A stretch of DNA of 64,000 nucleotides, taken from the NCBI RefSeq assembly GCF_003336245.1, contig NZ_QPHM01000001.1, positions 620,001-684,000 on the forward strand. Direction: 5' to 3'. Positions 1-64,000 of this stretch are shown piece by piece. The notes beneath the pieces are model-generated. The model searched no databases. It saw only the letters and a list, made by a program, of their open reading frames with translations, and had not been told where the DNA came from. Origin of the DNA: Haloplanus salinus. GTDB taxonomy: Archaea; Halobacteriota; Halobacteria; Halobacteriales; Haloferacaceae. The translations under genes and the position numbers were made by a program. The number at the start of each line of letters is the position of its first letter. Position 1 is the first letter of the stretch.

Positions 1-2
1 AC

Positions 3-368
3 GCCCGCACGGTACTCGGGTTCGACGGCGACGCCGAGGCGATGGCCAGCGGTCTCGCCGCCGAATTCGACTTCGAGACGGTCGTCATCACGCGCGGCGA
101 GAAGGGCGCACTGGCCCGACACGGCGGGACGACGACCGAGCAGGGGACGTTCCCGGCCGACACCGTCGATCCGCTCGGGTCCGGCGACGCCTTCGCCAGC
201 GGCTTTCTCGCCGAGCGCCTGGACGGGGCGTCGATCGACGAGGCGCTGGCCTACGGCGCTGCGACGGCCGCGCTGAAACGGACCATCGAGGGCGACATGG
301 CCCGCGTCTCGGCCGACGAGGTGCGGGCCATCGTGGAGGACGGCGGCGGCGTGGATATCGAACGGTGA
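3..368 (+). CDS. kdgK: PfkB-family sugar kinase, C-terminal part (2-keto-3-deoxygluconate kinase-like)
   Basis: The reading frame is open from the left edge, so this is the C-terminal 121 residues of a longer gene. It carries the PfkB ribokinase-family signature DPLGSGDAFASGF, whose Asp is the catalytic base, followed by the usual helix ending AATAALKRTIEGD. The tail (GDMARVSADEV, then a Gly-rich end) is like haloarchaeal 2-keto-3-deoxygluconate kinases, which phosphorylate KDG in the semi-phosphorylative Entner-Doudoroff route. The family is seen directly; the KDG substrate is inferred from the tail and from the sugar-acid dehydratase and aldolase genes downstream. A fructokinase or other ribokinase-like enzyme remains possible. 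Confidence 0.8.
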   Translation, partial: ARTVLGFDGDAEAMASGLAAEFDFETVVITRGEKGALARHGGTTTEQGTFPADTVDPLGSGDAFASGFLAERLDGASIDEALAYGAATAALKRTIEGDMARVSADEVRAIVEDGGGVDIER

Positions 369-420
369 TAGACGTCCACAGCCTACACACTTTTGCCCGA
401 CGACGCTAGAGACTGTAGCA

Positions 421-2094
421 ATGAATCACGTAAGGGGGACACTGCTCAGCATCGACGTGAGCGAGCGGGAGACAACCACGGAGGGAGTGGCGGACGAACG
501 GGCGTCGTTCGTCGGCGGCCGCGGCCTCTGTACGAAGCTCGCTCACGACCGCATTCCGTTCGACGCCGACCCGTTCGGCCCGGAGAATCGCATCTACTTC
601 TCGACGGGGCCGCTCCAGCAGTCGGAGATGTCGTTCACCGGCCGGATGAGCTGTACGGGACTCTCGCCGCTGACCGACGGGCTGCTCTCGACGAACGCCG
701 GCGGCTACCTCTCCCGAAACTTCGTCGGGACGGGCCACTCGGCGGTCGAAATCGTCGGCGAAGCCGACGAGTTGCTGGTCGTTCACGTCACCGACGAGGG
801 CGTCGAGTTCGTCGAGGCGCCGGAACTGTCGGGGGCGACGGTGCCCGAAGTGACCGGGTACGTGAACCGCGAGCGCGATTTGGACGCCGAGCACGTCCTT
901 TGCATCGGCCCCGCAGGCGAGAATCTCGTCCGCTTCGCCTGCGTGATGACCTACGAGAGTCGGGCCTTCGGTCGGGGTGGAATGGGGGCCGTCCTCGGCT
1001 CGAAAAACGTGAAGGCCGTCACGTTCGAGGGCGACGCCGCCCCGGAGGTTGACCTCCCCGAAGGCGTCCAGCGGGAGGTGCACAGCGCCGCCGCCACCTC
1101 CGACGACCTGATGCGTCGGCAGGGGACCACCGGCGGGACGGAGATGATCAACGACAACTTCTCGCTGCCGACCCGCTATTTCGAGAAGTACCATTTCGAG
1201 GACGCGGATAAGATCGGCGGCAACGCCGTCGAGGAAAAGAAGTACAAGAAGGGGTCGTGTTCGATGTGCGCGTTCGCCTGCAAACTCCCGACGCGCGACG
1301 AGGAGACGGGTCTGGAGACGGAGGGACCCGAGTTCGAGACGGTGTTTTCCTTCGGGAGCAACTGCGAAGTCGGCGACATCGTCGACGTGATGAAGTCGAA
1401 CGAGCTCTGTGATATCTACGGCATGGATACCATCTCTTGTGGCAACGCCGTCGCCGCCTATCTGGCCGCCGAGGACGAGTTCGGCAACGCCGATCTGGTC
1501 CACGAGACGGTGGAGAAAATCGCGACTCGCGAGGGGATCGGCGACCTCCTCGCCGAGGGCGTCTCCCGCGCTGCCGCCGATCTGGGCGTCCGGAACTACA
1601 CGGTCAAGAACATGGAGTTCGCGGCCCACGACGGGCGCGTCCTCCACGGCCAAGGGCTCAGTTACGCCGTCGCGAACCGCGGCGGCGACCACATGTACTC
1701 CACGACGCTCCGCGTGGAGTACAACGGTGAGGTCGACCCCGAGACGCTGGAGGGGAAGCCGGAGATCGTGGTGCGCCGCGAGAACCACGCCGCGTTCCGG
1801 GACTCCGGCATCGTCTGTGCGTTCGCCGGCGGAACGGGTCACGTGACCGAAGAGACCCTGGAACGGCTCTTCGAGTGTGACTACGCCGACCTCCAAGACG
1901 TCGGCGCGCGGACGGTCGAACTCGAACGCCACTTCAACAACAAGCGTGGGATGGACCGCGAGGCGGACACCCTCCCCTACGACCTCCCCGGCATCGAGGC
2001 GGCGCTCGACGAGTACTACGAGCGCCGCGGGTGGAACGCCGACGGCACCGTCGACGACGAGACGGTTCGTGAGTACGCCGTCGCGGACGACTGA
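421..2094 (+). CDS. Aldehyde:ferredoxin oxidoreductase family protein (tungsten/molybdenum)
   Basis: This 557-residue protein has the AOR family layout. The N-terminal pterin-binding domain contains VGGRGLCTKL (31-40), the FSTGPL segment (60-65) and RAFGRGGMGAVLGSKN (181-196). The 4Fe-4S cluster ligands are visible as C280-x2-C283-x3-C287 plus C466 in the segment DSGIVCAFAG. AOR enzymes oxidise aldehydes to acids and pass electrons to ferredoxin, using bis-tungstopterin. Substrate cannot be read from sequence; sugar-acid breakdown nearby suggests glyceraldehyde or a similar product. The ATG is only about 50 bases after the upstream kinase. The MoaD-like gene follows 50 bases downstream and is probably cotranscribed. 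Confidence 0.93.
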   Translation: MNHVRGTLLSIDVSERETTTEGVADERASFVGGRGLCTKLAHDRIPFDADPFGPENRIYFSTGPLQQSEMSFTGRMSCTGLSPLTDGLLSTNAGGYLSRNFVGTGHSAVEIVGEADELLVVHVTDEGVEFVEAPELSGATVPEVTGYVNRERDLDAEHVLCIGPAGENLVRFACVMTYESRAFGRGGMGAVLGSKNVKAVTFEGDAAPEVDLPEGVQREVHSAAATSDDLMRRQGTTGGTEMINDNFSLPTRYFEKYHFEDADKIGGNAVEEKKYKKGSCSMCAFACKLPTRDEETGLETEGPEFETVFSFGSNCEVGDIVDVMKSNELCDIYGMDTISCGNAVAAYLAAEDEFGNADLVHETVEKIATREGIGDLLAEGVSRAAADLGVRNYTVKNMEFAAHDGRVLHGQGLSYAVANRGGDHMYSTTLRVEYNGEVDPETLEGKPEIVVRRENHAAFRDSGIVCAFAGGTGHVTEETLERLFECDYADLQDVGARTVELERHFNNKRGMDREADTLPYDLPGIEAALDEYYERRGWNADGTVDDETVREYAVADD

Positions 2095-2144
2095 CGCGGC
2101 GGACACGAGGGGTGCTTTTCACCGACCGGCCCATAGCCTCGGGC

Positions 2145-2381
2145 ATGGACGTCGACGTTCGGTGTTACGGCGAGGTTGCGGCGGCGGTGGGGGAGAGGGA
2201 GGTGTCGCTCGCACTCGACGCCGACGCGACGCTCGGTGACGTGGTGGCGAAGTTGGGCGTCGGGGAGCGGGCGTTCTCCGGCGGACTCGTCGTGATGGTG
2301 AACGGCCGCCACGCCGGCGCCGAAGACGGACTCGAGGACGGCGATACCGTCGCGTTGTCGCAGGCGCCGATGCGCGAGTGA
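2145..2381 (+). CDS. MoaD/ThiS-like ubiquitin-fold protein lacking the C-terminal diglycine
   Basis: A 78-residue beta-grasp protein. MDVDVRCYGEVAAAVG, the central LGDVVAKLGV helix and LVVMVNGRHAGAEDGLEDGDTVAL match MoaD/ThiS/SAMP proteins. The ATG at 2145 is chosen because it removes an upstream extension unlike the family. Such proteins normally end in Gly-Gly, which is adenylated and thiocarboxylated for molybdopterin synthesis, or conjugated to lysines (SAMPs). This one ends SQAPMRE, so it cannot follow that chemistry as it stands. The position behind the AOR gene fits a pterin-cofactor or AOR-partner role, which is inference. Confidence 0.8.
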   Translation: MDVDVRCYGEVAAAVGEREVSLALDADATLGDVVAKLGVGERAFSGGLVVMVNGRHAGAEDGLEDGDTVALSQAPMRE

Positions 2382-2435
2382 GGTGGGCGCGCCGCTCGGG
2401 ACACCGTTAAGAACCTTGGCTGGCGAGGGACCCGT

Positions 2436-4100
2436 ATGGCCGCTCAGCGAGGGAACGACGCCCGTCTAGATAACCGGGAGCGTACCGACTGGACGATCCG
2501 TGACGAGGACGCCCGCGAGTACGTTCGGGGCGCCGTCGACGCGACGGTAGGACTCGTCGAATCGACGTACGGCCCGGCCGGGATGGAGAAACTCGTGGCG
2601 ACGGCGGACCTGCAGAACCGGGACGAGATGCGCCGCATCGACGACGCGGGACGACTCTTCGACGCCATCGACAACGGCGGCGGCTTCGGCCACCCGGTCG
2701 CGGCGCTGTTCGTCGACGGCGTCGCGGGGATGCGGAGCCGGGTCCACGACGGGACGACGGCGGCGGTCCTCCTGACGGGTGCCCTCATGGAGGAGGGGTT
2801 CGACCTCGTCGAGCAGGGACTCGCCCCCAGCAGCGTCCTCGTGGGGTACGGCATCGCTCGGGCGCGCGCCGGCGACATCCTCGACGAACTCGCCCGGCCC
2901 GTCGACGCGACCGACGAGGCGACGCTCGCGAACGTCGCAGCGACGACGATGACGACCGCCCTCGACCCCACGGTTCGGGAGGATCTGTCGGCACGCGTCG
3001 CGTCGACGGTCGGCCGCTTGGCCGACGCGGGCGACGGCGGCTGGCCGAACACCGATCACGCGAAGGTGCTCACGGCGCCGGGCGTCGACACGACGACCTG
3101 CGACGGGCTCGTGTTGTCCCGACCCGCCGACGCCGGCCCGAACGGCGCGGGCGTCACGACATCGCTCACGGACGCGACGGTCGCGATTCTGGACCGGGAG
3201 ATCGACTTCGAGGAGACGGCGAGCGTGCTCGGCGGCGGCGAGGGCATCCGGCTCACCTCGGCCGCGGCGGCGGAGCGCTACCGGACCGAACTCGACGCGC
3301 GCAGGCGCGACGCGGCCGAGCGCTTGGTCGAACGTGGCGTCGACGTCCTCGTCTCGCTGGAGAAACTCGACGAAGGGGTCGTCGACGCGTTCGAGCGGGC
3401 GGGGCTGGCGGTCGTCGACAAGGCCACCTACCCCAAGGAGGACGTCTACCGGCTCGCAACGGCAACCGGCGGGACGGTCGTCTCGAAGCTCGGAGACCTC
3501 ACCGCGGGCCGATTGGGGCGGGCCGGGCGCGTCGAGCGACGCGAGGTCGGCGACGAGGTTTGGACCGTCTTCGAGGGCTGTCCCGGGCCGGTGTTCACCA
3601 TCGTCTCGGGCGGGGAGACCGCCGAGGAGGCGCGGCGACGGGAGGGCGCGATAGCGGACGCCCTCGAAACGGCCGCCACCGCCGCCATCGACGAGCAGGT
3701 GGTGCCGGGCGCTGGCGCGCCGGCCGCCGCGGTCGCGGCCGGTATCCGAGCGGGGGAGACGACCGTCACCGGTCGCGAGCAACTCGCCGCCGCCGCGTTC
3801 GCCGACGCCGTCGAACGGCTTCCGGTCGTCCTCGCGCGCAACGCCGGACACGATCCGCTCGCCGCGGTGACGGACCTGCGGACGGCCCACGCCGCGGAGG
3901 GCCGGTCGTCGGTCGGGGTGAGCGTCGACACCGGCGATCCGATCGACGCGTGGGCGGCCGGGGTCGTCGAGCCGCGTCGGGTGTTCTCACAGGCCATCGA
4001 GACGGCGGGCGCGATCGTCGAGCAACTGCTCACGATCGACTCGGTCCTCTACCCCAACGTCGAACTGTACGGCTACACGCCGCGGCCGGAGCGTGAGTGA
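2436..4100 (+). CDS. Divergent group II chaperonin (thermosome/TCP-1)-like protein
   Basis: 554 residues, about the size of a thermosome subunit and with recognisable chaperonin sequence throughout: YGPAGMEKL (45-53, family LGPKGMDKM), HDGTT (104-108, family GDGTT, nucleotide-binding Asp kept), VPGAGAP near the C-terminal equatorial domain (family VPGGGA), and ARNAGHDPLAAV with the second conserved Asp. The ITNDGATIL segment is not conserved (RIDDAGRLFDAID). The divergence is far beyond that among ordinary haloarchaeal cct subunits, so this is unlikely to be the housekeeping thermosome. It could form homo- or mixed rings with its convergent paralogue or act as a non-folding relative. A TATA-like TTAAGAAC lies about 28 bases before the ATG, suggesting a leaderless mRNA. 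Confidence 0.85.
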   Translation: MAAQRGNDARLDNRERTDWTIRDEDAREYVRGAVDATVGLVESTYGPAGMEKLVATADLQNRDEMRRIDDAGRLFDAIDNGGGFGHPVAALFVDGVAGMRSRVHDGTTAAVLLTGALMEEGFDLVEQGLAPSSVLVGYGIARARAGDILDELARPVDATDEATLANVAATTMTTALDPTVREDLSARVASTVGRLADAGDGGWPNTDHAKVLTAPGVDTTTCDGLVLSRPADAGPNGAGVTTSLTDATVAILDREIDFEETASVLGGGEGIRLTSAAAAERYRTELDARRRDAAERLVERGVDVLVSLEKLDEGVVDAFERAGLAVVDKATYPKEDVYRLATATGGTVVSKLGDLTAGRLGRAGRVERREVGDEVWTVFEGCPGPVFTIVSGGETAEEARRREGAIADALETAATAAIDEQVVPGAGAPAAAVAAGIRAGETTVTGREQLAAAAFADAVERLPVVLARNAGHDPLAAVTDLRTAHAAEGRSSVGVSVDTGDPIDAWAAGVVEPRRVFSQAIETAGAIVEQLLTIDSVLYPNVELYGYTPRPERE

Positions 4101-4184
4101 GTCGAACGGATTATTGTAACTGTGTGCCGGTGGGTCGCCGGACCGACCCGGCGACCGACCGGTACCGGGGTGCGGGAAACGGTA

Positions 4185-5747
4185 TCAGGCCGGCCCGGGG
4201 TCGGGCGCGTCGGCCGTCGGCTCGGTCTCCTCCTCGTCGCCGAGGTCCGTGGCGTCGAGTCGTTGATCGATGCGGATCAACTGAACCGCCAGATCGGTCG
4301 CCGTCGTCAACACGTTCCGTTTCAGCGACACCGGTTCGACGATTGGCAGGTCGCCGAGGACGTCCGTCGTCGTCCCGGCGAGGGCATCGATTCCGACGGA
4401 ATCCCGGCCTTCGGAGCGGGCGACGCGCAACTGGACGGCCGCCCGCCCGGCGTCCAGGCCGGCCGTGGCCGCCAGCGCCCGGGGGACGGCCATCAGCGCC
4501 GCGCCGAACGCGTCGGCGGCGAGTTGCTCGCGGCCGGGGAGCGAGCGGGCCTCCTGAGCGACGCGCCACGACGCGGTCGCCTCGGCGGCGCCGCCGCCGG
4601 GGACGACGCGTCCCTCCCCGACGGCCGCGGCGGTCGACGCGACGGCGGCCTCGACCGAGCGCTCGAACGCCCCGGCCGTCCGGGGGTCCGGGGCGCGACA
4701 GAACAGCGTCCGGACCGAGTCCCCGGCGTCGGACGTGACGAACGTCATGTCGCGGCCGGCCTTCCGATTGACGTCGACGCTGCCGCGGCCGAGCGTCTCC
4801 GCGGTGACCTGTGCGAGCGTCGGCACGACCGTCGCGTCGGTCGCCCGGGCGAGCCGCCGGAGTTCGTCGGCGTCGACCCGGTTGATGCCGACGATGCCCG
4901 CCGCGGCGAGTTCCGACTGGACGCGCTCGTTGATCGCCCGTTCGGTGATCACGACGCCACAGCCGGCGTCGACCGCCGCCCGGAGTTGTTCGGTGAACGT
5001 CCCGGACTCGTGTTCGGCTAGCGCCTCGCGGTCGGCGAAGGAGTCGGCCTCGAACTCGACGCGGCGGGAGACGCGTCCGAGTTGACTCCCGGCGTGGGGC
5101 ATGTCGACCGTCGAGGACAGCAGGGCGATGCCCGTTTCGGACCGCGAGCGGGCCATGGATTCGAGAACCGGCCCACGTTCGAGGACGACGCCGGAGACGA
5201 GGTTGGTCTCGGCGGCGGCACCGCCGGTTCGTGAGACGACACGGATGCGCTCGCTCGCGTCGTCGCCCGCGTCGGCGACGGCCGCCGCGACCTGCGTCGA
5301 GACGGAGCGCCGGACCTGCGGGTTCCGGGTGCCGGTGAGAGCGGTCCTGGCCACGTCGGCCGGATCGACCGACGAGAGCGGGCGCGCCGTGTGATCGACG
5401 GCGTCGAGGGCGATGGCGAGCCCGTCACGGTACCCCCGTTCGATGGCCGTCGGGTGGAGGCCGCGTTCGGCGAGGCGGTCCGCGCGCCGGAGCAAGGCCC
5501 CGGCCAGCGTGACGACCGAGCCCGTCCCGTCCCCGTACTGCTCGTCGAAGCCGGCGGCGGCCGAGTCGAGAAGCGTCACGGCCGGATCGTCCACGTCCAG
5601 TCGGTCGAGGAGCTCCGTCGACGAGGCGGTCGCCGTCACGGTGCCGTCCGCTTGAATCAGGAGCTTGTTTGCCCCGAACGGCCCGAGAGCGGTTTCGACG
5701 ACGTCACAGACGGTGCGGACGCCGCCAACCAGCTCTTTGTTGACCAT
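4185..5747 (-). CDS. Second divergent chaperonin (thermosome/TCP-1)-like protein
   Basis: 520 residues from the ATG at 5747, where MVNKELVGGV begins; an ATG nine codons upstream would add a Gly/Pro-rich extension. Chaperonin features are LGPFGANKLL (21-30), YGDGTGSVV (71-79, family GDGTT), RVVPGGGAAEA and ATAGLDAGRAAVQLR near the C-terminus, plus an acidic tail. It lacks the usual ITNDGA motif and long N-terminal extension. The gene converges on the preceding paralogue with 84 bases between the stops. It is not a simple copy: the two differ in nearly every motif. The function of such extra chaperonin-like proteins is unknown to me; ATP-driven folding or assembly is inferred only from the family. 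Confidence 0.82.
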   Translation of the reverse strand: MVNKELVGGVRTVCDVVETALGPFGANKLLIQADGTVTATASSTELLDRLDVDDPAVTLLDSAAAGFDEQYGDGTGSVVTLAGALLRRADRLAERGLHPTAIERGYRDGLAIALDAVDHTARPLSSVDPADVARTALTGTRNPQVRRSVSTQVAAAVADAGDDASERIRVVSRTGGAAAETNLVSGVVLERGPVLESMARSRSETGIALLSSTVDMPHAGSQLGRVSRRVEFEADSFADREALAEHESGTFTEQLRAAVDAGCGVVITERAINERVQSELAAAGIVGINRVDADELRRLARATDATVVPTLAQVTAETLGRGSVDVNRKAGRDMTFVTSDAGDSVRTLFCRAPDPRTAGAFERSVEAAVASTAAAVGEGRVVPGGGAAEATASWRVAQEARSLPGREQLAADAFGAALMAVPRALAATAGLDAGRAAVQLRVARSEGRDSVGIDALAGTTTDVLGDLPIVEPVSLKRNVLTTATDLAVQLIRIDQRLDATDLGDEEETEPTADAPDPGPA

Positions 5748-5828
5748 AGTCCCTATCGGACCCCCGGGGAGCAATAATGTGTCGCGTCGGCCGACGAACC
5801 AACTTCCGTGCGAAAAAATAACAGGGTT

Positions 5829-5848
5829 AATTATTTATGCTATAAATT
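5829..5848 (+). promoter_or_regulatory. AT-rich promoter of the ABC transporter operon
   Basis: An almost pure A/T stretch (around TTATTTATGCTATAAATT) stands out from about 65% GC surroundings and ends about 16 bases before the ATG of the binding-protein gene. It contains archaeal TATA-box candidates at about -20 to -35. It lies between divergently oriented genes, so one element may also serve the chaperonin-like gene on the minus strand. Confidence 0.55.
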
Positions 5849-5863
5849 AACAAGAATACTCGC

Positions 5864-7456
5864 ATGTCGAGACGAAACTCCGACGACGGCTCCGGGACAC
5901 ATCCGGATGCGGATGAAGAAGAGACAACCCGTCGTGACTTCGTGAAAGTCACTGCCGGTGCAGCGGGTGCCGGTGCGATGGGCGCACTCGCCGGCTGTGG
6001 CGGGAGTGGCGGTGGCGGTGGTGGCGACGGCGGCGACGGTGGCGATGGTGGCGGTGGTGGCGACGGCGGCGACGGCGACGGTGGCGGCGGCGACGGCGGC
6101 GGCAGCGAGACCGTCACCGTCGACTTCCTCTCCGCGAACGCCGTGGAGAACGGCGACATCCAGAGTCACTACCAGTCGTCGATGGAGGATTTCGCCTCGA
6201 AAAACGGCAGCTACCAAGTCAACCTCCAGACGGCGTCCTACGGGGACATCCAGCAGTCCCTGTCCTCGCGCGTCCAGACCGGCAACCCGCCCGCGCTAGC
6301 GGAGTCCGGTGGGCTCGGCCTCCAGTTCTTCCGCAACGACCAGTTGGCCGACCACGCCTCGTTCATGGAGGGGACCGACACCCTCCCCGACGACCTCACG
6401 GCCGCGGGCCAGCAGGTCGCCGGGTTCCGGGGCGACTACTGGTCGATGGGTGCCGTGCGTAACACCAACAGTAATCTCGGCATCCGGCCCAAGACGTTCT
6501 CGCAGGCCGGCATCGAGAACCCGATGGAAGATCTGGCGACGTGGAGCCAGTTCTACGAAGCCCTCCAGACCATCGACGAGGAACAGGACATCATCGCCTA
6601 CGAGGAGACCGGGGTTCCGGGCGACCTCGAGTCGTACTGGGGCTACGCCCGGACGGCGTACACCGACGGGACGGACCCCTGGCTCCGCGGCGATGGGACC
6701 GATCCGACCGTCGTCATCGGGAACGAGGAGATGGAGGAAGACCGGCAGAAGACCGACGGCATGATCAAGGCGTGTGTCAACCTCGCCAACGAGTTCAGCA
6801 GTGCCGAGGCTGCCTCGCGCGGCGACGAGGACATCCCCGCCCTGATGCTCAGCGGCCGGGTCGCCTCCTTCAACTACGCGCTCGCGACGGCGAACCGCTG
6901 GTACTCCGTCGACGAGAACGCGCAGATCGGCTGGAACGACGGCGAAGGCGACTTCATGCTGCTCCCCCACCCGCGGCTGGACGAGGACTTCGGCGATGCC
7001 ATCGGCATCGACGACCTCAGCGGCCACTCGGGCGACCACGGTGGTCACGTCTGGGGGCTCGAGCAGTGTCACACCATCTTCAGCGAGGTGAGCAGTCAAC
7101 AGCAGGAGGGCGCCTTCGCGCTCGGTCGCTATCTGCTCGAGGATAACGACTTCGTCCTCCCCGCGTGGGGCGAGTTCTACGAGGCCATCCCGGGTCTCGC
7201 GCCCAAACTCGACGCGCTGCGCAGCGAGTACGACCTGCCGCAGAACTTCGAGCAGTCGCTCGCCAACCAAGTCGAACACGGCAGCCAGTACAGCAACACG
7301 GGTGGCCCGTGGGACGTCTGGCCGACCGACCCGATCCGCTGGACGGACATCAACGAGACGATCAGCCAGGGGATCGCCGGTCAGCACAGCGCCGAGGAGA
7401 CGCCCTCCATCGTGCGTGACCGGGTGCTGACGCGACTCGAAGAGGAGAACGAGTGA
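5864..7456 (+). CDS. ABC transporter substrate-binding lipoprotein (sugar type, Tat-exported)
   Basis: A 530-residue family 1 (CUT1-like) solute-binding protein. The N-terminus has a twin-arginine motif TTRRDFVKV (21-29) followed by an Ala/Gly hydrophobic stretch and a lipobox ALAGC with Cys45, so the mature protein is a Tat-exported, lipid-anchored protein outside the membrane. A very long Gly/Asp linker (about 46-85) follows, as is common in haloarchaeal binding proteins. The binding domain has the periplasmic-binding fold pattern (FLSANAVENGDIQ, SSRVQTGNPPALAESGG, MGAVRNTNSNLGI). It is the first gene of an operon with two permeases and an ATPase. The ligand is probably a sugar, sugar acid or oligosaccharide, by context. 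Confidence 0.88.
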   Translation: MSRRNSDDGSGTHPDADEEETTRRDFVKVTAGAAGAGAMGALAGCGGSGGGGGGDGGDGGDGGGGGDGGDGDGGGGDGGGSETVTVDFLSANAVENGDIQSHYQSSMEDFASKNGSYQVNLQTASYGDIQQSLSSRVQTGNPPALAESGGLGLQFFRNDQLADHASFMEGTDTLPDDLTAAGQQVAGFRGDYWSMGAVRNTNSNLGIRPKTFSQAGIENPMEDLATWSQFYEALQTIDEEQDIIAYEETGVPGDLESYWGYARTAYTDGTDPWLRGDGTDPTVVIGNEEMEEDRQKTDGMIKACVNLANEFSSAEAASRGDEDIPALMLSGRVASFNYALATANRWYSVDENAQIGWNDGEGDFMLLPHPRLDEDFGDAIGIDDLSGHSGDHGGHVWGLEQCHTIFSEVSSQQQEGAFALGRYLLEDNDFVLPAWGEFYEAIPGLAPKLDALRSEYDLPQNFEQSLANQVEHGSQYSNTGGPWDVWPTDPIRWTDINETISQGIAGQHSAEETPSIVRDRVLTRLEEENE

Positions 7457-7566
7457 TCGCGCGCTCCCCCACCGCGGGGTAGTCACGACGCTCCCTTTCG
7501 ACGGGGGGAGAGCGCCGTTGGAATTGGACAGAAAAGTTTATTATCGTAATATTGATCAGTGATACC

Positions 7567-8514
7567 ATGGCACAGAAACAGGGGCGATCCCGAGACGAAA
7601 TCCGTGAGCAGTACGGGCTCGACGAGCGGACGCTCACGGATCGACTCCGAGAGAACTGGACGGGATACGTCTTCATCGTACCGACCTTCGTCGCGTTCAC
7701 GGCGCTATTTTATTATCCGATGGTCCGTGGAGTTACGATGACACTGACCGACACGCGCCTGGGCGAGCCGGGGCAGTTCGTCGGACTGGCGAACTACCAG
7801 TGGCTCGTAACGAACGACCTGTTCGTCTACGCTTTCGGCTGGTCGATAGCGTTCGTCGCCGGTACGACGTTCCTCCAGTTGGCCCTTGGACTGGTTGCCG
7901 CACTGCTGTTGAACGAACTCGGCGACGCGGCCAAGGACTGGATCGGCGCCGTGATCATGTCGCCGTACTTCGCCGCACCGCTGGCCGGCGGTGTGATCTG
8001 GATGTGGTTCCTCGACAGCAGTTTCGGCTTCGTGACCAAGGCCTTCGGCGTGTTCGGCGCCGAGGCGCCGGCGTTTCTCGCGACCGGGATCTGGCCGTTC
8101 GTTTCGCTGATCGTCGCTCAGACGTGGCACGACTACGCCTACTCGGCGATCATCTACGCGGCGGCCATCGCGAGCATCCCGAAAGAGCAGTACGAGGCGG
8201 CCGCCCAGTCCGGAGCCAATCGCCTCCAGCGATTCCGTGACGTGACCCTCCCACGGCTGCTGATTCCGACCATCGTCATTCTCTCGCTGCGGACGGCCTG
8301 GAACATCGCCGAGTTCTCCCAGCCCTTCGCGCTCACCGGCGGTGGCCCGGGGACCAAGACGATGCTCCTCAGCATCCTCACCTACCGCGTCGCGTTCGTG
8401 AACAACAACTTCGCCCGCGCGTACACCATCGGGATGGCGATGGTCCTCCTGTCGATGACCGCCGCGGTCATCTACGTGAAGGCGATCAGCGAAGAGGAGA
8501 ACCTCTACGTCTAA
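7567..8514 (+). CDS. ABC transporter permease, MalF-like
   Basis: 315 residues from the ATG at 7567; a TTG 15 bases upstream is an unlikely start. The protein has a short cytoplasmic N-terminus, then about six membrane segments beginning GYVFIVPTFVAFTALFYYP, typical of binding-protein-dependent permeases of the sugar CUT1 class. The cytoplasmic EAA loop that docks with the ATPase is visible as EQYEAAAQSGANRLQRFRDV followed by TLPRL. It forms the heteromeric channel with the next gene. The second permease ATG lies 3 bases after this stop, so translation is probably coupled. Confidence 0.92.
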   Translation: MAQKQGRSRDEIREQYGLDERTLTDRLRENWTGYVFIVPTFVAFTALFYYPMVRGVTMTLTDTRLGEPGQFVGLANYQWLVTNDLFVYAFGWSIAFVAGTTFLQLALGLVAALLLNELGDAAKDWIGAVIMSPYFAAPLAGGVIWMWFLDSSFGFVTKAFGVFGAEAPAFLATGIWPFVSLIVAQTWHDYAYSAIIYAAAIASIPKEQYEAAAQSGANRLQRFRDVTLPRLLIPTIVILSLRTAWNIAEFSQPFALTGGGPGTKTMLLSILTYRVAFVNNNFARAYTIGMAMVLLSMTAAVIYVKAISEEENLYV

Positions 8515-8516
8515 CG

Positions 8517-9356
8517 ATGCTCAACGACAATAGACGCAGCCGCGTGCTGCTGTACGCCGGCATCACCGCGTTCGCCCTGTTCGCAATCGTCCCGTACTAC
8601 TGGGTGATTCGAACGTCGTTCCTGACGAACATCGCCGCGATCAGCCCGGATACGGGCTTCATCCCGGCGCTCTCGCAGTTCACGCTCGAATCGTACACCC
8701 AGATCTGGGACCGCTTCGCCTTCGTCACCTTCTTCCGGAACAGCATTATCGTCTCCGTGACGGCGACGATCATCTCGCTGTTCTTCGCGATTCCGGGGGC
8801 TTACGCCTTCGCACGGCTTGACTTCCCCGGTCGGAAGGTGCTGTTCTACACCGCCGTGTTCACCATCATGTTCCCGTGGATCGTGCTGACGATCCCCGTC
8901 TACGAGGTGTTTTACTTCCTCAACTTGGTGAACACCCTGCCGGGTGTCATCATCGCCCTCTCGATTTTCGTCCTGCCACAGAACATCTGGCTGCTCCAGG
9001 GGTTCTTCAGACAGGGCATCCCCGAGAACATCGAGGAGGCCGCGCTCATCGACGGGCACAACGAACTCACCGCCTTCCTCAGGATCGTGTTGCCCCTGAG
9101 CCTGCCAGCGGTGGCGGCGGCGGCGCTGTTTGCCTTCCTGACCGCCTGGAACAACTTCCTCTGGGTGTTCGTCCTGACCACCGACGAGTCCGTCCGGACG
9201 GCGACGGTGGCCATCTACTACATCCTCGGCAGCGACGTGCTCCGGGAGTGGAACGTGCTGATGGCGTCGCTCGTCTTGCTCGTCGCACCGCCCGTGATCT
9301 TCTACGGGCTATCCCGCCGCTACGTCGGCGAGGGCCTGGGAGGGACGCCGAAGTAA
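8517..9356 (+). CDS. ABC transporter permease, MalG-like
   Basis: 279 residues with six predicted membrane helices. It starts with a short cytoplasmic end and ITAFALFAIVPYYWVIRTS, the usual MalG-type first helix and loop. The EAA motif is ENIEEAALIDGHNELTAF followed by RIVLPLSLP. It is the second half of the permease pair, encoded 3 bases after the MalF-like gene and 76 bases before the ATPase gene. The role is sugar or sugar-acid uptake across the cytoplasmic membrane; the substrate is inferred only from the neighbouring catabolic genes. Confidence 0.92.
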   Translation: MLNDNRRSRVLLYAGITAFALFAIVPYYWVIRTSFLTNIAAISPDTGFIPALSQFTLESYTQIWDRFAFVTFFRNSIIVSVTATIISLFFAIPGAYAFARLDFPGRKVLFYTAVFTIMFPWIVLTIPVYEVFYFLNLVNTLPGVIIALSIFVLPQNIWLLQGFFRQGIPENIEEAALIDGHNELTAFLRIVLPLSLPAVAAAALFAFLTAWNNFLWVFVLTTDESVRTATVAIYYILGSDVLREWNVLMASLVLLVAPPVIFYGLSRRYVGEGLGGTPK

Positions 9357-9432
9357 CCCGATCCGGCGTGTCCGCACGCATCGAGGGCCAAGTGATAAAT
9401 GCTGGGACGACAAAACATAGAGAATAATTAAT

Positions 9433-10602
9433 ATGGCACAACTGGAACTCGAAGAGGTAACGAAGGTATTCGATACGAGCGCGGAGACCATCGTCGCAGT
9501 GGAGGAACTCTCCCTGGATATCGACGACGGGGAGTTCATCGTCGTCGTCGGCCCCTCGGGCTGTGGGAAGTCGACGACGCTTCGCATGATCGCGGGGCTG
9601 GAGACGGTGACCGACGGCGAAATCCGACTGGCCGGCGAGCGCATCAACGAGAAGTCGCCCAAGGACCGGGATATCGCGATGGTGTTCCAGTCGTACGCAC
9701 TGTACCCACACAAGACGGTCCGACAGAACATGGCCTACGGCCTGCACCTGAGTACGGACCTCGATAGCGAGGAGATCGACCACCGGGTGCGGGAGGCGGC
9801 CGAGATGATGGGTATCGAGGATCTGCTCGACAAGAAGCCGTCGTCGCTGTCCGGTGGCCAACAACAGCGCGTCGCGACGGGGCGGGCGATCGTTCGGGAG
9901 CCGTCCCTGTTTCTGTTCGACGAACCGCTGTCGAACCTCGACGCCAAACTCCGCAAGCACATGCGGACCGAACTCTCCCGCATCCACTCCGAGGTCGGAA
10001 TTACGACGGTGTACGTCACTCACGATCAGGAGGAGGCGATGACGATGGCCGATCGCATCGTCATCCTCGATCAGGGGAGCCTCCAGCAGGTCGGCGAACC
10101 CAAAGAAGTGTATCACGAACCGGTGAACAAGTTCGTCGCGAACTTCATCGGCTCGCCGTCGATGAACTTTATCGACGTCGAACTGGAGCGCAACGCGGAC
10201 GGCTCCGGGAGGCTCGTCGGCCAGGACTTCGATTACAGCGTGAGTAACCGACTGCTCCAGCAGATCGACCCGTCGGTGTCGGATGTCGTCTTCGGCATCC
10301 GCCCCGAGAACGCCCGGATCGATCCGGACGCACCGGTAGACGGGAGCGTCGAAACGACCGTCGACGTCGTGGAAGTCGTCGGCTCCGACAACTTCATTTA
10401 CCTCGACCTCGCGGGCAAGGAGTTCCGCGTCCGTACTCCTTCGGAGGTCGAACCGGCGGAGGGCGAGACGGTCCGGATCACGTTCGACGAGGACGATATC
10501 CACCTGTTCGACAGCGCGTCGGGCGAGGCGCTCGCCCACGGCTACCCCGACGCCGACGTCACGGCGACCGTCGAACGGTCCGACACGACGGCGGACGATT
10601 GA
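9433..10602 (+). CDS. ABC transporter ATP-binding protein, MalK/UgpC type
   Basis: 389 residues. Walker A is GPSGCGKST (about 39-47), the Q-loop MVFQSYALYPH, the signature LSGGQQQR, Walker B LFLFDEPLSNLDA and the H-loop VYVTHDQEEAM. The C-terminal third is a TOBE/regulatory domain (FGIRPENARI), the hallmark of MalK-like carbohydrate importers. A short AT-rich stretch (AGAGAATAATTAAT) precedes the ATG and might be an internal promoter. This ATPase energises the two permeases upstream. Confidence 0.94.
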   Translation: MAQLELEEVTKVFDTSAETIVAVEELSLDIDDGEFIVVVGPSGCGKSTTLRMIAGLETVTDGEIRLAGERINEKSPKDRDIAMVFQSYALYPHKTVRQNMAYGLHLSTDLDSEEIDHRVREAAEMMGIEDLLDKKPSSLSGGQQQRVATGRAIVREPSLFLFDEPLSNLDAKLRKHMRTELSRIHSEVGITTVYVTHDQEEAMTMADRIVILDQGSLQQVGEPKEVYHEPVNKFVANFIGSPSMNFIDVELERNADGSGRLVGQDFDYSVSNRLLQQIDPSVSDVVFGIRPENARIDPDAPVDGSVETTVDVVEVVGSDNFIYLDLAGKEFRVRTPSEVEPAEGETVRITFDEDDIHLFDSASGEALAHGYPDADVTATVERSDTTADD

Positions 10603-10646
10603 CGTTCCCGTCGGCGACGGCCGGCGAACCGGGTGGAGACCGGCGT

Positions 10647-11702
10647 TCACCCGGCCCCGGACGACGTAGCCCCGGGATCGGCCCGCAGTTCCGCCATGAC
10701 GCGACGCATCTCCGCAGTCTCGTTTACCGACCCGCTCTCTATCCGTGCCGCCATCGCCACGGCGACCGACTCCCGTGCGTCGACGAGCCGACGGTCCAGG
10801 CTGTCGGCCCGCGCCGCCTGCGTCGGCGTGAGCGGTCCCTCTCGGACGGTCGTCAGGAGCGCCCGTGCGTCACGGGAGGTCCGTAGTGCCTGACGCCCGT
10901 ATGCGGTGACGCGTTCGCTGTCGTTCCGTGCCCACGTGACCTCCTGCGCTCCCTCGTCGACGATGGTGACGAGGAACGCCGCCTTCGACAACCGCGTGTC
11001 GGTCCGACTAACGCCCGGTGCGAGGTCACCCCGGGCGTCGATGCCGACCAAAACCGTTCGTTCCGCCGGGTTGTACGTGTCCGACGGGTAGGCGGCGGTG
11101 CCGACGGCGACGGCGCTACCGAGAATGAGCGTCAACACGATCACCCCGAGGAACACGCGCGAGGCGCCCCGAACCGGCTTCAGCCCGGCGAACGGGTTGT
11201 TCCGCGTGCGCTCGAAGGAGAGGCCGGACGCCTTGCTGACGGTGTCCGCGAGGGCGTGAGTGCGCTCCGAGGCGCCGGTGACGACGACGCGACCCGGTTC
11301 GGTGATCCGGACGAAGGCGTTGTGGAACCCACCGTACAGCACCATCAGTCCCGGTCCCTCCTGGAACGACTCGCGTGTCACCTCCTCGTAGTCGTCGTCG
11401 GCCCGGATCGCCGGAACGATGGTTTCGAGGCAGTCGAGCGGGTCGTCCACCGTCGTCGTCGAGACGAAGATGGAGCCCGTTTCGGCGCTGAACCCGTCGT
11501 CGACGTCGGCGAATCGCCGGCGGGTCGAGATGACCGCGCGTTTCGTGTACGCGATGCCGAACGGGAGCGTCGCCGCGACGAGACCGAGGGCGACCGTGGG
11601 CAGGAATCGGACCGGCGGTCCGCCGTAGTGTATCGTCGCCCAGACGCCGAGCAGGACTGCAAACCCACCGCCGCCCCAGGCGACCGTCCGAAGGGTGTTC
11701 AT
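10647..11702 (-). CDS. Hypothetical membrane protein
   Basis: 351 residues from the ATG at 11702. It has two hydrophobic helices near the N-terminus (VAWGGGGFAVLLGVWATI and FLPTVALGLVAATLPFGIAY), a cytoplasmic-type domain of about 120 residues, then a third helix (FLGVIVLTLILGSAVAVG) and a C-terminal domain of about 150 mostly helical, charged residues. I recognise no enzyme motif. The gene starts 2 bases after the stop of the 93-residue protein upstream, so both are probably one transcript. The stop faces the ABC ATPase gene from the other strand. Confidence 0.7.
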   Translation of the reverse strand: MNTLRTVAWGGGGFAVLLGVWATIHYGGPPVRFLPTVALGLVAATLPFGIAYTKRAVISTRRRFADVDDGFSAETGSIFVSTTTVDDPLDCLETIVPAIRADDDYEEVTRESFQEGPGLMVLYGGFHNAFVRITEPGRVVVTGASERTHALADTVSKASGLSFERTRNNPFAGLKPVRGASRVFLGVIVLTLILGSAVAVGTAAYPSDTYNPAERTVLVGIDARGDLAPGVSRTDTRLSKAAFLVTIVDEGAQEVTWARNDSERVTAYGRQALRTSRDARALLTTVREGPLTPTQAARADSLDRRLVDARESVAVAMAARIESGSVNETAEMRRVMAELRADPGATSSGAG

Positions 11703-11703
11703 A

Positions 11704-11985
11704 TCAGCCAAAGAACGTCCGTTTGAGACGGCCGAGGATCGTCGTCTGCCGGGCCTGAATCTCGGCTTCGCAGACGGGACGGAGCTTCCGCTCGAGGTCC
11801 TCCCGACTCTCGAACCGTTCCACGTCGGCCTGCTGGAGGAACTCCGCCAGCATCATCGAGTTCCCCGCCTCGTCGAGCGTGATGTTTTCGAGTGGCATAT
11901 TCCGTTCCAGCCGTCGCGACGTGACCGGGTAGGACCACCCGGCCTCGACGATGAGTTCGTGGACGGCGTCGGGGCCGACGGTCAT
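11704..11985 (-). CDS. Small haloarchaeal protein, possibly DUF5789-like
   Basis: 93 residues starting MTVGPDAVHEL at 11985; longer readings run into low-complexity Thr/Pro/Arg sequence and are rejected. The protein has a PVTSRRLERNM segment, then acidic helices (MMLAEFLQQADVERFESREDLERKL) and a basic C-terminus LGRLKRTFFG. The pattern of a short PVT segment, a strand and then an acidic helix recalls DUF5789 proteins, but this is a weak match by eye. It is directly upstream of, and probably cotranscribed with, the membrane protein gene. Confidence 0.6.
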   Translation of the reverse strand: MTVGPDAVHELIVEAGWSYPVTSRRLERNMPLENITLDEAGNSMMLAEFLQQADVERFESREDLERKLRPVCEAEIQARQTTILGRLKRTFFG

Positions 11986-12100
11986 ACGTGTAGGTTGGCC
12001 ATCTGGACGAATAAAGACATCGTCACCGTGGCCCCGGGTCGGACGGCGGGGCGCGCCCGCGGCGTGCTCCGTGGCGGTCGAATCGCCCCGTTCGACGGCG

Positions 12101-13276
12101 TCACTCGTAGGTGTGGACCGATCCGGTCGCGTTGTCCTCGATGTAGTCCCAGTCGTACTCGACGCCCAGCCCGGGACCGTCGGGGATGGCCACCGTCCCG
12201 TCGGCGTCGACGGCATCCATCATGTCGGAGTAGTCGCCCTCGTAGACCGGCGGCTGCGTGTTCTGACACTCGGGGTGAACCAAGGCGAGTTCGTAGTAGT
12301 TGGTGTTGCGCGTGGCGGCGATACAGTGCCGCTGTGCCGGCCCGGGGGCGTGGAACTCGACGTCGAGGCCGAACGCCTCGGCCATCCGCGCCACCTTCAT
12401 CGCGCCGGTGATACCCGCGTCGTACTCGGGATCCGCGCGCAGGAAGTCGGTGCCGTCGCCGGCGGCGAAGTCGGCGTGTGGCTCCAAGCCCCGGACGTGC
12501 TCGGTCTGCAGGATCGGCGTCTCGAGGCTCTCCCGGAGTTTACGGTGGGCGTGCTGGGAGATGCCGCCGTCGCGGTACGGGTCCTCGTACCAGAAAAAGC
12601 CCTGCGCGTCGAGCTCCCGGCCGAGTTTCAGGGCGTCCGCGAACGTCTCCAGCTCGCAGGCCGGGTCGTGCATGAGGTCCATCTCCGAACCGACGCGTTC
12701 GCCGACGGCGTGGACGGCCTCGATTTCGCGGCGCAGGTCCCGCGAATCGTCACCGCCACCCCAGCCGTGGATCTTGAACCCGCCGAAGCCGGCGTCGCGA
12801 CACTCCTCGGCGAAGTCCGCGAAGGCCGCCGGCGAGTCCAACCCGCCCGCTTCGTCGCCGTGATACGTCGACGCGTAGGCCGGAATCCGCTCCCGGTAGG
12901 TGCCGAGCAGTTCGTGGATAGGGGCGCCGTAGTACTTGCCCGCGACGTCCCACAGCGCGATGTCGATCGGTCCCATCCCCATCCGGTCGTACTTTCTGAG
13001 GGCGCGTTTGATCTCCGACCAGTGTTTCTCGCGTGCGAGCGGGTTCTTCCCCACGAGATACGGGGCGATGATGTTGATCTGGGCGGCGCCCGGGGAGTTC
13101 CCGCCGACGTACTCGCCGGTGATCCCCTCGTCCGTGTGAATCTGGAGCGCGAACAGCGTTCGGTGGGTGGTCTCGCCCGGGTCGTACACGAGGTTGAACC
13201 CGTGTTCGTCGGTGCCCACGTCCTCGAGGGGGTACTCGAACTCACGGCTCTCGATTTTCGTGATGGTCGGGGCCAT
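12101..13276 (-). CDS. Enolase-superfamily sugar-acid dehydratase (mandelate racemase/muconate lactonizing type), copy A
   Basis: 391 residues from the ATG at 13276 (MAPTITKIES). The N-terminal capping domain is followed by the barrel with K168-I-H170, metal ligands D204 (MDLMHDPA), E231 (FFWYEDP) and E259 (LQTEHV), and a likely catalytic H309 (VEFHAPGP). This Lys-x-His layout differs from the Lys-x-Asp pattern of the two enolase-superfamily genes further right. The family removes water from an aldonate to give a 2-keto-3-deoxy acid. The exact substrate (rhamnonate, fuconate, xylonate, gluconate and others) is not clear. The gene is a close paralogue of the gene at 13871-15043, with a stress protein gene between. 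Confidence 0.9.
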   Translation of the reverse strand: MAPTITKIESREFEYPLEDVGTDEHGFNLVYDPGETTHRTLFALQIHTDEGITGEYVGGNSPGAAQINIIAPYLVGKNPLAREKHWSEIKRALRKYDRMGMGPIDIALWDVAGKYYGAPIHELLGTYRERIPAYASTYHGDEAGGLDSPAAFADFAEECRDAGFGGFKIHGWGGGDDSRDLRREIEAVHAVGERVGSEMDLMHDPACELETFADALKLGRELDAQGFFWYEDPYRDGGISQHAHRKLRESLETPILQTEHVRGLEPHADFAAGDGTDFLRADPEYDAGITGAMKVARMAEAFGLDVEFHAPGPAQRHCIAATRNTNYYELALVHPECQNTQPPVYEGDYSDMMDAVDADGTVAIPDGPGLGVEYDWDYIEDNATGSVHTYE

Positions 13277-13387
13277 ACACGCAGAGTCCCCACACCCCAC
13301 AATAAGTGTAGGTGCCGACAGTCGGGGGTGTCCAGCGATCGGTCCGGGCAGTAGTATTTTTCTCCCCCATCCGCGTACGAACGGTCG

Positions 13388-13846
13388 ATGTTCGAACCAC
13401 TGGAAACGATCCTTCTCACCGTCGGTCCGAACGACAAGAACCGCCTCGACGAACTGGGGGAGGCGGTCCTCCAGGTCGCGAAACCCACCGACGCGACGGT
13501 CGTGATCACGCACGTCTTCACGCCGGATCAGTTCCACGAAATCGCCGACGAACTCGGCGTTCCGGACCTCGCCGAGACCGAGGTAGACGAGGTGTTGCAG
13601 CGCCACGAGTCGGTTCGGCACTTCGAGCGCCTCTTCGACGACCACGGCGTCGGCTACGAACTCAGAGGCGTCGTCGGCGACATCAGCGACGGAATCATCG
13701 ACATCGCCACGGCGACGGGCAGCGACCGCGTCGTGGTCTCCGGGCGATCACGGTCCCGGGTCGGCAAGGCGGTGTTCGGCAGCACGGCCCAGGACGTGTT
13801 GTTGAACTCGCCGTGCCCGGTCACGTTCGTGAAGGAGCGAGATTGA
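13388..13846 (+). CDS. Universal stress protein (UspA family)
   Basis: 152 residues with the Usp fold pattern. It starts FEPLETILLTVGPND, the first strand and loop, has an acidic middle, and ends with the ATP-binding signature SGRSRSRVGKAVFGSTAQ and SPCPVTFVKE. ATP-binding Usp proteins act in stress resistance and regulation in the cytoplasm. The gene sits alone on the plus strand between two paralogous dehydratase genes. An AT-rich GTAGTATTTTTCTC lies about 25-38 bases before the ATG as promoter candidate. Confidence 0.92.
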   Translation: MFEPLETILLTVGPNDKNRLDELGEAVLQVAKPTDATVVITHVFTPDQFHEIADELGVPDLAETEVDEVLQRHESVRHFERLFDDHGVGYELRGVVGDISDGIIDIATATGSDRVVVSGRSRSRVGKAVFGSTAQDVLLNSPCPVTFVKERD

Positions 13847-13870
13847 GCGACCGGAGGATCGGCTATCGCG

Positions 13871-15043
13871 TCACTCGTAGACGTGCACCGATCCGGTCGC
13901 GTTATCCTCGATGTAGTCCCAGTCGTACTCGACGCCCAGTCCGGGACCGTCGGGGACGGCCACCGTCCCGTCGGCGTCGATGGTGTCGATCATGTCGGAG
14001 TAGCCGCCCTCGTAGACGGGTGGGATGGGGTTGTCGACGTTCGGATGCACCAGTGCGAGTTCGTAGTAGTTGGTGTTGCGCGTGGCGGCCATGCAGTGTC
14101 GCTGGGCCGGCCCGGGGGCGTGGAACTCGACGTCGAGGCCGAACGCCTCGGTCATGCGGGCGATCTTCATCGCGCCGGTGATGCCCGCGTCGTACTCGGG
14201 GTCGGCGCGGACGAAGTCGGTCGCGTCCGCCTGCACGAAGTCGGCGTGTGGCTCCAGGCCCCGGACGTGTTCGGTCTGCAGGATCGACGTCTCGAGGCTC
14301 TCCCGGAGTTTGCGGTGGGCGTGCTGGGAGATGCCGCCGTCGCGGTACGGATCCTCGTACCAGAAAAAGCCCGCCTCGTCACAGGCCCGGCCCACTTTCA
14401 GCGCGTCCGCGAACGTCTCGTACTGACAGGCCGGGTCGAGCATGAGGTCCATCTCCGAGCCGACCCGCTCGCCGAGCGTGCGGACCGTCTCGATTTCCCG
14501 GTCGATGTCGCGCCACTCGTCGGACCCCCAGACGTGCATCTTGAACGCGGGATACCCCATCTCCAAACACTCCTCGGCGAAGTCCGCGTAGGCCTCGGGG
14601 GAGTCGAGCCCCCCGTTCTCGTCGGCCTCGTACGTGGAGGCGTAGGCGGGGAGGCGGGTGCGGTAGGTGCCGAGCAGTTCGTGGATGGGGGCGTCGTAGT
14701 ACTTGCCAGCGAAGTCCCACAGCGCGATGTCGATCGGTCCCATCCCCATCCGGTCGTACTTTCTGAGGGCGCGTTTGATCTCCGACCAGTGTTTCTCGCG
14801 TGCGAGCGGGTTCTTCCCCACGAGATAGTCCGCGAACGTGTTGATCTGGGCGGCACCCGGGGAACTCCCGCCGACGTACTCGCCGGTGATCCCCTCGTCC
14901 GTGTGAATCTGTAGCGCGAACAGCGTTCGGTGGGTGGTCTCGCCCGGGTCGTACACGAGGCTGAAGCCGTCCGGGTTCTGCCCGACGTCCTCGAGTGGAT
15001 ACGAGAACTCCGTGCTCTCGACCCGCGTGATCGTAGGTGACAT
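13871..15043 (-). CDS. Enolase-superfamily sugar-acid dehydratase, copy B
   Basis: 390 residues, closely similar along its length to the protein at 12101-13276, including identical blocks such as NPLAREKHWSEIKRALRKYD. The catalytic layout is the same: K168-M-H170, D203, E230, E258 and H308. The two diverge mainly in the first 30 residues and around 140-200 (the segment YEADENGGLDSPEAYADFAE and following). The tandem copy with retained active site suggests recent duplication, perhaps for a related but different aldonate. The SDR gene at 15083-15823 lies directly upstream on the same strand and could supply the lactone or aldonate. Confidence 0.9.
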   Translation of the reverse strand: MSPTITRVESTEFSYPLEDVGQNPDGFSLVYDPGETTHRTLFALQIHTDEGITGEYVGGSSPGAAQINTFADYLVGKNPLAREKHWSEIKRALRKYDRMGMGPIDIALWDFAGKYYDAPIHELLGTYRTRLPAYASTYEADENGGLDSPEAYADFAEECLEMGYPAFKMHVWGSDEWRDIDREIETVRTLGERVGSEMDLMLDPACQYETFADALKVGRACDEAGFFWYEDPYRDGGISQHAHRKLRESLETSILQTEHVRGLEPHADFVQADATDFVRADPEYDAGITGAMKIARMTEAFGLDVEFHAPGPAQRHCMAATRNTNYYELALVHPNVDNPIPPVYEGGYSDMIDTIDADGTVAVPDGPGLGVEYDWDYIEDNATGSVHVYE

Positions 15044-15082
15044 ATGCTGGAATCCAGGGACAGCGCTATAAATTTGCTGGAG

Positions 15083-15823
15083 CTAAAAGTGTGAGAACTT
15101 GTCGCGGCGATAGAGGTCGAGTTCGCTCACGGTGTTCGGCGGGCGCTGGGTCGCCACGAACGCGATGGCTTCGGCCACGTCTTCGGGTTCGGTGACTTCG
15201 CCCGGATCGAAGCGGTCCTTGAGCGGCTCGTCCGTCTCCGCGCCGAACTCCGTGCGCACCTCGGTGGGGTTGACGACGCTGACGGCGACGCCCTCATCGC
15301 CCACGGCGCCTTCGAGGCTCAGCGCGAACCCGCGGGTCCACCACTTCGTCGCGGCGTACACCGGGTTGTAGGGTCGGGGATGCTGGCCGGAGAAGCTTCC
15401 GAGAAAGACGAGGTTCCCCGACGACGCCTTCAGGTGCGGGAGCGCCGCTTTCGCGGTGTAGAACATCCCGTTGACGTTCACGTCGGTCATCAGTTCGTAC
15501 TCCTCGATGGAGAGGGAGTCGACGCCCTTGTCCACGCCGAGACCCGCGTTGGCGACGACGACGTCGATGCCGCCGAACGTCTCGGCCGTCTCGGTCACCG
15601 CCGACCGGACCTGCTCCGAGTCGGTGACGTCCGTCGGGACGGCGAGCGCCTCGCGCCCGTGGTCGCTTCTGATCCGGTCGGCGACGGCCTCGAGTCGGTC
15701 TTCACGGCGCGAGGCGAGGGCGACGTGAGCGCCCCCCTCGGCGAGTCGAAGCGCCGCCGCCCGCCCGATACCGGAGGTGGCGCCAGTGACGAACGCGATG
15801 CGGTCGTCGAGTGCTGAAGCCAT
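15083..15823 (-). CDS. SDR-family oxidoreductase
   Basis: 246 residues from the ATG at 15823. The Rossmann motif TGATSGIG is at 13-20, the NANAG-type motif ANAGLG at 91-96, catalytic Ser143 (FLGSFSG), and Tyr156-x3-Lys160 (YAATK). The classical short-chain dehydrogenase family uses NAD(P) to oxidise or reduce hydroxyl and keto groups. It lies 40 bases upstream of the copy-B dehydratase on the same strand, so a sugar dehydrogenase or 2-keto-3-deoxy acid dehydrogenase role in the same pathway is likely, but not shown. Confidence 0.9.
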   Translation of the reverse strand: MASALDDRIAFVTGATSGIGRAAALRLAEGGAHVALASRREDRLEAVADRIRSDHGREALAVPTDVTDSEQVRSAVTETAETFGGIDVVVANAGLGVDKGVDSLSIEEYELMTDVNVNGMFYTAKAALPHLKASSGNLVFLGSFSGQHPRPYNPVYAATKWWTRGFALSLEGAVGDEGVAVSVVNPTEVRTEFGAETDEPLKDRFDPGEVTEPEDVAEAIAFVATQRPPNTVSELDLYRRDKFSHF

Positions 15824-15957
15824 AGCCCACGCTCTCGGCCGACTGGAATAAATCTGCTCCCGCCGCCGGTGGCGACGCGGGAACGCGAGCGTCGAGCTGT
15901 CGGTCGGTCCACACCCATTGGCAAAGACTAAAACGTTCGTGATCGTTTCACACAGTA

Positions 15958-17145
15958 ATGGACGCGACATTCGAGGGCTACCGCAGACCGGACGGACGCG
16001 TCGGCGTCCGCAACTACGTCGCCGTGATCCCGACGTCGGTGGCGGCCGCCGCCGTGGCGACGGCCACCGCCGACGAAGTCGGCGCATGGGCACGAGCGAC
16101 GCCCCACCAACTCGGGACGAGTCAGCCGGACGCCGCGCGCCGCCAGACCGAGCGCGTACTGGTCGGCATCGGGCAGAACCCGAACGTCGGGGCGGCGCTC
16201 GTCGTCGAACTCGGCACGGAAGACATCGACGCCGAGGACGTCGCGGACCGCATCGCGGCGGACGGCACGGCGGCCGAGACGCTCACCATCCGGGAAGCGG
16301 GTGGCACCGAGGCGGCCCTCGACGAAGGCGAAACCCGGCTGCACCGGCTGAACGACGAGGTCAAACGCGCCCGCCGCGAGGAGGCCGACGTCGCCGAACT
16401 CGTCTTCGGCGTCGAGTGCGGCGGGAGCGACGCGACGAGCGGTATCGCGGCCAACCCGGGCGTCGGCGCGGCCTGTGATCGCCTCGTGGAGGCCGGCGGC
16501 ACGGCGTGTTTCAGCGAGACGCCCGAGTTCATCGGCGCGGAGCATATCCTCGCGGACCGCTGTGTCGACGAGGAGACGCGCGAGCGCCTCCTCGACCGGG
16601 TTGATGCCCGGGAATCGATGGCCGAACTGATGGGCGTCGACCTGCGGGGCGCACAGCCCACGCCCGGCAACCAGGAGGGCGGCCTGACCACCATCGAGGA
16701 GAAGAGCCTCGGCGCGATATCCAAAGGCGGGACGACGCCCGTTCGCGGCATCGTCGACTACGCCGAAACCCTGCCGGTCGGGGGCGGCCTCGTCCTCATG
16801 GACACGCCGGGCTACGACGTGGAGAGCGTCGTCGGCAAAGTCGCCGGCGGGGCACAGGTCGTCGCCTTCACCACCGGCCGCGGGAGCACGACCGGCAACC
16901 CAATCGCGCCGGTGATCAAGGTGACCGGCAACCCACAGACCTGGGAGCGAATGTCGAACAACATCGACGTGAACGCGGGAACGGTGTTCGACGGCGAGTC
17001 CATCGATTCGGTCGGCGAGCGCGTCTACGAAACGCTCGTCGACGTCGCGAACGGTCGGCGGACCGAGTCCGAACGTCGGCGTCTGGAGGAGTTCGCGATC
17101 AACGAGATTCAGCCCGAGGAGCTCACCGCGGAGGCGGACGCATGA
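15958..17145 (+). CDS. UxaA-family dehydratase subunit keeping the C-half signature (CGGSD)
   Basis: 395 residues of the altronate/galactarate dehydratase (UxaA/GarD) large-domain family, which also includes sulfolactate sulfo-lyase SuyB. It opens with the family motif GYRRPDGRVGVRNYV. The C-half has the intact GVECGGSDATSGIAANPG with Cys154, KGGTTPVRGIVDYAE and FTTGRGSTTGNPIAPVIKV. In the N-half the usual Cys positions are replaced: VIPTSVAAA, HQLGT (Thr54) and ELGTE (Thr87). It overlaps the SAF-domain gene by 4 bases, and a second, complementary paralogue follows. It is likely the catalytic half of a heteromeric sugar-acid dehydratase; the substrate is unknown. Confidence 0.88.
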   Translation: MDATFEGYRRPDGRVGVRNYVAVIPTSVAAAAVATATADEVGAWARATPHQLGTSQPDAARRQTERVLVGIGQNPNVGAALVVELGTEDIDAEDVADRIAADGTAAETLTIREAGGTEAALDEGETRLHRLNDEVKRARREEADVAELVFGVECGGSDATSGIAANPGVGAACDRLVEAGGTACFSETPEFIGAEHILADRCVDEETRERLLDRVDARESMAELMGVDLRGAQPTPGNQEGGLTTIEEKSLGAISKGGTTPVRGIVDYAETLPVGGGLVLMDTPGYDVESVVGKVAGGAQVVAFTTGRGSTTGNPIAPVIKVTGNPQTWERMSNNIDVNAGTVFDGESIDSVGERVYETLVDVANGRRTESERRRLEEFAINEIQPEELTAEADA

Positions 17146-17456
17146 AAGGCCGCGTGCTCGACGACACCCTCCTCCTCCTGAGCGACGACGACACCGTCGG
17201 CACGGCCGTCGACGACTTAGAGGCGGGGACGGCACTCGACTACGACGGGCGGAGCGTCACCCTCGCCGAGGACGTCCCGTTCGGTCACAAGGTGGCGCTC
17301 GAACCGCTCGCGGCCGGCGACGAGGTTCGCAAGTACGGCGAGATCATCGGCACGGCGACCCAGTCGGTCGAGCGCGGCGAGTGGGTCCACACCCACAACT
17401 GCGAGAGTACGCGCGGCCGTGGCGATCAGGCGGCCACAGGGGGTGAGACGGCGTGA
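17142..17456 (+). CDS. SAF-domain subunit of UxaA/SuyA-type dehydratase
   Basis: 104 residues. The SAF domain, fused to the N-terminus in UxaA and GarD but separate in SuyAB, is recognisable from the VTLAEDVPFGHKVALEPLAAGDEVRKYGEIIGTATQ region and VHTHNCES near the end; the order is split here by two genes. It overlaps the preceding gene by ATGA (4 bases) and the following gene by GTGA (4 bases), so all three are translationally coupled and very probably one complex. Confidence 0.9.
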   Translation: MKGRVLDDTLLLLSDDDTVGTAVDDLEAGTALDYDGRSVTLAEDVPFGHKVALEPLAAGDEVRKYGEIIGTATQSVERGEWVHTHNCESTRGRGDQAATGGETA

Positions 17457-18574
17457 CCGCCCCGACCGCCCCGACCGCCGCCGAACGGACGTTCCAAGGC
17501 GTCCGCCGACCGGACGGCGCCATCGGCGTCCGCGACAACGTACTCGTTCTCCCGTCGGTCATCTGTTCACACATCGTCGCCGACCGTATCGCCGCGAACG
17601 TCGAGGGCGCCGTCTCGACGCCCCACGATCACGGCTGTGCACAGCTCGGCGCCGACAACGACCAGACGTGGCGGACGTTCCTCTCGCTGGCGGCGAACCC
17701 GAACGTCGCGGGCACCGTCGTCGTCGGACTCGGCTGTGAGGAGATCCAGAGCGAGGACGTGGCCGAAGCGCTCCAGTCCCGGGACGTGCCGGTTCGGGAA
17801 CTGTCGATCCAGGGTGTCGGCGGCACCGACGAGTGTGTGCGCCGCGGCGTCGGGTTCGCGTCGGAACTCGCCGCCGCGCGGTCGGACGAGGCGGCGACGG
17901 CCGGGCTGGGCGATCTGACGCTCGGACTCGTCTCCAGCGACCTCGATGCGACGACGCGGGAGGTAGCGGACCCGCTCGTGGGCGAGGTGGCACGGGCCGT
18001 CGTCGACGCCGGTGGACGCGTCGTGGTCGCCGGGAACGAGCGCGTGACCGCACACCCGGCGGCCGCGCGCGCGGCGACGGTCGGGGACGCCCGCGACTCG
18101 CTCGCGGCCCTCCTCGACCGACACGATGGCCACCCGCCGCGGGCCAGCGGCGTCGGCCGGGCTGCCCGCGACCGGTCGTTCGAGGACGCCACGCGGTCGT
18201 GGGGTGGGCTGGACGTCTCCGCGGTCGTCCCCTACGGCGACCCGGTCGGCATCGACGAGGGGCTAGCGCTCGTCGACGCACCGTCGCGGTTCGCCGAGGC
18301 GACGACGGGACTCGCCGCGGCGGGCGCGAACGTCGTCCTGCACGCCACCGGCGACGGCGTGCTCACCGGCCATCCCCTCGTGCCCGTGGTGAAGATGACC
18401 GGCGACGAGGGAACCGTGGCGGCGCTGCCGAACGACATCGACGTGGACGCGACGGCCGCCGACGCCGACGACGTGCTGGACCGCCTCGTGGACGTGGCGA
18501 ACGGTCGGGAGTGCTGTGCGGAGGCACACGGACTCACCGAGTTCGCCATCACGCGCGTCGGCCCGTCGATGTGA
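17453..18574 (+). CDS. UxaA-family dehydratase subunit keeping the N-half Cys residues
   Basis: 373 residues from a GTG overlapping the SAF gene stop. It is a paralogue of the protein at 15958-17145: it shares GVRRPDGAIGVRDNV and the ending TGHPLVPVVKMTG, LPNDIDV and VDVANGR. It keeps the N-half UxaA features lost in the partner: VLPSVICSH (Cys38), HDHGCAQ (Cys62) and VVGLGCEE (Cys95). The C-half CGGSD motif is lost (LVSSDLDATT). Two half-degenerate copies with opposite losses, joined to one SAF protein, point to an obligate heteromer. It may alternatively be a structural subunit. Confidence 0.85.
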   Translation: MTAPTAPTAAERTFQGVRRPDGAIGVRDNVLVLPSVICSHIVADRIAANVEGAVSTPHDHGCAQLGADNDQTWRTFLSLAANPNVAGTVVVGLGCEEIQSEDVAEALQSRDVPVRELSIQGVGGTDECVRRGVGFASELAAARSDEAATAGLGDLTLGLVSSDLDATTREVADPLVGEVARAVVDAGGRVVVAGNERVTAHPAAARAATVGDARDSLAALLDRHDGHPPRASGVGRAARDRSFEDATRSWGGLDVSAVVPYGDPVGIDEGLALVDAPSRFAEATTGLAAAGANVVLHATGDGVLTGHPLVPVVKMTGDEGTVAALPNDIDVDATAADADDVLDRLVDVANGRECCAEAHGLTEFAITRVGPSM

Positions 18575-18668
18575 GTGGGTCGCCGCCCGTCCCGTTTGTC
18601 GTAACTGGTTACCGGCGTGTCGCCGAACGAGGCGGCACCACGCCGATACCGACGGACGACACTCGCTA

Positions 18669-19487
18669 TCAGAAGGCGCTCGGCGTGAACCCGCCGTCGA
18701 CGGTGATGGTCTCGCCGGTGACGTAGGACGCGGCGGGGCTGGCCAGGTAGACGACGGCGCCGGCGATGTCCTCGGGTCGGCCGATGCGTCCGATCGAGGA
18801 TCGCTCGACGATGCGCTCGTACCGGTGGCTCCCCTCGGCGTAGGCGTCCGCCGTCTGCGGCGTGGCGACGAAGCCCGGGCGGACGGCGTTGACGCGAACG
18901 TCGGGGCCCAGATCCTTCGCCGCCGCGTGCGTGTAGCCGTCGATGCCGCCCTTTGCCGCCGAGTAGGCGGCCAAGTCCTCGATACCGAGTAGCGAGGAGA
19001 GCGAGGCGACGTTGACGACGCTCTCGACGCCGGTGCGGGTGACGAACGTCTGGACCGTCCGGTGGACGCCGGTGAGTTGGACGTCGAGCACCCGATCCCA
19101 CTCGTCGTCGGTCACGTCGGGAACGGCGGCGCGGGCGATTGCGCCGGGCGAGTTGACGAGGACGTCGACCTCACCGAAACGCTCGACGGCCGCGTCCGCG
19201 AGTGCCGCCAACGACTCGCGGTCGGTCACGTCACAGGTGATCGCAAGCGCCTCGCCGCCGCGTTCGCGGACCTCGTCGGCAGTCTCGGCGACGCGCTCTT
19301 CGGACCGACTCGTCGGGACGACGTTCGCTCCCTCGGTGGCGAAAGCGAGGGAGATGGCTCGGCCGATACCGCTCGTTCCGCCGACGACGACGACGGTGGA
19401 TTCTTCGGCGCTGATCGGTTCGTAGTCGATGGGCGTGGGGACGGATCGATCGTCGGACACGGCCGTTCGATGAGTCCCGACCGGCAT
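18669..19487 (-). CDS. SDR-family oxidoreductase (FabG-like)
   Basis: 272 residues if started at the ATG at 19487; a GTG ten codons further in (VSDDRSV) is also possible. The cofactor motif is GGTSGIG (36-42), then VNSPG in place of the common NNAG, Ser152 (ASLSS), Tyr165-x3-Lys169 (YSAAK), and the C-terminal GETITVDGGF of classical SDRs. It is a dehydrogenase of the sugar or keto-deoxy acid type, by family and context. It converges on the UxaA-like operon and is divergent from the enolase-superfamily gene at 19576 across an AT-rich region. Confidence 0.9.
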   Translation of the reverse strand: MPVGTHRTAVSDDRSVPTPIDYEPISAEESTVVVVGGTSGIGRAISLAFATEGANVVPTSRSEERVAETADEVRERGGEALAITCDVTDRESLAALADAAVERFGEVDVLVNSPGAIARAAVPDVTDDEWDRVLDVQLTGVHRTVQTFVTRTGVESVVNVASLSSLLGIEDLAAYSAAKGGIDGYTHAAAKDLGPDVRVNAVRPGFVATPQTADAYAEGSHRYERIVERSSIGRIGRPEDIAGAVVYLASPAASYVTGETITVDGGFTPSAF

Positions 19488-19575
19488 ATACGTTCACGTC
19501 GATTTTCGGGCGAGGCCGGTACCTCGTCAGGGCCATCGATACTATTAATAATATTCCTTATACACTGATAGGTAC
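19488..19575. promoter_or_regulatory. Divergent AT-rich promoter region
   Basis: The stretch around 19538-19565 (ACTATTAATAATATTCC, TTATACAC) is AT-rich between divergent SDR and dehydratase genes. TATA-like sequences lie about 25 bases before the ATG at 19576. No clear operator palindrome is seen beyond the A/T symmetry itself. Confidence 0.45.
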
Positions 19576-20751
19576 ATGTCTGATGTGGAGATCTCCGGCG
19601 TAGAGACGTATTTGGTCGCGAACCCGTGGAAGCCGTGGGTGTTCGTCGAAATCGAGACGGACGCCGGCGTCACGGGAATCGCCGAGGCGACGGCCCACGA
19701 CAAGCCGCGGACGATCGCCAAGGCCATCGAGGAGATGTCGGATTACTTCCTCGGCAAGGATCCCTTCGACACCGAACAGATCTGGCTGGAGATGTACCGC
19801 GACGAGTGGTTCTCGAAGGGCGTCGTGAACACGACGGTCTGCTCGGCCGTGGATATGGCCTGCTGGGACATCAAGGGGAAACTGCTCGACAAGCCGGCCT
19901 ACGAACTGCTCGGCGGGAGTGTCCACGGCGACCGACTCCGGGCCTACGCCAACGGGTGGTACACCGACGCGGACGGCGACCCCGAAGGCTTCGCCGAGGC
20001 GGCCGAGCGGGTCGTCGACGACGGCTACGACGCCATGAAGTTCGACCCGTTCGGGACGGCGTGGCAGCGCATGTCGAAGAAGGAGCTCAACCACGCGGTC
20101 GACATCGTCCGCGCGGTGCGCGAGGCGGTCGGCCCCGACGTCGACCTGCTCATCGAGTGTCACGGCCGTTTCACCGCGGGACAGGCCGTCGACATCGCGC
20201 GAAAACTCGACGAGTTCGAACCGACGTGGTTCGAGGAGCCGTGTCCCCCCGACTCGATCAACAGCCTCGCCGAGGTGGCCGACAAGTCCCCGATTCCGGT
20301 GGCGACCGGCGAACGCCACATGACCAAACACGACTTCTTCGAACTGGTCACGCGGACGGCCGTCGACGTCTTCCAGCCGGACCTGATGAACACCGGTGGG
20401 ATCACCGAGGGTAAGAAGATTGCCGGGTTGGCGGAGGCCGACCACGTCAGCATCGCCCCGCACAACCCGCAGGGACCGGTCGCGGGCGCCATCTACTCCC
20501 ACTTCTGCACGTCGACGCCGAACTTCATGATCCAGGAGATGTTCCAAACCTACGACGTGGACTGGGTCGACGACCTGCTCGTGGACCCGCTGGAGGTCGA
20601 GGACGGCTACGTCGAGGTGCCGGAGGGGCCGGGCTTCGGCATCGAACTCGACCACGACGTCGTCGCGGAACACGCCTACACGGAGGACAAGGTCCACACA
20701 ATCAACCTCTTCGAGAAGGACTGGGAGAAGCGAGCGGTCGAGAAGCGATAG
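19576..20751 (+). CDS. Enolase-superfamily sugar-acid dehydratase, galactonate/gluconate-dehydratase-like
   Basis: 391 residues. The barrel motifs match the DgoD/gluconate dehydratase branch: K155-F-D157 in MKFDPFG, E194 (LIECHGRF), E220 (WFEEPCPP), E246 (ATGERHMT) and H296 (IAPHNPQGP). The family dehydrates aldonates such as D-galactonate or D-gluconate to 2-keto-3-deoxy acids with Mg2+. The next gene on the other strand is an aldo/keto reductase 13 bases away. Exact substrate uncertain; the Lys-x-Asp layout makes the assignment to this branch fairly firm. Confidence 0.9.
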   Translation: MSDVEISGVETYLVANPWKPWVFVEIETDAGVTGIAEATAHDKPRTIAKAIEEMSDYFLGKDPFDTEQIWLEMYRDEWFSKGVVNTTVCSAVDMACWDIKGKLLDKPAYELLGGSVHGDRLRAYANGWYTDADGDPEGFAEAAERVVDDGYDAMKFDPFGTAWQRMSKKELNHAVDIVRAVREAVGPDVDLLIECHGRFTAGQAVDIARKLDEFEPTWFEEPCPPDSINSLAEVADKSPIPVATGERHMTKHDFFELVTRTAVDVFQPDLMNTGGITEGKKIAGLAEADHVSIAPHNPQGPVAGAIYSHFCTSTPNFMIQEMFQTYDVDWVDDLLVDPLEVEDGYVEVPEGPGFGIELDHDVVAEHAYTEDKVHTINLFEKDWEKRAVEKR

Positions 20752-20763
20752 CCAGCTAGCGGC

Positions 20764-21603
20764 TCACTCCGGGATGCCGTACACGTCCCGGGACCAGTCT
20801 CGGGTGAGCGTGTCGTAGACCGGCTCCTGTCGGTCGAGTTCGTCGATCCGGCGGTGGTCCGCCGGCGCCAGTTCCCATCCGAACAGGTCGGCGTTCTCCG
20901 CGACGTGGGCGGCCGAACTGGACTTGGGGAGGACGACGACGTCCTTCTCGACGGCCCAGCGGAGCACGATCTGAGCGGGCGTCCTGTCGTACTCGTCGGC
21001 GAGTGCCCGAACCGTGTCGTTCCCGAGGATCTCCGTCCGCGCCAGTGGGGCGGCGGCTTCGACGGCGACGCCTTCCGACTGGCAGTACTCGACGAGATCG
21101 GTGCGCTGGAACAGGGGGTTGAACTCGATCTGATTGACCGCGATGGGCACGTCGCTGATGTGCAGGGCGTTGCTGAGTTGGTAGCCGGTGAAGTTCGACA
21201 CGCCGACGTTGCGGATCTTCCCCCGGTCGTGGAGCGTTTCCATGGCGTCCAGCGTCTCCCGCAGGGAGATGGCGGGGTTCGGCCAGTGGATTAGGTACAG
21301 GTCGAGGTAGTCAGTTCCGAGTCGGTCGAGGGAACGCTCACAGGCGCGAACGACGCTCCCGTAGGTGAGGTTCTTCGGGAGGACCTTCGAGGTGAGAAAC
21401 AGGTCGTCGCGGTCGTAGGCGGCCAGCGCGTCGCCGATGGCGCCCTCGTTGTGGTAGCCCTCGGCGGTGTCGACGTGTGTGTAGTCGCCGTCGAGGGCGA
21501 CGCGCACGGACTCGTCGACGGTGTCGCCGTCGAGGTCCCAGGTCCCGAGACCGACGGCCGGCAGTTCGTCTCCGCTCGACAGCGTGACGGTTGGCACGGA
21601 CAT
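20764..21603 (-). CDS. Aldo/keto reductase
   Basis: 279 residues with the full AKR tetrad: D45 (HVDTAEGYHNE), Y50, K73 (FLTSKV) and H106 (LIHWPNP). NQIEFNPLFQ and the C-terminal LPKSSSAAHVAENADLF are the family cofactor-site patterns. Such enzymes reduce aldehydes, including sugars and glyceraldehyde, with NADPH. In this locus a plausible role is reducing a C3 aldehyde from the aldolase or oxidising the starting sugar. Its upstream region is shared with no other gene start; the neighbour at 21676 ends before it on the same strand. Confidence 0.92.
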   Translation of the reverse strand: MSVPTVTLSSGDELPAVGLGTWDLDGDTVDESVRVALDGDYTHVDTAEGYHNEGAIGDALAAYDRDDLFLTSKVLPKNLTYGSVVRACERSLDRLGTDYLDLYLIHWPNPAISLRETLDAMETLHDRGKIRNVGVSNFTGYQLSNALHISDVPIAVNQIEFNPLFQRTDLVEYCQSEGVAVEAAAPLARTEILGNDTVRALADEYDRTPAQIVLRWAVEKDVVVLPKSSSAAHVAENADLFGWELAPADHRRIDELDRQEPVYDTLTRDWSRDVYGIPE

Positions 21604-21675
21604 TCGTCCCAGCCCTCGCGTTCGGCCATAATAATTGTGTGGCGCAGTGGCCGGTGGCGGATAGCCGGCGACCCG

Positions 21676-22575
21676 CTATCGGTCCGACGCGAGAAGCCCC
21701 AGCGAGTCCATCGTGTCCCGGAGCGACGCGCGCTCCGTCTCGGAGTAGCCACGGGCGGGCGGCCGCGTCACGCCGAGGTCCCGGCCGGCAAGCCGAGCCC
21801 CCGTCTTGAATCCGGCGGGGAACGTCCCGCCCATGAGCGCGTTCGCGAGGGGCGTGACCGTCTCCATCTGCACCGCGCGAGCCCGGTCCAGTTCGCCGGC
21901 GCGGTAGGCGTCGTAGACCGTTAAGAGGGGATCCGGCGCGACGTTCGCCGTCCCGGTGACGCCGCCGTCGGCCCCGAGGACGAGGCTGGGCAGGAGCAGG
22001 GAGCCGAGTCCCTGGAGGTAGGCGAAGTCGTCGGGCGTGTTCGCCATCACCCGGGACCCCCACGTGAGGTCGCCGCTACTGTCTTTCAGGCCAACCACGG
22101 TGTCGAGAGTCGTGGCTACGTCGGCGACGGTGTCGACCTCCAGCGTCTGTCCCGTCATCGACGGCAGGTGATAGAGGAGGAGTGGCAGATCGGTCGCGTC
22201 CGCGAGACGGGCGTAGTGGTCGTACAGGCCGGACTGGTCCGTCTCGAGGAAGTAGGGTGTGACCGAGATGAGGCGGTCGGCGCCGGCGGCCGCCGCCCGT
22301 TCCGCTCGCTCGACGGCCTCCAGCGTGCCGCTGGCCCCAACGCCGGCGTAGACGGGGACGTCGCCGGCCGCTTGGTCGACGACGACGGTCGTCACCCGTT
22401 CGAGTTCGTCGGTGTTCAGGTTCGACAGTTCGCCGATAGACGCGCCGGGAAAAAGGCCGTGCACGCCCGCGTCGATCAGGAAGTCGACGTGGGCGCGGAG
22501 TTGCCGTTCGGCGATTCCGCCGTCCTCGTCGAACGGCGTCAAGAGCGGCGGGACGATCCCTCGTACGTCACTCAT
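21676..22575 (-). CDS. DHDPS/N-acetylneuraminate lyase-family aldolase (KDG aldolase-like)
   Basis: 299 residues. Class I aldolase features are GIVPPLLTPFDEDG (6-19), FPGASIGEL (family GTTGE site), Tyr135 (LLLYHLPSMTG) and Schiff-base Lys164 (VVGLKDSSGD). The family includes dihydrodipicolinate synthase, Nan lyase and archaeal 2-keto-3-deoxygluconate aldolase. Surrounded by sugar-acid dehydratases, it most likely cleaves a 2-keto-3-deoxy acid to pyruvate and an aldehyde. The order dehydratase, aldo/keto reductase, aldolase supports this. Confidence 0.9.
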   Translation of the reverse strand: MSDVRGIVPPLLTPFDEDGGIAERQLRAHVDFLIDAGVHGLFPGASIGELSNLNTDELERVTTVVVDQAAGDVPVYAGVGASGTLEAVERAERAAAAGADRLISVTPYFLETDQSGLYDHYARLADATDLPLLLYHLPSMTGQTLEVDTVADVATTLDTVVGLKDSSGDLTWGSRVMANTPDDFAYLQGLGSLLLPSLVLGADGGVTGTANVAPDPLLTVYDAYRAGELDRARAVQMETVTPLANALMGGTFPAGFKTGARLAGRDLGVTRPPARGYSETERASLRDTMDSLGLLASDR

Positions 22576-23177
22576 AACGTTCGTTCACTCGATCCGAACG
22601 TCATAAACGTTTCTTCACCACTGGTGTCGGGCGCGCGAGCCGTGTCGGCAGGACGCACGAAACGTCACGATTCGGAGAGCGCGGTGATCCTACCGATCAA
22701 AGACGCCCACTCGGTGCCGGACCGACCCACCAGCCATCCGCCGGCGACGGGAAGGGAGGGCCCGACGGAGCTACCGAGAACGGGTGCGGAGGGGGACGAC
22801 GGGAGCGATCGGTCCGCCGATTCCGTCCCCAGCGACGACGGAGCCAGCGACGACGGAGCCAGCGACGGCGGGCGGAGAGGCGGCCGAGACGGCACGTTGG
22901 TGAACGCCTCGACGGCGAGGCACGGCGCCGACTTCGGGACTCCCCCGAGCGTCGGGATGTAGTCGGGCAGGAACGTCGGCTATCAGCCAGAGGCTGGCGG
23001 CGAATCGAGTCGGCTAACGCGAGGCGAACGGCGTGGCGTCGTGGGAGACGTGCGTATGGCGTCGGCATCGTAACGCCGTCGAGAACGCGTTTCCGAACCG
23101 GAACCCCGACCGACCACGTCGCGAGGGGTCGCCGAACGCGTCGGAACAACTATCACCGTCGTTCGTGGAGTACGGCT
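22576..23177. other. Intergenic region without a convincing gene; short tandem repeat
   Basis: About 600 bases between divergent aldolase and dehydratase genes. Near 22605-22612 is AAACGTTT, in the promoter position for the aldolase on the minus strand. At 22831-22871 a 15-base unit (AGCGACGACGGAGCC) is repeated about 2.7 times. ORFs across the region are low-complexity and I see no family signature. Confidence 0.5.
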
Positions 23178-24326
23178 ATGGAAGTCACCGACGTAGAGAC
23201 GTTCGTCGTCGACGCCGACTGGCGCAACTGGTTTTTTGTCCGGGTCACGACCGACACCGGCATCACGGGCGTCGGCGAGGCCCTGAGCGGCGAGGGGTTG
23301 ACCGCTGCCTTGGAGGCAACCGCCGAGGCACACAAACATTACGTGATCGGGGAGGACCCGCTCAACCGAAAGGGGATCAGTCGAAAGCTCCGCCGGTACC
23401 CCTTCGCGTGGCGCGGGGGGAAACTGATCAACGCCGTCGCCGCCGCCGTCGACATCGCGCTCTGGGATATCGCGGGCAAACACTACGGCGAACCCGTCTG
23501 GAAACTCCTCGGGGGCAAGGTCCGCGACGAAGTCCCCGTCTACGCGAACGGCTGGCACATCGGGGAGCGGACGCCGGAGAACTACGCCCACCACGCGAAG
23601 AAGGCCGTCGATGCGGGGTATCCCGCGCTGAAGTGTGACCCGTTCGCCCACTACGAACACTCGCTGACGGACGACCAACTGGACGAGGTGGCCGAACTCC
23701 TCGGCGCCGTCCGGGACGCCGTCGGCTGGGACGTGGGCATCGGTCTCGACTGTCACGGCCGGTTCACCCGTCGCGGTGCCATCGAGGTGGCCGACGCACT
23801 CTCGGAGTACGACATCATGTTCCTCGAAGAACCGGTCGAACTCGAGGACCGCGAGGTGATGGGCGACGTCACCCAGCACGTCGACATGCCCGTCGCCACG
23901 GGCGAGCGCATCTACAACAACGAGACGATGGAGGACGTCGTCCGCAAGCAGGCCTGCGACATCATTCAGCCCGACGTGACGAACTACGGGAGCCTCCAGG
24001 AGGTCCAACACGCCGCCTCGATGGCGAAGTCCCGCTATATGACGATTGCGCCGCACAACCCGAACGCGGGGGTCAGCACGGCTGCCTCGGTGCATCTCTG
24101 TGCCGGGATCGAGAATCTGGAAGTCCTCGAACACATGAGCCGGGACGTCGAGTGGGCCGACGAACTCATCGACCACGACTTTACCGTCGAAGATGGCGTC
24201 ATCGAGGTGCCCGACGAACCGGGCCTCGGCGTCACCTTCCACCCGGACGTCGCCCGCGAGTACCCCGGTGAGCCGAAGGACAGCCACAGCCTGTTCGACG
24301 AGGGCGGGGCGCTCAAGCGGCCGTAG
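23178..24326 (+). CDS. Enolase-superfamily sugar-acid dehydratase, galactonate-dehydratase-like
   Basis: 382 residues of the same branch as the protein at 19576-20751. Catalytic and metal residues are K152-C-D154 (LKCDPFAH), D191 (LDCHGRF), E217 (FLEEPVE), E243 (ATGERIYN) and H293 (IAPHNPNAG). An insertion-free capping domain begins MEVTDVETFVVD. This is the fourth enolase-superfamily dehydratase in 12 kb; it and 19576-20751 are moderately, not closely, similar, so they probably act on different aldonates. It stands alone downstream of a 600-base intergenic region. Confidence 0.9.
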   Translation: MEVTDVETFVVDADWRNWFFVRVTTDTGITGVGEALSGEGLTAALEATAEAHKHYVIGEDPLNRKGISRKLRRYPFAWRGGKLINAVAAAVDIALWDIAGKHYGEPVWKLLGGKVRDEVPVYANGWHIGERTPENYAHHAKKAVDAGYPALKCDPFAHYEHSLTDDQLDEVAELLGAVRDAVGWDVGIGLDCHGRFTRRGAIEVADALSEYDIMFLEEPVELEDREVMGDVTQHVDMPVATGERIYNNETMEDVVRKQACDIIQPDVTNYGSLQEVQHAASMAKSRYMTIAPHNPNAGVSTAASVHLCAGIENLEVLEHMSRDVEWADELIDHDFTVEDGVIEVPDEPGLGVTFHPDVAREYPGEPKDSHSLFDEGGALKRP

Positions 24327-24513
24327 CCACGTGGTCGATTGACGACGGCCCGCCTTGGACGGGGGCGCTTCGGCCACCCGTTTTTGCACGCACTCGGCGG
24401 CGTAGAGGGGTCGTCCTCCGGGCGATGCTGGCCCGCGCACGGGACCGTACGTCCCCGAACGTCGAACCGGGGCGCGACGCCGGCGGAGGCGTTCGGGACG
24501 TGGTCCGGTTCCG

Positions 24514-25449
24514 TCACGCCGACAGCGCCTCGTCCAGTCGCGTCTCGAGGGTCAGCAGTTCCTCGCGCAGTTCCGCGGCCGTCTCGTCGTCGTCCACCTC
24601 CTTGATCCGCGCCGCGAGCCCTTGCAGCCTGGAGTACTTCTCCCCTTCCTCGACATCGGTTTTCTGGACGTAGACCTGTTCCTCGACGTCGTACACGTCG
24701 TCTGCCTCCAGATCTGTCGCGGCCACGACGACGTCGAGTTTGTCGGGAGCGACCCCGAGTACCCACTCGCGGGGAACGTCGTGCATCTTCAGAGCGTCGA
24801 AGACCGTCTCGTCGTCTTTCGGTCGTCGGCGTTCGCGTGTCGTCCGACGGACCGTACCGAATCGGCCGTGTAACTCCTGATCCGGACCGAGGCGACTCAG
24901 AAGCGCCTCCCGAGCAGTCTGCCGGAGCCGATCGGCCTCGTGTTGCACGTCCGAGAGGAGGACGTACAGATCGGTTAGCGCGTCCGTCTCAAGCGTCTCG
25001 GGGGCGACGGGGTCCGACGTATCGAGCACGTCTGCCAGCAGAAGCGCATCGTCGCGGAGGCGTTCCGGCCGGGTGCGTGCTTCCGCCGGCGAGAGGAGAT
25101 ACGGACTTCCGCCGCCCGTCTCGAGACCGGGGGCGTAGGCGATTTCGTCGTCCGCAACGCCGAAGTCGGCCAGCAGCGTCAAGACTGCGGCGTACGGCTC
25201 GACACCGGGTGGGAGTTCGGACACTGCGAGTCGATGCTCCGCCAAGCGATCGGCAAGAACCCCGAACTGCTCGCGCCGGAGAACCCGTTTCTCGCCGCTA
25301 TCGTCGAAGCGAATCCGGAGGTGGTCGGTCGAGAGTTCCCTGACTCGAAACGGCCGGTTTGAGAGCGGCGTCACCAGTTCGCTTCCCGGCTCCAGGGCTG
25401 CACACCGTTCTTTGACCGCGTCCCAAAGTTCGTGTTGCTCGATGCTCAT
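24514..25449 (-). CDS. Hypothetical protein
   Basis: 311 residues, soluble and acidic, without membrane segments. The N-terminal 60 residues look like a small beta domain (VRELSTDHLRIRFDD). The middle is helical, and a conserved-looking RFGTVRRTTRERRRPKDDE is followed by VFDALKMHDVPREWVLGV and a C-terminal coiled-coil-like acidic helix (DDDETAAELREELLTLETRL). No enzyme motif is recognised. Coding is supported by length, start context and codon use like its neighbours. Confidence 0.65.
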   Translation of the reverse strand: MSIEQHELWDAVKERCAALEPGSELVTPLSNRPFRVRELSTDHLRIRFDDSGEKRVLRREQFGVLADRLAEHRLAVSELPPGVEPYAAVLTLLADFGVADDEIAYAPGLETGGGSPYLLSPAEARTRPERLRDDALLLADVLDTSDPVAPETLETDALTDLYVLLSDVQHEADRLRQTAREALLSRLGPDQELHGRFGTVRRTTRERRRPKDDETVFDALKMHDVPREWVLGVAPDKLDVVVAATDLEADDVYDVEEQVYVQKTDVEEGEKYSRLQGLAARIKEVDDDETAAELREELLTLETRLDEALSA

Positions 25450-25631
25450 ACCCTACCTGTGCGGTTTTGCGGTAAAAAACGTGTACCTGGAGTGAGAAGT
25501 GTCGTGGTTCGACCGTCCGGATCGATTCGGTCGCTCATCACGGATGGCGTAGTCGAGCCGTCGTCCTCTTTTTCGTGCGATGGGAAAGGGTACGGCGATT
25601 CATGATGGTACTCGACTAACAGGTCAATCGC

Positions 25632-26141
25632 ATGAACTTCGACGAATTCACCGGCACGGTACAGCATCGACTCGAACTACCCGGCACCGGCGAGACGCTT
25701 CGGGCGATCCGGGCGACACTGATCACGCTCGGTCAGCGTCTTCCCGAGGGCAACGCCGAAGACCTCGCCGCGTCGCTGCCCGTGGAGATCAAGTGGTATC
25801 CGACCGGCGCGGTCGACGAACACGGCCAGCGCTTCGACTGGCAGGAGTTCGTCTCGCGTGTCAGCGAAATCGAACGGGCCGACCCGGCTGATGCGGCCTA
25901 CCACGCTCGCGTCATCGTCGACCTCGTACGGACGCTGGTCCCGGAATCGGACTTCCAACAACTGCGCGATCTGCTCCCCGAGAGCGAGGACGACGAGAAC
26001 TGGCGTAAGCTGTTCGAAATCGTCGATGCCGGCGGATGGGGCGACGCCGCGGAGGCACAGACGGGTGGCGGCCCCCAGCCCGACGCGACGGGTGGAGACG
26101 AACTCGGAGAGATGGATCGTGGCTCCGACCCGGCGGAGTAA
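25632..26141 (+). CDS. DUF2267 domain protein
   Basis: 169 residues. MNFDEFTGTVQHRLELPGTGETLR followed by AIRATLITLGQRLPEGNAEDLAASLP is the DUF2267 pattern; a second half-repeat is seen in YHARVIVDLVRTLVPESDFQQLRDLLPE. DUF2267 proteins are helical-bundle proteins of unknown function. The C-terminal 35 residues are Gly/Asp-rich and probably unstructured. The gene is next to the tRNA-Ser gene with no other clear partner. Confidence 0.85.
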   Translation: MNFDEFTGTVQHRLELPGTGETLRAIRATLITLGQRLPEGNAEDLAASLPVEIKWYPTGAVDEHGQRFDWQEFVSRVSEIERADPADAAYHARVIVDLVRTLVPESDFQQLRDLLPESEDDENWRKLFEIVDAGGWGDAAEAQTGGGPQPDATGGDELGEMDRGSDPAE

Positions 26142-26236
26142 GCCGTCGCTCCGGAACTCCGATGCACGCCGGCGACTCCCGTCTTCCGGGCGATTGGCAC
26201 TGCCCTCGCGCGCTCGGCCCAACGGGTGTCGTCAGT

Positions 26237-26320
26237 GGTGGGATGACGGAGCGGACTATCGTGCCTGCTTGGAAAGCAGGTGGCCGAGAGGCCTCGTGGG
26301 TTCGAATCCCACTCCCACCG
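26237..26320 (+). tRNA. tRNA-Ser (anticodon GGA)
   Basis: A complete cloverleaf can be drawn. The acceptor stem is GGTGGGA/TCCCACC. The D stem is ACG/CGT. The anticodon stem CCTGC/GCAGG encloses loop TTGGAAA with anticodon GGA. A long variable arm GGCC-GAGA-GGCC is typical of Ser. The T arm is GTGGG-TTCGAAT-CCCAC. The discriminator is G and no CCA is encoded. No intron. No attachment-site repeat or integrase is seen beside it. Confidence 0.95.
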
Positions 26321-27198
26321 TATCGGGGCGCTGGCCAGCGTCTCTCCGCGCACGGTTGGAGGAACGAGGCGAATACCGTCGTCTTCAGGCGGGGGACGAA
26401 GCCGACACGACGGGGAGCACCCACAGTTTGGACGCCTTCACGCAGTTTCCACCGCCGGCGTCGAGGTGACTGGCAACCGTCCCCAACGGGAACCGGCCGG
26501 AACGGAGCGGGTTCCGAGCCGTCCCGTCCGCCAACGAAACGAGGCAGGATCAACGGGCGGGTGGTGAACGCCACGTCCTCGACGGGCGTGCCGACGTGCC
26601 GGCCGCTCAAACAGTCGCGACGCCGTCGAGGGCGGGGATGGGTTCGCACGCAGTGTGTGCGATCATCCCGACGGCGTCGCCGCGCGGACCCGTGAACGGG
26701 TCGCCGGCTGTGACCGTGGTCGCGACGCGGGACGTCCGGCGTGTCCGACGAGTGCTCAGCGTGGGACCGGGAACGAACCGCCTCACCGGCCGGCGACGAC
26801 GGCAGTCCTCGATACCGCGTTGGAACGGCTGTGAGCGGTCGATCGACCACTGCAGTGACAAGGGCAACGTTTCGGGTGGAGAGAGTCCCCCGTCGTCTTG
26901 CAGCACGGTCCGACGGTTCCACCTCGGTGCGTGAGTCGTCAGCGGCGCGTAGAGAGGAGTGCGACGGTGGCGCCGAGAATCATGCCGAGTAACGGTGTCT
27001 ACGTCCGGCCCTCACCGACGACTCGGATACCCCCGATCCTCGGTGGACGAAGTGCTCCGCTCGCGCCCCGTATTCAGCATGGCTACTGAGACGGTCGGGA
27101 GAGCCACGCTGTATCCGGAGGCCGGAGTCGGCAAACGCCTATCGTCGTCCCGCGTGTCGAGTCGTACACCGGTCAGGGCGGAGCGGTGGACGACGTAC
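26321..27198. other. Gene-poor stretch with possible decayed coding sequence
   Basis: About 880 bases without a convincing gene. On the minus strand two short frames look protein-like but are not joined: VTAGDPFTGPRGDAVGMIAH with ACEPIPALDGVATV ends at 26607, and in another frame just beyond is GRHVGTPVEDVAFTTRPLI. This would fit a frameshifted remnant of an unidentified gene. It is not strong enough to call. Confidence 0.3.
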
Positions 27199-27486
27199 CT
27201 ACTCGATTTCCAGCCGGCCACTTTCGCTGGTCTCTCCGGCGGCGTTCTCGTCCCACTCGAGTTCGAACTCGACGCTCAGTTCGGTCATGCTGCCGGCCGG
27301 GCCTTCGCGTTCGGCTTTGACCTCGAAGGTCGGTCGGGCAGGGGGGTTCAGTGTGACGGAGTCGGAGCCTGCGTTCAGGCTGATGGGGGTTCCGCTGTCG
27401 AGATTGTCCGCGACTTTCCGGAGGTACGACGCAATCTCTTCTCGGCTCCGGTTGCTTTCCGATTTGAACAGGACTTCTTCGGGCAT
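27199..27486 (-). CDS. Amphi-Trp domain protein
   Basis: 95 residues from the ATG at 27486; longer readings include low-complexity Arg-rich sequence. MPEEVLFKSESNRSREEIAS with YLRKVADNLDSGTPISL and the ending ELSVEFELEWDE is the amphi-Trp pattern (small acidic beta domain with conserved Trp) common in haloarchaea, often fused to or near membrane and nucleic-acid proteins. Function is unknown. Upstream is a gap of about 465 bases, so it has its own promoter (minus-strand ACTTACTTATCG region before the start). Confidence 0.85.
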   Translation of the reverse strand: MPEEVLFKSESNRSREEIASYLRKVADNLDSGTPISLNAGSDSVTLNPPARPTFEVKAEREGPAGSMTELSVEFELEWDENAAGETSESGRLEIE

Positions 27487-27951
27487 ACTGAACCGGACGC
27501 TGCCCGTACCGATAAGTAAGTGCCTCCTATAAGCGTTCGACCGCTCGGCCGATATGCGCCCCGCGTATTGCGAGACCGTGCCGCGCTGCCAGCGTCTCGT
27601 CAGCAACGGCGTGACTGGCGCGGACGACAGGATCGACCTCCTCCTCCGCCCGAAGACGGCGGAATCCGACCACCGGATTCGGGCGGTCGTCGCCTTTCGG
27701 TTCCAACCCGCACTCGGAGGGCCGTGGCCCGGCCAACGAGGCCCCATCGGACTCCGTGTTATCGCCGTGCGAACCACCGCTGGTCGGCGTGGTAGCCGGC
27801 AGCGGTCGCGTGGAGACGATGAACCACGCACTTCCAGCAGTGGTTCGAACTCACGGGTCGTGAGGACGCCCTCGTGCGTGTACCGCGTGGTCGACGACCG
27901 TCGATGTTACCGCGCCCATTCGTTCGACTGCTGGCGATTGGCTTCGTCCAG
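27487..27951. other. Intergenic region with no convincing gene
   Basis: About 465 bases between the amphi-Trp gene and the histidine kinase stop. Several overlapping ORFs exist on both strands but are Arg/Pro-rich and lack recognisable domains. I see no repeat or tRNA-like structure. Confidence 0.4.
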
Positions 27952-30900
27952 TCACTCGGGAGTGCCGATCCCGGTGATCTCGAACCGTGCGCCATCGTCG
28001 TCGCTGTCGGTGACTCGGATGTCCCAGCCGTGGGCGTCCACGATCTGTTTGGTGATCCGAAGTCCGAAGCCAGTCCCCTCCTCGGCAGTCGAGTACCCCG
28101 CCTCGAAGACGTCCGCACGCTCCCCCTCGGGGATCCCCGCGCCGTCGTCCGCGACGGAGAACCCATCGGCGAGATCGGCTACTCGGACTGTCACGTCCTC
28201 ACCGCCGTGTTCGACGGCGTTTGCGAGGAGGTTCTCCAGTAACTGTCGGAGACGGCTCCGATCTGCCGAGATCGTCCGCTCCGTCTCGACGATCAACGTT
28301 GCGCGCTCGCCGGGGACCACCTCCCAGCACTCCTCGATCAGCGACGACAGCGACACCGCCTCGGTACTCCCGACGGTCTCACCACCCCGGGCGAGGGTCA
28401 ACAGGTCCTCGATGAGGGCGTCCATCCGGTCGAGTGCGCCGGCCACGCCGTCCAGATGGGTCGAGTCACAGTCGGCTTGTGCCAGTTCCAGTCGGCCCCC
28501 GGCGGTCCGCAGTGGGTTTCGCAGGTCGTGGCTCACGACGCTGGCGAACTCCTCTAAGCGCTCGTTCTGCCGTTCGAGGTCCCGTTTTTGCGTTCGAAGC
28601 CGTTGTTGCTGTGTGACTTGTTCCAGTGCAGTGGCAATGTTGCTGGCGAGGATGCTGCCGAGCACTACGTGCTGTCTGTCGAATGCTCCCTGTTGCGCCG
28701 AGGCGGCGATCAAGATTCCGTGGTCGCTGATCGGAAGGAAGAGTTCGCTCCGAACCGCCGTGTCCGGGTTGTATCGATCCGAGTCCTCCCGGACGTCTTC
28801 GACTGCTACGGGGTCCCCGGATTCGAAGACGCGCCACGCGATGCTCTCCCCACCGGTGAACGTCGGCGCTTCGCCGACCAACTCCCTGCTGGCGTCGGTC
28901 TGTGCGACCGGAACCAGTCTCTCCCGATCCGTGTCGTGGCGGTGGATCGCATTACTCTCCAGGTCGAGGATGTCACGGGCCGCTTCCACGCCGACCTCGG
29001 CGACCTCTCGCTCGGTCTCCGCGGTCATCAACTTCGTAGTTACGTCGTTCAGCGCTTCGAGTTGACGCTCGCGTTCTTTCTGCTCGGTGATGTTGCGCGA
29101 GACGGCCATCCCGTAGATGACCTCACCCGCGGCGTCTCGAATCGGCATCGTGCGGATTTCGTAGTGCATCCCCCGGTACGCCTGCTGATAGGTGTGACTC
29201 TCCCCGGCCAGTGTCCGCTCGAAGTAGTGGACGTGTTCGTCGGCAATTTCTTCGGGAAACAGGTCGTGTGGCTTGGTACCTCTGATCTCGTCGCTGGACA
29301 ACCCGACGTTTGTCAACTCGTCGCCACCGGCGCGCACGTTTCGCAGCTCCTCGTCGAACAGGAACACGCCACCGTTAGGAAAATTATCGACGAGGGAGCG
29401 GTACTGCGAGGTGAGTTCCTCCAACTCCTGCTCGCGTTCCTTGCGTTCGGTGACGTCGCGTGCGACGCCGACGGCCGCTTCGACGGTTCCGTCCACGACC
29501 AGTGGAGTCAGCCGATACTCCAGTACGGCGTAGCCCCGGGACGGAAACTCGCCTTCGACTTCGCCCTGGACGAGGTCACGGTCGCCGTTCAGCAGTTCCC
29601 GGTACGGATCACCGTCCGCTTGCTGGCGGACCTGCGGGATGAGCGTGCTCCGCTCGCCCACGAGTTCGTCGCACGTCGTGTCGTACCAACCGGCCAGATA
29701 CTCGTTGACGAGCTCGAAGCGCCCCTCAGGATCGTAAATGCAGGCGGCCTCGTGCAGCGAGTTGATCATCCGCTTGTACTTCCGACGTTCCCTCCTCCGT
29801 CGTTCGAGTTCCCGCTGGCGCTCCTCCCGGTCGGTGATGTCGACGAGCGAGAAGACGGCGCTCTCGAACGAGCCGTCCTCGCCGAAGACGGGGGCACCGT
29901 TGACCGACAGCAGTTTCCGCGTTCCGTCGGGCCACTCGATGTCGAGTCGTTCGCCGTGGACTGGCTCACCCGTGTCCCGGATCCGGGTGAACGGGAGGTT
30001 CTCGTCCGGGATCGGGGTCCCGCTCGGATCCCGAATATCCCACTTCGGGTCGTTGTACGTCCGATCGGTCAGCTCCTCGCTGTCGAGGCCCAGCACTTCC
30101 GCCGCGCGCTCGGTTGCGAAGACGAACGCTCCCTCAGCATCGACTTTGACGACACATCCCGGCACCGTTTTCGTAAGCTGTTGGCACCGCCGTTCCCGCC
30201 GTCTCCGCTCCGTTATGTCGCGTCCGACGCCGACGAGACCGGTCGCGTTGCCATCCGTATCTGTCAGGCGAGCGCCGGTGAACTCGTAGGGGATCCGCTC
30301 GCCGTCTGCGGTGAGCAGGTCCGCTTCGACGGTCGTTTCGCCGTCCCGAAGCGTCGTCTCGACGGCGTCCGCAATCGCCTGTCGTTCGCCCTCGGGGAAC
30401 AACTCGGTGGCCGCCAGTCCGTCCAACTCCGCAGGGTCGTGGCCCGTCACCTCGACCGCCCGTTCGTTGTGTCGGCGGATGGTCCCGTCCGAATCGAGGA
30501 GATAGAACAGATCGTCAAGTGTGTCCAGGGCTTGCTCGGTGAACTCCCGCTCCGCTCGGAGTTCCCGCTCGCGTTCCCTGCGCTCGGTAACGTCGTGGAT
30601 AGCGCCCCGGAGGGTCGTCACCTCGCCGTTCGGTGACACCGGGACGATCGTCACGTCCACGGTACGCTGGGCGCCGTTCGGTGGCTGGATCCGCCAGGTT
30701 CCCTGTACCTGTTCGCCGGTTTCGGCAGCGCGGTCGAACGCGGCTCGAACCGCGGCCCGGTCGTCCGGATGGTAGAGGTCGATCGCTCTCTCAAGTGAAA
30801 GGTCGTCATCCGGTGAGAGGCCGGTGAGCCGGCCGGCACCGGGGGTGATCTCCAGTTCGCCGGTGTCGAGGGCCAGTTCCCAACCACCGATGTCGGCAGT

Positions 30901-31341
30901 CTCCTCGGCCAGTCGCAGGAGCTTTTCCTGACGGCCGAGTCGTTCCGCGGACCGTCGGGCCTGGACGGCGTTTGTGATGCGGTTGGCCAAGAGTTCGTAC
31001 CGTTCGGTTCCGGAGCCTTTCTGCAGATAGTCGGTGACGCCGGCAGCGATGGCGTCGCTGGCGACTTCCTCGCTACCCTTGCCGGTAAACAGGACGAACG
31101 GCAACCCGGGGTAGTCCTCGCGCACTCGTCGAAGGAACTCGATGCCGTCTCGCTCGGGCATGTCGTAATCGGAGACGACACAGTCGGGGGAGAGGTCTTG
31201 TATCAGTTCGAGGCCCTCGGCGGCGCTCGTGGCCGTCTCGACCGACAATCGGTCGTCCTCCCGTTCGAGCACGGTCGCAGTCAGGTCTCCAAACTCCGGA
31301 TCGTCATCGACGTGGAGAACCCGGATAGCGGCATGCGGCAT
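27952..31341 (-). CDS. Receiver/multi-PAS/GAF histidine kinase
   Basis: 1129 residues from the ATG at 31341 (MPHAAIRVLHVDDD); an alternative start lies 19 codons upstream. Domain order: receiver domain (about 1-120, phospho-acceptor D58 in VVSDYDMPERDG), five PAS/PAC modules (about 135-780, each ending in a GxxxDITER-type segment, such as GVGRDITERRRRE), a GAF domain (about 790-935, with ASNIATALEQV), a HisKA domain with the phosphorylated His in FASVVSHDLRNPL, and the HATPase domain (LLENLLANAVEHGG, ADDGAGIPEGER, GTGFGLRI). It is soluble, with no membrane segments. It probably senses cytoplasmic or redox signals; the output partner is not encoded nearby. Confidence 0.92.
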   Translation of the reverse strand: MPHAAIRVLHVDDDPEFGDLTATVLEREDDRLSVETATSAAEGLELIQDLSPDCVVSDYDMPERDGIEFLRRVREDYPGLPFVLFTGKGSEEVASDAIAAGVTDYLQKGSGTERYELLANRITNAVQARRSAERLGRQEKLLRLAEETADIGGWELALDTGELEITPGAGRLTGLSPDDDLSLERAIDLYHPDDRAAVRAAFDRAAETGEQVQGTWRIQPPNGAQRTVDVTIVPVSPNGEVTTLRGAIHDVTERRERERELRAEREFTEQALDTLDDLFYLLDSDGTIRRHNERAVEVTGHDPAELDGLAATELFPEGERQAIADAVETTLRDGETTVEADLLTADGERIPYEFTGARLTDTDGNATGLVGVGRDITERRRRERRCQQLTKTVPGCVVKVDAEGAFVFATERAAEVLGLDSEELTDRTYNDPKWDIRDPSGTPIPDENLPFTRIRDTGEPVHGERLDIEWPDGTRKLLSVNGAPVFGEDGSFESAVFSLVDITDREERQRELERRRRERRKYKRMINSLHEAACIYDPEGRFELVNEYLAGWYDTTCDELVGERSTLIPQVRQQADGDPYRELLNGDRDLVQGEVEGEFPSRGYAVLEYRLTPLVVDGTVEAAVGVARDVTERKEREQELEELTSQYRSLVDNFPNGGVFLFDEELRNVRAGGDELTNVGLSSDEIRGTKPHDLFPEEIADEHVHYFERTLAGESHTYQQAYRGMHYEIRTMPIRDAAGEVIYGMAVSRNITEQKERERQLEALNDVTTKLMTAETEREVAEVGVEAARDILDLESNAIHRHDTDRERLVPVAQTDASRELVGEAPTFTGGESIAWRVFESGDPVAVEDVREDSDRYNPDTAVRSELFLPISDHGILIAASAQQGAFDRQHVVLGSILASNIATALEQVTQQQRLRTQKRDLERQNERLEEFASVVSHDLRNPLRTAGGRLELAQADCDSTHLDGVAGALDRMDALIEDLLTLARGGETVGSTEAVSLSSLIEECWEVVPGERATLIVETERTISADRSRLRQLLENLLANAVEHGGEDVTVRVADLADGFSVADDGAGIPEGERADVFEAGYSTAEEGTGFGLRITKQIVDAHGWDIRVTDSDDDGARFEITGIGTPE

Positions 31342-31667
31342 TAGATATCGTACCGTCGGGATCCTGAAGAAGTTTCGGTGAGAGGAGTGCTCCGACACCC
31401 GCTAACGTACGTCGAGTTCGTGGTGGGACGGCGTCGTTCGAGTTCCCCTCGTCGCGGTGACGAGGAGGGGTGGTCGCCGAGTGTCGCGTGACGTCTCGCC
31501 GATATCGCGCACACCGGTGCCGTCAGCTTCTCGCCACTGGTGGTCGTCTCGGGTCCCACGCCGACGTGCGTTCTGTACCGACGCCGTGCGCGTCTCGAAC
31601 GCAATCGATAGCCCACCGGAGGCTCGGTACGTCGCGAAATATGGGCGCCGCCGTCGACCGGGCGAGC
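31342..31667. other. Intergenic region with no convincing gene
   Basis: About 326 bases between two minus-strand genes. An AT-containing CATTAGATATCGTACC stretch just upstream of the kinase ATG is a promoter candidate. No ORF with a recognisable domain is seen. Confidence 0.4.
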
Positions 31668-32405
31668 TCAGGCGAGCGAACGCGTCGCGGACGCCGATCC
31701 GCCGCGTAGTTGCACGAACGAATCGGCGATGATGCCGTATATCAGGATGGTGAGCGCCGAGTTGATGACGAGCGAAGCGAGTTGCCCGACCGACGGCGAG
31801 ACGAAGGCAAGTAGCGATCCGACCGCGCCACCGACAGCGCTAACGGCGCCGAACAGGACGACGAGCGCGAGCAGTCGCCAGCGGTTCCCACTCGCCAGTT
31901 CCCAGCTTCGACGGAACGCCTCAATCGGCCCGGTGTCCTCGACGGCGACGGCGAACACCGCGAACTGGAGGCTCACGGCGAGGAACAGGCCGGGAACGAT
32001 GAGGAACGCGAACCCGACCGTGATCGCCACCCCGAGGACGGCGCTGACGACGAGCGCGGACAGGAACGCACGGCCGAGACGCCGGGTGAACAGCTCCCCG
32101 GGGAGCGACGAGAGGGTGGAGAGGTCACGCGCGAACAGCCGTGCGGTCACGAGAAAGACGCCGATGCCGAGCAACAGCGCGACCACGGCCAGTCCGACCG
32201 CGACTTCGGTCGGTACCGGGAGCGCGAAGCCAACCCCGGAGCCGCTGGACTGTACTCCGGACGGGAGTTGGTTCACGATGACGGCGTTGAACGAGCCGAC
32301 AAAGAGAACCTGATAGCAGATCATCAGTACGAGCGCGACGATGCCACTGATCGAGAGCGAGCGTCGGGCCCCACGCCCGATCGCTCGGCCTAACTGGAGG
32401 GCCAT
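31668..32405 (-). CDS. Polytopic membrane protein (DUF7847/GlpQ-membrane-domain-like)
   Basis: 245 residues from the ATG at 32405; the upstream extension is low-complexity. It has about five to six hydrophobic segments: ISGIVALVLMICYQVLFVG, VAVGLAVVALLLGIGVFLV, FLSALVVSAVLGVAITVGFA, WRLLALVVLFGAVSAVGGAV and LVINSALTILIYGII. The pattern FLIVPGLFLAVSLQF with VEDTGPIEAFRRSWELASGN is typical of the glycerophosphodiesterase membrane domain / DUF7847 family, of unknown function. It stands alone and divergent from the ABC export operon. Confidence 0.8.
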   Translation of the reverse strand: MALQLGRAIGRGARRSLSISGIVALVLMICYQVLFVGSFNAVIVNQLPSGVQSSGSGVGFALPVPTEVAVGLAVVALLLGIGVFLVTARLFARDLSTLSSLPGELFTRRLGRAFLSALVVSAVLGVAITVGFAFLIVPGLFLAVSLQFAVFAVAVEDTGPIEAFRRSWELASGNRWRLLALVVLFGAVSAVGGAVGSLLAFVSPSVGQLASLVINSALTILIYGIIADSFVQLRGGSASATRSLA

Positions 32406-32577
32406 ACGTGAGGTGTCGGGAGCGGGACTGGTGAAACGTCGTCCAGCGTTTCTCGTTCGGAAACCCCCGCGTGGGACCGTCGGTCGCGTTCCACTCGGTG
32501 CAGGGACGCCACGCCGCGTCACGACGCTGTTGCGGGCCACGAAACGCCACGTCGACGGCAATTGCAACCGTCGGATT

Positions 32578-32772
32578 GTGCGGAGACGTCGCGTACTGGG
32601 CCCCCACCAGCTGCCGGTAGCGGCGGTCGGCGCCGGATTGGCTGCCGTCGGCTCCCGGGCGCTCGTACGGCTGCCACCGCCCGCCACGGGCGAGCTGTTC
32701 GGTCCGGCGGTTGCGCTTCTCACGCTGTCGCTCGTCGTCTGGGCCGGTCCGTTTCCCCTCCCGTCGGGCTAG
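32578..32772 (+). CDS. Small putative membrane protein
   Basis: A 64-codon frame from a GTG at 32578 with two hydrophobic segments (LPVAAVGAGLAAVG and LFGPAVALLTLSLVVWAG). Its TAG stop shares a base with the GTG of the next small membrane ORF (TAGTG), a usual sign of coupled translation. Alternatively both are halves of one frameshifted membrane protein gene. No family is recognised, and the start is uncertain. Confidence 0.35.
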   Translation: MRRRRVLGPHQLPVAAVGAGLAAVGSRALVRLPPPATGELFGPAVALLTLSLVVWAGPFPLPSG

Positions 32773-33023
32773 TGGTATCGCCGACGAGTGGGTACGGCAT
32801 CGAGTTCGACGACAACCAGCGACGGCTGCTCGCGAGCACGAGGATCACCGTTGCCATTGGCCCGTTCGCCGGGGTCGGGATGGCGTCCGTGACGCCCTGG
32901 ACCGTCCCGCGGACGCTGACGCTCAGTACGTGTGTGGCGCTGCTCCCGCTATTTAGGACGCTCCTCTGGCGTGCCGGGCAGACGCTCCGGTGGCACGCGG
33001 CACCGGACGACGGCCGGCCCTGA
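32772..33023 (+). CDS. Small putative membrane protein
   Basis: An 83-codon frame from a GTG at 32772: GIEFDDNQRRLLASTRITVA followed by two hydrophobic segments (ITVAIGPFAGVGMASV and LTLSTCVALLPLFRTLLW) and a polar tail. Together with the preceding ORF it would give a four-helix membrane protein. It lies about 110 bases upstream of the ABC ATPase gene on the same strand and may belong to its transcript. No homologue is recognised. Confidence 0.35.
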   Translation: MVSPTSGYGIEFDDNQRRLLASTRITVAIGPFAGVGMASVTPWTVPRTLTLSTCVALLPLFRTLLWRAGQTLRWHAAPDDGRP

Positions 33024-33130
33024 ATCGGTACTCGTGGCTCCAACCGGTCCGACCGAACGACGGGATCGGTGTTTCCGACTCCGAAACCGCCACTGGGTAT
33101 TCATCGGCCGCCACCCCGTCCCAGCATCCC

Positions 33131-34042
33131 GTGACAGTAATTAGCGCCACGGACCTCTCGAAGCGCTACGGCGACGTGCTCGCCCTCGACCGCGTCGACC
33201 TGACGGTCGACGCCGGCGAAACGTTCGGCTTCCTCGGGCCGAACGGCGCGGGCAAGTCGACGTTTATCGACATCCTACTCGGGTTCGTCGCGCCGAGCGA
33301 CGGCACGCTGTCAGTGTTCGGCCACGACTGCCGGGACGACGGCGTCGCCGTCCGCGAACGCGTCGGCGTCCTACCGGAGGGGTACGCCCCGTTCGATGGC
33401 CTCTCGGGCCGCCAACACGTCGACTACGCCATCCGATCGAAGGGCGTCGACGAGAACCCCGCCGATGTCCTCTCCCGCGTCGGCCTCCGCGACGACGCCG
33501 CGCGCCCAGCCACGGACTACTCGAAGGGGATGCGCCAACGGCTCGCGCTCGCGATGGCGCTCGTCGGGGAGCCGGACCTGCTCGTCCTCGACGAGCCGAC
33601 GACCGGACTCGATCCGAACGGCGCCGCGGAGATGCGAACGATCCTCCGCGAGGAGGCCGACCGCGGGGCGACGATTTTCTTCTCGAGTCACGTCCTCGAA
33701 CAGGTCGAGGCGGTCTGTGACCGGGTCGGTATCCTCCAGAACGGCCGGCTGATCGCGACCGACACCATCGCCGGACTGCGTGATTCGATCGGCGGTGGCA
33801 CGAAACTCGTCATCGCGCCCGACCGCGTCGACGACGGGACCCTCGACGCCGTCGAACGGGTCGATGGCGTCGAGACGGCGGTCGAACGCGACGGCACCAT
33901 CGAGGCGACGTGTACGAACGACGCGAAGATGGACGCGCTCGTCGAACTCCACGACGCCGGCGTCGAGGTCGTCAACTTCCGCACGGAGGAGGCGTCGCTC
34001 GAGGACATGTTCGTCGAGTTCACCGGAGGCGAGCGGGCGTGA
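33131..34042 (+). CDS. ABC transporter ATP-binding protein (export type)
   Basis: 303 residues from a GTG at 33131 (VTVISATDLSKRYGDVLALD). Walker A GPNGAGKST, the signature YSKGMRQRLALA, Walker B LLVLDEPTTGLDP and the switch SSHVLEQVEAVCD are seen, with the C-terminal extension of CcmA/NosF/DrrA-type exporters. It pairs with two permeases that follow with 4-base overlaps. Substrate unknown. Candidates include lipid, drug or copper/nitrous-oxide-reductase maturation; no such partner gene is visible. Confidence 0.92.
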   Translation: MTVISATDLSKRYGDVLALDRVDLTVDAGETFGFLGPNGAGKSTFIDILLGFVAPSDGTLSVFGHDCRDDGVAVRERVGVLPEGYAPFDGLSGRQHVDYAIRSKGVDENPADVLSRVGLRDDAARPATDYSKGMRQRLALAMALVGEPDLLVLDEPTTGLDPNGAAEMRTILREEADRGATIFFSSHVLEQVEAVCDRVGILQNGRLIATDTIAGLRDSIGGGTKLVIAPDRVDDGTLDAVERVDGVETAVERDGTIEATCTNDAKMDALVELHDAGVEVVNFRTEEASLEDMFVEFTGGERA

Positions 34043-34845
34043 CGTGGCGCGTAATCGCCCGTCGGGACTGGCAGTTAGTCCGCGACGCCCGACTCACGAA
34101 GGTCGCGCTCGTCGGCCTGATCGCCGTCGTCTCGGTCGCGGCGTACGTTTACCCCGTCGTCGGCACCCCGCCGATCACGACGAGTCGGTTCGGCGCCTTC
34201 GTCGGCGGGTGGCTCGGAGGGTTGCTCGCCCCAATCGGCGTGTTGCTCGGCTACGGTGCGATCGCCCGCGAGCACGAATCCGGCGCGCTGCGGCTCGCGC
34301 TCTCGATGCCACACGGCAGATCGACGCTCGTCCTCGGACGGTTCGTCGGCCGCGCAGGCGTGCTGGGGGCCGCCACCGTCGTCGGGATGACGATTGCGGG
34401 TGTCCTGGTCGTCTATCCGTTCGGAACGCTGCAGCCGCTTCGCTTTCTGGCGTTCGTCCTCCTGAGCGTCGCTCACGGCGCCACCTGGGTCGGGATCGGC
34501 GTCGCAGCATCCGCGCTGGTCGCGACGAACCGCCGGGCGCTCGTCCTCGGCGTCGTCGCGCTCTTCGTCCGGGTCATCGTCTGGGACGCCGCCACTGCGG
34601 GAGCCGAGGCTGGGCTGATGACGGCGGGGGTCACCGACGGTCCGATCCGAACCGTAGTTCAGGTCAGCGCCCAACTCGATCCCGGCAGCGCCTTCGAGAC
34701 GCTCGTCACCGCCTTGGCTGTGCGCGATCAGGGGACTGGCGCGTGGTACGACGGGCCGGCACTCGCGCTTCCGGTCTTCGTCGGCTGGCTCCTCGGTCCA
34801 CTGTCGGTCGCGATAGCCCGGTTCGAGTGGAGGGACCTCGCGTGA
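34039..34845 (+). CDS. ABC transporter permease (ABC-2/NosY type)
   Basis: 268 residues from a GTG overlapping the ATPase stop by 4 bases. Six hydrophobic segments are seen, e.g. VALVGLIAVVSVAAYVYP, LGGLLAPIGVLLGYGAI and ATVVGMTIAGVLVVYPFG. AIAREHESGALRLALSMPHGR is the coupling-type segment of ABC-2 permeases of the NosY type. It forms the export channel with its neighbour; the two permeases are paralogues, both starting V-T-W-R. Confidence 0.88.
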   Translation: MTWRVIARRDWQLVRDARLTKVALVGLIAVVSVAAYVYPVVGTPPITTSRFGAFVGGWLGGLLAPIGVLLGYGAIAREHESGALRLALSMPHGRSTLVLGRFVGRAGVLGAATVVGMTIAGVLVVYPFGTLQPLRFLAFVLLSVAHGATWVGIGVAASALVATNRRALVLGVVALFVRVIVWDAATAGAEAGLMTAGVTDGPIRTVVQVSAQLDPGSAFETLVTALAVRDQGTGAWYDGPALALPVFVGWLLGPLSVAIARFEWRDLA

Positions 34846-35660
34846 CTTGGCGCGACGTCGCCCGCCGGGACGTTCGTGCCGCCAGCCGGTCGGTCGGTAT
34901 CTGGATCGTCGGCGGGGGGCAGATCCTCCTGTTCGTCGGCGTCGCCGCCGTCGAATTCGTGCTCGGCGACGGCTCGTTCTCGACGTACATCGGCAGCCTC
35001 GCCGGGGTCGTCGCGGTGACGACGCCGCTCGTTGCGCTCCTCCTCGGGTACAAGTCGATCCTCGCGGAGCGGACCGGCGGGCAACTCCGGCTTGCACTCT
35101 CCGTCCCACACTCCCGCCGGGATGTGGCGGTCGGCAAATTCGTCGGCCGGAGCGTCGTCTTCACCGCACCGACTGTACTCGCGCTCTGTCTCGCCGGCGG
35201 CGTCGCCATCGCCCTCGCCGACGGGGGCGTGCCGTGGCCCTGGCTGCCGTGGTTCGTCGGTGTGACGGTACTGTACGGGGTGGCGTTCGTGGGGCTCGCC
35301 GTCGGCGTCTCGCTGTCGACGGCGACTGGCCGACGCGTGACCGTCGGTACCATCGGTGCGTATCTGGTGACGGTCGTCCTCTGGGAGGACCTCCATACAG
35401 CGGTGCTGTTGCTCCTCCACCGGTTCGACACGGCGGTCACGAACGACATGCCGGGCTGGGCCCTCTTCGTCCGTCTCGTGGCGCCGAGCGAGTCCTTCGA
35501 CCTCCTCGTCCGGACCGGGTTCGCCGTCGGTCGGGCCGGTCGGTACGCCGACAGTGGAATCGCGTACGTCGCGTGGCCGGCCGCCCTCGGACTGCTCGTC
35601 GCGTGGACGCTCGTTCCCGTCGCGCTCGGCTACCGTCGGTTCGAGACCGCGGATCTCTAG
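34842..35660 (+). CDS. ABC transporter permease (ABC-2/NosY type), paralogue
   Basis: 272 residues from a GTG overlapping the previous stop by 4 bases. It has the same layout as the previous protein: VTWRDVARRDVRAA, then about six helices (IWIVGGGQILLFVGVAA, VVAVTTPLVALLLGYKS, WLPWFVGVTVLYGVAFVG and others), and the coupling segment LAERTGGQLRLALSVPHSRR. Three genes with two overlaps form a compact exporter operon. Confidence 0.88.
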   Translation: MTWRDVARRDVRAASRSVGIWIVGGGQILLFVGVAAVEFVLGDGSFSTYIGSLAGVVAVTTPLVALLLGYKSILAERTGGQLRLALSVPHSRRDVAVGKFVGRSVVFTAPTVLALCLAGGVAIALADGGVPWPWLPWFVGVTVLYGVAFVGLAVGVSLSTATGRRVTVGTIGAYLVTVVLWEDLHTAVLLLLHRFDTAVTNDMPGWALFVRLVAPSESFDLLVRTGFAVGRAGRYADSGIAYVAWPAALGLLVAWTLVPVALGYRRFETADL

Positions 35661-35763
35661 CGGACGTGGATTCGTCGATGTGAGGGCGCTCGGCTCCGTT
35701 CGTGGCAGTCCCGGGCGGCCCCGTCGCCGTTCGGGGCGATCGGTGAGCGTACCGCACGAGGAC

Positions 35764-35771
35764 ATATTTAA
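35764..35771 (+). promoter_or_regulatory. TATA box of the DUF2892 gene
   Basis: ATATTTAA lies 25-32 bases upstream of the ATG at 35796, in a GC-rich setting. This spacing is typical of leaderless haloarchaeal mRNAs. Confidence 0.6.
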
Positions 35772-35795
35772 CACATAGCACTGCGAATATACGGT

Positions 35796-36023
35796 ATGGA
35801 CATCAACGTTGGTGCCACTGACAAGTCAGCGCGGACGATCGTCGGTGCCATCGCCGGGGCGCTCTCCCTCGCGATTCTTGCGGGACAACTCGCCGTCCCC
35901 ACTCTCGCCTCGCCGGTGCTCGGCGTCGTTGCGCTCGTAATGCTCGGAACGGCGGCGGCTCGCTCCTGTCCCGTCTACTCCGTGCTGGGCATGAGCACGT
36001 GCCCACGAAACGCTGGGCCGTAG
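35796..36023 (+). CDS. DUF2892 (YgaP-type) inner membrane protein
   Basis: 75 residues. MDINVGATDKSARTIVGAIA followed by two hydrophobic segments and the ending AARSCPVYSVLGMSTCP is the DUF2892 pattern, including the CPxYxxLGxxTC signature. It is predicted to span the membrane twice; function unknown, in bacteria often linked to rhodanese YgaP. Directly downstream is an IS605-like hairpin. Confidence 0.9.
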   Translation: MDINVGATDKSARTIVGAIAGALSLAILAGQLAVPTLASPVLGVVALVMLGTAAARSCPVYSVLGMSTCPRNAGP

Positions 36024-36036
36024 GGATCGAGCTTCT

Positions 36037-36056
36037 CCCATCCCTGAAGGGGTGGG
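36037..36056 (-). repeat. Solo IS200/IS605 right-end-like hairpin
   Basis: Stem CCCATCCC / GGGGTGGG with loop TGAA (one G-T pair). Read on the minus strand it gives GAAGCCCACCCCTTCAGGG and then ATGGGAG, matching in order and loop (CCCTTCAGGG) the hairpin after the TnpB remnant at 45411-45430. It lies 14 bases after the DUF2892 stop. It may also serve as terminator. Confidence 0.45.
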
Positions 36057-36645
36057 CTTCCGCTCGCTACGTGTCACGCTCGATACGTTCCCGACGAACG
36101 CGCTCCACGCCAGCCGCGACCACCTCGTCGGCACGCTCGTGTGGGTCGTCCCCTTCGGCTACTTCCTCGAACGCCGCCGGCCCCGATAGGGGTACGTCGG
36201 TCTCGTCGTCGTGGCGGGATTTCTCACGACGACGCTTGCCCCCGTCGTGTTCGTCGTCCTCGGCGTCGCCCCCGGCCTGGGAAGCGGCGTCGCCCACGCG
36301 CTCGTGGGGCGGGCGGCGACGGCCCGACTTCGGTCGCTGCCGGAGTGGCGGTCGTTCTCGCGTGTCGAGGATAGGATCCTGGCCGTCGCGGCCATCGGGC
36401 TTATCCTCAACCTGCTGGGCTTTCTACACCCCCGGCACGAGCGAGCGTCGTCGGGCACGCGGCCGGGCTGTCGACGTGGCTTCCCGCCGGTCGGCGCCGC
36501 TGCTCAACGCCCCGTCGCGGTGACGACCGACTCGTCGAGTGGGCGACCCGTTCGGATCCCGGGACTGCCGGCTGATGGTCGACGACGTCGGTCGCGCGCC
36601 GGGCGCCGTCGTACGAGACGAGCGCGCCGGCAGCAAGGAGCGTGA
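36052..36645 (+). pseudogene. Membrane protein remnant with in-frame TAG, possibly rhomboid-like
   Basis: One reading frame from about 36052 encodes protein-like sequence on both sides of a TAG at 36187-36189. Before it: SRDHLVGTLVWVVPFGYFLE. After it: YVGLVVVAGFLTTTLAPVVF and LGVAPGLGSGVAHALVG, then VEDRILAVAAIGLILNLLGF. The H-L-x-G-x-L then F-G-x-x-L-E pattern and a G-S-G before a helix are reminiscent of rhomboid proteases, but the match is by eye. The N-terminus overlaps the hairpin and seems lost, and after about 36440 the frame loses protein character. A dead, truncated gene is the simplest reading. Confidence 0.5.
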
Positions 36646-36666
36646 CGTACACAGCCTGTACGCCCG

Positions 36667-39618
36667 CTACGGTCGTCGCCGACGCGGACATGACGTCTCA
36701 CTCGCCCCGGGGGGCGCTCGGACCCCCGTGAACTCGAACCGTGCGCCGCCGGCCGTGCTCTCGGCGACGGTCACGTCCCACCCGTGAGCGTCGGCGATGT
36801 CGCGCACGATGGGCAGTCCGAGTCCACACCCGTCGGCGTCCGTCGTGTAGCCGCTCTCGAAGATCCGATCCCGGTCGTCCGGCGGGACCCCGACGCCGTC
36901 GTCGGCGACGTAGAAGCCGTCCGCGGTGTCGCCGACGGTCACGTGGACGTCGTCCCCGTTGTGCGCGACGGCATTGCGAAACAGGTTCTCCAGAAGTTGT
37001 TTGAGCCGACTCCGGTCGGCGAGCACCGTCCGTGTCGCGTCGACGTCGACGGTCGCTTCGGCAGTGGGGGTCGTTCGCCAGCAGTTGCCGGCGATGTCGG
37101 CGAGACCGACGGCCGTCGTCGTGCTCACCTGCTTGCCCCGCCGTGCCAGTTCGAGCAGGTCCGACAGTAGCGTCTCGATCCGCGCGAGCCCGTGTTCGAT
37201 CTCGTCGAGATGCTCGCTCTCCCACCCCTCCCCGCGGAGCAACCCGAGTCGCCCCTGTGCGACGTTCAGCGGACTTCGCAGGTCGTGAGAGACGACCGAC
37301 GCGAAGTCGTCGAGGCGGTCGTTCTGGGCTTCGAGTCGTTCGAGCCGGCCGGCTGCTTGTGCCCGGCTCCGTCGCCGGCCGATTTCGCCGCCGAGCCACT
37401 GGGCGAACAGGCGGACGAGCGTCCGTTCGGCGTCGGTGAACGGCTCGGGCCGCCCGTCGGGGTCGGAGAAGTTGACCGTCCCGTGGAGGGCCCCGTCGAC
37501 GAAGATGGGTGCGCCGACGTACGCCGCGACCCCCTGCCGGCGGTGCACCACGGGTGTCGTGGCCGTGACGGCGTTCAGGTCGTGGAAACTCACGGGCGCT
37601 TCCGCCTCCGCGACCAGCGAGCAACACGTCCCCGCGAGGTCGACCGTCGTCCCCACGGCCGACTCGTCGTCGGAGGGACTCGCGTGGGCGACGGTGCAGG
37701 TCTCCAAGTCGACGTCAGTCACGGATCCGACGGCCATCCCGAGATACTCCCGCCCCAGCTCGAGGACGCGTTCGACGCGCGTCTCGAACGCCGTGTCACT
37801 CCCGACGATCGTCTCGAGAAACGCCTGCCCGACCTCGTTTCGACGTTCGATCCGCGCCGTCACGTCCCGGAGCTGCTGCTGGCGCTCCCGCGCGGCCGTG
37901 ACGTCGGTCGCCAGCCCGACGAGCTTGCTCGACGAGTCGGCGTGCGGGGTGGCTTTCTCGTACAGGTGGGTCTCGATCCAGCGGACCGGCCCACGCTCTG
38001 GGTGTGTCCGGTACTGTAGCCACAGGGGGTCGTCGCTGCTCGCGTCCGCGAGGCCCGCTTCGGCCCGTTCGAACAGCGTCCGGTCCTCGGGGTGGACGCA
38101 CGTCTCGACGAACGCCGCCGTCGTCGGAACCGCCGACGGCTCGACGTGGAACAGCGACTCGAACGCACCGTAGCGGCGCTGTTCGCCCGTCTCCGTATCG
38201 ATCTCGAAGACGTGCGAGTCGTTGAGGTCGAGCGCGAACTCCATCCGCTCACGGAGCGTCTCGAGCCGGGAGAGCTGCGCGTCGTTCGTCGTGTCGACGT
38301 AGAGGACGTTGGTTCCGATGACCTCGCCCGCCGCGTTCCGTCGTGGCGCCGCCCGGAGCAGCACCGTGATGATCTCGCCCGTCGCCGTGACCAGTTCCCG
38401 GCGTTCGCGCACGAACTCGTCGTCGAGCGCTCGTTCGTACCCGCGGCACTCGCCGAGTGCTCGTGTCGACTCCGTCGAGTAGATCGACTCGAGCGGCTCC
38501 CCACGGAGTTGCGCGGGCGTGTAGCCGAGCGTTTCGGCGAACAGCCGATTACAGTCGTCGATCACGGCCGTTCCGTCGTCGGCCGTCGTCTGTGCGAACA
38601 GGACGGGTGCCTCCGCCAGTAGCTCGCGGTACTGCCGGTCGTGTCGACGCCCGATCTCGATTCGGTAGTGTGCGTGACCGATCGTGGTTCCCAGGTCCGC
38701 GAGCACGGAGCGGTCGGTCTCGCCGAACGCAGTCGCTCGGTCGGCGTAGACGACGAGCACGCCGTAACTCGCGTTTTCGTGCCGGAGCGGCACCGCGGCA
38801 ACGGACCGAAAGCCGCGGGCGAGTGCGGCCTCCCGCCACGGCTCGAACACCGCGTCCGTGTCGACGTTCTGGACGACCACGCGGCCGTCGGCGAGTGCCG
38901 TCCCCGCCGGTCCGTCGGCGGTGGGCGAGTCGTCGGCGGTGACCGTGATCGCCGCCAGATACCCCTCGTGCGGCCCGCTACTCACCTGTGGCACGACACG
39001 GCCGTCGTCCGAGACGGTGCCAACCCACGCGAACGTGTACGGCTCCGTGTGGGCGAAGGCGTCGCAGGCGACCCGGTTCACCTGCTCGTGAGTGGTCGCC
39101 TCGACGAGCCGCCGGTCGATCCGTCGGATGACCGTGTTCACGCGGTCGAGCGTCGACACCCGTCGGCTGGCGCGCGTCCGCTCGACGGCGTTCCCGATCC
39201 GGTTGGCGAGGATCTCGTACTGTTCCGTCCCCGACTCCTTGGAGACGTAGTCGGTCACGCCCATCGAGATGGCCGCGCTCGCGATCCGCTCGCTCCCGTG
39301 GCCGGTGTAGAGGATGAACGGGGGCGGGTCCGCGAGCGTCTCCTGGATCCCGTCGAGTAGCTCGAGTCCGTCGAGATCCGGCATCTGGTAGTCGCTGACG
39401 ATGCAATCGACGCGTGCGTGGTCGTCGACCACGGCCTCGTACGCGTCGGTTGCCGTCCGGTACGTCGTGAGTTCGAGACGCTCGTCCTCCCGTGGCAGGA
39501 ACTCGGAGACGAGGTCGAGCAGTAACGGGTCGTCGTCGACCACGAGTACCCGTAGCGGTTTGTCGCCGTCGTGACTCCGGCCGTCACCGCGCTCGGCGGT
39601 CCCGGAGGACTCACCCAT
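36667..39618 (-). CDS. Receiver/GAF/PAS/GAF histidine kinase
   Basis: 983 residues. Order: receiver domain (about 20-140, phospho-acceptor D76 in IVSDYQMPDLDG), GAF (about 160-315, VPLRHENASYGVLVVYAD), two PAS modules (about 320-440 and 455-580, HPEDRTLFERAE and LVGLATDVTAARERQ), a second GAF (about 605-755, AYVGAPIFVDGALHGTVNFS), HisKA with FASVVSHDLRSPL, and HATPase (LFRNAVAHNGDD, ADDGVGVPPDDRD, GLGLPIVRDIA). Soluble. Its N-terminal receiver recalls the kinase at 27952-31341, suggesting a shared architecture; the two are not close copies in the sensor part. Confidence 0.92.
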   Translation of the reverse strand: MGESSGTAERGDGRSHDGDKPLRVLVVDDDPLLLDLVSEFLPREDERLELTTYRTATDAYEAVVDDHARVDCIVSDYQMPDLDGLELLDGIQETLADPPPFILYTGHGSERIASAAISMGVTDYVSKESGTEQYEILANRIGNAVERTRASRRVSTLDRVNTVIRRIDRRLVEATTHEQVNRVACDAFAHTEPYTFAWVGTVSDDGRVVPQVSSGPHEGYLAAITVTADDSPTADGPAGTALADGRVVVQNVDTDAVFEPWREAALARGFRSVAAVPLRHENASYGVLVVYADRATAFGETDRSVLADLGTTIGHAHYRIEIGRRHDRQYRELLAEAPVLFAQTTADDGTAVIDDCNRLFAETLGYTPAQLRGEPLESIYSTESTRALGECRGYERALDDEFVRERRELVTATGEIITVLLRAAPRRNAAGEVIGTNVLYVDTTNDAQLSRLETLRERMEFALDLNDSHVFEIDTETGEQRRYGAFESLFHVEPSAVPTTAAFVETCVHPEDRTLFERAEAGLADASSDDPLWLQYRTHPERGPVRWIETHLYEKATPHADSSSKLVGLATDVTAARERQQQLRDVTARIERRNEVGQAFLETIVGSDTAFETRVERVLELGREYLGMAVGSVTDVDLETCTVAHASPSDDESAVGTTVDLAGTCCSLVAEAEAPVSFHDLNAVTATTPVVHRRQGVAAYVGAPIFVDGALHGTVNFSDPDGRPEPFTDAERTLVRLFAQWLGGEIGRRRSRAQAAGRLERLEAQNDRLDDFASVVSHDLRSPLNVAQGRLGLLRGEGWESEHLDEIEHGLARIETLLSDLLELARRGKQVSTTTAVGLADIAGNCWRTTPTAEATVDVDATRTVLADRSRLKQLLENLFRNAVAHNGDDVHVTVGDTADGFYVADDGVGVPPDDRDRIFESGYTTDADGCGLGLPIVRDIADAHGWDVTVAESTAGGARFEFTGVRAPPGASETSCPRRRRP

Positions 39619-39705
39619 CCGTCGAACGCTCCCGGGCGAGGCCGGACCCGTCGCCAGCGCGATCCGCGCGAACCGCGTGACCGCGCTGGTGCCTGCCGGC
39701 CGCGG

Positions 39706-41961
39706 TCATCCGCCGTCCTCACGGCGCCGGGGGTCGCCGCCGTCGGTGTCGATGCCGCCGTCGGACTCGGCCGTCCGCGTCGCCCCCGACGCGTCGGCAC
39801 TCCGGCCCGGAGCGGAAGCCGGGGTCGTCGGGGCCTCGTCGCTCGACGGTGCCGCGCCGGTCTCGAAGTCCGCGACGGTGTCGTGCAGGTCCTCGGCGAG
39901 CGTCGAGAGCTGTTGGACGTTGTCGGACGCTTCGGACAGGGAGGCAGCCTGCTCTTCGGTCGCCGCGGAGACGTCCGTCGCCTCGCTGGCCGTCCGCTGG
40001 CTCACCGCCGACACTTCGTCGACCATCGAGACGACCTCCTCGGACGAGGCGGCCTGATCGTCGGTGGCGACGCTGATCTCGTCGATGCCGCTCTCGGCCT
40101 GCTCGATGGCGGCCGCGATATCGTCGAACGTCTCGACGGCGTCCTGAATCGTCTCGGCACCGGCCTGTACCCGTTCGCTCATCGCCTCGATGTCGTCGAC
40201 GGTTTCGTCGGTCGTCGCCTGAATCTCGTCGATCCGCGCCTCGATTTCGGTCGTCGCGCTGCTTGCGTCCCCGGCGAGCGACTTGATTTCGCTCGCGACG
40301 ACGCCGAAGCCCTCGCCCGCCTCGCCGGCCCGGGCGGCCTCGATCGAGGCGTTCAGCGCGAGCATGTTCGTCTGCTCCGCGATGCCGGCGATCATCCCGA
40401 CGATCTCGCCGATCTGTACCATCTCCTCGTCGAGCGCCTGCACCTGCGTCGAGGCCTCGTCGGCCTGCGATTCGATGGCAGCGATCTCCCGTCTCGCCTC
40501 GCCCGCCCGCTCCCGCCCCGTCTCGCCACGGTCGACGGCCGTCCCGGCAGTCGCCGCGACCTCCTCGGCGGAGGAGGCGATCTCCTCGACGGTCGCCGAC
40601 ATGTCGTTCATCTCGCTGGCGACCGTATCCAGATCCCCGCTCTGTTTGCTGGCCCCGCGTGAGATCTCTTCGACCGAATCGGCCACGTCCTCGCTGGCGG
40701 CTTCGATCTCTTCCGCGCTGGCCGCCACCTGCGTCGAGGTCGTCGCCACGTCGTCCGCGACGGTCTGAACGTCGCGTACACTGGCACGCAACTGAGCGAC
40801 TCCCTCCCCGAGGTCGGCGAGGACGCTCCCGTACTCGCCGGGATACTCCGCGTCGATCGACCGGTCGAGACGGCCCCGTTTCAGGTTTCGACCGACCGTC
40901 GATATCTGCCCGAAGCTCTCGGCGAGTCGATCGCTGGCTCGCTGGAAATCCTCGAGCACGGCGCCGTACTGGCCCGGTCGATCCGCGTCGACGGTCCGAT
41001 CGAGTCGCCCGCTGCGGAGCGCCTGGCTCGCGTCCTCGATTTCGTGGAAGCTCCCGGTGAGTTGGTCCGTTCCCTCGTCGAGGTCGGTCATGATGGCGCC
41101 GTAGGTTCCCGGATAGGTGGTGTCGATGTCGTGGTCGAGCGTCCCACGCTTGAGGTTCCGGCTCACGTCCCCCAGATCGCCGAAGACGCCCGTCAGGTTC
41201 CGCTGCATCTCACCGAACGCGTCGACCATCCGGCCGATCTCGTCGTCCATGTCGTGTTCGACGATGTCGGCGTCGAGGTCGCCGTTGCTGATCGCGGCCG
41301 CGGACTCGGAGAGCCGCTTGATCGGGGGCGTGATGTGCCGGTTCAACAGCAGTCCAAGGCCGATGGCGGCGAGAAACGCCACGACGGTGAGCGCGATTAG
41401 CTGCGTTCTGGCCGTCCGGGTCGTGCGATCCGCGGCCGCCACCTGTGCCGCCATATCTGCCTGTGCCAGTTCCTCGAGTTCGTGGGCCTGCCCCTCCATC
41501 TCGCCGCGGAGCGCGTCCATCTTCGCGAGTTTCCGGGCCGCGAGTTCGTCGTTGCCGGCGTTCCGGGCCTCGAAGTACTCGGTGGCGTGCGCGTTGTACT
41601 CCTCGTGTGTCGACTGGAGGGCCTCCAGTTTTGCCCGTTCGTCACCGGAGACGTCCATCGCCCCCGAGTGGTCCCCGAACATCGCGTTCGCGTCGTCGAA
41701 TTCGGTTCGGGCACCGGACTCACCCAGCCGTGCCGCCTGCACGGCGACCTGTTGTTTCTCTATCGCCACCAACATCTCGGCCGCGTGGTCCATGTCTTGC
41801 CCGTCCTGTGCGATGAGGTGTGCCTCGTGGTCGAGCGTCCCGAGACTCTGGTAGCCGACGACTCCCGTCGCCCCGACCAGCAGCGCCACCAACACGAAGG
41901 CGGCGATCAGTTTCGGCCGCAGATCGAGCGCGTCGATCCCCAACGTCTCTGCGATGCTCAT
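39706..41961 (-). CDS. Methyl-accepting chemotaxis transducer with HAMP-like tandem modules
   Basis: 751 residues. Membrane segments lie near 17-39 ([19 protein letters not shown]) and 188-208 ([19 protein letters not shown]); the loop between is a predicted helical ligand-binding bundle of the 4HB type. A HAMP domain follows (209-262), then about three repeats of around 58 residues with G-x-L-D-x-x-(I/V)-D and (Y/R)PG-x-YG-x-(V/I)-(L/M) motifs (about 265-440). The signalling domain contains the conserved tip [20 protein letters not shown]. The C-terminal tail is disordered and Thr/Ser/Asp-rich. It should relay taxis signals to CheA; no che genes are nearby. Confidence 0.92.
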
Positions 41962-42060
41962 GTTCGATGACCATCGGAGAGGATCATCAATACCGTCGGT
42001 CAGTGGTTAACCCGACGCCGTCGTGTGGGGGTTAACGCTCTAACCGCGCCCTATCACCGC

Positions 42061-44901
42061 TTAGTTTCGGGGGGCGTCGTCCAGCAGGCTCGCCAGGAGT
42101 TTGTTGTGCGCCGCTTGCAGGTGCTTGTAGATGGCCGGACTCGAGATGCCGAAACTCTCGGCGAGGTCCTCGCCGGTGAGCTTTCGTGGCGTCTCGTAGT
42201 AGCCGCTCCGGTAGGCAGCGTTCAGCACTTCGTACTGGCGCTCCGTCAGTAGTTCGACCAGCGAGACGGACGACGTGCTCGCCACCGGGGCCGTTGCCTG
42301 CTGTCTGACGAGTTCGATGTCGTCGTATCGCGAGGTCAGGAGATCGAGTAGTGGGCGTCTCGAGACGGCGTTCGGAAGCTGGAGGCGAATGCGCGTCTTG
42401 GTCGGCGTCGACCGGGCTTCGACCAGCCGCCCGCCGTGTTTCTGGACGTCCGTCACGAGGAACGGCTTGTGAACCGTCACCAGCAGTTGGCCGTGCGCCG
42501 CGTCGCCCACCACGCTCGCCGTATCGATTGCCGTCGCCGTCGACGCGTACTCGCGGATCCGCTCGAGACAGCTCTCGTCGGTCGAGACGATGACGGTGGC
42601 CGTGTCGTCCGAAATCGCGGTGACGGCTTCCACTCGAAGCTCACAGCCGGTCCGTGTGGCGACCTGCTGGAACGGATACGAGACGTCCGTAAACCGGAAC
42701 TCGAGCGTCGGATACTGCCGCTGTGGATCGAATCGGCGGTGATCGAGCATCCGGCTGTAGTTGAGCAGCAACGACCCGACGTCGCGGAGCAGGGTTCGGT
42801 AGACATCGGTGAGGCCCTCCCGTTCGCCGGAGTAGACGGTGAGCACGGCGTACAACACGTTGTCGTGGACGAGGGGAACGCTCAGGACGGAGTTGAACTG
42901 CGAGGAGAGCGCCTCTTTGGCCCACCCGGCGTCGAGCACGTGCTGGGAGATGACCGGGACGTCGTACACGTCGTGTGTCGCCGCGGCGACCTGCGCCGGG
43001 AGTGACGCGTCCCGTCTCGCGGCGTTCACCGAATCGAGGTAGCCGTCGGCGCTGCCGGCCGAGGCAGTCGCCGTGAGATCCGTCTCGACAGTCTCCGGGC
43101 GGCCGATCCAGGCGAAGTCGACCCGGCTCAACGCGACGAGCTCGTCACAGACGCCCGCGTCGAGAGCCGGGAGCGTTTCGCTCTCCGAGACGCGTTCCTG
43201 AACGCGTTGCACCGTATCGACGATTTCCTGCAGCTCCCGAATCCGCGTTCGCTGTGTCGAGAGTTCCGTCGAAAGCGTCTCGCGCGCCCTGTCGCTCCGA
43301 ATCCAGCCGAGAGCCGCCTCGGCGTTTGCCGTCACCATCTCGACGAGGTCGGCGTCGATGTCGTCCGACGTCTCGGTGAGAAACGCAATCGTCACGCCGA
43401 ACTCACCGATCGGGACGATCAAGAGCCGGTCGACCGGACGGTCGACGTGTCGGGAGAGGCCATCGAGAGCCGGCCCCTCGAGCAGCTGCGAGTCGCCCGT
43501 TCGATAGGCCTCCCAGATGGGATTCTCCCCGGGACCGATCGTTCCGAATCCGTTCGGAGCCTCGGGGGACGACGACGAGTGCGCCGCCGGCCGTAAGACG
43601 CCCGCCGCTTCGTCGAACAGTGTGACGCTGGCGTAGCTGAGATCCAGGGCGCTTTCCAGAAAGTCGACGAGGAACTCCGAGATGCTCTCCATCGACTTCG
43701 GTGGGTAGAACTCGCGCGTCGCCGTCTGCAGTTCGTGCAGGATCCGCTCTCGCTTCTGCAGTGCCCGTTCGCGACGGACCCGCTCCGTAACGTCCGTCGT
43801 GATGCCGACGATGCGACGGTCGTCGCCCGTTCCGAGCACCGATCCGCGTGCGTGCATCCAGCGGTCGGTCGGCGCCCCTCGGAACCGGAACTCGACGTCC
43901 AGATCGGTCCCCGTCTCGACGACCGCCTCGAGCCCGGCTTCGACCGCCTCCCTGTCCTCCGGGTGGATCCGGTCGAGGTACCGGTCGACGTCGGCCGTCC
44001 CCGACGCCAGCCCGAACATGTCGGTCGTCGTTCCCAGCGGGACGACCGACATGTCGTCGGTGCGTATCGACCAAATCCCGGTGTCGGTCTCCGCAAGCGC
44101 CATGTCGAGTCGCGCCCGCGTCTCCACGAGTTCGCGCTCCCGGGCTTTCCGTTCGGTGATGTCCTGGGAGATGCCCACCGCCGCGAACGGCTGTCCGTCG
44201 TCGTCGCGAACCGGCACGATGCGGAACCGATAGTAGCCGTCGTCGACGCTCGCCTCGAACGAGCGGTGTTCGCCCCGCAGCGCGGCCCGATACTCCGGGA
44301 CCAGCAGCGACTCGAGATCCGGCGGAAGCGCGTCTTCGAGCGGCGTCCCCGTTAATTCGGGGGGGGTCGCGTCGGCGCCCCGGAGTGGCGACCCGCCGAC
44401 CATCGTGTATCGGAGCTCCTCGTCGACGAGCGCGACGGCCCCGTTCGGGAAGTGCTCGAGGACCGTCTCGTAGCCCGGATCGTGCGCGCTCGCCGCGCTC
44501 ATATCCACGAACTGGTCGACCCGTCCCCCGGCAAGCTGCCCGTCCGTTATCGGGTAGCTGTAGCACTGGAGCACCCGGTCGTCGCGGTCGGCGGCGGCGA
44601 GTACACGACAGTCGAACCGCTCCCGGTCGGTGCCGGGGGCGCCCGTCGCGAACGCCCGAAACTGCTCGGGACGGTCGAGACAGGGTGCGAGATACTCGTC
44701 GATCAAACGACGCCGGTCACACCCAACGAGGCGCTGCGCTGCGAGCCCGAAGTACCGTTCGACCCGACCGTCGATCCGTTCGACGGTCGAGTTCGGCCCG
44801 CAGACGACGATGCCAGTACTGGCAGCCGCAAGCACCGAGTCGGGAACGGTCGTGTCGCCGGCGATGGAAACGGTCGCCGAGGGAGCGTCGTCGCCACTCA
44901 C
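42061..44901 (-). CDS. PAS/GAF sensor regulator with bacterioopsin-activator (Bat-type) HTH
   Basis: 946 residues from a GTG at 44901 (VSGDDAPSATVSIAG); the ORF extends upstream but the added part is Arg-rich. PAS modules are at about 15-140, 145-255 and 260-370 (GISQDITERKARE, GITTDVTERVRRE), followed by two GAF domains (about 385-545 and 570-720), the Bat-associated beta domain (TLEFRFTDVSYPFQQVATRT), and a C-terminal HTH_10: LLTERQYEVLNAAYRSGYYE followed by RKLTGEDLAESFGISSPAIY. Bat regulates bop and related genes in Halobacterium; targets here are unknown. TATA-like CTTTGTATAG lies about 45-55 bases upstream on the minus strand. Confidence 0.9.
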   Translation of the reverse strand: MSGDDAPSATVSIAGDTTVPDSVLAAASTGIVVCGPNSTVERIDGRVERYFGLAAQRLVGCDRRRLIDEYLAPCLDRPEQFRAFATGAPGTDRERFDCRVLAAADRDDRVLQCYSYPITDGQLAGGRVDQFVDMSAASAHDPGYETVLEHFPNGAVALVDEELRYTMVGGSPLRGADATPPELTGTPLEDALPPDLESLLVPEYRAALRGEHRSFEASVDDGYYRFRIVPVRDDDGQPFAAVGISQDITERKARERELVETRARLDMALAETDTGIWSIRTDDMSVVPLGTTTDMFGLASGTADVDRYLDRIHPEDREAVEAGLEAVVETGTDLDVEFRFRGAPTDRWMHARGSVLGTGDDRRIVGITTDVTERVRRERALQKRERILHELQTATREFYPPKSMESISEFLVDFLESALDLSYASVTLFDEAAGVLRPAAHSSSSPEAPNGFGTIGPGENPIWEAYRTGDSQLLEGPALDGLSRHVDRPVDRLLIVPIGEFGVTIAFLTETSDDIDADLVEMVTANAEAALGWIRSDRARETLSTELSTQRTRIRELQEIVDTVQRVQERVSESETLPALDAGVCDELVALSRVDFAWIGRPETVETDLTATASAGSADGYLDSVNAARRDASLPAQVAAATHDVYDVPVISQHVLDAGWAKEALSSQFNSVLSVPLVHDNVLYAVLTVYSGEREGLTDVYRTLLRDVGSLLLNYSRMLDHRRFDPQRQYPTLEFRFTDVSYPFQQVATRTGCELRVEAVTAISDDTATVIVSTDESCLERIREYASTATAIDTASVVGDAAHGQLLVTVHKPFLVTDVQKHGGRLVEARSTPTKTRIRLQLPNAVSRRPLLDLLTSRYDDIELVRQQATAPVASTSSVSLVELLTERQYEVLNAAYRSGYYETPRKLTGEDLAESFGISSPAIYKHLQAAHNKLLASLLDDAPRN

Positions 44902-45217
44902 GGCCCGACGACCCCGTTCGAGATGCCGTCCATGCGCTGGGCACGTCGCTCGTCTATACAAAGGTTCGTACACCCCGGTTTTTTGAGAGCGTCCGTTCGG
45001 TCGGCCATCAGTAAGCCGAGTGTCGGGCTTCACCCCCGATCCCAGTGAATCGGGGAACTCGCCCCCGCACTAGTCCACCCGAAGCGATCAAGATGGATGC
45101 CCCTCCCGCAACGAGCGCCGGGCTTCCGTCTCGGACGCCGGACGCACAAGCGCGTAGGGAGGGGAGGCGCCGACAACTGCCACGGGACCGAACGGCGGTG
45201 GCGGGCCAGCCCCAAAC

Positions 45218-45226
45218 GTATATAAG
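45218..45226 (+). promoter_or_regulatory. TATA box of a TnpB remnant
   Basis: GTATATAAG lies about 27-35 bases upstream of the ATG of the truncated TnpB-like frame. It is probably the original transposon promoter and might still drive RNA through the right-end hairpin. Confidence 0.5.
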
Positions 45227-45252
45227 TACCCGTCTGGCACGTGAACACCCAG

Positions 45253-45431
<179 letters not shown>

Positions 45432-45440
45432 GGATGTCAA

Positions 45441-46171
45441 TCAGGAGGTCATCTGCGGGTTCACGGACAGCGACGGTGTCGAACGGGCGACCCTCGGCGG
45501 CATGGCGCGGGACGTCGAATTGTCATAATCGGGCTGTGTCCCCGCAAGACGGCCGTTGGAGCGAATCGAGAGTCGAGTATGAACGAGCGAGCGTGGTTCT
45601 GGGTGCGACACGAACTCGACGGAGAGAGCGCCTGCACGCCCGACTGACGGGCCGTTCGTGACGACTCGATGGTCGACGTCGACGAAAACGTTCGGTCCCG
45701 ATCCGCGAATCGCTGGACGGGACCCGATTATGAAGATCGAAGGGCTCGCGACGAGGGGTGACCCTTCGGGGGTCGACGCTCGCTCGATACCGGTTCGGTG
45801 CGTCGACACGCCTGGCTTCGGGCGTTTCGGTCGTTCGTCGACGGGTGGGTTACCTGTGTGTGGGGGCCAGTAGGTGAATGTTCTTCCGGGGCGTGCGGTC
45901 GATGATGATCAGTCATAGCCGCGCGCAACGGCGACGAGCGGCCGTATGAGATCCAACGAGGCGGTCGTACCGGTTATGGAACCGCTGTAGCGATGCCGAC
46001 CATCGGGGTATAGCGATCCGGTCGAGACGTTGATATATCGGCAGTGGACAACAGTCTAATCATCTTTGCCCCGTCTCCAAGTAGCCCGATCCACTGCGAT
46101 GGACCGTTGGCAGAGGTGACCAACGACCCGGTATCAGCGTTCTTAGATTCAAACACTGTCCGGCGGCGTCT
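45441..46171. other. Gene-poor stretch
   Basis: About 730 bases between the IS remnant and the polysaccharide locus. It contains a short coding-like fragment (to 45528) and a 30-codon frame at 45669 (MVDVDENVRSRSANRWTGPD), neither recognisable. GC falls from about 45960 on, marking the border of the lower-GC region. I see no complete gene. Confidence 0.45.
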
Positions 46172-47506
46172 TCATTCGGGTACCCCATCTGGAGGATGTA
46201 AGAACAGTAGGATAACGAGGACGCCGAAGCCCCCAAGCAGAAACACGTTGAACGCGCCGGAGTAGGCGAGCCCAGTCAGTTGGCCGGCGACGGCTGCTCC
46301 GGCGAATCGCTTGGGAAGGTCAGCGGCGGCGCAGTCGAGCGCGTAGAACGCCAGCGCCAGCAGGGTGGCGAGGAAAAGAATGCCGAGGAGCCCCGCCGCG
46401 GCGTAGCCGGACCCCCAGAACGGTGCGTTAGCGACCTGTTCCGGACGGCCGAGCATCTCGCGGCCGATCAAGCGAGCAACTGGGAGATCATATTGGTAGG
46501 GAACGCCGGTCCACGTTCGTCCACCCCAGTAGGTGTGCGGGTTCGACGAGAAGAACTCGACGTGATAGGCCGTCATGAATCCCGGAGTGATGAGCGTCCG
46601 GCGGCCGAGGCCGAGCAGTTGGGAGGGGGCACCGAGGCGGTCGAGGAAGAGGAGGCTGGACAACGACATCGGCCCGCCAAGGACGGCATACGTAGGAAGA
46701 TGCTGGCCGTCGTCGTGTAGGCCAACGTAGAGCGCAACCGCCATGCCCACGGCGAAAAAGGCCGACTTGAACCCGCCGACTGCGAAGACGGTGAGCATCG
46801 CGACGAGCCCCACGCCAGCCACCCATGGCACGGTCAATCCTGCGAGTGACCCGGCGACTAGGAGAGGAGTGAATGTGTTTTCGAGCCAAGTAATCCCGTA
46901 GCTGATCACGCGGAAGAACACTGGACCGAACGACCGCAGCCGCGCGCGGAAGGTGTCGCGGACGGCATAGATATCCCCCGTGATCGTGAGAGAGCGACCA
47001 AACACAGCGATGAGAAGTGCGAGCAGACCGAGCGTGCCGAGAAGCAGCAGACGCCAGAAGAGACTCCGCGAAAGGTGTTCACGGACGTTGATCGTCGGAA
47101 GGCGATACGGCAGTGTCAACATATAAAATGAGAGTGCGACGGTAAGCGCGAACAGCGGATATCGCTCGCGGAGGACGAACGCGTGGAGTGTCACAACCGG
47201 GACGTATGAGACGGGGTACAGCCACCACAGGATGACCTGCGACGGCCGTCGGTAGGTCCGTGGGAGGAAGACTGCCGGCAGGAGCGCCAAGATTCCGACA
47301 AAGATGGCATAGGCCGGATGCGGCATGGCGAACGTGAACGGTGACCAGCCATCGTACAGGGGCACGTCCAAATACCACGTCGTACCAACCACCAGCAGTG
47401 TATAGATACCCATCGCGGCGACGCTCCCGAGTGTGGTTTGGGCTGGCCACGCGAGCGAGGCGACGGGGCGGAGGGCCGAATCAAGTCGCCCAGCCGCGTT
47501 ACTCAT
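46172..47506 (-). CDS. Polytopic O-antigen polymerase/ligase-like membrane protein
   Basis: 444 residues from the ATG at 47506 (MSNAAGRLDS). About eleven to twelve hydrophobic segments cover most of the length, with a large non-membrane loop around 285-365 (FSSNPHTYWGGRTWTGVPYQ and following). This layout of many helices and one long loop in the C-terminal half is that of Wzy-type polymerases or WaaL ligases. No strict motif supports one over the other. It begins a glycan locus with flippase and glycosyltransferases. TATA-like ACATATAAA lies about 14-22 bases before the ATG on the minus strand. Confidence 0.75.
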   Translation of the reverse strand: MSNAAGRLDSALRPVASLAWPAQTTLGSVAAMGIYTLLVVGTTWYLDVPLYDGWSPFTFAMPHPAYAIFVGILALLPAVFLPRTYRRPSQVILWWLYPVSYVPVVTLHAFVLRERYPLFALTVALSFYMLTLPYRLPTINVREHLSRSLFWRLLLLGTLGLLALLIAVFGRSLTITGDIYAVRDTFRARLRSFGPVFFRVISYGITWLENTFTPLLVAGSLAGLTVPWVAGVGLVAMLTVFAVGGFKSAFFAVGMAVALYVGLHDDGQHLPTYAVLGGPMSLSSLLFLDRLGAPSQLLGLGRRTLITPGFMTAYHVEFFSSNPHTYWGGRTWTGVPYQYDLPVARLIGREMLGRPEQVANAPFWGSGYAAAGLLGILFLATLLALAFYALDCAAADLPKRFAGAAVAGQLTGLAYSGAFNVFLLGGFGVLVILLFLHPPDGVPE

Positions 47507-47537
47507 CGCCACACAAGAGTTTATATGTAGCGGAGTT

Positions 47538-47573
47538 CTCCCACCCCGGTTTTAATTTCCGGGTGGGTGGGAG
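47538..47573. repeat. Inverted repeat upstream of the Wzy-like gene
   Basis: CTCCCACCCCGG and CCGGGTGGGTGGGAG flank an AT-rich loop (TTTTAATTT). It lies about 32 bases upstream of the Wzy-like gene start. It may be an IS-end hairpin like the other two in the window or a terminator/operator; the stem has small mismatches. Confidence 0.45.
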
Positions 47574-48078
47574 TAGTGGCTTGGCAACGCGTGCATCGGT
47601 GGCTGTGGACTCGCGCGTGTCATCGGCTGGCTCCTGTCGAAGAAGACGCGCTACTGTCGAGGAGTCTTCGGCCGCAGCGAGTGTCTCGCGGTGGATGTGA
47701 AGCGATTGCAGTATCATATAAGTGTGCGAGTTACGCCACACCTCCGTACAGTCCATAGATCTGCTTATTGACAGCCAGATAATTAGTGTTTCCCTGACGA
47801 CTACGCGGCACCAATCCACTATGACCATTGGCATCACAACCGCCAGCTCAACAAGCGACACGGTCCGGACGACCAACCTTGCCGCGACTGGCAGCGACGC
47901 CGGGAGTCGGGAGGCCATGGCGGTGACCGGCGCCGATACCACGAATGACGAGTGGGCTGTGACCCGCGATTAGTTGAAGGGCTTGGTCAGTCTGACGGCG
48001 TACTGATCGACAAGCGTGAGATAGAACCACTTAGGGTAGGCGTCAATACTATATCATCCGACAGTTTCAATACTATGT
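47574..48078. other. Gene-poor AT-richer stretch
   Basis: About 505 bases before the sulfatase-like gene. The only ORF of note is a 50-codon frame at 47821-47973 (MTIGITTASSTSDTVRTTNL), Thr/Ser-rich and unrecognised. AT-rich sequences near 48040-48065 (ACTATATCATCC) probably include the promoter of the next gene. Confidence 0.4.
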
Positions 48079-49482
48079 ATGAAGCCGAATATTATCTGGA
48101 TATCCTTAGAGAGTGTTCGTGCCGATGCAACTTCATTAAATCGAACAACACACTCCCCCACTCCGAATCTTGCGCGGATCGCCTCGCAAAATAACGGACA
48201 GTGGTTCGGTAACTGCTTTGCACATGCTCATTGGACGCCAGCATCAACCACTTCCATTCTAACCGGGGTTTATCCATCGAGTCATGGAGTCGGCTACTCA
48301 GATTTAGAGAACGTGACAACCGTCCCCGATGGAGTCTCAACTGTCCCCGAATTACTCGTCGATGAGGGCTATCAAACAGCACTCTTCGGGGGCAACACTT
48401 TTGTAAGCGAAGCGACTGGCCTTGATAGAGGTTTCGACACCTGCGAAAACACCTCGACTGCAGACATGTTCACAAGTCGGGGCCTGGAAGCACTCGTCCG
48501 TCATATTTCTGATTATCGATATAATGGCCTCGCGACGAGTACTAACTTAGACAGTCATAAGGACAGTCTTAGAGAGTGGCATCAGTACCTCGGCCTCCGC
48601 CGTTGGGCAGACAGGCGGCGGGGATCGGGTCATCCGTTCTTTGCGTATGTTCATATTAATAATTCTCATAGCCCCTTCCGCCCCCCTCCGTCAGTTCTGA
48701 AACGCGTGTTGGCGGGGAGTGACATCACTCCATCAAAGGCGCTCATATCCGCTAAGGAGTTCGATGACTCCCTTTCAGAAATGATGGCAAACGGAATCAT
48801 GTTGAATGCCGACCAACGGCAAGCTATATTAGCTGCTTACGAAGCAGAAATCCGGTACGATGATTATTTTGTTGGAAAGATATTCGAATGTGTTCAAAAA
48901 AAGGATGACACGATTCTAGTCGTCACGGGCGACTACGGTGAACTATTTGGTGAGAGTGGGGCGTATGGGCACAATATGGTCTTACACGACAAACTTCTGC
49001 ATGTCCCACTCGTTGTATACGGTCTTGACCAGACCGATATCTCCACCGACACTTTAGTTCAGCATATCGACGTAATGCAGACCATCCTGAACCGAATTGG
49101 AGCCGACACATCTCAATTCCAGGGCCATGATCTGGAAACTGATCAAAGAGAGTTCATCATCGCCCAACGCGGATCGGTGGCCCATCGATTTGAAAAATTG
49201 CGGGACATCAATCCGGAATTTGACCCCGGCCTATTTCACGAGACAGAGTTAGATTGTATTCGGTCCCGCGAGTGGAAATATCAACAAAGCGGCGACCGCG
49301 AGGAGTTATTCCAACTTCCAGACGAGCAGACAGATGTCTCTAATCAGTTTCCGTCCAAAGCACGAGAACTCAAACAAGTTCTTGAGGATCACCTTCCAGT
49401 AGTAGAGTATGATTCAAACGGGCAGGCTGAGTTCGACGAAGACATGAAAGACCACCTTCAAGACATGGGCTATATTGACTAA
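48079..49482 (+). CDS. Sulfatase/alkaline-phosphatase-superfamily protein
   Basis: 467 residues. The metal-binding start NIIWISLESVRAD and later VVTGDYGELFGESGAYGH are those of the superfamily. The nucleophile region reads HAHWTPASTTSILTG and then VYPSSHGVGYSD, where type I sulfatases have (C/S)-x-P-x-R; a Thr next to Pro remains, as in phosphoethanolamine transferases. Sulfatase, phosphodiesterase or a phospho-alcohol transferase acting on glycans are all possible. The gene is clearly richer in A/T than the window average and uses A/T-ending codons, suggesting acquisition from another lineage. Confidence 0.85.
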   Translation: MKPNIIWISLESVRADATSLNRTTHSPTPNLARIASQNNGQWFGNCFAHAHWTPASTTSILTGVYPSSHGVGYSDLENVTTVPDGVSTVPELLVDEGYQTALFGGNTFVSEATGLDRGFDTCENTSTADMFTSRGLEALVRHISDYRYNGLATSTNLDSHKDSLREWHQYLGLRRWADRRRGSGHPFFAYVHINNSHSPFRPPPSVLKRVLAGSDITPSKALISAKEFDDSLSEMMANGIMLNADQRQAILAAYEAEIRYDDYFVGKIFECVQKKDDTILVVTGDYGELFGESGAYGHNMVLHDKLLHVPLVVYGLDQTDISTDTLVQHIDVMQTILNRIGADTSQFQGHDLETDQREFIIAQRGSVAHRFEKLRDINPEFDPGLFHETELDCIRSREWKYQQSGDREELFQLPDEQTDVSNQFPSKARELKQVLEDHLPVVEYDSNGQAEFDEDMKDHLQDMGYID

Positions 49483-49872
49483 GCTACTGCATTCGCAGCA
49501 CGAACCTATCACTCCACAGCCTCGATAACCCCGGTTCGACGCTGACTCCACAGGATGTGGGAACATTCCCCATCCGCTCTACTCACACGGCACCATCATC
49601 ACCTGCTGGGGCTCGACGAGGCTGGCGGACTTCTGCGGATACGGAATCGGAGGGAAGACGATGCACACGGCGGGTGCCGGGGCAACGTCTACATCGCCGT
49701 CTAGACGTTCGATGAGTAGGCAGAAGTGGAACGAACCGAATGAGGCGACAGCTCTGAGGATGGGGAGTTCGGTGAAGACAGTTCCTGGGCGTGAGCGACG
49801 TTGCGGTGTCTCGTCGTCGTGTCGACCGTCGTGGATGACAGTAGAACGTGGTAGTAGGCGGCTACGACGTTC
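49483..49872. other. Intergenic stretch, possible decayed ORF
   Basis: About 390 bases. A minus-strand frame of about 65 codons (with FHFCLLIERLDGDVDVAPAP and then AVCIVFPPIPYPQKSASL) is open but has no recognisable family and no clear start; a different minus-strand frame to its right also looks partly protein-like. Remnant of an unidentified gene or IS is possible. Confidence 0.3.
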
Positions 49873-50961
49873 TCAACCGCGAGTAACCGTCGCTTCGACC
49901 GTCACGGTGCCGAAGTCGAGAACGACGGTCCGCCCCTGCCGAAGCGCCGATCCTTTGAATCGGACGCCGGTACTCGTCTCTCGAACTCGTAGTTCGGCGG
50001 TCATCGTAACGTCCTTTTGAACCGGGTGTTGGCGCTGGTAGACGTTCCCGTCCTGGCTGGTGAGAACGACAGTCGCTGGTGTTACGGTAACGTCGGTTAG
50101 TCGGGCGACCGTTTCCCCCCGAACGCGCTCGGTGAGGCCCACGCCGAGGCTCGACGAGAGATCGGGATCGACGTTTTCCATTTTCAGAGAGACGGTGCGC
50201 GTGGCCGTCTGCCCGACCGGAGTCAGCGCACCGACACGTGCCACCTCCCCTTCGAAGGCGTAGAGATCAGTTTCCATAGGTATCGTTGCTCCATGCCGAA
50301 TCGCGGTTCCGCCGAACTGTGGTCCGTCGGCGGATCGGTAGGTTTGGTACGTGATACCGACGTACGCAACCGTAGTGTCGCTTCCCGAACGGTACGCACT
50401 CACCGACTGGATCGTAGCAACATTTCGCCCGTCGATACGAAACACCTGACCGCGTTCGATATCGTTCGCCGTCTCGGTGGTGAGTTCTGTCCGGAGGAGA
50501 ACATCGATAGGTTCTGTGGGGAGATTCGGATTCTCGTTTTCAACCGCTGTAATAGTTCCACTAGTCGTGTACTCCTCGGTCACGAGTTCCACATTTCGAC
50601 CGACCCTCAGCGGGGCACCCGCGTACGTGACCGTTTCACCGTCCATCGGAGCCGTAATTCGTGCTCGGACCCGAACGCGACGGTCGGACCCGGACGCCGT
50701 CGTGTACACGTCGGTGATCGTGACGTTCGCTCCGGTCGTGTCGACGGTGGTATCGCCTTCGCTGACGAGCGTAGCGACGTAGTTCGGCTGTGTACCGAGA
50801 TCGACAGTTACGTATCGCGTGCCGGAGGTAGTTTGAGAGGGATCGTCCAGCAGAACGAACGTCGCACCGGCGACCACGATGGCCACTGCCAAGAACACGG
50901 CGACAGCGTCGACGATGTTGATTCGACCGAAGATGTTGCCCTCGCTGTCGATCAACGCCAC
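49873..50961 (-). CDS. DUF4330 family protein, single-pass membrane
   Basis: 362 residues. MALIDSEGNIFGRINIVDAV followed by a hydrophobic helix (AVFLAVAIVVAGATFVLL) is the DUF4330 start. The large outer domain shows repeated beta segments with G-R-N-V-(E/A) and (V/I)-R-x-G-x-x-(V/I/M) patterns. DUF4330 proteins occur in archaeal and cyanobacterial surface-polysaccharide loci; function unknown. Most of the protein should lie outside the membrane. Confidence 0.85.
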   Translation of the reverse strand: MALIDSEGNIFGRINIVDAVAVFLAVAIVVAGATFVLLDDPSQTTSGTRYVTVDLGTQPNYVATLVSEGDTTVDTTGANVTITDVYTTASGSDRRVRVRARITAPMDGETVTYAGAPLRVGRNVELVTEEYTTSGTITAVENENPNLPTEPIDVLLRTELTTETANDIERGQVFRIDGRNVATIQSVSAYRSGSDTTVAYVGITYQTYRSADGPQFGGTAIRHGATIPMETDLYAFEGEVARVGALTPVGQTATRTVSLKMENVDPDLSSSLGVGLTERVRGETVARLTDVTVTPATVVLTSQDGNVYQRQHPVQKDVTMTAELRVRETSTGVRFKGSALRQGRTVVLDFGTVTVEATVTRG

Positions 50962-51080
50962 AATGGATCACCAGGTGGTTGCACGGGCTAAATGTAGATT
51001 AGTGGAACAAAAACTGTGATGGTCGCAAAGATGCGACGTGATCGGAGCGGAACCGCGCAAATTGGTTCCGTTCATAGATA

Positions 51081-51896
51081 TTAGGAACGGAAATATCTTC
51101 GATACGTGCGTTCGAGAAGCCGCTTGGGGAAAAATCGAAGCGGGATTCGCACCGAGAGGTTCAGCAACGCTATTTTCCAGTCATAGAATCCAGTTTCGAC
51201 GATTGCCCGTTGTAACTCGATTTCTCGTTTGGCGATATCCCATCCTTGACGACGAGCAATAACTCCGTCGGCACGGACTTTCACCAAGACTTCGGGAACG
51301 TTGGCTAGCACCCGATCGTTCGACAATAGTCGGCACCACAGTTCGTAATCCTCACCGTACTCCATATGCCGATAGTTTCCGGCATCAACGACGGCTTGCC
51401 GTCGGAACATGACGGTCGGATGATTAACCGGGGACCGGTAGTGGGCCATCCGCCGAACGGCGCCTGGGTCGGTTGGAACCTCACGGACCGCTCTGATCTC
51501 TCCGGACGACGTTTCGAACTCGCCAATGAAGCCACCGGCTACGTCGACAGTCGGATTCGATTCGAAGAACGCCAACTGTCGTTCGAGTCGGTGTGGCAAC
51601 GCGATGTCGTCGGCGTCGATAATGGCGACGAACTCCGAGTCGGCTCGTTCGACTCCGACTTTGCGGGCGTGACCACGACCACGTTCGTCGACGGCAACGT
51701 CTCGGACGTGAAAATCCGCCCGTGCCTCCAGATCGTCGATCGCTGCGACCAGTTCCGACGGTAGATCGAAGTCGCGAACGACAACGAGTTCGTCCGGCAG
51801 TCGTCGTTGAGTTACCAAACTATCGAAACACTCCCGGAGCTCCGACACCTCGTCGCCGACGTACGTCGTCATGACGACCGAAATAGTTCGACTCAT
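51081..51896 (-). CDS. Glycosyltransferase family 2
   Basis: 271 residues from the ATG at 51896 (MSRTISVVMTTYVGDE). The GT-A fold motifs are SVVMTTYVGDEVSELRECFD, ADSEFVAIIDADDIALPHRL (DAD metal site) and YGEDYELWCRLL (the ED of GT2). The hydrophobic C-terminal RIPLRFFPKRLL is typical of membrane-associated GT2 proteins. It transfers a sugar from an activated nucleotide sugar onto a lipid-linked glycan, by family. It lies 120 bases downstream of the GT4 gene on the same strand. Confidence 0.9.
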   Translation of the reverse strand: MSRTISVVMTTYVGDEVSELRECFDSLVTQRRLPDELVVVRDFDLPSELVAAIDDLEARADFHVRDVAVDERGRGHARKVGVERADSEFVAIIDADDIALPHRLERQLAFFESNPTVDVAGGFIGEFETSSGEIRAVREVPTDPGAVRRMAHYRSPVNHPTVMFRRQAVVDAGNYRHMEYGEDYELWCRLLSNDRVLANVPEVLVKVRADGVIARRQGWDIAKREIELQRAIVETGFYDWKIALLNLSVRIPLRFFPKRLLERTYRRYFRS

Positions 51897-52016
51897 GATC
51901 GACGTTTTGAGGGTGGAGGGATCAGCACGGATCGATCCCCGGTGGCACGTTCGTGTCCGGACGTCCGCCGCCGCGGGGAGAACGTGTGTTCCCACCAAGC
52001 GGTCGGTCGAGTCGAA

Positions 52017-53156
52017 TTATACGACACTTCGATACACCTCGCATGTTCGGCGGGCGATATCCACCCACGAGGGGATCGATTCGACTAGATCACCGATGTT
52101 TTCGCTCATTCGAGCCGCTAACTCAGTATCGGAAAGTATTCGATTCATCGCATCCGAAAGCTCCTCGCTATTCTTCGGGGGCACGAGGTAGCCATGCTTT
52201 CCGTCGGTCAATACCGAGGCGAACCCGGCGATGTCTGTCGCCACGATCGGTGTTTCGTACTGGAGTGCGGTCAACAGCGCACCGCTCTGATCGATGTCGT
52301 CGTACGGAAAGACGATCAGATCGGCGTCGGAGAACAGTCCGGGAACTTCCGCGTCGGGGACGAAGCGTAAGTCCCAATGGACCGAAGGCTGAACGCCGAG
52401 AGCCGTCGCTCGCTCTCGAAGTGGTCGAACGTCCATCTTCGGGCTGCCTGCGATGTGTAGCTCGACTGTCTCACGGATGTCGGCGGGAAGTTCCGCGTAT
52501 GCTTCGAGCAGCGTCTCGATGTTCTTGTACGGTTTTATGGTGCCGAAGAAAAGAATCGTGCTGGTGTCAGTATCTTCGGTTTCACTCGGTTGAGGTGGGT
52601 ACTGCAAGATGCCGTGGGGAATGATAGAAATGTCTCTTGATCGAATATTTTGTGCCACCAGTTCGTCTTGTGACATCGGAGTGTGGACGATCAGTTGATC
52701 GAAGAGCTCATACACCGACTCGGCGCCCAAAAGCTGGATCGGCGATGTGCTCGCACCACGGAAAGGCGTCGTGTCGTGGACGGTCAACACGAGGGGTGCA
52801 ACGCGTCGAAGTGCCTGAAGGAACAGTCTATCGACGATAGGAAGAGGGAGCCACTGGAAGTGAACGACGTCAGGGTCCATCGCCCTAATTTTTCGAACGA
52901 AGAGGGACATATCGACGATATGCTCGGTTCCTTTGACCACGGTTCGTCCGAAGGACACGTCCCGGCCCGAGTAGAGGTCGTTCGTATGGCTGTAGAAGTA
53001 CGCAAGCCGTCGATATGACGTGTCCCCGTCCCACAGGAAGTAGTCGGAATCGGTCGTGAACAGCGTGAGTTCACACCCCGTCTCCGCCAATCCAGCACAG
53101 AGGTGATGGTCGTATGGAGGCGTAAACGCCGACGGGTCGACCATGGCGACTTTCAT
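52017..53156 (-). CDS. Glycosyltransferase family 4 (GT-B)
   Basis: 379 residues from the ATG at 53156 (MKVAMVDPSAFTPPYDHH). GT-B features: PHG in ISIIPHGILQYP, ILFFGTIKPYKNIETLLEAY, the acceptor/donor motif FSDADLIVFPYDDIDQSGAL, and PIVATDIAGFASVL. The active-site E-x7-E is altered (DDIDQSGALLTALQYETP), so retaining catalysis cannot be confirmed from one motif. Function is in glycan assembly at the cytoplasmic face. An alternative start lies 11 codons upstream. Confidence 0.88.
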   Translation of the reverse strand: MKVAMVDPSAFTPPYDHHLCAGLAETGCELTLFTTDSDYFLWDGDTSYRRLAYFYSHTNDLYSGRDVSFGRTVVKGTEHIVDMSLFVRKIRAMDPDVVHFQWLPLPIVDRLFLQALRRVAPLVLTVHDTTPFRGASTSPIQLLGAESVYELFDQLIVHTPMSQDELVAQNIRSRDISIIPHGILQYPPQPSETEDTDTSTILFFGTIKPYKNIETLLEAYAELPADIRETVELHIAGSPKMDVRPLRERATALGVQPSVHWDLRFVPDAEVPGLFSDADLIVFPYDDIDQSGALLTALQYETPIVATDIAGFASVLTDGKHGYLVPPKNSEELSDAMNRILSDTELAARMSENIGDLVESIPSWVDIARRTCEVYRSVV

Positions 53157-53226
53157 CGAAATAACAAGTCGCGGACCGCACTCTTTCATTTTTCGGTGCC
53201 TGCAGTGGTGTCGTGTGATCGGTGAA

Positions 53227-53236
53227 ACATATATAC
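53227..53236 (+). promoter_or_regulatory. TATA box of the sulfatase-like gene at 53262
   Basis: ACATATATAC lies 26-35 bases before the ATG at 53262, consistent with a leaderless transcript. The region is shared with the divergent GT4 gene start. Confidence 0.6.
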
Positions 53237-53261
53237 CGGTGGCCGACGACCTGTCGAAAGT

Positions 53262-54506
53262 ATGAATGAGCGTTCGGACATCGTACTCGTGACCGTTGAC
53301 TGCTGGCGGTACGATGCACTCGCGCGGATGGACGAATTACGCTCTTCGGTGGTGGGGTACGATCGAACGGACGCGATCTGTCAGTCCGCAGCGACACCGG
53401 GAGTGTTCCCGTCGATTCTGGCTAGTCTATACTACCCACAAGCGTACACTCCATCCGGGCGCTTGCGTGAATCCGTCAGTACGCTCCCGACGGTACTTTC
53501 ACGACACGGATATCGGACGGGAGCAGTCGTCGCTGACAACCCGTTTCTGGACCGGTTCTCGGAGGGATTCGACTTCTTTTGGAACGGGGCATCTGGCGGA
53601 GAGACGCGGTTCGACCGACTCCTACGCCTCGGCCTACAGCGCGATACCGTACCAGTGACCGAAGTCGCCGAACGTGCGAGAGAGTGGTTCACCGACACGG
53701 ACGACCCGACGTTCTTATTTACGCACTTGATGGATCCCCACGAACCGTATCTCCCAGGACTACGCCGAGGCTTTAGCGAAGGGGTCGTCAACTCGTACTG
53801 GACTCTCCGGAAATTCGCACGGGATCGACAGTCGTTATCCAAAAACGAGAAACAAACCATCCAAAATCTCTACTGGCACTGTATCGATTACCTAGATGCG
53901 CACATCCACGAACTCTTCTCGTTCGTTCCCGAAGACGCGATCGTAGTGCTCATGCGAGACCACGGAGAGGAGTTCGACCACGGCGCGTATCGACACGCCA
54001 GGCTCTACGACGAGTGCGTCCGTGTGCCGTTTTTGAGTAAGAACCTCGCCCAAGGACGAATAGGCGAAGCACCTATCCGGCAGATAGACCTCGCGCCGAC
54101 TATTCTGGCAGAACTCGGGATCGAGGCACCAGCGACGTGGCTCGGAGAACCCATGTCCGGGGAACCACGGCACACTCACCTACTGAATCATTCGCCACAC
54201 CGCGGCGAGAGCTATGCTGGAGTGCGAACGTCGGACGGGAAACTCGTCAAAACGTTCGCCGAGGGCCTGGAAAACGAACCCACGACGGATTTCTTCGACC
54301 TACGGGCGGACCCCAGAGAGGAGACCAACCGTTACGAACATGCGGACGACGAACGGATACGGGACTTGGAAAGTGATCTGGACGAATTTCTGGCCGAAGA
54401 GGGCATAAGAGAAGGCGTCCAGTACGGTACCGAACCGAACATCGGAGAACGGGAGGATAACGAGGAAACGGTCGAAGAGCGGCTATCCGCGCTGGGGTAC
54501 AGGTAG
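53262..54506 (+). CDS. Sulfatase/alkaline-phosphatase-superfamily protein
   Basis: 414 residues. DIVLVTVDCWRYDALARMDE holds the first metal Asp; LFTHLMDPHEPY and VLMRDHGEEFDHG hold other metal ligands. The nucleophile segment reads SAATPGVFPSILASLYYPQA, with Thr before Pro and no Cys/Ser-x-Pro-x-Arg. It ends LSALGYR, a C-terminal LGY pattern shared with the three related proteins in this locus. Probably a modifying enzyme on an extracellular or lipid-linked glycan. Confidence 0.88.
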   Translation: MNERSDIVLVTVDCWRYDALARMDELRSSVVGYDRTDAICQSAATPGVFPSILASLYYPQAYTPSGRLRESVSTLPTVLSRHGYRTGAVVADNPFLDRFSEGFDFFWNGASGGETRFDRLLRLGLQRDTVPVTEVAERAREWFTDTDDPTFLFTHLMDPHEPYLPGLRRGFSEGVVNSYWTLRKFARDRQSLSKNEKQTIQNLYWHCIDYLDAHIHELFSFVPEDAIVVLMRDHGEEFDHGAYRHARLYDECVRVPFLSKNLAQGRIGEAPIRQIDLAPTILAELGIEAPATWLGEPMSGEPRHTHLLNHSPHRGESYAGVRTSDGKLVKTFAEGLENEPTTDFFDLRADPREETNRYEHADDERIRDLESDLDEFLAEEGIREGVQYGTEPNIGEREDNEETVEERLSALGYR

Positions 54507-54571
54507 GGAGTACGAGCGGTATTGACGGGGTATCGTGCCGCACTCTCGGGTGAGTCGGACATAGCCGGATG

Positions 54572-55513
54572 CTACTTGTAACCCAGTGCCTCCAGCTTCT
54601 CTTCGACGCTGAGGTTCGGTTCCCTTTCGGGCTGAGGTTCGTACATGGGTTGATACTCTCCGTTATCCGAGGCGGATGTGACACACCATGGAACCCGCTT
54701 CAGAACGTCGATGTACGTATAACACGGGTGAGCCCAGACACCTTCCTCCCCGAAGGCCTGACCGTGATCAGACGAGAGAACGACATGCTGTGCGTCGATA
54801 CTGTCTAAGAGGAGTTCGACGTCGTCAAGAACGTAGCGGAGGTTGTCGAGCGAAGCACTCCATAGCGTGTCTCGGCTGTACCCCTCGTCGTGCAGCTCCC
54901 CGAGCGTAAGCCCCTCTCCCTGGACGCCGACCGGGGTGACGATGTTGCTCTCAATGTCGTTGTTCACGAACGGGAGGTGAGGCTGCATGTAGTGAATTAT
55001 CGTCCGATCGGGGTCAAGTTCGCGATGGAAGTGGATGGCCCGGTCTGTGACTTCCTGAGCCAGAATGGTTCCCTGTTCCTCGTCCCAGCCGTCTTCCCAC
55101 ACCTCTTCGAGATGGAGAAACTGATCATCCCGTAAGTGCCGATTGGAGGACGTATTGGCGGTGACGTGTAACGTTCGGTCCATCTCGTCTCGGTACTCCT
55201 CGGTGAACGTATGTCGCATCCACTCATCGGAGCAAGTTCCCATGCTAACGTGTTCGCCGATATTATCGACGAACGGATATTCGCCGGCGACTTCCGCCAT
55301 CATATCGATTGTCGCACAGTCCAGAAGGATCAGGACGTCCCAGTCGCGGTCGTACACGTTCACCGCGTCGCTTTTATGAAAAGTTTGATATTTGATCTCG
55401 TTCGTCACGAAGTTCATCCCTGAAAGGGCAGTGGCACCCAAACCACGGATCCCCCGTTCGTCCACGTTTCGTCGGGATGAGGCCAGAAGTTGCTGGAGGA
55501 TACGCATACTCAT
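54572..55513 (-). CDS. Alkaline-phosphatase-like protein (short form)
   Basis: 313 residues. The motifs are DVLILLDCATIDMM (first metal Asp), TCSDEWMRHTF in the nucleophile region, IIHYMQPHLPFV and VVLSSDHGQAFGEEGVWAHP. It is shorter than sulfatases and lacks the formylglycine motif. It resembles the protein at 55797-56723 in organisation (both have a W-D-x-L-(I/L)-L-(L/I)-D start and an LGY ending). The ATG is within an AT-rich divergent region with that gene. Confidence 0.82.
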   Translation of the reverse strand: MSMRILQQLLASSRRNVDERGIRGLGATALSGMNFVTNEIKYQTFHKSDAVNVYDRDWDVLILLDCATIDMMAEVAGEYPFVDNIGEHVSMGTCSDEWMRHTFTEEYRDEMDRTLHVTANTSSNRHLRDDQFLHLEEVWEDGWDEEQGTILAQEVTDRAIHFHRELDPDRTIIHYMQPHLPFVNNDIESNIVTPVGVQGEGLTLGELHDEGYSRDTLWSASLDNLRYVLDDVELLLDSIDAQHVVLSSDHGQAFGEEGVWAHPCYTYIDVLKRVPWCVTSASDNGEYQPMYEPQPEREPNLSVEEKLEALGYK

Positions 55514-55796
55514 ACTACGGAGAACGTGTCCACTGACGGTACCGCTCGGACCGATTCGACTCCAAAGGGCCAGCCGAGTACATGTTCGATGTGGGGTGTA
55601 CGCTGAGAGCTATTCGTTCACCAACCAACATAAATTATGCCACCCGATTGGCTCGTTGAAGCGACCCGGTACTGAAGCGAGCAGCAGCGACGTTCCGATG
55701 TGAAAATTGACAACGTTTATTCATAGGTTGGGAGAATACGTTGTTAGCGACGTATATCCAGCTCGAACAAAAGTGTGAAACTGTGGATCAACCAAG
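55514..55796. promoter_or_regulatory. Divergent promoter region between two alkaline-phosphatase-like genes
   Basis: 283 bases with AT-rich islands (AACATAAATTATGCC near 55627, ACAACGTTTATTCATAGG near 55710). It carries the promoters of the divergent paralogues. No ORF of interest is seen. Confidence 0.45.
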
Positions 55797-56723
55797 ATGG
55801 ATACGGTAGACAGGTTACTGAGAGCGGCCAAGCATCCAAATCTGTTCGTCCGTGGGGCGAATCGCCTCTACCACCGGCGCCTCAATAGACGGGCGTATAA
55901 CACCGACGGGGTGGGCGTCTTCGACGAGGACTGGGACTGTCTCTTGATCCTTGATGCGTGCCGGTACGATATGTTCGAGCAGCACCACGAACTACCTGGA
56001 GAGTTGGAGTCCCGAATATCGAGGGGCTCGGCTACGGTCGAGTTCCTCCGCGGAAATTTCGTCGGCAAACCACTGAACGACACCGTTTACGTGACGGCTA
56101 ATCCGCAGTTCTACCGAAACCGGGAGCGGCTACCGACCGAACTCTACGACGTGGTGAACGTGTGGCAGCGGGATGGCTGGGACGAGAAACACCAGACCGT
56201 GCTGCCGGAAACAGTTAACGAGTACGCCAAGGAGGCAGCGACGACGTATCCGAACAAGCGACTGGTCGTGCACTATATTCAGCCACATTACCCGTTCATC
56301 GGGTCCGAAACCTCGTTCGATAAGAACCACCTGAACGTCGAGGACCCAGACGAGGAACGGCTATGGGACCAGTTGATGACTGGGGAGCTGAAGATGTCTC
56401 GCGATTCTATCTGGCAACTGTACGTGGATAATCTTCGGACCGTCCTCCCGTACGTCGAGGAACTGATGACGGAACTGACGGGGAAAACAGTCGTCACCGC
56501 AGACCACGGAAACATGGTCGGTGAGCGGGCGTCACCGTTCCCGATTACGGAGTGGGGTCACCCTCGGGGAATGTACACTAAACAGCTGGTGACGGTTCCG
56601 TGGCTCGTCTTCGAGAACGGTCCAAGACGTGAGACTGTGGCCGAGGACCCGATCACCGAGCGTGAGGATGTCGATACCGAAATCGTTTCGCAGCGGTTGG
56701 CTGACCTCGGTTACATAGATTGA
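55797..56723 (+). CDS. Alkaline-phosphatase-like protein (short form)
   Basis: 308 residues. DCLLILDACRYDMFEQHHEL holds the first metal Asp; GSATVEFLRGNF is the nucleophile region; VVHYIQPHYPFIG and VVTADHGNMVGER hold further ligands. It is a paralogue of the protein at 54572-55513 in layout and ends LADLGYID. Its stop is 2 bases before the stop of the convergent flippase gene. Role: hydrolase or transferase on a glycan or lipid intermediate, by context. Confidence 0.82.
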   Translation: MDTVDRLLRAAKHPNLFVRGANRLYHRRLNRRAYNTDGVGVFDEDWDCLLILDACRYDMFEQHHELPGELESRISRGSATVEFLRGNFVGKPLNDTVYVTANPQFYRNRERLPTELYDVVNVWQRDGWDEKHQTVLPETVNEYAKEAATTYPNKRLVVHYIQPHYPFIGSETSFDKNHLNVEDPDEERLWDQLMTGELKMSRDSIWQLYVDNLRTVLPYVEELMTELTGKTVVTADHGNMVGERASPFPITEWGHPRGMYTKQLVTVPWLVFENGPRRETVAEDPITEREDVDTEIVSQRLADLGYID

Positions 56724-56725
56724 CT

Positions 56726-58177
56726 TTACTCCAGCGATTCGAGAAGTAGAACGTCCTCGTCCGAGAATCCGAAGTACCAGACGAGAGCCGCAAACACCGT
56801 CGTCGAGATGACGCCGGTCAAGAGAACTCGGAGGACTGTCGGTAGCGGGATTGTCTGTCCGAGCAGCATTATCGGGAAGGCACCGGCGACAGCCGCTAAA
56901 CCCCGCCAGTAGTCCCGTGAATACGGCTGGATTCCCAGAAGGTACCACGTTTGGACTAAACGCAGAACGTTCAATACGATGAAAGAAACACCGGTCGCGA
57001 TAGCTGCACCGACTATTCCAAACTCTTGGATTAGAATGTAGTTCAATGCGATGTTCAGAAGCGAAACCAGCACGGAGTTCACCATCTGCAGCCTCTCGTA
57101 CTCCGACATCGTAAGGAGAAGCCCGGCAGGCCCGACCAGTGCAGCGGCTAACTGACCGACTGCCAAGATGGAGAGTGCGGTTTCGGCGGCCCGAATGGTC
57201 GTTCCGAAAATTCCGAGAATACTCTCCAGAAACACGAGGAGGAACAGAAATCCGAATAGCGTCAGTGCGACCACCCACTTGGTTACGACGGTGTAGATTT
57301 GCCCCAGTCGTTCGTGTTGATCCGTATGGTACAAGTCGGAGGCCAGCGTGGGAAAAATCGAAAACGTTGCTTGGAGGACAACGGAGAGGAGGACCGACGT
57401 CTGATACGCCGCTTGATACCACCCGACCTCGGTTGGCGTCCGAAAGAGTCCGAGCATGAGAATGTCGGTCCACGTCACCAGATACAGCGTCACGGCCGCA
57501 ATCGTGAGCGGAAGGGCGAACCCCAGAACTTCTCGAAGCGGGACGCTGGGCCGTACGTCGAAAGAGAACGCGCCTTGATACGAGAGGAACGAAATGGCGA
57601 GGACCGCGCCGAACCCTAACGAAATGAGATATCCGAAAATAACGGCTTGAACGTCCGAGAGGACGTAAGCACCCACGACCGCCAAGACGAACGCAACTAT
57701 CGACTGACCGATTTCGCGGGTGTATACGTAGTATTTTGTCTCTTTGAATCCTCTCGTCGCGGTGGCGGCCACCATCATCGTCGAGAAGAGCGGGACACCG
57801 ACGAGAAACAGTTGGGTCGTGACTCCGAGATCTGTTCCCAAGACGTTGCTGATCGTCCTGCGCTGCAGGTAGATACTACCCGAAATGGCTGCGCCGACGA
57901 GCGTCGGGAGTCCGATGCACAGGAGCGTCGTTCCGCTCACCAGTGCTGGCTCCTCTTCCGAGAGATAGATCGGGATGTATTTTTGTGCCGCTTGATCCAA
58001 GCCCATCCGCGTTACGACCGAGATGGCCTTCATCACGACCAGTCCGAATGCAACGACTCCCAGCGCGTCGGGACCAAGTCCGCGGGCGATGACGATATTG
58101 AAACCGTAGCGCAGTCCACGGCCCACCAAGCCACCGACGAACGCGATAGAGACGAGGTTGGTGAAGTTCTGTTTCAT
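56726..58177 (-). CDS. Wzx-like oligosaccharide flippase (MATE/MOP superfamily)
   Basis: 483 residues with about fourteen membrane helices. The start NLVSIAFVGGLVGRGLRYGF and GLGPDALGVVAFGLVVMKAI are the polysaccharide-synthase/flippase pattern, and IVGAAIATGVSFIVLNVLRL is the conserved late helix pair. It moves lipid-linked oligosaccharides across the membrane, working with the Wzy-like protein and glycosyltransferases of this locus. Confidence 0.92.
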   Translation of the reverse strand: MKQNFTNLVSIAFVGGLVGRGLRYGFNIVIARGLGPDALGVVAFGLVVMKAISVVTRMGLDQAAQKYIPIYLSEEEPALVSGTTLLCIGLPTLVGAAISGSIYLQRRTISNVLGTDLGVTTQLFLVGVPLFSTMMVAATATRGFKETKYYVYTREIGQSIVAFVLAVVGAYVLSDVQAVIFGYLISLGFGAVLAISFLSYQGAFSFDVRPSVPLREVLGFALPLTIAAVTLYLVTWTDILMLGLFRTPTEVGWYQAAYQTSVLLSVVLQATFSIFPTLASDLYHTDQHERLGQIYTVVTKWVVALTLFGFLFLLVFLESILGIFGTTIRAAETALSILAVGQLAAALVGPAGLLLTMSEYERLQMVNSVLVSLLNIALNYILIQEFGIVGAAIATGVSFIVLNVLRLVQTWYLLGIQPYSRDYWRGLAAVAGAFPIMLLGQTIPLPTVLRVLLTGVISTTVFAALVWYFGFSDEDVLLLESLE

Positions 58178-58373
58178 CGAATACGTACACGCGGCGCCGA
58201 CGGACGGGACCCACCGAGGGCAGGATGGCGAGTCGGCGCTGGGTGGGCGATCGTTTCGTACGTACGCAGTCCCGAAGATCGATGGTCACCTATCAAAATT
58301 AGATCGTAGCCTGCAACCTTGTATGCCACCTCGCATCAAAAATGTGACTCATACGAAAGAGGATCGACCCCAG

Positions 58374-58910
58374 CTATTTAGCGTCGATTGCACCGGGTTC
58401 GAACGCCATCGTAGCGACGTACTCGCGGACGTGCCCCGTCTCCGAGTCACTGGACTGCTCTTCCTGTGTCATGATGTCGAAAGTGGACGACGAAACGTTC
58501 TTGATTCGAACGTCGGCCGTGTTCCGACCGAACAACGACTGCATCCGGTGGACCATCGCCGGGGTGTCGGTGTACGAGTCTTGAAGGCTGCTCGTCGACC
58601 AGTCACCGGTAGAGAGTGAGGATGCGATACTTTCACCCGAGCCGCCGACGTCACCGGATCGGGGCTCAGTGACCACGAACCCCACTGTTTCGTCCGCGTG
58701 ATCGTTCGTCCAAGAGTCTCCCCCGGTCTGATTGGCCTCCTCTTCCTGGCAAATGACGTCGAACTGATCTTCACCGGTTTGTGTGATCCGCGTGGAAACT
58801 GCCGTCGAATCGTTGTTCGACATCACCTGCGTGTACACGTGTGACTGGGCGTTCCAGCTCGGAGTGAAGTTGACCGTCGTCCAGTCGCCGCCGCTCGCGG
58901 TTGCCCCTCC
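58374..58910 (-). pseudogene. Displaced C-terminal part of the halolysin-like protease
   Basis: This frame (TASGGDWTTVNFTPSWNAQ, then HVYTQVMSNNDSTAVSTRIT and on to EYVATMAFEPGAIDAK) continues the protease sequence after a one-base shift within the C-rich 58903-58911. It holds the second and third copies of the C-terminal beta-sandwich repeat. It is not a free gene: its only ATGs lie inside the repeat. Confidence 0.75.
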
Positions 58911-60555
58911 CAGCTAGAACTTTCATGCCAGCTGCAGTACTGTGTTCCCCGGCCTCAATCAGGACGTATGCAACACTCTCCGTTGCGTGCGCCCCATCCT
59001 GATACGCCCACTCTTCCAACTTCACCTCGAAACTCCCGCTCCCCACGTTCCGAACTCGCGCGTGCACCGGATCGGGATCGTTGAACGTCCCCACGGACGT
59101 AACCACCACAGGATCGGTGTACGACCCTTCGAGGCTAACTGTCGTCCAATTCTCGTCGACCGAAATCGTGCCTGCTTCGCCAATCATGTTCTGAATGTCC
59201 GATGTTGCCGCCGTCGCGTCTAGCAATCCGTTCCCTCCATCCGACCCCGACAATCCAATATCCTCCGCGGAGTCCTGCAACGCCGACCGCGCCTCACCGC
59301 CCGTATACCCGTTCGCCATCAGTAATCCACCGACCCCACTCACGTGGGGACACGCCATCGACGTCCCGGAGAAGTACGCGTACCCCCCGGGAACGGACGA
59401 CAGGATCGACGACCCGGGCGCGGCAATGTCTATCTCCGGCCCGGTCGAGGAAAACGACGCGAGGGCGTCCGAACTCGTCGTCGCGCTCACGGCGACCACC
59501 GAATCGTACGTCGCGGGGTAGGACACGCAGTCCGAACACGGCCCGTCGTTGCCCGCGGCCGCGACCACCAGCACGCCCTGATCGGCGGCGTACTGACACG
59601 CGTTCCGGAGCGTCGAGTAATCGGCTGAGGAGCCGAGGCTCATGCTCGCCACGTCCCAGCCTTGATTCGCGGTGTATTCGACACCGGCGGCGATATCCGA
59701 AAGATACCCCGTCCCGCTACAGGAGAGGGCCTTGACGGCGTGGAGCGTCGCACTGGGCGCGACGCCGACCACGCCCTCGTCGTTGGCCACGCCGGCGGCG
59801 ATGCCGGCACAGTGCGTGCCGTGGTCGTTGTCGTCGTCCCACGGCTCGTTGGTCGTGTTGCCGTTGCCGCTACAGCTACTGCCGTCGTAGTCGGTGCCGG
59901 CCTCGACGTACGCCTTGCCCGCGCCGAGGTTGTCGACGAGGTCGGGGTGGTCGCTGTCGATGCCCGTATCGATGATGGCGACGTCCGCGCCCGTGCCGGT
60001 CGTCCCGCCGTCGTGGACGGTATCGGCGTCGACGCGGTCGACGCCCCAGGGGAGCGACTCGCCGATAGCCTCGAACGTCGCGTCGGGTTCGACGTAGCGC
60101 ACGTCCGGCCGGTTGGCGAGACCTTTCCGTGCCTGTTCGGGGAAGCGGCCCGCGACGGCCTTGCCGCGGTCGCCGAAATCGAGTTTGTGACGCACCTCCC
60201 GCGCCTGCCGCGCCGCCTCGTCGGCGGCAGCCTGCGTGTCCGTCCCGACGATGACTCGATCCGGGGGACCGCGGCCGGGAGTGTCGTCGTTGCCGGCGGG
60301 GGGGCGCCCGTTCCCGTTCCCGTTCCCGTTCCCGTTTCCGTTTCCGTTCCCACCGCGCGCGTCGTTACCCGCGTGACTCGGTGGCCCACGCGCGGCCGCC
60401 GCGGCGCCCAGTCCGAACGCCCCGGCGCCCGTCGTGAGGCCGACGAGGAGTCCGCGTCGCGTCGTCGGTGTGGCCGAGTGCCCGTCCGCAGAATCGGCCT
60501 CGTCGGCTGCGTTGCCACTCTCCGTGCCCGATGGGTCGGGTGCCTCTGAACCCAT
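58771..60555 (-). CDS. Halolysin-like secreted subtilisin protease, frameshifted near the C-terminus
   Basis: 594 residues as read. Tat signal TTRRGLLVGLTTGAGAFGLG (31-50), a Gly-Asn repeat and an I9-type propeptide region (VRHKLDFGDRGKAVAGRFPE) precede the S8 domain. The triad is Asp in VAIIDTGIDSDHPD, His in NDHGTHCAGIAAG and Ser in FSGTSMACPHVSG; the oxyanion Asn is in AAAGNDGP. After a first H-lectin-like repeat (NWTTVSLEGSYTDPVVVTS), a one-base shift sends the frame into RGNRERRRLDDG and ends it. The catalytic domain is complete, so activity could remain. Function: extracellular protein breakdown. Confidence 0.9.
   Translation of the reverse strand: MGSEAPDPSGTESGNAADEADSADGHSATPTTRRGLLVGLTTGAGAFGLGAAAAARGPPSHAGNDARGGNGNGNGNGNGNGNGRPPAGNDDTPGRGPPDRVIVGTDTQAAADEAARQAREVRHKLDFGDRGKAVAGRFPEQARKGLANRPDVRYVEPDATFEAIGESLPWGVDRVDADTVHDGGTTGTGADVAIIDTGIDSDHPDLVDNLGAGKAYVEAGTDYDGSSCSGNGNTTNEPWDDDNDHGTHCAGIAAGVANDEGVVGVAPSATLHAVKALSCSGTGYLSDIAAGVEYTANQGWDVASMSLGSSADYSTLRNACQYAADQGVLVVAAAGNDGPCSDCVSYPATYDSVVAVSATTSSDALASFSSTGPEIDIAAPGSSILSSVPGGYAYFSGTSMACPHVSGVGGLLMANGYTGGEARSALQDSAEDIGLSGSDGGNGLLDATAATSDIQNMIGEAGTISVDENWTTVSLEGSYTDPVVVTSVGTFNDPDPVHARVRNVGSGSFEVKLEEWAYQDGAHATESVAYVLIEAGEHSTAAGMKVLAGRGNRERRRLDDGQLHSELERPVTRVHAGDVEQRFDGSFHADHTNR
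60307..60350 (-). repeat. Hexanucleotide repeat coding Gly-Asn
   Basis: About seven 6-base units (CCCGTT/TCCGTT on the plus strand) encode a Gly-Asn run in the propeptide linker of the subtilase. Repeat-length changes here keep the frame. Confidence 0.8.
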
Positions 60556-61024
60556 ACACCAGTCGTGACGGCCTCGCGCTTAGAGATGGCGGCCCGAAAC
60601 TCAAAGTTGATAGTTTGGCGCGAAGGCTCGGCCTGAAACGGAGTGTTGTATAGGCAACACGAACCGAACTCCAATTCGCAGTGACGAGTATCGGCGCGGG
60701 TTTCGGGGCCTCTTCGATGGGTTCAGGGCGCGCTTGACCGCGGGCGGTCCGGTGCAGGGGCGCCCAGAAATGGCCGGTCGGCGGCAGTGAGACCGCCCGG
60801 TGACGGGGCGGTTGGGGCGAGTGGTGGTCGGCCCCGACGACGCTCCCGTCGAGCGCTCACCGACGCCCGCTCCGCGCCTCACCGCCCCGCGTCGATCGAT
60901 TCGCCGGTCCGACGACGGGGGTCGACGAGGGACGCCGCCCGGTCGGCTCGAAGCGGCCGGATTCGGGGGTTGCGTCGACCCGGAGGGGCGAACTTAACTG
61001 TCCAGTGTGCATACAGAACGACAA
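60556..61024. other. Intergenic region with a palindrome at 60643-60660
   Basis: About 470 bases between the divergent subtilase and DICT genes. A perfect 6-bp inverted repeat GTGTTG-TATAGG-CAACAC lies about 90 bases upstream of the protease start and may be an operator. A TATA-like GAACTTAAC stands about 26-34 bases before the ATG at 61025. No gene is seen. Confidence 0.5.
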
Positions 61025-61819
61025 ATGGGGACGGTTCCGGACTCGCTAGCCGCCTTCATCGAGCGCGGGGAGATGCGGGATCTGTCGCTAGCCGTCGTCA
61101 ACCGAACGCGCCCGGAGCCGATCCAGCGACTGCTGGAGGAGACGGTCGGCGGGCGAACGGTCGACGTGTCGGAACTCGACGTGCCGGACGCGTCGGAACT
61201 CGACGTGCCGGACGCGTCGGAGAACCTCGTCGTGTTGCTCGACGGCGACGAGGTGGTCGCTACCTCGCCGCTCGGAGCGCTCGAAGAGGAGCTGCTCCTC
61301 GTCAACTCCGACCTCTACGTCACGGGGGGGAAAGCCCTCGGCGACGTGACCCTGCCGGCGGTCATCGAGGCGCTCGACGAGGTGCCGTTCAGGGTCCGGG
61401 GCTATCCGGCCTCGAACTCGGAGAAACTCCCGCTCATCGTCATCTCGCGGTACATCGAACAGCTCGCCTGGGACCACGGCTCCGGGCGCTTGCGGTCGTC
61501 GTTCCAGCGGCTCTCCCGGCTCGACGACGAACGCGGCACGCGGGACGTGTATTGGACGGTCGGCGAGGCCGACATCGACGTCCACGTCTACGGCGTCCCC
61601 GACTGGGTCCCGCCAGCGTCCTTCCCGGGCGTCGTCCACGCGGGCTATCACGGCGAGTTCCGCACCTCGTGGTTCGTCGTTTTCCACGCCGACGACGCGG
61701 ACGCGCGGACGGCCGCGCTCGTCGCCGAACGCGTCGGCGACAACGAGTGGGACGCGCTGTGGACGTTCGACGACGACCGGATCGAGTCGATCAACCGCTA
61801 CATCGAGCGGGCGCTCTGA
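61025..61819 (+). CDS. DICT sensory domain protein
   Basis: 264 residues from the ATG at 61025; a GTG six codons upstream is possible. MGTVPDSLAAFIERGEMRDL is followed by the DICT pattern: LLVNSDLYVTGGKALGDVTL, FRVRGYPASNSEKLPLIVIS, LRSSFQRLSRLDDERGTRDV and DIDVHVYGVPDW. DICT domains are found with diguanylate cyclases and two-component proteins and are thought to bind light- or ligand-related cofactors; the stand-alone haloarchaeal forms have unknown function. A 24-base perfect duplication at 61169-61216 encodes SELDVPDA twice. Confidence 0.88.
   Translation: MGTVPDSLAAFIERGEMRDLSLAVVNRTRPEPIQRLLEETVGGRTVDVSELDVPDASELDVPDASENLVVLLDGDEVVATSPLGALEEELLLVNSDLYVTGGKALGDVTLPAVIEALDEVPFRVRGYPASNSEKLPLIVISRYIEQLAWDHGSGRLRSSFQRLSRLDDERGTRDVYWTVGEADIDVHVYGVPDWVPPASFPGVVHAGYHGEFRTSWFVVFHADDADARTAALVAERVGDNEWDALWTFDDDRIESINRYIERAL
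61169..61216 (+). repeat. In-frame 24-base direct repeat in the DICT gene
   Basis: Two perfect adjacent 24-base copies encode SELDVPDA-SELDVPDA. Perfect identity implies a recent slippage duplication without frame loss. Confidence 0.85.
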
Positions 61820-61877
61820 GCGCGTAACGCTATTGTAGCAACGGCGACATACGACTACGCGACCAGGGTGATACGTG

Positions 61878-62222
61878 ATGACATATGCCTCGGCACTCGA
61901 CGCACTCGATCAACTCGCCGACGACGAGAGCGGCAACTACCTCGAAGTGCTGGACGAGGGGTCGATGCGGGTCGAAATCGGCCGCCACGCCGCGGGCGAG
62001 GCGGCGCCCAAGAACCCCCACACCGAGGACGAACTCTACTACGTCGTCGCCGGCTCGGGCAAGGTGCGGGTGGGCGACGACGTCCACGCCGTCGAACCGG
62101 GCGATACGGTCTTCGTCGAGCGGGGACTCGAACACGACTTCTTCGACATCGCGGAGGACCTCGTCACGCTCGTGGTCTTCGCCGAGTCGTCGAACCCGAG
62201 TTCGTACTCAATACGGGAGTGA
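61878..62222 (+). CDS. Cupin domain protein
   Basis: 114 residues from the ATG at 61878. The cupin motif 1 is PHTEDELYYVVAGSGKVRVG and motif 2 is PGDTVFVERGLEHDFFDIAE. The metal-binding His/Glu pattern is present. Single-domain cupins bind metal and small ligands; role unknown. Its stop overlaps the end of the convergent membrane gene by 15 bases. Confidence 0.88.
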   Translation: MTYASALDALDQLADDESGNYLEVLDEGSMRVEIGRHAAGEAAPKNPHTEDELYYVVAGSGKVRVGDDVHAVEPGDTVFVERGLEHDFFDIAEDLVTLVVFAESSNPSSYSIRE

Positions 62223-62561
62223 CTCCCGGAGCGCCGCCCCACCGACGAGACAGACCAGAAGCCCCGCGTACCAGACGAGGTGGGCGGGGCTGTCCGGCGA
62301 GAGCCACGCTTCGACCGCGGCCATCCCGACGGCGTACGCGAGGAGCGCGCCGACGGCGAACGACGGGAAATCGACGCCCGCGACGCGTGCGAGTACCGCA
62401 CCGACGGCGAGGGCGAGGAGGCAGACGACGACGAGCGTGACGGCATCGCCGACGACGGTCGCGAGACGCGTCCAGTAGACCGCCCGCGGCGGCCACAGGA
62501 CGAGACCGGCGAGGAAGGTAGCGACGGCGCTTCGCGCCACGGCGCGACGGTGGAGGGTCAT
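62208..62561 (-). CDS. Small membrane protein, unknown
   Basis: 117 residues from the ATG at 62561 (MTLHRRAVARSAVATFLAG). About four hydrophobic segments are seen, including AVTLVVVCLLALAVGAVLA, FAVGALLAYAVGMAAVEAWL and LVWYAGLLVCLVGGAAL. No family recognised. Confidence 0.65.
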   Translation of the reverse strand: MTLHRRAVARSAVATFLAGLVLWPPRAVYWTRLATVVGDAVTLVVVCLLALAVGAVLARVAGVDFPSFAVGALLAYAVGMAAVEAWLSPDSPAHLVWYAGLLVCLVGGAALRESLPY

Positions 62562-62645
62562 CGGTGGCCGTTCGCCGCGGGGTGGGAAAACGGTAGGGGA
62601 CGGCTGGTGTGTCACAGTCAGCCGAGGCAGCCCGACCGTATTTAC

Positions 62646-62672
62646 ATATATCTGAAAAATACGAAGATATAT
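62646..62672. promoter_or_regulatory. Perfect inverted repeat over the promoter of the wHTH/TumE-like pair
   Basis: ATATATCT and AGATATAT (8-bp perfect arms) flank 11 bases, 26-52 bases before the ATG at 62698. The left arm coincides with a TATA-like sequence. A site for autorepression by the wHTH protein is the likely use. Confidence 0.6.
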
Positions 62673-62697
62673 TGAGCGCGGCAGCGTACGATCGGTA

Positions 62698-63225
62698 ATG
62701 ACCGAGTTCGATCCGGTCCCGGAATCCGACGCGACGCAACGACGGTGGCACGAGGGAACGGATACGTTCGATCGCGTCTACGATGTCCTCCTCGGGGTGA
62801 CATCGCCGACGGCGTACACGGAGGTCGCGGAGCGGGCGGACTGTTCGCCAAACGCTGCGAAAAAGCACCTCGAACGGCTGGCGGAGATGGGAATCGCCCG
62901 CGCGGACCGGGAGAGTCGCCCAGCCACCTACGAACGGAACGAGGGCTATCTCGAATGGCAGGACGCCAGCCGGATTGCGACCGAACTATCCGTCGAAGCG
63001 ATCGTCGACCGCGTGGAAGCACTCGAACAGCAACGCACGGAGTACGAAGCGCAGTTCGGGACGGAGGATCCACGCACGGTTTCGGCGTTCGATCACGACG
63101 ATCACGAAACGATCCACGAACGAATGACTGCAGTTAGCGAGTGGCAGGGCGTGATTCGGGATATCCGGCTGTACGAACTCGCACGCCAGCTCTCCCAGAA
63201 CGATGGCCATCTGATTCCAGCCTAA
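62698..63225 (+). CDS. Winged-helix regulator (DUF7342-like), probable antitoxin
   Basis: 175 residues. The N-terminal HTH is ERADCSPNAAKKHLERLAEM followed by the wing GIARADRESRPATYERNEGY. A C-terminal helical domain follows (VDRVEALEQQRTEYEAQFG). The layout fits haloarchaeal DUF7342 wHTH proteins. It is followed at once by the TumE-like gene (TAA then ATG), so both are cotranscribed, and it probably represses its own promoter through the inverted repeat upstream. Confidence 0.85.
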   Translation: MTEFDPVPESDATQRRWHEGTDTFDRVYDVLLGVTSPTAYTEVAERADCSPNAAKKHLERLAEMGIARADRESRPATYERNEGYLEWQDASRIATELSVEAIVDRVEALEQQRTEYEAQFGTEDPRTVSAFDHDDHETIHERMTAVSEWQGVIRDIRLYELARQLSQNDGHLIPA

Positions 63226-63666
63226 ATGGATCGCTCACGAGACGATGCGACGGGGCCACCGGACCGGCAGACGCTGTTTCTCCTCGAGCGACATCTGGCA
63301 TCGGATTCGCTCGTGGCCGAGACGACGTTCGATCCGGATGCGTACGAGCCGCGGCTGCTTCGTGGGCACCTCGACGCTGAACAGTATCCGTCCTCGGTGA
63401 CCGCTAGTCGACTCGATATCCGATGGTTCACGACGGGCGATTTCTCGTTTCACTACGCCGAGCACCACGAAGGCGGGGAACACTGGGAATGTCGCTGGGA
63501 TCGGCATCCGAACGCACACGACACCCGGTTGCATTTCCACGAACCGCCATCCGCGACCGAGGTTGTCGGCCTCGACCTCCCCGTACGCCACCCACTCGAC
63601 GTCTACTCGACGGTACTCACGGCGATAGCGACACGTGTCAAGACGCTGTGGTCGAGCGACGGCTAG
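63226..63666 (+). CDS. TumE/DUF6516-like protein, probable toxin
   Basis: 146 residues directly abutting the wHTH gene. RLDIRWFTTGDFSFHYAEHH followed by ECRWDRHPNAHDTRLHFHEP recalls the TumE/DUF6516 pattern (F-x-Y-H-(W/Y), R-W-D, P-x-x-H-(H/F)-H). Such proteins are toxins paired with HTH antitoxins. The match is by eye, and the gene order and operator support it. Activity is unproven. Confidence 0.65.
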   Translation: MDRSRDDATGPPDRQTLFLLERHLASDSLVAETTFDPDAYEPRLLRGHLDAEQYPSSVTASRLDIRWFTTGDFSFHYAEHHEGGEHWECRWDRHPNAHDTRLHFHEPPSATEVVGLDLPVRHPLDVYSTVLTAIATRVKTLWSSDG

Positions 63667-63841
63667 CCACCAACAACGCCACCACCGAGACCAGCACGGT
63701 CGATAGCCAGACCGCCGTCGCCACCGGCGCGACGTGACTGAGGGCTAACCACCCGAGCAGGTAGCCGAACGGAGCGACGGCGACGACGACCGACGCGGCC
63801 GTGACGGGGTCGAGCGGGGCGAGGGAGGTACGAAGCGGCAT
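63638..63841 (-). CDS. Small two-helix membrane protein
   Basis: 67 residues from the ATG at 63841: PVTAASVVVAVAPFGYLLG and APVATAVWLSTVLVSVVALL are two hydrophobic helices. It overlaps the end of the TumE-like gene by 29 bases on the opposite strand. No family recognised. Confidence 0.55.
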   Translation of the reverse strand: MPLRTSLAPLDPVTAASVVVAVAPFGYLLGWLALSHVAPVATAVWLSTVLVSVVALLVASRRSTTAS

Positions 63842-63952
63842 ACACTCGGATGACGCGCCGCGCAGATGAACGCTGGGTCGCGACGGCAGTCTACCGGCCC
63901 GGGGACGGATGACACTTGGCGGAACGTTCACGCCGTTCCGCACGTCTGGCTA

Positions 63953-63972
63953 TCAACAACTTTACTTGTTGA
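63953..63972. promoter_or_regulatory. Perfect inverted repeat at the right edge
   Basis: TCAACAA-CTTTAC-TTGTTGA, a perfect 7-bp inverted repeat. A second one, GGAACG-TTCACGC-CGTTCC, lies at 63921-63939. Both are upstream of the two-helix membrane gene on the minus strand and of whatever gene follows the window. They resemble operator sites. Confidence 0.5.
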
Positions 63973-64000
63973 AACTAGAGTGTGGAAGACGCGCCATCCG

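Follow-up and report, generated by a model that had tools for sequence, protein, structure and literature searches.

Results

Two strongly diverged group II chaperonin genes, here called P1 and P2, lie tail to tail in the window (the 64,000 nucleotides of Haloplanus salinus DNA that were analysed). They form two families that occur together, coevolve and are transferred horizontally together, and they are linked to the genes of one ABC importer and a membrane protein, F3; the catalytic residues are kept in P1 and lost from P2. The usual view of chaperonins is that of housekeeping machines with a broad range of clients. The finding that this pair travels with one sugar-type importer suggests a private chaperonin for a single pathway and not for the whole cell. 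The explanation that we favour, though with somewhat less than even confidence, is that P1 and P2 make up an accessory group II chaperonin dedicated to one transferable importer and sugar-acid island, a mixed ring in which P1 would hydrolyse ATP and P2 would stay ATP-loaded, and which would fold part of the importer and possibly the dehydratases of the island.

P1 and P2 are intact, diverged members of the chaperonin family

P1 (2436..4100, + strand, 554 aa) and P2 (4185..5747, - strand, 520 aa) are both complete open reading frames that were assigned by Pfam, tree, alignment and AlphaFold. By its residues P1 is of the ATPase-competent type, and P2 is predicted to bind ATP without hydrolysing it. 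The frame of P2 stays open to 5774, where a TTG is found. By their coordinates the two tails are separated by a short gap of about 90 bp (4101..4184), and among the convergent pairs that were measured this gap ranges from 12 to 154 bp. Both proteins match the Pfam family Cpn60_TCP1 over their full length (P1, E 2.3e-93 and 313.9 bits; P2, E 1.5e-98 and 331.1 bits; cut-off 34.3). Frames, translations and Pfam matches thus bear out the initial annotation, which had placed two full-length chaperonin-like genes here and had read in them the motifs HDGTT, GDGTG, NAGHD and TAGLD, all of which were found. Its further statement that both differ strongly from normal cct subunits agrees with their scores, which lie far under the curated NCBIfam thermosome cut-offs (273 and 296 bits for P1 and P2 against 671.1; 258 and 293 against 450; 255 and 283 against 400).

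The dN/dS ratio was 0.17-0.36 for both genes, which are hence under purifying selection; together with the open frames this rules out that the P1 and P2 of the window are pseudogenes. An in-frame stop in P2 was seen in a single genome, G303. The selection, the orthologous pairs in 21 further genomes and the chaperonin fold predicted by AlphaFold show that the two frames are more than chance.

The AlphaFold models, for which alignments of the window and related-locus proteins served as input, reached a pLDDT of 84 for P1 and 86 for P2 and a pTM of 0.82 and 0.83, respectively. Their best matches in the PDB were Mm-cpn, thermosomes and TRiC (TM ~0.8-0.87), and the best solved relatives of both proteins are archaeal group II chaperonins with ~27-34% identity. 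In the models, the equatorial, intermediate and apical domains of the thermosome fold are present in P1 as well as in P2. Both sequences align without large gaps in the region of the helical protrusion, the built-in lid, where pLDDT falls below 50 at P1 residues 261-269 and P2 residues 221-231. An N-terminal strand motif of the LILPEG type, which is found in 32 of 39 archaeal thermosomes, was present in none of 25 P1 and none of 20 P2 sequences, and ring contacts or assembly may therefore be altered or absent.

The genome contains seven PF00118 genes, i.e., P1, P2 and five others, of which three fall into ordinary haloarchaeal cct clades, one into an intermediate clade and one is a further diverged paralogue (G000:C1:75220-76734). 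P1 and P2 are therefore not the only thermosome genes of this organism, and normal cct genes are indeed located elsewhere. In the tree, P1 (25 rows) and P2 (20 rows) formed two separate clades outside ordinary cct, each with an SH-aLRT of 100%, on stems of ~1.0 (P1) and ~1.5 (P2) changes per site. Long branches meet at the points where the two clades attach to each other and to the other diverged paralogues, and this part of the topology is not trusted. The thermosome cut-offs and the tree together rule out that either gene is an orthologue of an ordinary cct gene. Neither of the outcomes that would have spoken against a specialised chaperonin or chaperonin-derived complex, as proposed in the initial annotation, was thus observed, and that proposal is still the best reading.

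P2 has lost the residues for ATP hydrolysis

Residues of the nucleotide site were counted in an alignment of 120 chaperonins that included 25 P1 and 20 P2 sequences. In P1, the aspartate of the TND motif is kept in 24/25 sequences, that of the GDG motif in 25/25 and the equivalent of Mm-cpn D386 in 22/25; they are carried by T-x-D-A-G, HDGTT and ADAL, respectively. In P2, serine stands at the position of the TND aspartate in all 20 sequences and the D386 equivalent is lost in 19 of them, with serine, alanine, glycine or arginine at this position, and the GDG aspartate is kept in 20/20. Both genes had been described as lacking the ITNDGA segment. This holds for P2, where the segment reads TATASS and the aspartate is gone, but not for P1, where it is shifted and reads RIDDAG (consensus VTxDAG) with the aspartate kept.

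Published mutants show what such a pattern could mean. The D386A variant of Mm-cpn binds ATP and does not hydrolyse it (PMC5019054), GroEL D398A has normal ATP binding with 3% ATPase activity (PMC3326522), and in the alpha/beta thermosome of Thermoplasma acidophilum the other subunit type still cycles when one type is ATPase-dead (PMC5983026). By analogy with these mutants, P2 is predicted to be an ATP-holding, non-hydrolysing subunit, and a combination of intact P1 with P2 would be workable. P1 would then be the motor of a probably mixed ring, and P2, staying ATP-loaded, would set its timing.

P1 and P2 co-occur, coevolve and are transferred together

Of 99 genomes surveyed in the same family, 13 have P2 and 14 have P1. 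The additional P1-like gene resides in a genome that is 70% complete and has no P2 (G031); it is 44% identical, lacks the catalytic residues and has a different neighbourhood, in which an AOR gene is also present. When 391 genomes of the class were surveyed, 19 had P1; they belong to four families and to 13 of 86 genera, and all nine that were new in this survey also had P2. Apart from the lone P1-like gene of the incomplete genome, the two genes co-occur, and every surveyed haloarchaeal genome with P2 (22/22) also has P1. It is from this co-occurrence that we infer a mixed P1/P2 assembly. The convergent arrangement is present in 20 of the 22 genomes; in G379 the two genes are 31 kb apart, and in G404 the gene for the solute-binding protein (SBP) of the importer lies between them. 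Like the loss of the N-terminal strand, these two cases may count against the dedicated mixed ring. Among the 80 loci listed from a search of bacteria and archaea with one genome per species, nothing outside Halobacteria exceeded 33% identity. Carriers include Halegenticoccus soli, Haloferax sulfurifontis and Salinigranum salinum. In Haladaptatus and Halomarina the genes are on plasmids, under no more specific annotation than 'TCP-1/cpn60 chaperonin family protein'.

The distance matrices of P1 and P2 from 13 genomes were correlated with r = 0.965, a value reached by none of 10,000 Mantel permutations, and the correlation was still 0.92 when CCT1 distances were removed. The P1 tree groups genomes across families (G006 with G351; G058 and G040 with Halomarina), and a tree with the P1 genes of the family forced into one clade was rejected (p-AU 2.7e-7), which rules out vertical inheritance with losses inside the family. 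We conclude that the pair was horizontally transferred and, since the P2 distances match those of P1, that P2 accompanied P1. The island has crossed from one family to another and has also reached plasmids, and the module is kept together.

Such mobility is also what would be expected of passengers, i.e., extra general chaperonins on a mobile catabolic island that add folding capacity and have no dedicated client. Haloarchaea tolerate many cct paralogues, and the islands are often on plasmids. However, the linkage described below is exactly one to one across ~50% protein divergence and many rearrangements, parts are still retained in genomes where the island is broken up, and one would expect a general chaperonin to look like the ordinary ones and to have retained its ATPase site. 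We consider this explanation improbable.

The pair is linked to an ABC importer and F3

P2 shares a divergent intergenic region (5748..5863) with the gene for a Tat-type lipoprotein SBP (5864..7456, + strand). The SBP gene is followed on the same strand by an ABC permease (BPD_transp_1; 7552..8514), a second permease recognised by its position and its similarity to 'carbohydrate ABC transporter permease' genes (8517..9356) and a MalK/UgpC-type ATPase (ABC_tran, TOBE_2, OB_MalK; 9433..10602), which together specify a CUT1-type importer. On the - strand lie F3, a 354-aa membrane protein of no known family and without a Pfam match (10647..11711), the adjoining F12 of 93 aa, which weakly resembles DUF5789 below the cut-off (11704..11985), an enolase-superfamily gene similar to sugar-acid dehydratases of the mandelate racemase/MLE type (MR/MLE; 12104..13276, frame open to 13645) and a second MR/MLE-type gene (13871..15043). 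On the other side of the pair, an aldehyde ferredoxin oxidoreductase (AOR; 421..2094, + strand), which is present in some islands only, and a MoaD/ThiS-like protein assigned by profile match (2112..2381, + strand) are found besides a PfkB kinase. Both the AOR/MoaD pair and the sugar ABC transporter that had been named as flanking genes are therefore real.

Thresholds in the searches were chosen by visual inspection of where scores drop. With E up to 1e-100 for SBP orthologues, all 13 genomes with the pair have one and the 86 others of the 99 have none (Fisher p 1.6e-16, with genomes treated as independent, a problem that repeated transfer eases and does not remove). F3 occurs in the same 13 genomes. 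SBP was also present in all nine further pair genomes, although in G334, whose assembly is fragmented, it is not on the same contigs. In 14 of 21 genomes P2 and SBP diverge with a distance of under 300 bp between them. Every one of the 13 islands has the families of SBP and ATPase and also F3 (12 islands for F3 by gene clustering); MR/MLE genes are found in 12, UxaA-like dehydratases in about ten and AOR in five. AOR/MoaD is thus ruled out as the defining partner. The earlier reading is supported and can be made more precise, in that P2 no longer has its catalytic aspartates and that the genes tied to the pair are those of the ABC importer and its sugar-acid island rather than AOR/MoaD. A role in anti-phage defence was rejected, with no match to PADLOC for P1, P2 or F3, and a GroEL PHROG, matched weakly and in part, is all that points to a phage origin.

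A twin-arginine signal together with a lipobox was found in 12 of the 13 SBPs in the gene models used. Tat substrates fold in the cytoplasm and are then exported. The SBP should therefore fold in the cytoplasm before export. Given that SBP, ATPase, permeases and F3 are the invariant partners, an importer part is the likeliest client, with the MR/MLE dehydratases as second candidate. In the dedicated mixed ring, the private chamber would fold or assemble, as best candidates, either the SBP while it awaits Tat export or the ATPase of the MalK type; the TIM-barrel dehydratases may be clients too.

Linkage alone fits importer clients and enzyme clients alike, and the chaperonin could instead be dedicated to the TIM-barrel MR/MLE dehydratases and not to the importer. 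Among the proteins that depend on GroE, no fold is commoner than the TIM barrel (PMC10068320). MR/MLE genes average 15.8 in genomes with the pair and 6.4 in those without, also when genome size is allowed for (t = 7.1, genomes treated as independent), and one Haladaptatus island contains about a dozen of them. On the other hand, the nearest MR/MLE orthologue occurs in 36 of the 99 genomes, mostly pair-less ones, which weakens these dehydratases as exclusive partner; for SBP and F3, by contrast, the correspondence with the pair is exact, and other importer-linked chaperonins often have no adjacent MR/MLE gene. Enzymes as the sole clients appear quite unlikely to us.

A third alternative dispenses with folding in a closed chamber. 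P1 and P2 could be a chaperonin-derived assembly or regulatory complex, as has been proposed for the vertebrate proteins BBS6/BBS10/BBS12, that scaffolds or gates importer assembly at the membrane with F3. It would account for the loss of the catalytic residues from P2 and of the N-terminal strand from both proteins, and for the fact that the pair is always accompanied by membrane proteins, F3 among them; BBS12 and MKKS are also without the hydrolysis motif (PMC2846930). The hydrolysis residues kept in P1, the three-domain models close to solved thermosomes and the purifying selection on both genes argue against it, and we judge it unlikely, if worth bearing in mind.

Discussion

P1 and P2 share with the archaeal thermosome and CCT (cct1-3 type of Haloferax volcanii, alpha/beta of T. 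acidophilum) the Pfam family over the full length and the predicted three-domain fold. The alpha8beta8 thermosome provides a precedent for a mixed ring. They differ from these proteins in their low identity and sub-threshold NCBIfam scores, in the missing N-terminal strand, in the absence of catalytic aspartates from P2 and in being tied to one metabolic island instead of being universal (19/391 class genomes). P2 is a natural equivalent of the Mm-cpn D386A and GroEL D398A mutants, with the GDG aspartate kept and the hydrolysis aspartate lost; unlike them, it has lost the TND aspartate as well and has an intact partner gene alongside. BBS6 (MKKS), BBS10 and BBS12 are likewise diverged group II relatives, some without hydrolysis residues, that serve one cellular machine. 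However, they are eukaryotic, of independent origin and have no link to an ABC importer, so that the likeness is one of analogy and not of membership. In the open-licence literature we found no paper joining chaperonin, mandelate racemase and haloarchaea, and broader searches returned nothing on point.

Diverged chaperonins in a constant neighbourhood with a single metabolic function are also found on haloarchaeal plasmids next to formamidase, in Haloarcula, Natronomonas, Natribaculum and Halocatena. In contrast to the pair, this type is a single gene, is ~30% identical to P2 and has formamidase as its partner. That some diverged chaperonins adjoin formamidase and not an importer counts against our favoured explanation, and some plasmid chaperonins have neither neighbour.

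If P1 and P2 are indeed a private chaperonin that is inherited with one importer and has a fixed catalytic asymmetry between its subunits, a pathway that spreads by horizontal transfer could carry a folding machine of its own. The pair would then lend itself to studying what makes a protein chaperonin-dependent and what purpose ATPase asymmetry has in hetero-oligomeric chaperonins such as CCT. Importer-linked paralogues add several cases of a similar kind, in haloarchaea that are amenable to genetics. CUT1-type ABC genes were found within ~6 kb at 8 of 9 diverged paralogue loci and at 0 of 20 loci of ordinary and intermediate cct genes (p 2e-6, with genomes treated as independent). The nine loci, which represent about four clades, orthologues included, were selected for their low scores, without knowledge of the genes around them. 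It is conceivable, though on balance doubtful, that private group II chaperonins have arisen several times which both travel with and serve single importers or operons, and that P1 and P2 are the most elaborate of them, a two-subunit ring with one ATPase-dead subunit acting as an obligate importer assembly factor. A paralogue of Haloarcula marina adjoins a UgpC importer and one of Halorussus vallis sits between two ABC transporters. In another type (L209), the genes for SBP, two permeases, UgpC, a further protein and the chaperonin follow each other in the same order in three named plasmids.

Diverged chaperonins at other transporter and formamidase loci

CUT1 ABC transporter genes also adjoin further diverged haloarchaeal chaperonin paralogues (loci L005, L221 and L205-L211), and the catalytic aspartates (the TND Asp and the D386 equivalent of group II chaperonins) are likewise absent from some of these. 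One such paralogue resides in the H. salinus genome itself (G000:C1:75220-76734; L005, L221), adjoined by an orphan MalK-type ATPase. The membrane protein F3 (window 10647-11711), which has no Pfam family and a 93-aa protein as its neighbour (11704-11985), is present in exactly those of the 99 sampled family genomes that carry the chaperonin pair. In two other importer-linked types, the ABC ATPase and chaperonin genes are separated by a gene for a small multi-pass membrane protein that belongs to no known family (L209:4723-5454 and L205:4790-5221). Another, different diverged chaperonin gene adjoins formamidase in four haloarchaeal genera (L245, Natronomonas pharaonis PL131; L246, Haloarcula marismortui pNG700; L254; L256).

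Unusual forms of the chaperonin pair and its island

On a plasmid of Haladaptatus sp. YSMS36 (L203, 166000-214000), the pair is split and surrounded by mandelate racemase/MLE family genes, about a dozen of them within these 48 kb. The reading frame of P1, the chaperonin encoded on the plus strand of the window, stays open over 1166 codons in the MAG Halobacteriales QS_4_69_31 (L124:8153-11653); P1 may be fused there to an additional N-terminal part, or the high GC content may have left the frame open by chance. In genome G303, its partner P2 and the importer's solute-binding protein carry one in-frame stop each (G303:C3:214293-215831 and 216035-217570), suggesting either a decaying island or assembly errors.

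Follow-up and report, generated by a model that had tools for sequence, protein, structure and literature searches.

We analysed a stretch of 64,000 nt of the Haloplanus salinus contig NZ_QPHM01000001.1 (hereafter, the window), in which four open reading frames of the alkaline phosphatase (AP) superfamily were found where the first-pass annotation had placed them: A (48079..49482, plus strand), B (53262..54506, plus strand), C (54572..55513, minus strand) and D (55797..56723, plus strand). Upstream of A lies a Wzy-like polytopic membrane protein, a candidate polymerase (46172..47512, minus strand), and A is followed by a DUF4330 protein with one membrane segment (49873..50961, minus strand; PF14221, E = 9.9e-30), relatives of which were present in 11 of 77 loci, a GT2 glycosyltransferase (51081..51998, minus strand; PF00535, E = 1.7e-20), the actual start of which is perhaps 51890, and a GT4 glycosyltransferase (52017..53189, minus strand; PF00534, E = 4.7e-29). 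D is followed by a Wzx-type flippase with 13 hydrophobic segments (56726..58177, minus strand; PF01943, E = 3.9e-21). The earlier view of this region as a surface-glycan locus was accordingly borne out, with Pfam matches for the flippase and both glycosyltransferases; the Wzy-like protein had no Pfam match at E ≤ 1, although it contains six hydrophobic segments and has a relative with 58% identity in a locus of Salinigranum salinum. The gene order of that locus is largely the same (identities of 64% for B, 65% for C and 70% for D), which argues that the arrangement is not due to chance; it contains no close match to A. A simple hydropathy scan detected neither membrane segments nor export signals in A–D. 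A role in anti-phage defence was also considered and dropped, since none of the four proteins matched a PADLOC model at E ≤ 0.01.

We compared the four proteins with known families and folds. The Pfam Sulfatase model matched A (E = 1.2e-35) and B (E = 9.2e-20), both of the S1-sulfatase type, whereas C and D, which are smaller (~310 residues), fell below the cut-off (15 bits vs 25). C and D share 32% identity over 289 alignment positions, and comparison of the C/D family profile with the A/B family profile yielded an hhalign probability of 99.2 (E = 3e-19). The AlphaFold2 (AF2) model of B (pLDDT 89.0) best matched the S1_25 sulfatase 6hr5 (Z = 33.1). The model of D (pLDDT 91.9, pTM 0.91) was closest to EptA (5fgn, Z = 15.0, 223 residues aligned at ~13% identity), followed by MCR-1 (Z up to 14.4) and sulfatases (Z = 14.1), with many further matches at Z of 13 to 14, and EptA/MCR also ranked first in Foldseek. 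D is, on its predicted structure, a ~310-residue relative near EptA/MCR and the sulfatases; the AP core is likewise predicted for B, and the placement of A in the superfamily follows from Pfam and that of C from its alignment with D. No Pfam match to the P-loop sulfotransferase fold of the PAPS-dependent type was obtained for A–D at E ≤ 1.

The first-pass annotation had considered formylglycine sulfatase chemistry unlikely because Thr or Ser replaces the sulfatase Cys, and the alignments agree with this view. The candidate nucleophile is Thr53 in A (48235..48237, plus strand), Thr45 in B (53394..53396, plus strand), Thr80 in D (56034..56036, plus strand) and Ser95 in C (55229..55231, minus strand; aligned with D); the C/S-x-P-x-R motif of S1 sulfatases is absent, as the Ser of C lacks the x-P-x-R that would follow it. 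We aligned 52 A/B-type sequences (A, B and 50 ORFs out of 53 selected) and 83 C/D-type sequences, C and D among them (L067, L101, L122, L131 and L136 were left out), and found Thr or Ser at the nucleophile column in 52/52 and 82/83, respectively (Thr 79, Ser 3 and Leu 1 at the Thr80 column of D), and Cys in none of the 135. Structure prediction, which had been suggested as a means to identify the nucleophile, placed Thr45 of B and Thr80 of D each as the first residue of a predicted helix (45-54 and 80-88), and hhalign paired these two candidates with each other.

The metal-binding ends had been described as retained in all four proteins, which holds for B and D and, by alignment with D, for C. 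The cited motifs VDCWRYD and RDHGEEF lie in B, and ADHGNM in D. The predicted Asp/Asp/His ligands include, in B, Asp13 (53298..53300, plus strand; Asp in 48 and Glu in 4 of 52 sequences) and Asp233-His234 (53958..53963, plus strand), and in D, Asp53 (55953..55955, plus strand) and Asp236-His237 (56502..56507, plus strand), both invariant; all six ligand positions of the C/D class are conserved in 83/83 sequences. A departs from this pattern in part: D-Y-G (48931..48939, plus strand) replaces D-H-G, a Tyr unique among the 52 aligned sequences, all others of which carry His; A also has Glu at a position that is Asp in 48 of 52. Because of this changed metal site, A may be impaired or altered. 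Some copies, most plausibly A, might be pseudoenzymes that serve structural or regulatory functions. This possibility fits the site of A, its GC content, the lowest among the nine genes of the locus (0.489), and its lack of a close syntenic match, but we consider it very improbable, since the conservation of the ligands and of Thr/Ser across the C/D class argues for catalysis.

All four proteins had been reported to end in LGY. This is correct for B (LGYR; 54492..54500, plus strand), C (LGYK; 54578..54586, minus strand) and D (LGYID; 56706..56714, plus strand), whereas A ends in DMGYID, with MGY (49465..49473, plus strand). The proposed search for such a family in other haloarchaeal glycan loci was successful: in 77 loci, 150 of 152 AP-type ORFs carried an [LM]GY end, compared with 9 of 1202 other ORFs, a denominator inflated by mechanically called and antisense ORFs, and 7 of these 9 belonged to another AP subfamily. 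The two AP-type ORFs lacking the tail (in L106 and L143) are possibly misread frames. The same count in AglB neighbourhoods gave 27/28 AP-type ORFs and 2/321 others. L222, read in a wrong frame, and L234, which is partial, were excluded from counting. The ending is not peculiar to the four genes; the new observation is that the [LM]GY tail marks nearly all AP-type ORFs of the haloarchaeal loci examined. It is not strictly haloarchaeal, as the IMG/VR contigs include four relatives with this ending, two of them at a GC content below 0.62, and a fifth contig type (L075, GC 0.36) is also among the [LM]GY-ending set; some bacterial sulfatases probably also have LGY-like ends. Among the 60 solved structures in the matches listed, the best-matching stretch always ended at or before position 454 of a profile 464 positions long. 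Model confidence in the tails was low (pLDDT 62 for D 301-308; 55, 70 and 59 for B 391-400, 401-410 and 411-414, respectively).

Relatives of D were numerous, with 406 coding stretches recovered in one scan. We examined 95 of 150 ORFs chosen as neighbours of such relatives (loci L076 to L128), each the nearest mechanical ORF of 180-900 residues without a match to an AP model, and observed GT4 in 22/95, flippases in 12/95, GT2 in 7/95 and Wzy_C in 6/95, compared with ≤1/80 control ORFs for each. Within the haloarchaeal family f12, 23 genomes had both AglB and a small-class match, and in 13 of them the two were <20 kb apart. This proximity is taken from coordinate comparison alone, because the 20 AglB neighbourhoods had been chosen to lie towards a known match where one existed. 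The wall of Halococcus is highly sulfated (PMC13321033), and this genus averaged 6.6 small-class matches per genome vs 3.4 in other near-complete genomes, in a post hoc comparison in which another genus averaged 8.0. Where annotation was seen, D-type relatives are currently labeled hypothetical, sulfatase or LTA synthase.

The closest proteins with experimental data are those of Halobacterium salinarum, in which Agl30 (VNG1056C) and Agl31 (VNG1057C), annotated as AP-like, were identified in 2025 as N-glycan sulfotransferases (PMC11980604). Their deletion strongly reduced glycan sulfation, each enzyme sulfated the Haloferax volcanii glycan when expressed there, the two act on different sugars of one glycan, and a basal sulfation by another agent persisted without both (PMC11980604). 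In contrast, deletion of VNG1063H did not affect N-glycan sulfation (PMC11980604). The terms 'active site' and 'PAPS' are both absent from the main text of that report. In Hfx. volcanii, Agl7 contributes to sulfating a lipid-linked hexose (PMC3871713). We read the C-termini of the H. salinarum proteins from the published primers, which encode HLEDLGYL for Agl30 and LEELGYT for Agl31; that of VNG1063H gives KELGYIE when translated in one of its three frames. One frame of a VNG1063H primer also encodes VHYFQPH, and the pattern VH[YFM]xQPH was present in 63/97 C/D-type ORFs, in none of 3852 other ORFs of the 77 loci and in none of 1322 control ORFs. These primer-encoded peptides assign VNG1063H to the C/D class, which is possible for no other tested protein. 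The agl30 cloning primer had no match in 392 genomes of the order and 26 genomes of one family, nor did the agl30 qPCR primer in the named genome collection, and peptides derived from these primers were not found in the 20 AglB neighbourhoods. One frame of an Agl30 primer reads GLWTPGY, similar to the T-P motif at the nucleophile of A and B, but was set aside because the frame is unproven.

We further searched 117 genomes, 20 of which were below 90% complete or more than 5% contaminated, for enzymes of activated-sulfate (PAPS) supply. By the families searched, a complete PAPS route was present in 0 of the 96 genomes with the ~310-residue class, and PAPS synthesis was not detected in the genome of the window; the former is, to this extent, a new finding. 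For PF01747 and PF01507, only matches at E ≤ 1e-15 were accepted, so that a very divergent enzyme could escape, and CysN was outside the search. APS kinase was counted only above 100 bits, which was reached in 6 genomes; matches of 20 to 30 bits, found in most genomes, were interpreted as other P-loop proteins and set aside. The sulfotransferase family PF13469 was found in 1/117 genomes, PF00685 and PF03567 being outside the search. In most of these archaea, the customary enzymes of activated-sulfate supply seem to be missing, and sulfate transfer would consequently need a donor not yet described.

We propose, with moderate confidence, that B, C, D and perhaps also A act in the cytoplasm as AP-superfamily transferases, decorating a lipid-linked oligosaccharide with charged substituents, of which sulfate is the most likely, before Wzx export. 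The neighbouring glycosyltransferases would build the oligosaccharide on a lipid carrier at the cytoplasmic side. The Thr (Ser in C) at the helix N-terminus, with a single metal ion bound by Asp/Asp/His to activate it, would accept the group from the donor, and the resulting covalent enzyme ester would pass it to a sugar hydroxyl, after which the flippase would export the decorated glycan. Separate paralogs would handle separate sugars, and the earlier suggestion that the divergent copies serve distinct sites fits the action of Agl30 and Agl31 on different sugars of one glycan (PMC11980604). Whether the proteins transfer or remove their group, and whether this is phosphate or sulfate, had been left undecided; transfer is favored because of the Agl30/Agl31 precedent, the absence of membrane segments and the biosynthetic neighbourhood, and sulfate appears likelier than a phosphate group. 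The case for sulfate is weakest for C and D, since their class includes VNG1063H, the deletion of which left N-glycan sulfation unaffected.

The principal alternative is that these proteins transfer phospho-substituents (phosphoethanolamine, phosphoglycerol or similar) from a membrane-lipid donor, as EptA/MCR and LtaS do, but at the cytoplasmic side. EptA/MCR and LtaS use a Thr nucleophile, as predicted here for A, B and D, with Ser in C. The leading fold neighbours of D favor this alternative, as do the public label 'LTA synthase family protein', carried by two of the 40 plasmid relatives among the matches listed, the missing PAPS route in the genome of the window by the families searched, and a basic amphipathic N-terminal stretch that could bring D to the membrane. 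However, EptA and LtaS are membrane-anchored and act outside the membrane, whereas A–D have no hydrophobic segment in the simple hydropathy scan. Moreover, sulfatases are nearly equal neighbours of D and head the matches of B, and the characterised relatives transfer sulfate (PMC11980604). We therefore regard phospho-transfer as possible but rather unlikely. A hydrolase (phosphatase, phosphodiesterase or unusual sulfatase) trimming the glycan or recycling intermediates seems more doubtful still: solved relatives of the B and D folds are mostly named hydrolases, and a Thr-type AP phosphatase is known (PorX, T271), but the lack of export signals and membrane segments by hydropathy, the embedding of the genes in assembly cassettes and the addition, rather than removal, of sulfate by Agl30/Agl31 (PMC11980604) speak against it.

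Under the preferred reading of B, C and D as sulfate-adding transferases, we add a speculative suggestion, for which we would claim little confidence: haloarchaea may sulfate their surface glycans independently of PAPS, the Thr-nucleophile AP enzymes using a donor not yet described, and the shared R-L-x-x-L-G-Y tail may dock several distinct AP subfamilies on a common partner, perhaps a donor-making or glycan-assembly complex. C-terminally tagged Agl30 and Agl31 are active, so that a free C-terminus is seemingly dispensable. The tail makes these enzymes easy to recognise by sequence and could serve as bait for such a partner. Several hundred haloarchaeal genes may be transferases that give cells a charged and probably sulfated surface; in that case, sulfated glycans would be made in most haloarchaea without the textbook donor pathway, which would turn the donor into a concrete question for experiment.

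Compared with known systems, B shares its predicted fold with the S1 formylglycine sulfatases (6hr5, BT1596 and choline sulfatase), but Thr stands here for their Cys/Ser-x-Pro-x-Arg, no membrane segment is present and the locus is biosynthetic. The EptA/MCR phosphoethanolamine transferases are the best fold match of D, which, however, lacks their membrane domain. The nearest counterparts appear to be Agl30 and Agl31, which we compared by primers and folds rather than by sequences: like the window set, they are AP-superfamily proteins with sulfatase-like annotation, several of which lie in one glycan-assembly cluster, and they end in LGY plus one residue; B, C and D show this combination of cluster and LGY end, with MGY in A. 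Their nearest solved structures also overlap, as 5G2U (closest by DALI to Agl30 and VNG1063H) and 6HHM (closest to Agl31) (PMC11980604) are among the fold matches of D (Z = 13.6 and 13.9) and B (Z = 32.5 and 31.4). For VNG1063H, one primer encodes the VHYFQPH-type pattern, confined to the C/D class in the sets examined, and another encodes an LGYIE end. The Agl30/Agl31 cluster serves an AglB-linked tetrasaccharide, whereas the locus in the window has Wzx/Wzy-type genes and four copies of the AP-type gene.

The four alkaline-phosphatase (AP) superfamily genes highlighted by the first-pass annotation constitute a real and informative feature of the window, which was placed at G000:C1:620001-684000 of a 3.5 Mb genome whose relatives are haloarchaea. 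They belong to a glycan cassette of nine genes within 46 to 58 kb, where the GC content is 0.52-0.61, compared with 0.62-0.73 elsewhere in the window. The cassette comprises genes for a Wzy-like protein (46172, minus strand), the AP-type protein A (48079, plus), a DUF4330 protein with one membrane segment (49873-50961, minus), GT2 (51081, minus), GT4 (52017, minus), the AP-type proteins B (53262, plus), C (54572, minus) and D (55797, plus), and Wzx (56726, minus). The DUF4330 protein, relatives of which are present in 11 of the 77 loci holding relatives of D, is a candidate component of glycan assembly. A subtilisin-like protease gene (58771-60555) adjoins the cassette. Elsewhere in this genome, two further sulfatase-type AP genes, each with an LGY end, lie about 6 kb apart (G000:C1:2370423-2371493 and 2377466-2377855) and possibly mark another glycan locus.

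In the Salinigranum salinum locus (L076), genes that are 57 to 70% identical to those of the window follow the order DUF4330, GT2, GT4, B, C, Wzy-like, D, Wzx, and slightly beyond the cassette lies a subtilisin gene 65% identical to that of the window. This locus has no close counterpart of A. Thus B, C and D are a conserved set, and A (GC 0.489) looks like an addition to the cassette. In S. salinum, Wzx and the subtilisin gene flank an ORF of 467 residues (L076:12624-14027) that ends in LGY and matches A or B weakly (29 bits); it is possibly an alternative accessory occupying the place of A.

A and B are S1-sulfatase-like, and C and D represent a smaller class of approximately 310 residues without a Pfam name; a profile-profile comparison found the two classes to be homologous (probability 99.2, E = 3e-19), pairing Thr80 of D with Thr45 of B and the DHG motifs with one another. 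In the AF2 models, which are of good quality (pLDDT 91.9 for D and 89.0 for B), a helix begins at each of these threonines. The B model has an S1-sulfatase fold (Z = 33.1), and the nearest folds to D are EptA/MCR (Z = 15.0), tied with sulfatases (Z = 14.1). Asp53, His159, His164, Asp236, His237 and His255 are invariant in all 83 aligned small-class sequences, in which position 80 is Thr in 79, Ser in 3 and Leu in 1. The nucleophile position of the A/B class is occupied by Thr in 44 and Ser in 8 of 52 aligned sequences; A is an exception within this class in that D-Y-G replaces D-H-G. The presence of Thr/Ser at this position in both classes argues that, as first proposed from the sequence, formylglycine chemistry is unlikely, and that Thr/Ser is the likely catalytic residue. 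Hydropathy indicated no membrane segment in A, B, C or D, and the N-terminus of D contains a basic amphipathic stretch.

Of the 117 genomes examined from the order, 96 contain a small-class match at E ≤ 1e-10. A draw of 148 genomes across the phylum yielded 29 with a match, including 6 from outside the order. The best 80 of 406 relatives of D, which correspond to the 77 loci, have titles naming haloarchaea or archaeal MAGs, with one labelled Euryarchaeota alone. Among 95 ORFs beside the small class, glycan-assembly genes were frequent (GT4, 22; flippase, 12; GT2, 7; Wzy_C, 6), compared with at most 1/80 each among control ORFs from 20 arbitrary loci. In one haloarchaeal family (f12), 23 genomes contain both a small-class match and AglB, the N-glycan oligosaccharyltransferase; in 13 of these the two are less than 20 kb apart, where about one such genome was expected from a rough count based on copies per genome. 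Two genomes of one family outside the order (G409 and G400; loci L226 and L228) showed 10 and 16 small-class matches, some of which are pieces of one gene. Small-class relatives were also seen in IMG/VR contigs classed as viral (L068 to L075; GC 0.36 to 0.67); their best segments are 26 to 32% identical.

The LGY tail, counted as [LM]GY plus 0 to 4 residues at the end of AP-type ORFs of at least 250 residues, was present on 150 of 152 such ORFs in the 77 loci, compared with 9 of 1202 other ORFs; these nine were seven PF01663 phosphodiesterases (another AP subfamily), one glycosyltransferase and one flippase. In AglB neighbourhoods, the tail was present on 27/28 AP-type ORFs and 2/321 others, and it was found on 0/386 ORFs of the 20 control loci, which lack any AP-type ORF. 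In the window's genome, eight sulfatase-type AP proteins were found and each of them carries it (A as MGY), unlike the best PF01663 protein there (at 512 kb). Outside the order, the tail was absent from all four readable complete small-class relatives; the two members read from L226 and L228 lack it. Relatives from the IMG/VR contigs L071, L072, L073 and L075 have a C-terminal [LM]GY followed by 0 to 2 residues; those of L068, L070 and L074 stop shortly past a VPW motif, and L069 ends differently. The tail consensus is R-L-x-x-L-G-Y. Confidence in the tail is low in the B model as well as in the D model. Since it is poorly ordered and common to classes otherwise 22 to 26% identical, we infer that it looks like a docking motif.

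According to a study of Halobacterium salinarum (PMC11980604), the aglB cluster holds three AP-annotated genes, two of which, Agl30 and Agl31, sulfate two different sugars, as determined by deletion and expression experiments; the double mutant keeps a basal sulfation level, and VNG1063H had no such sulfation effect. The primers printed there translate to the C-termini HLEDLGYL (Agl30) and LEELGYT (Agl31), with frames fixed by the tag, and those of VNG1063H to KELGYIE and VHYFQPH, each in one frame. The pattern VH[YFM]xQPH occurred in 63 of 97 small-class ORFs and in none of 3852 other ORFs of the 77 loci, 1322 controls or 983 AglB-neighbourhood ORFs. Because the pattern was confined to the small class among the ORF sets compared, C and D are placed in one class with VNG1063H. 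B has fold neighbours in common with Agl30 and Agl31. Sulfate transfer would thus be the likeliest activity of B, and is plausible, with less certainty, for C and D, which share the class of VNG1063H.

PAPS, the donor for most known sulfotransferases, is synthesized through ATP sulfurylase and APS kinase. Among the 117 genomes, we found a clear APS kinase (a match over 100 bits) in 6, the ATP sulfurylase PF01747 in 3, PF01507 (a family that includes CysD) in 4 and a PF13469 sulfotransferase in 1. The corresponding numbers for the 96 small-class genomes were 5 for APS kinase, 0 for PF01747 and 1 for PF01507 (62 bits), and none of the 96 contained a sulfurylase candidate and an APS kinase together. 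Sulfurylase, kinase and PF13469 occur together in a single genome of the 117, on one contig within approximately 3.2 kb (G011:C31:16447-19646), and this single case lacks the small class. A 2012 genome paper describes the sulfate-APS-PAPS route as absent from sequenced haloarchaea (PMC3402447). The Halococcus envelope is nonetheless described as highly sulfated (PMC13321033); PF01747 or PF01507 was found in 0/9 genomes of this genus (g25) and a clear APS kinase in 1/9. Halococcus averages 6.6 small-class matches per genome, and the remaining 88 near-complete genomes average 3.4 (Mann-Whitney test, P = 0.0017), in a comparison that was chosen after seeing the data, is not corrected for kinship and may count gene pieces; another genus (g27) averages 8.0, above Halococcus. 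The alternatives are a sulfate donor not yet known, a highly divergent pathway of sulfate activation, or transfer of some group other than sulfate by many of these enzymes.

In our literature search, the Agl30/Agl31 paper was the only one directly on the subject. Within the reach of that search, which was aimed at the enzymes and only briefly at the missing donor, the Thr/Ser active site common to the two classes appears to be new, as do the presence of the LGY tail in more than one AP subfamily and the coincidence of this tail with the lack of a donor route. By working likeness, the feature is best set beside the Agl30/Agl31 sulfotransferases reported in 2025, of which these proteins would be putative members.
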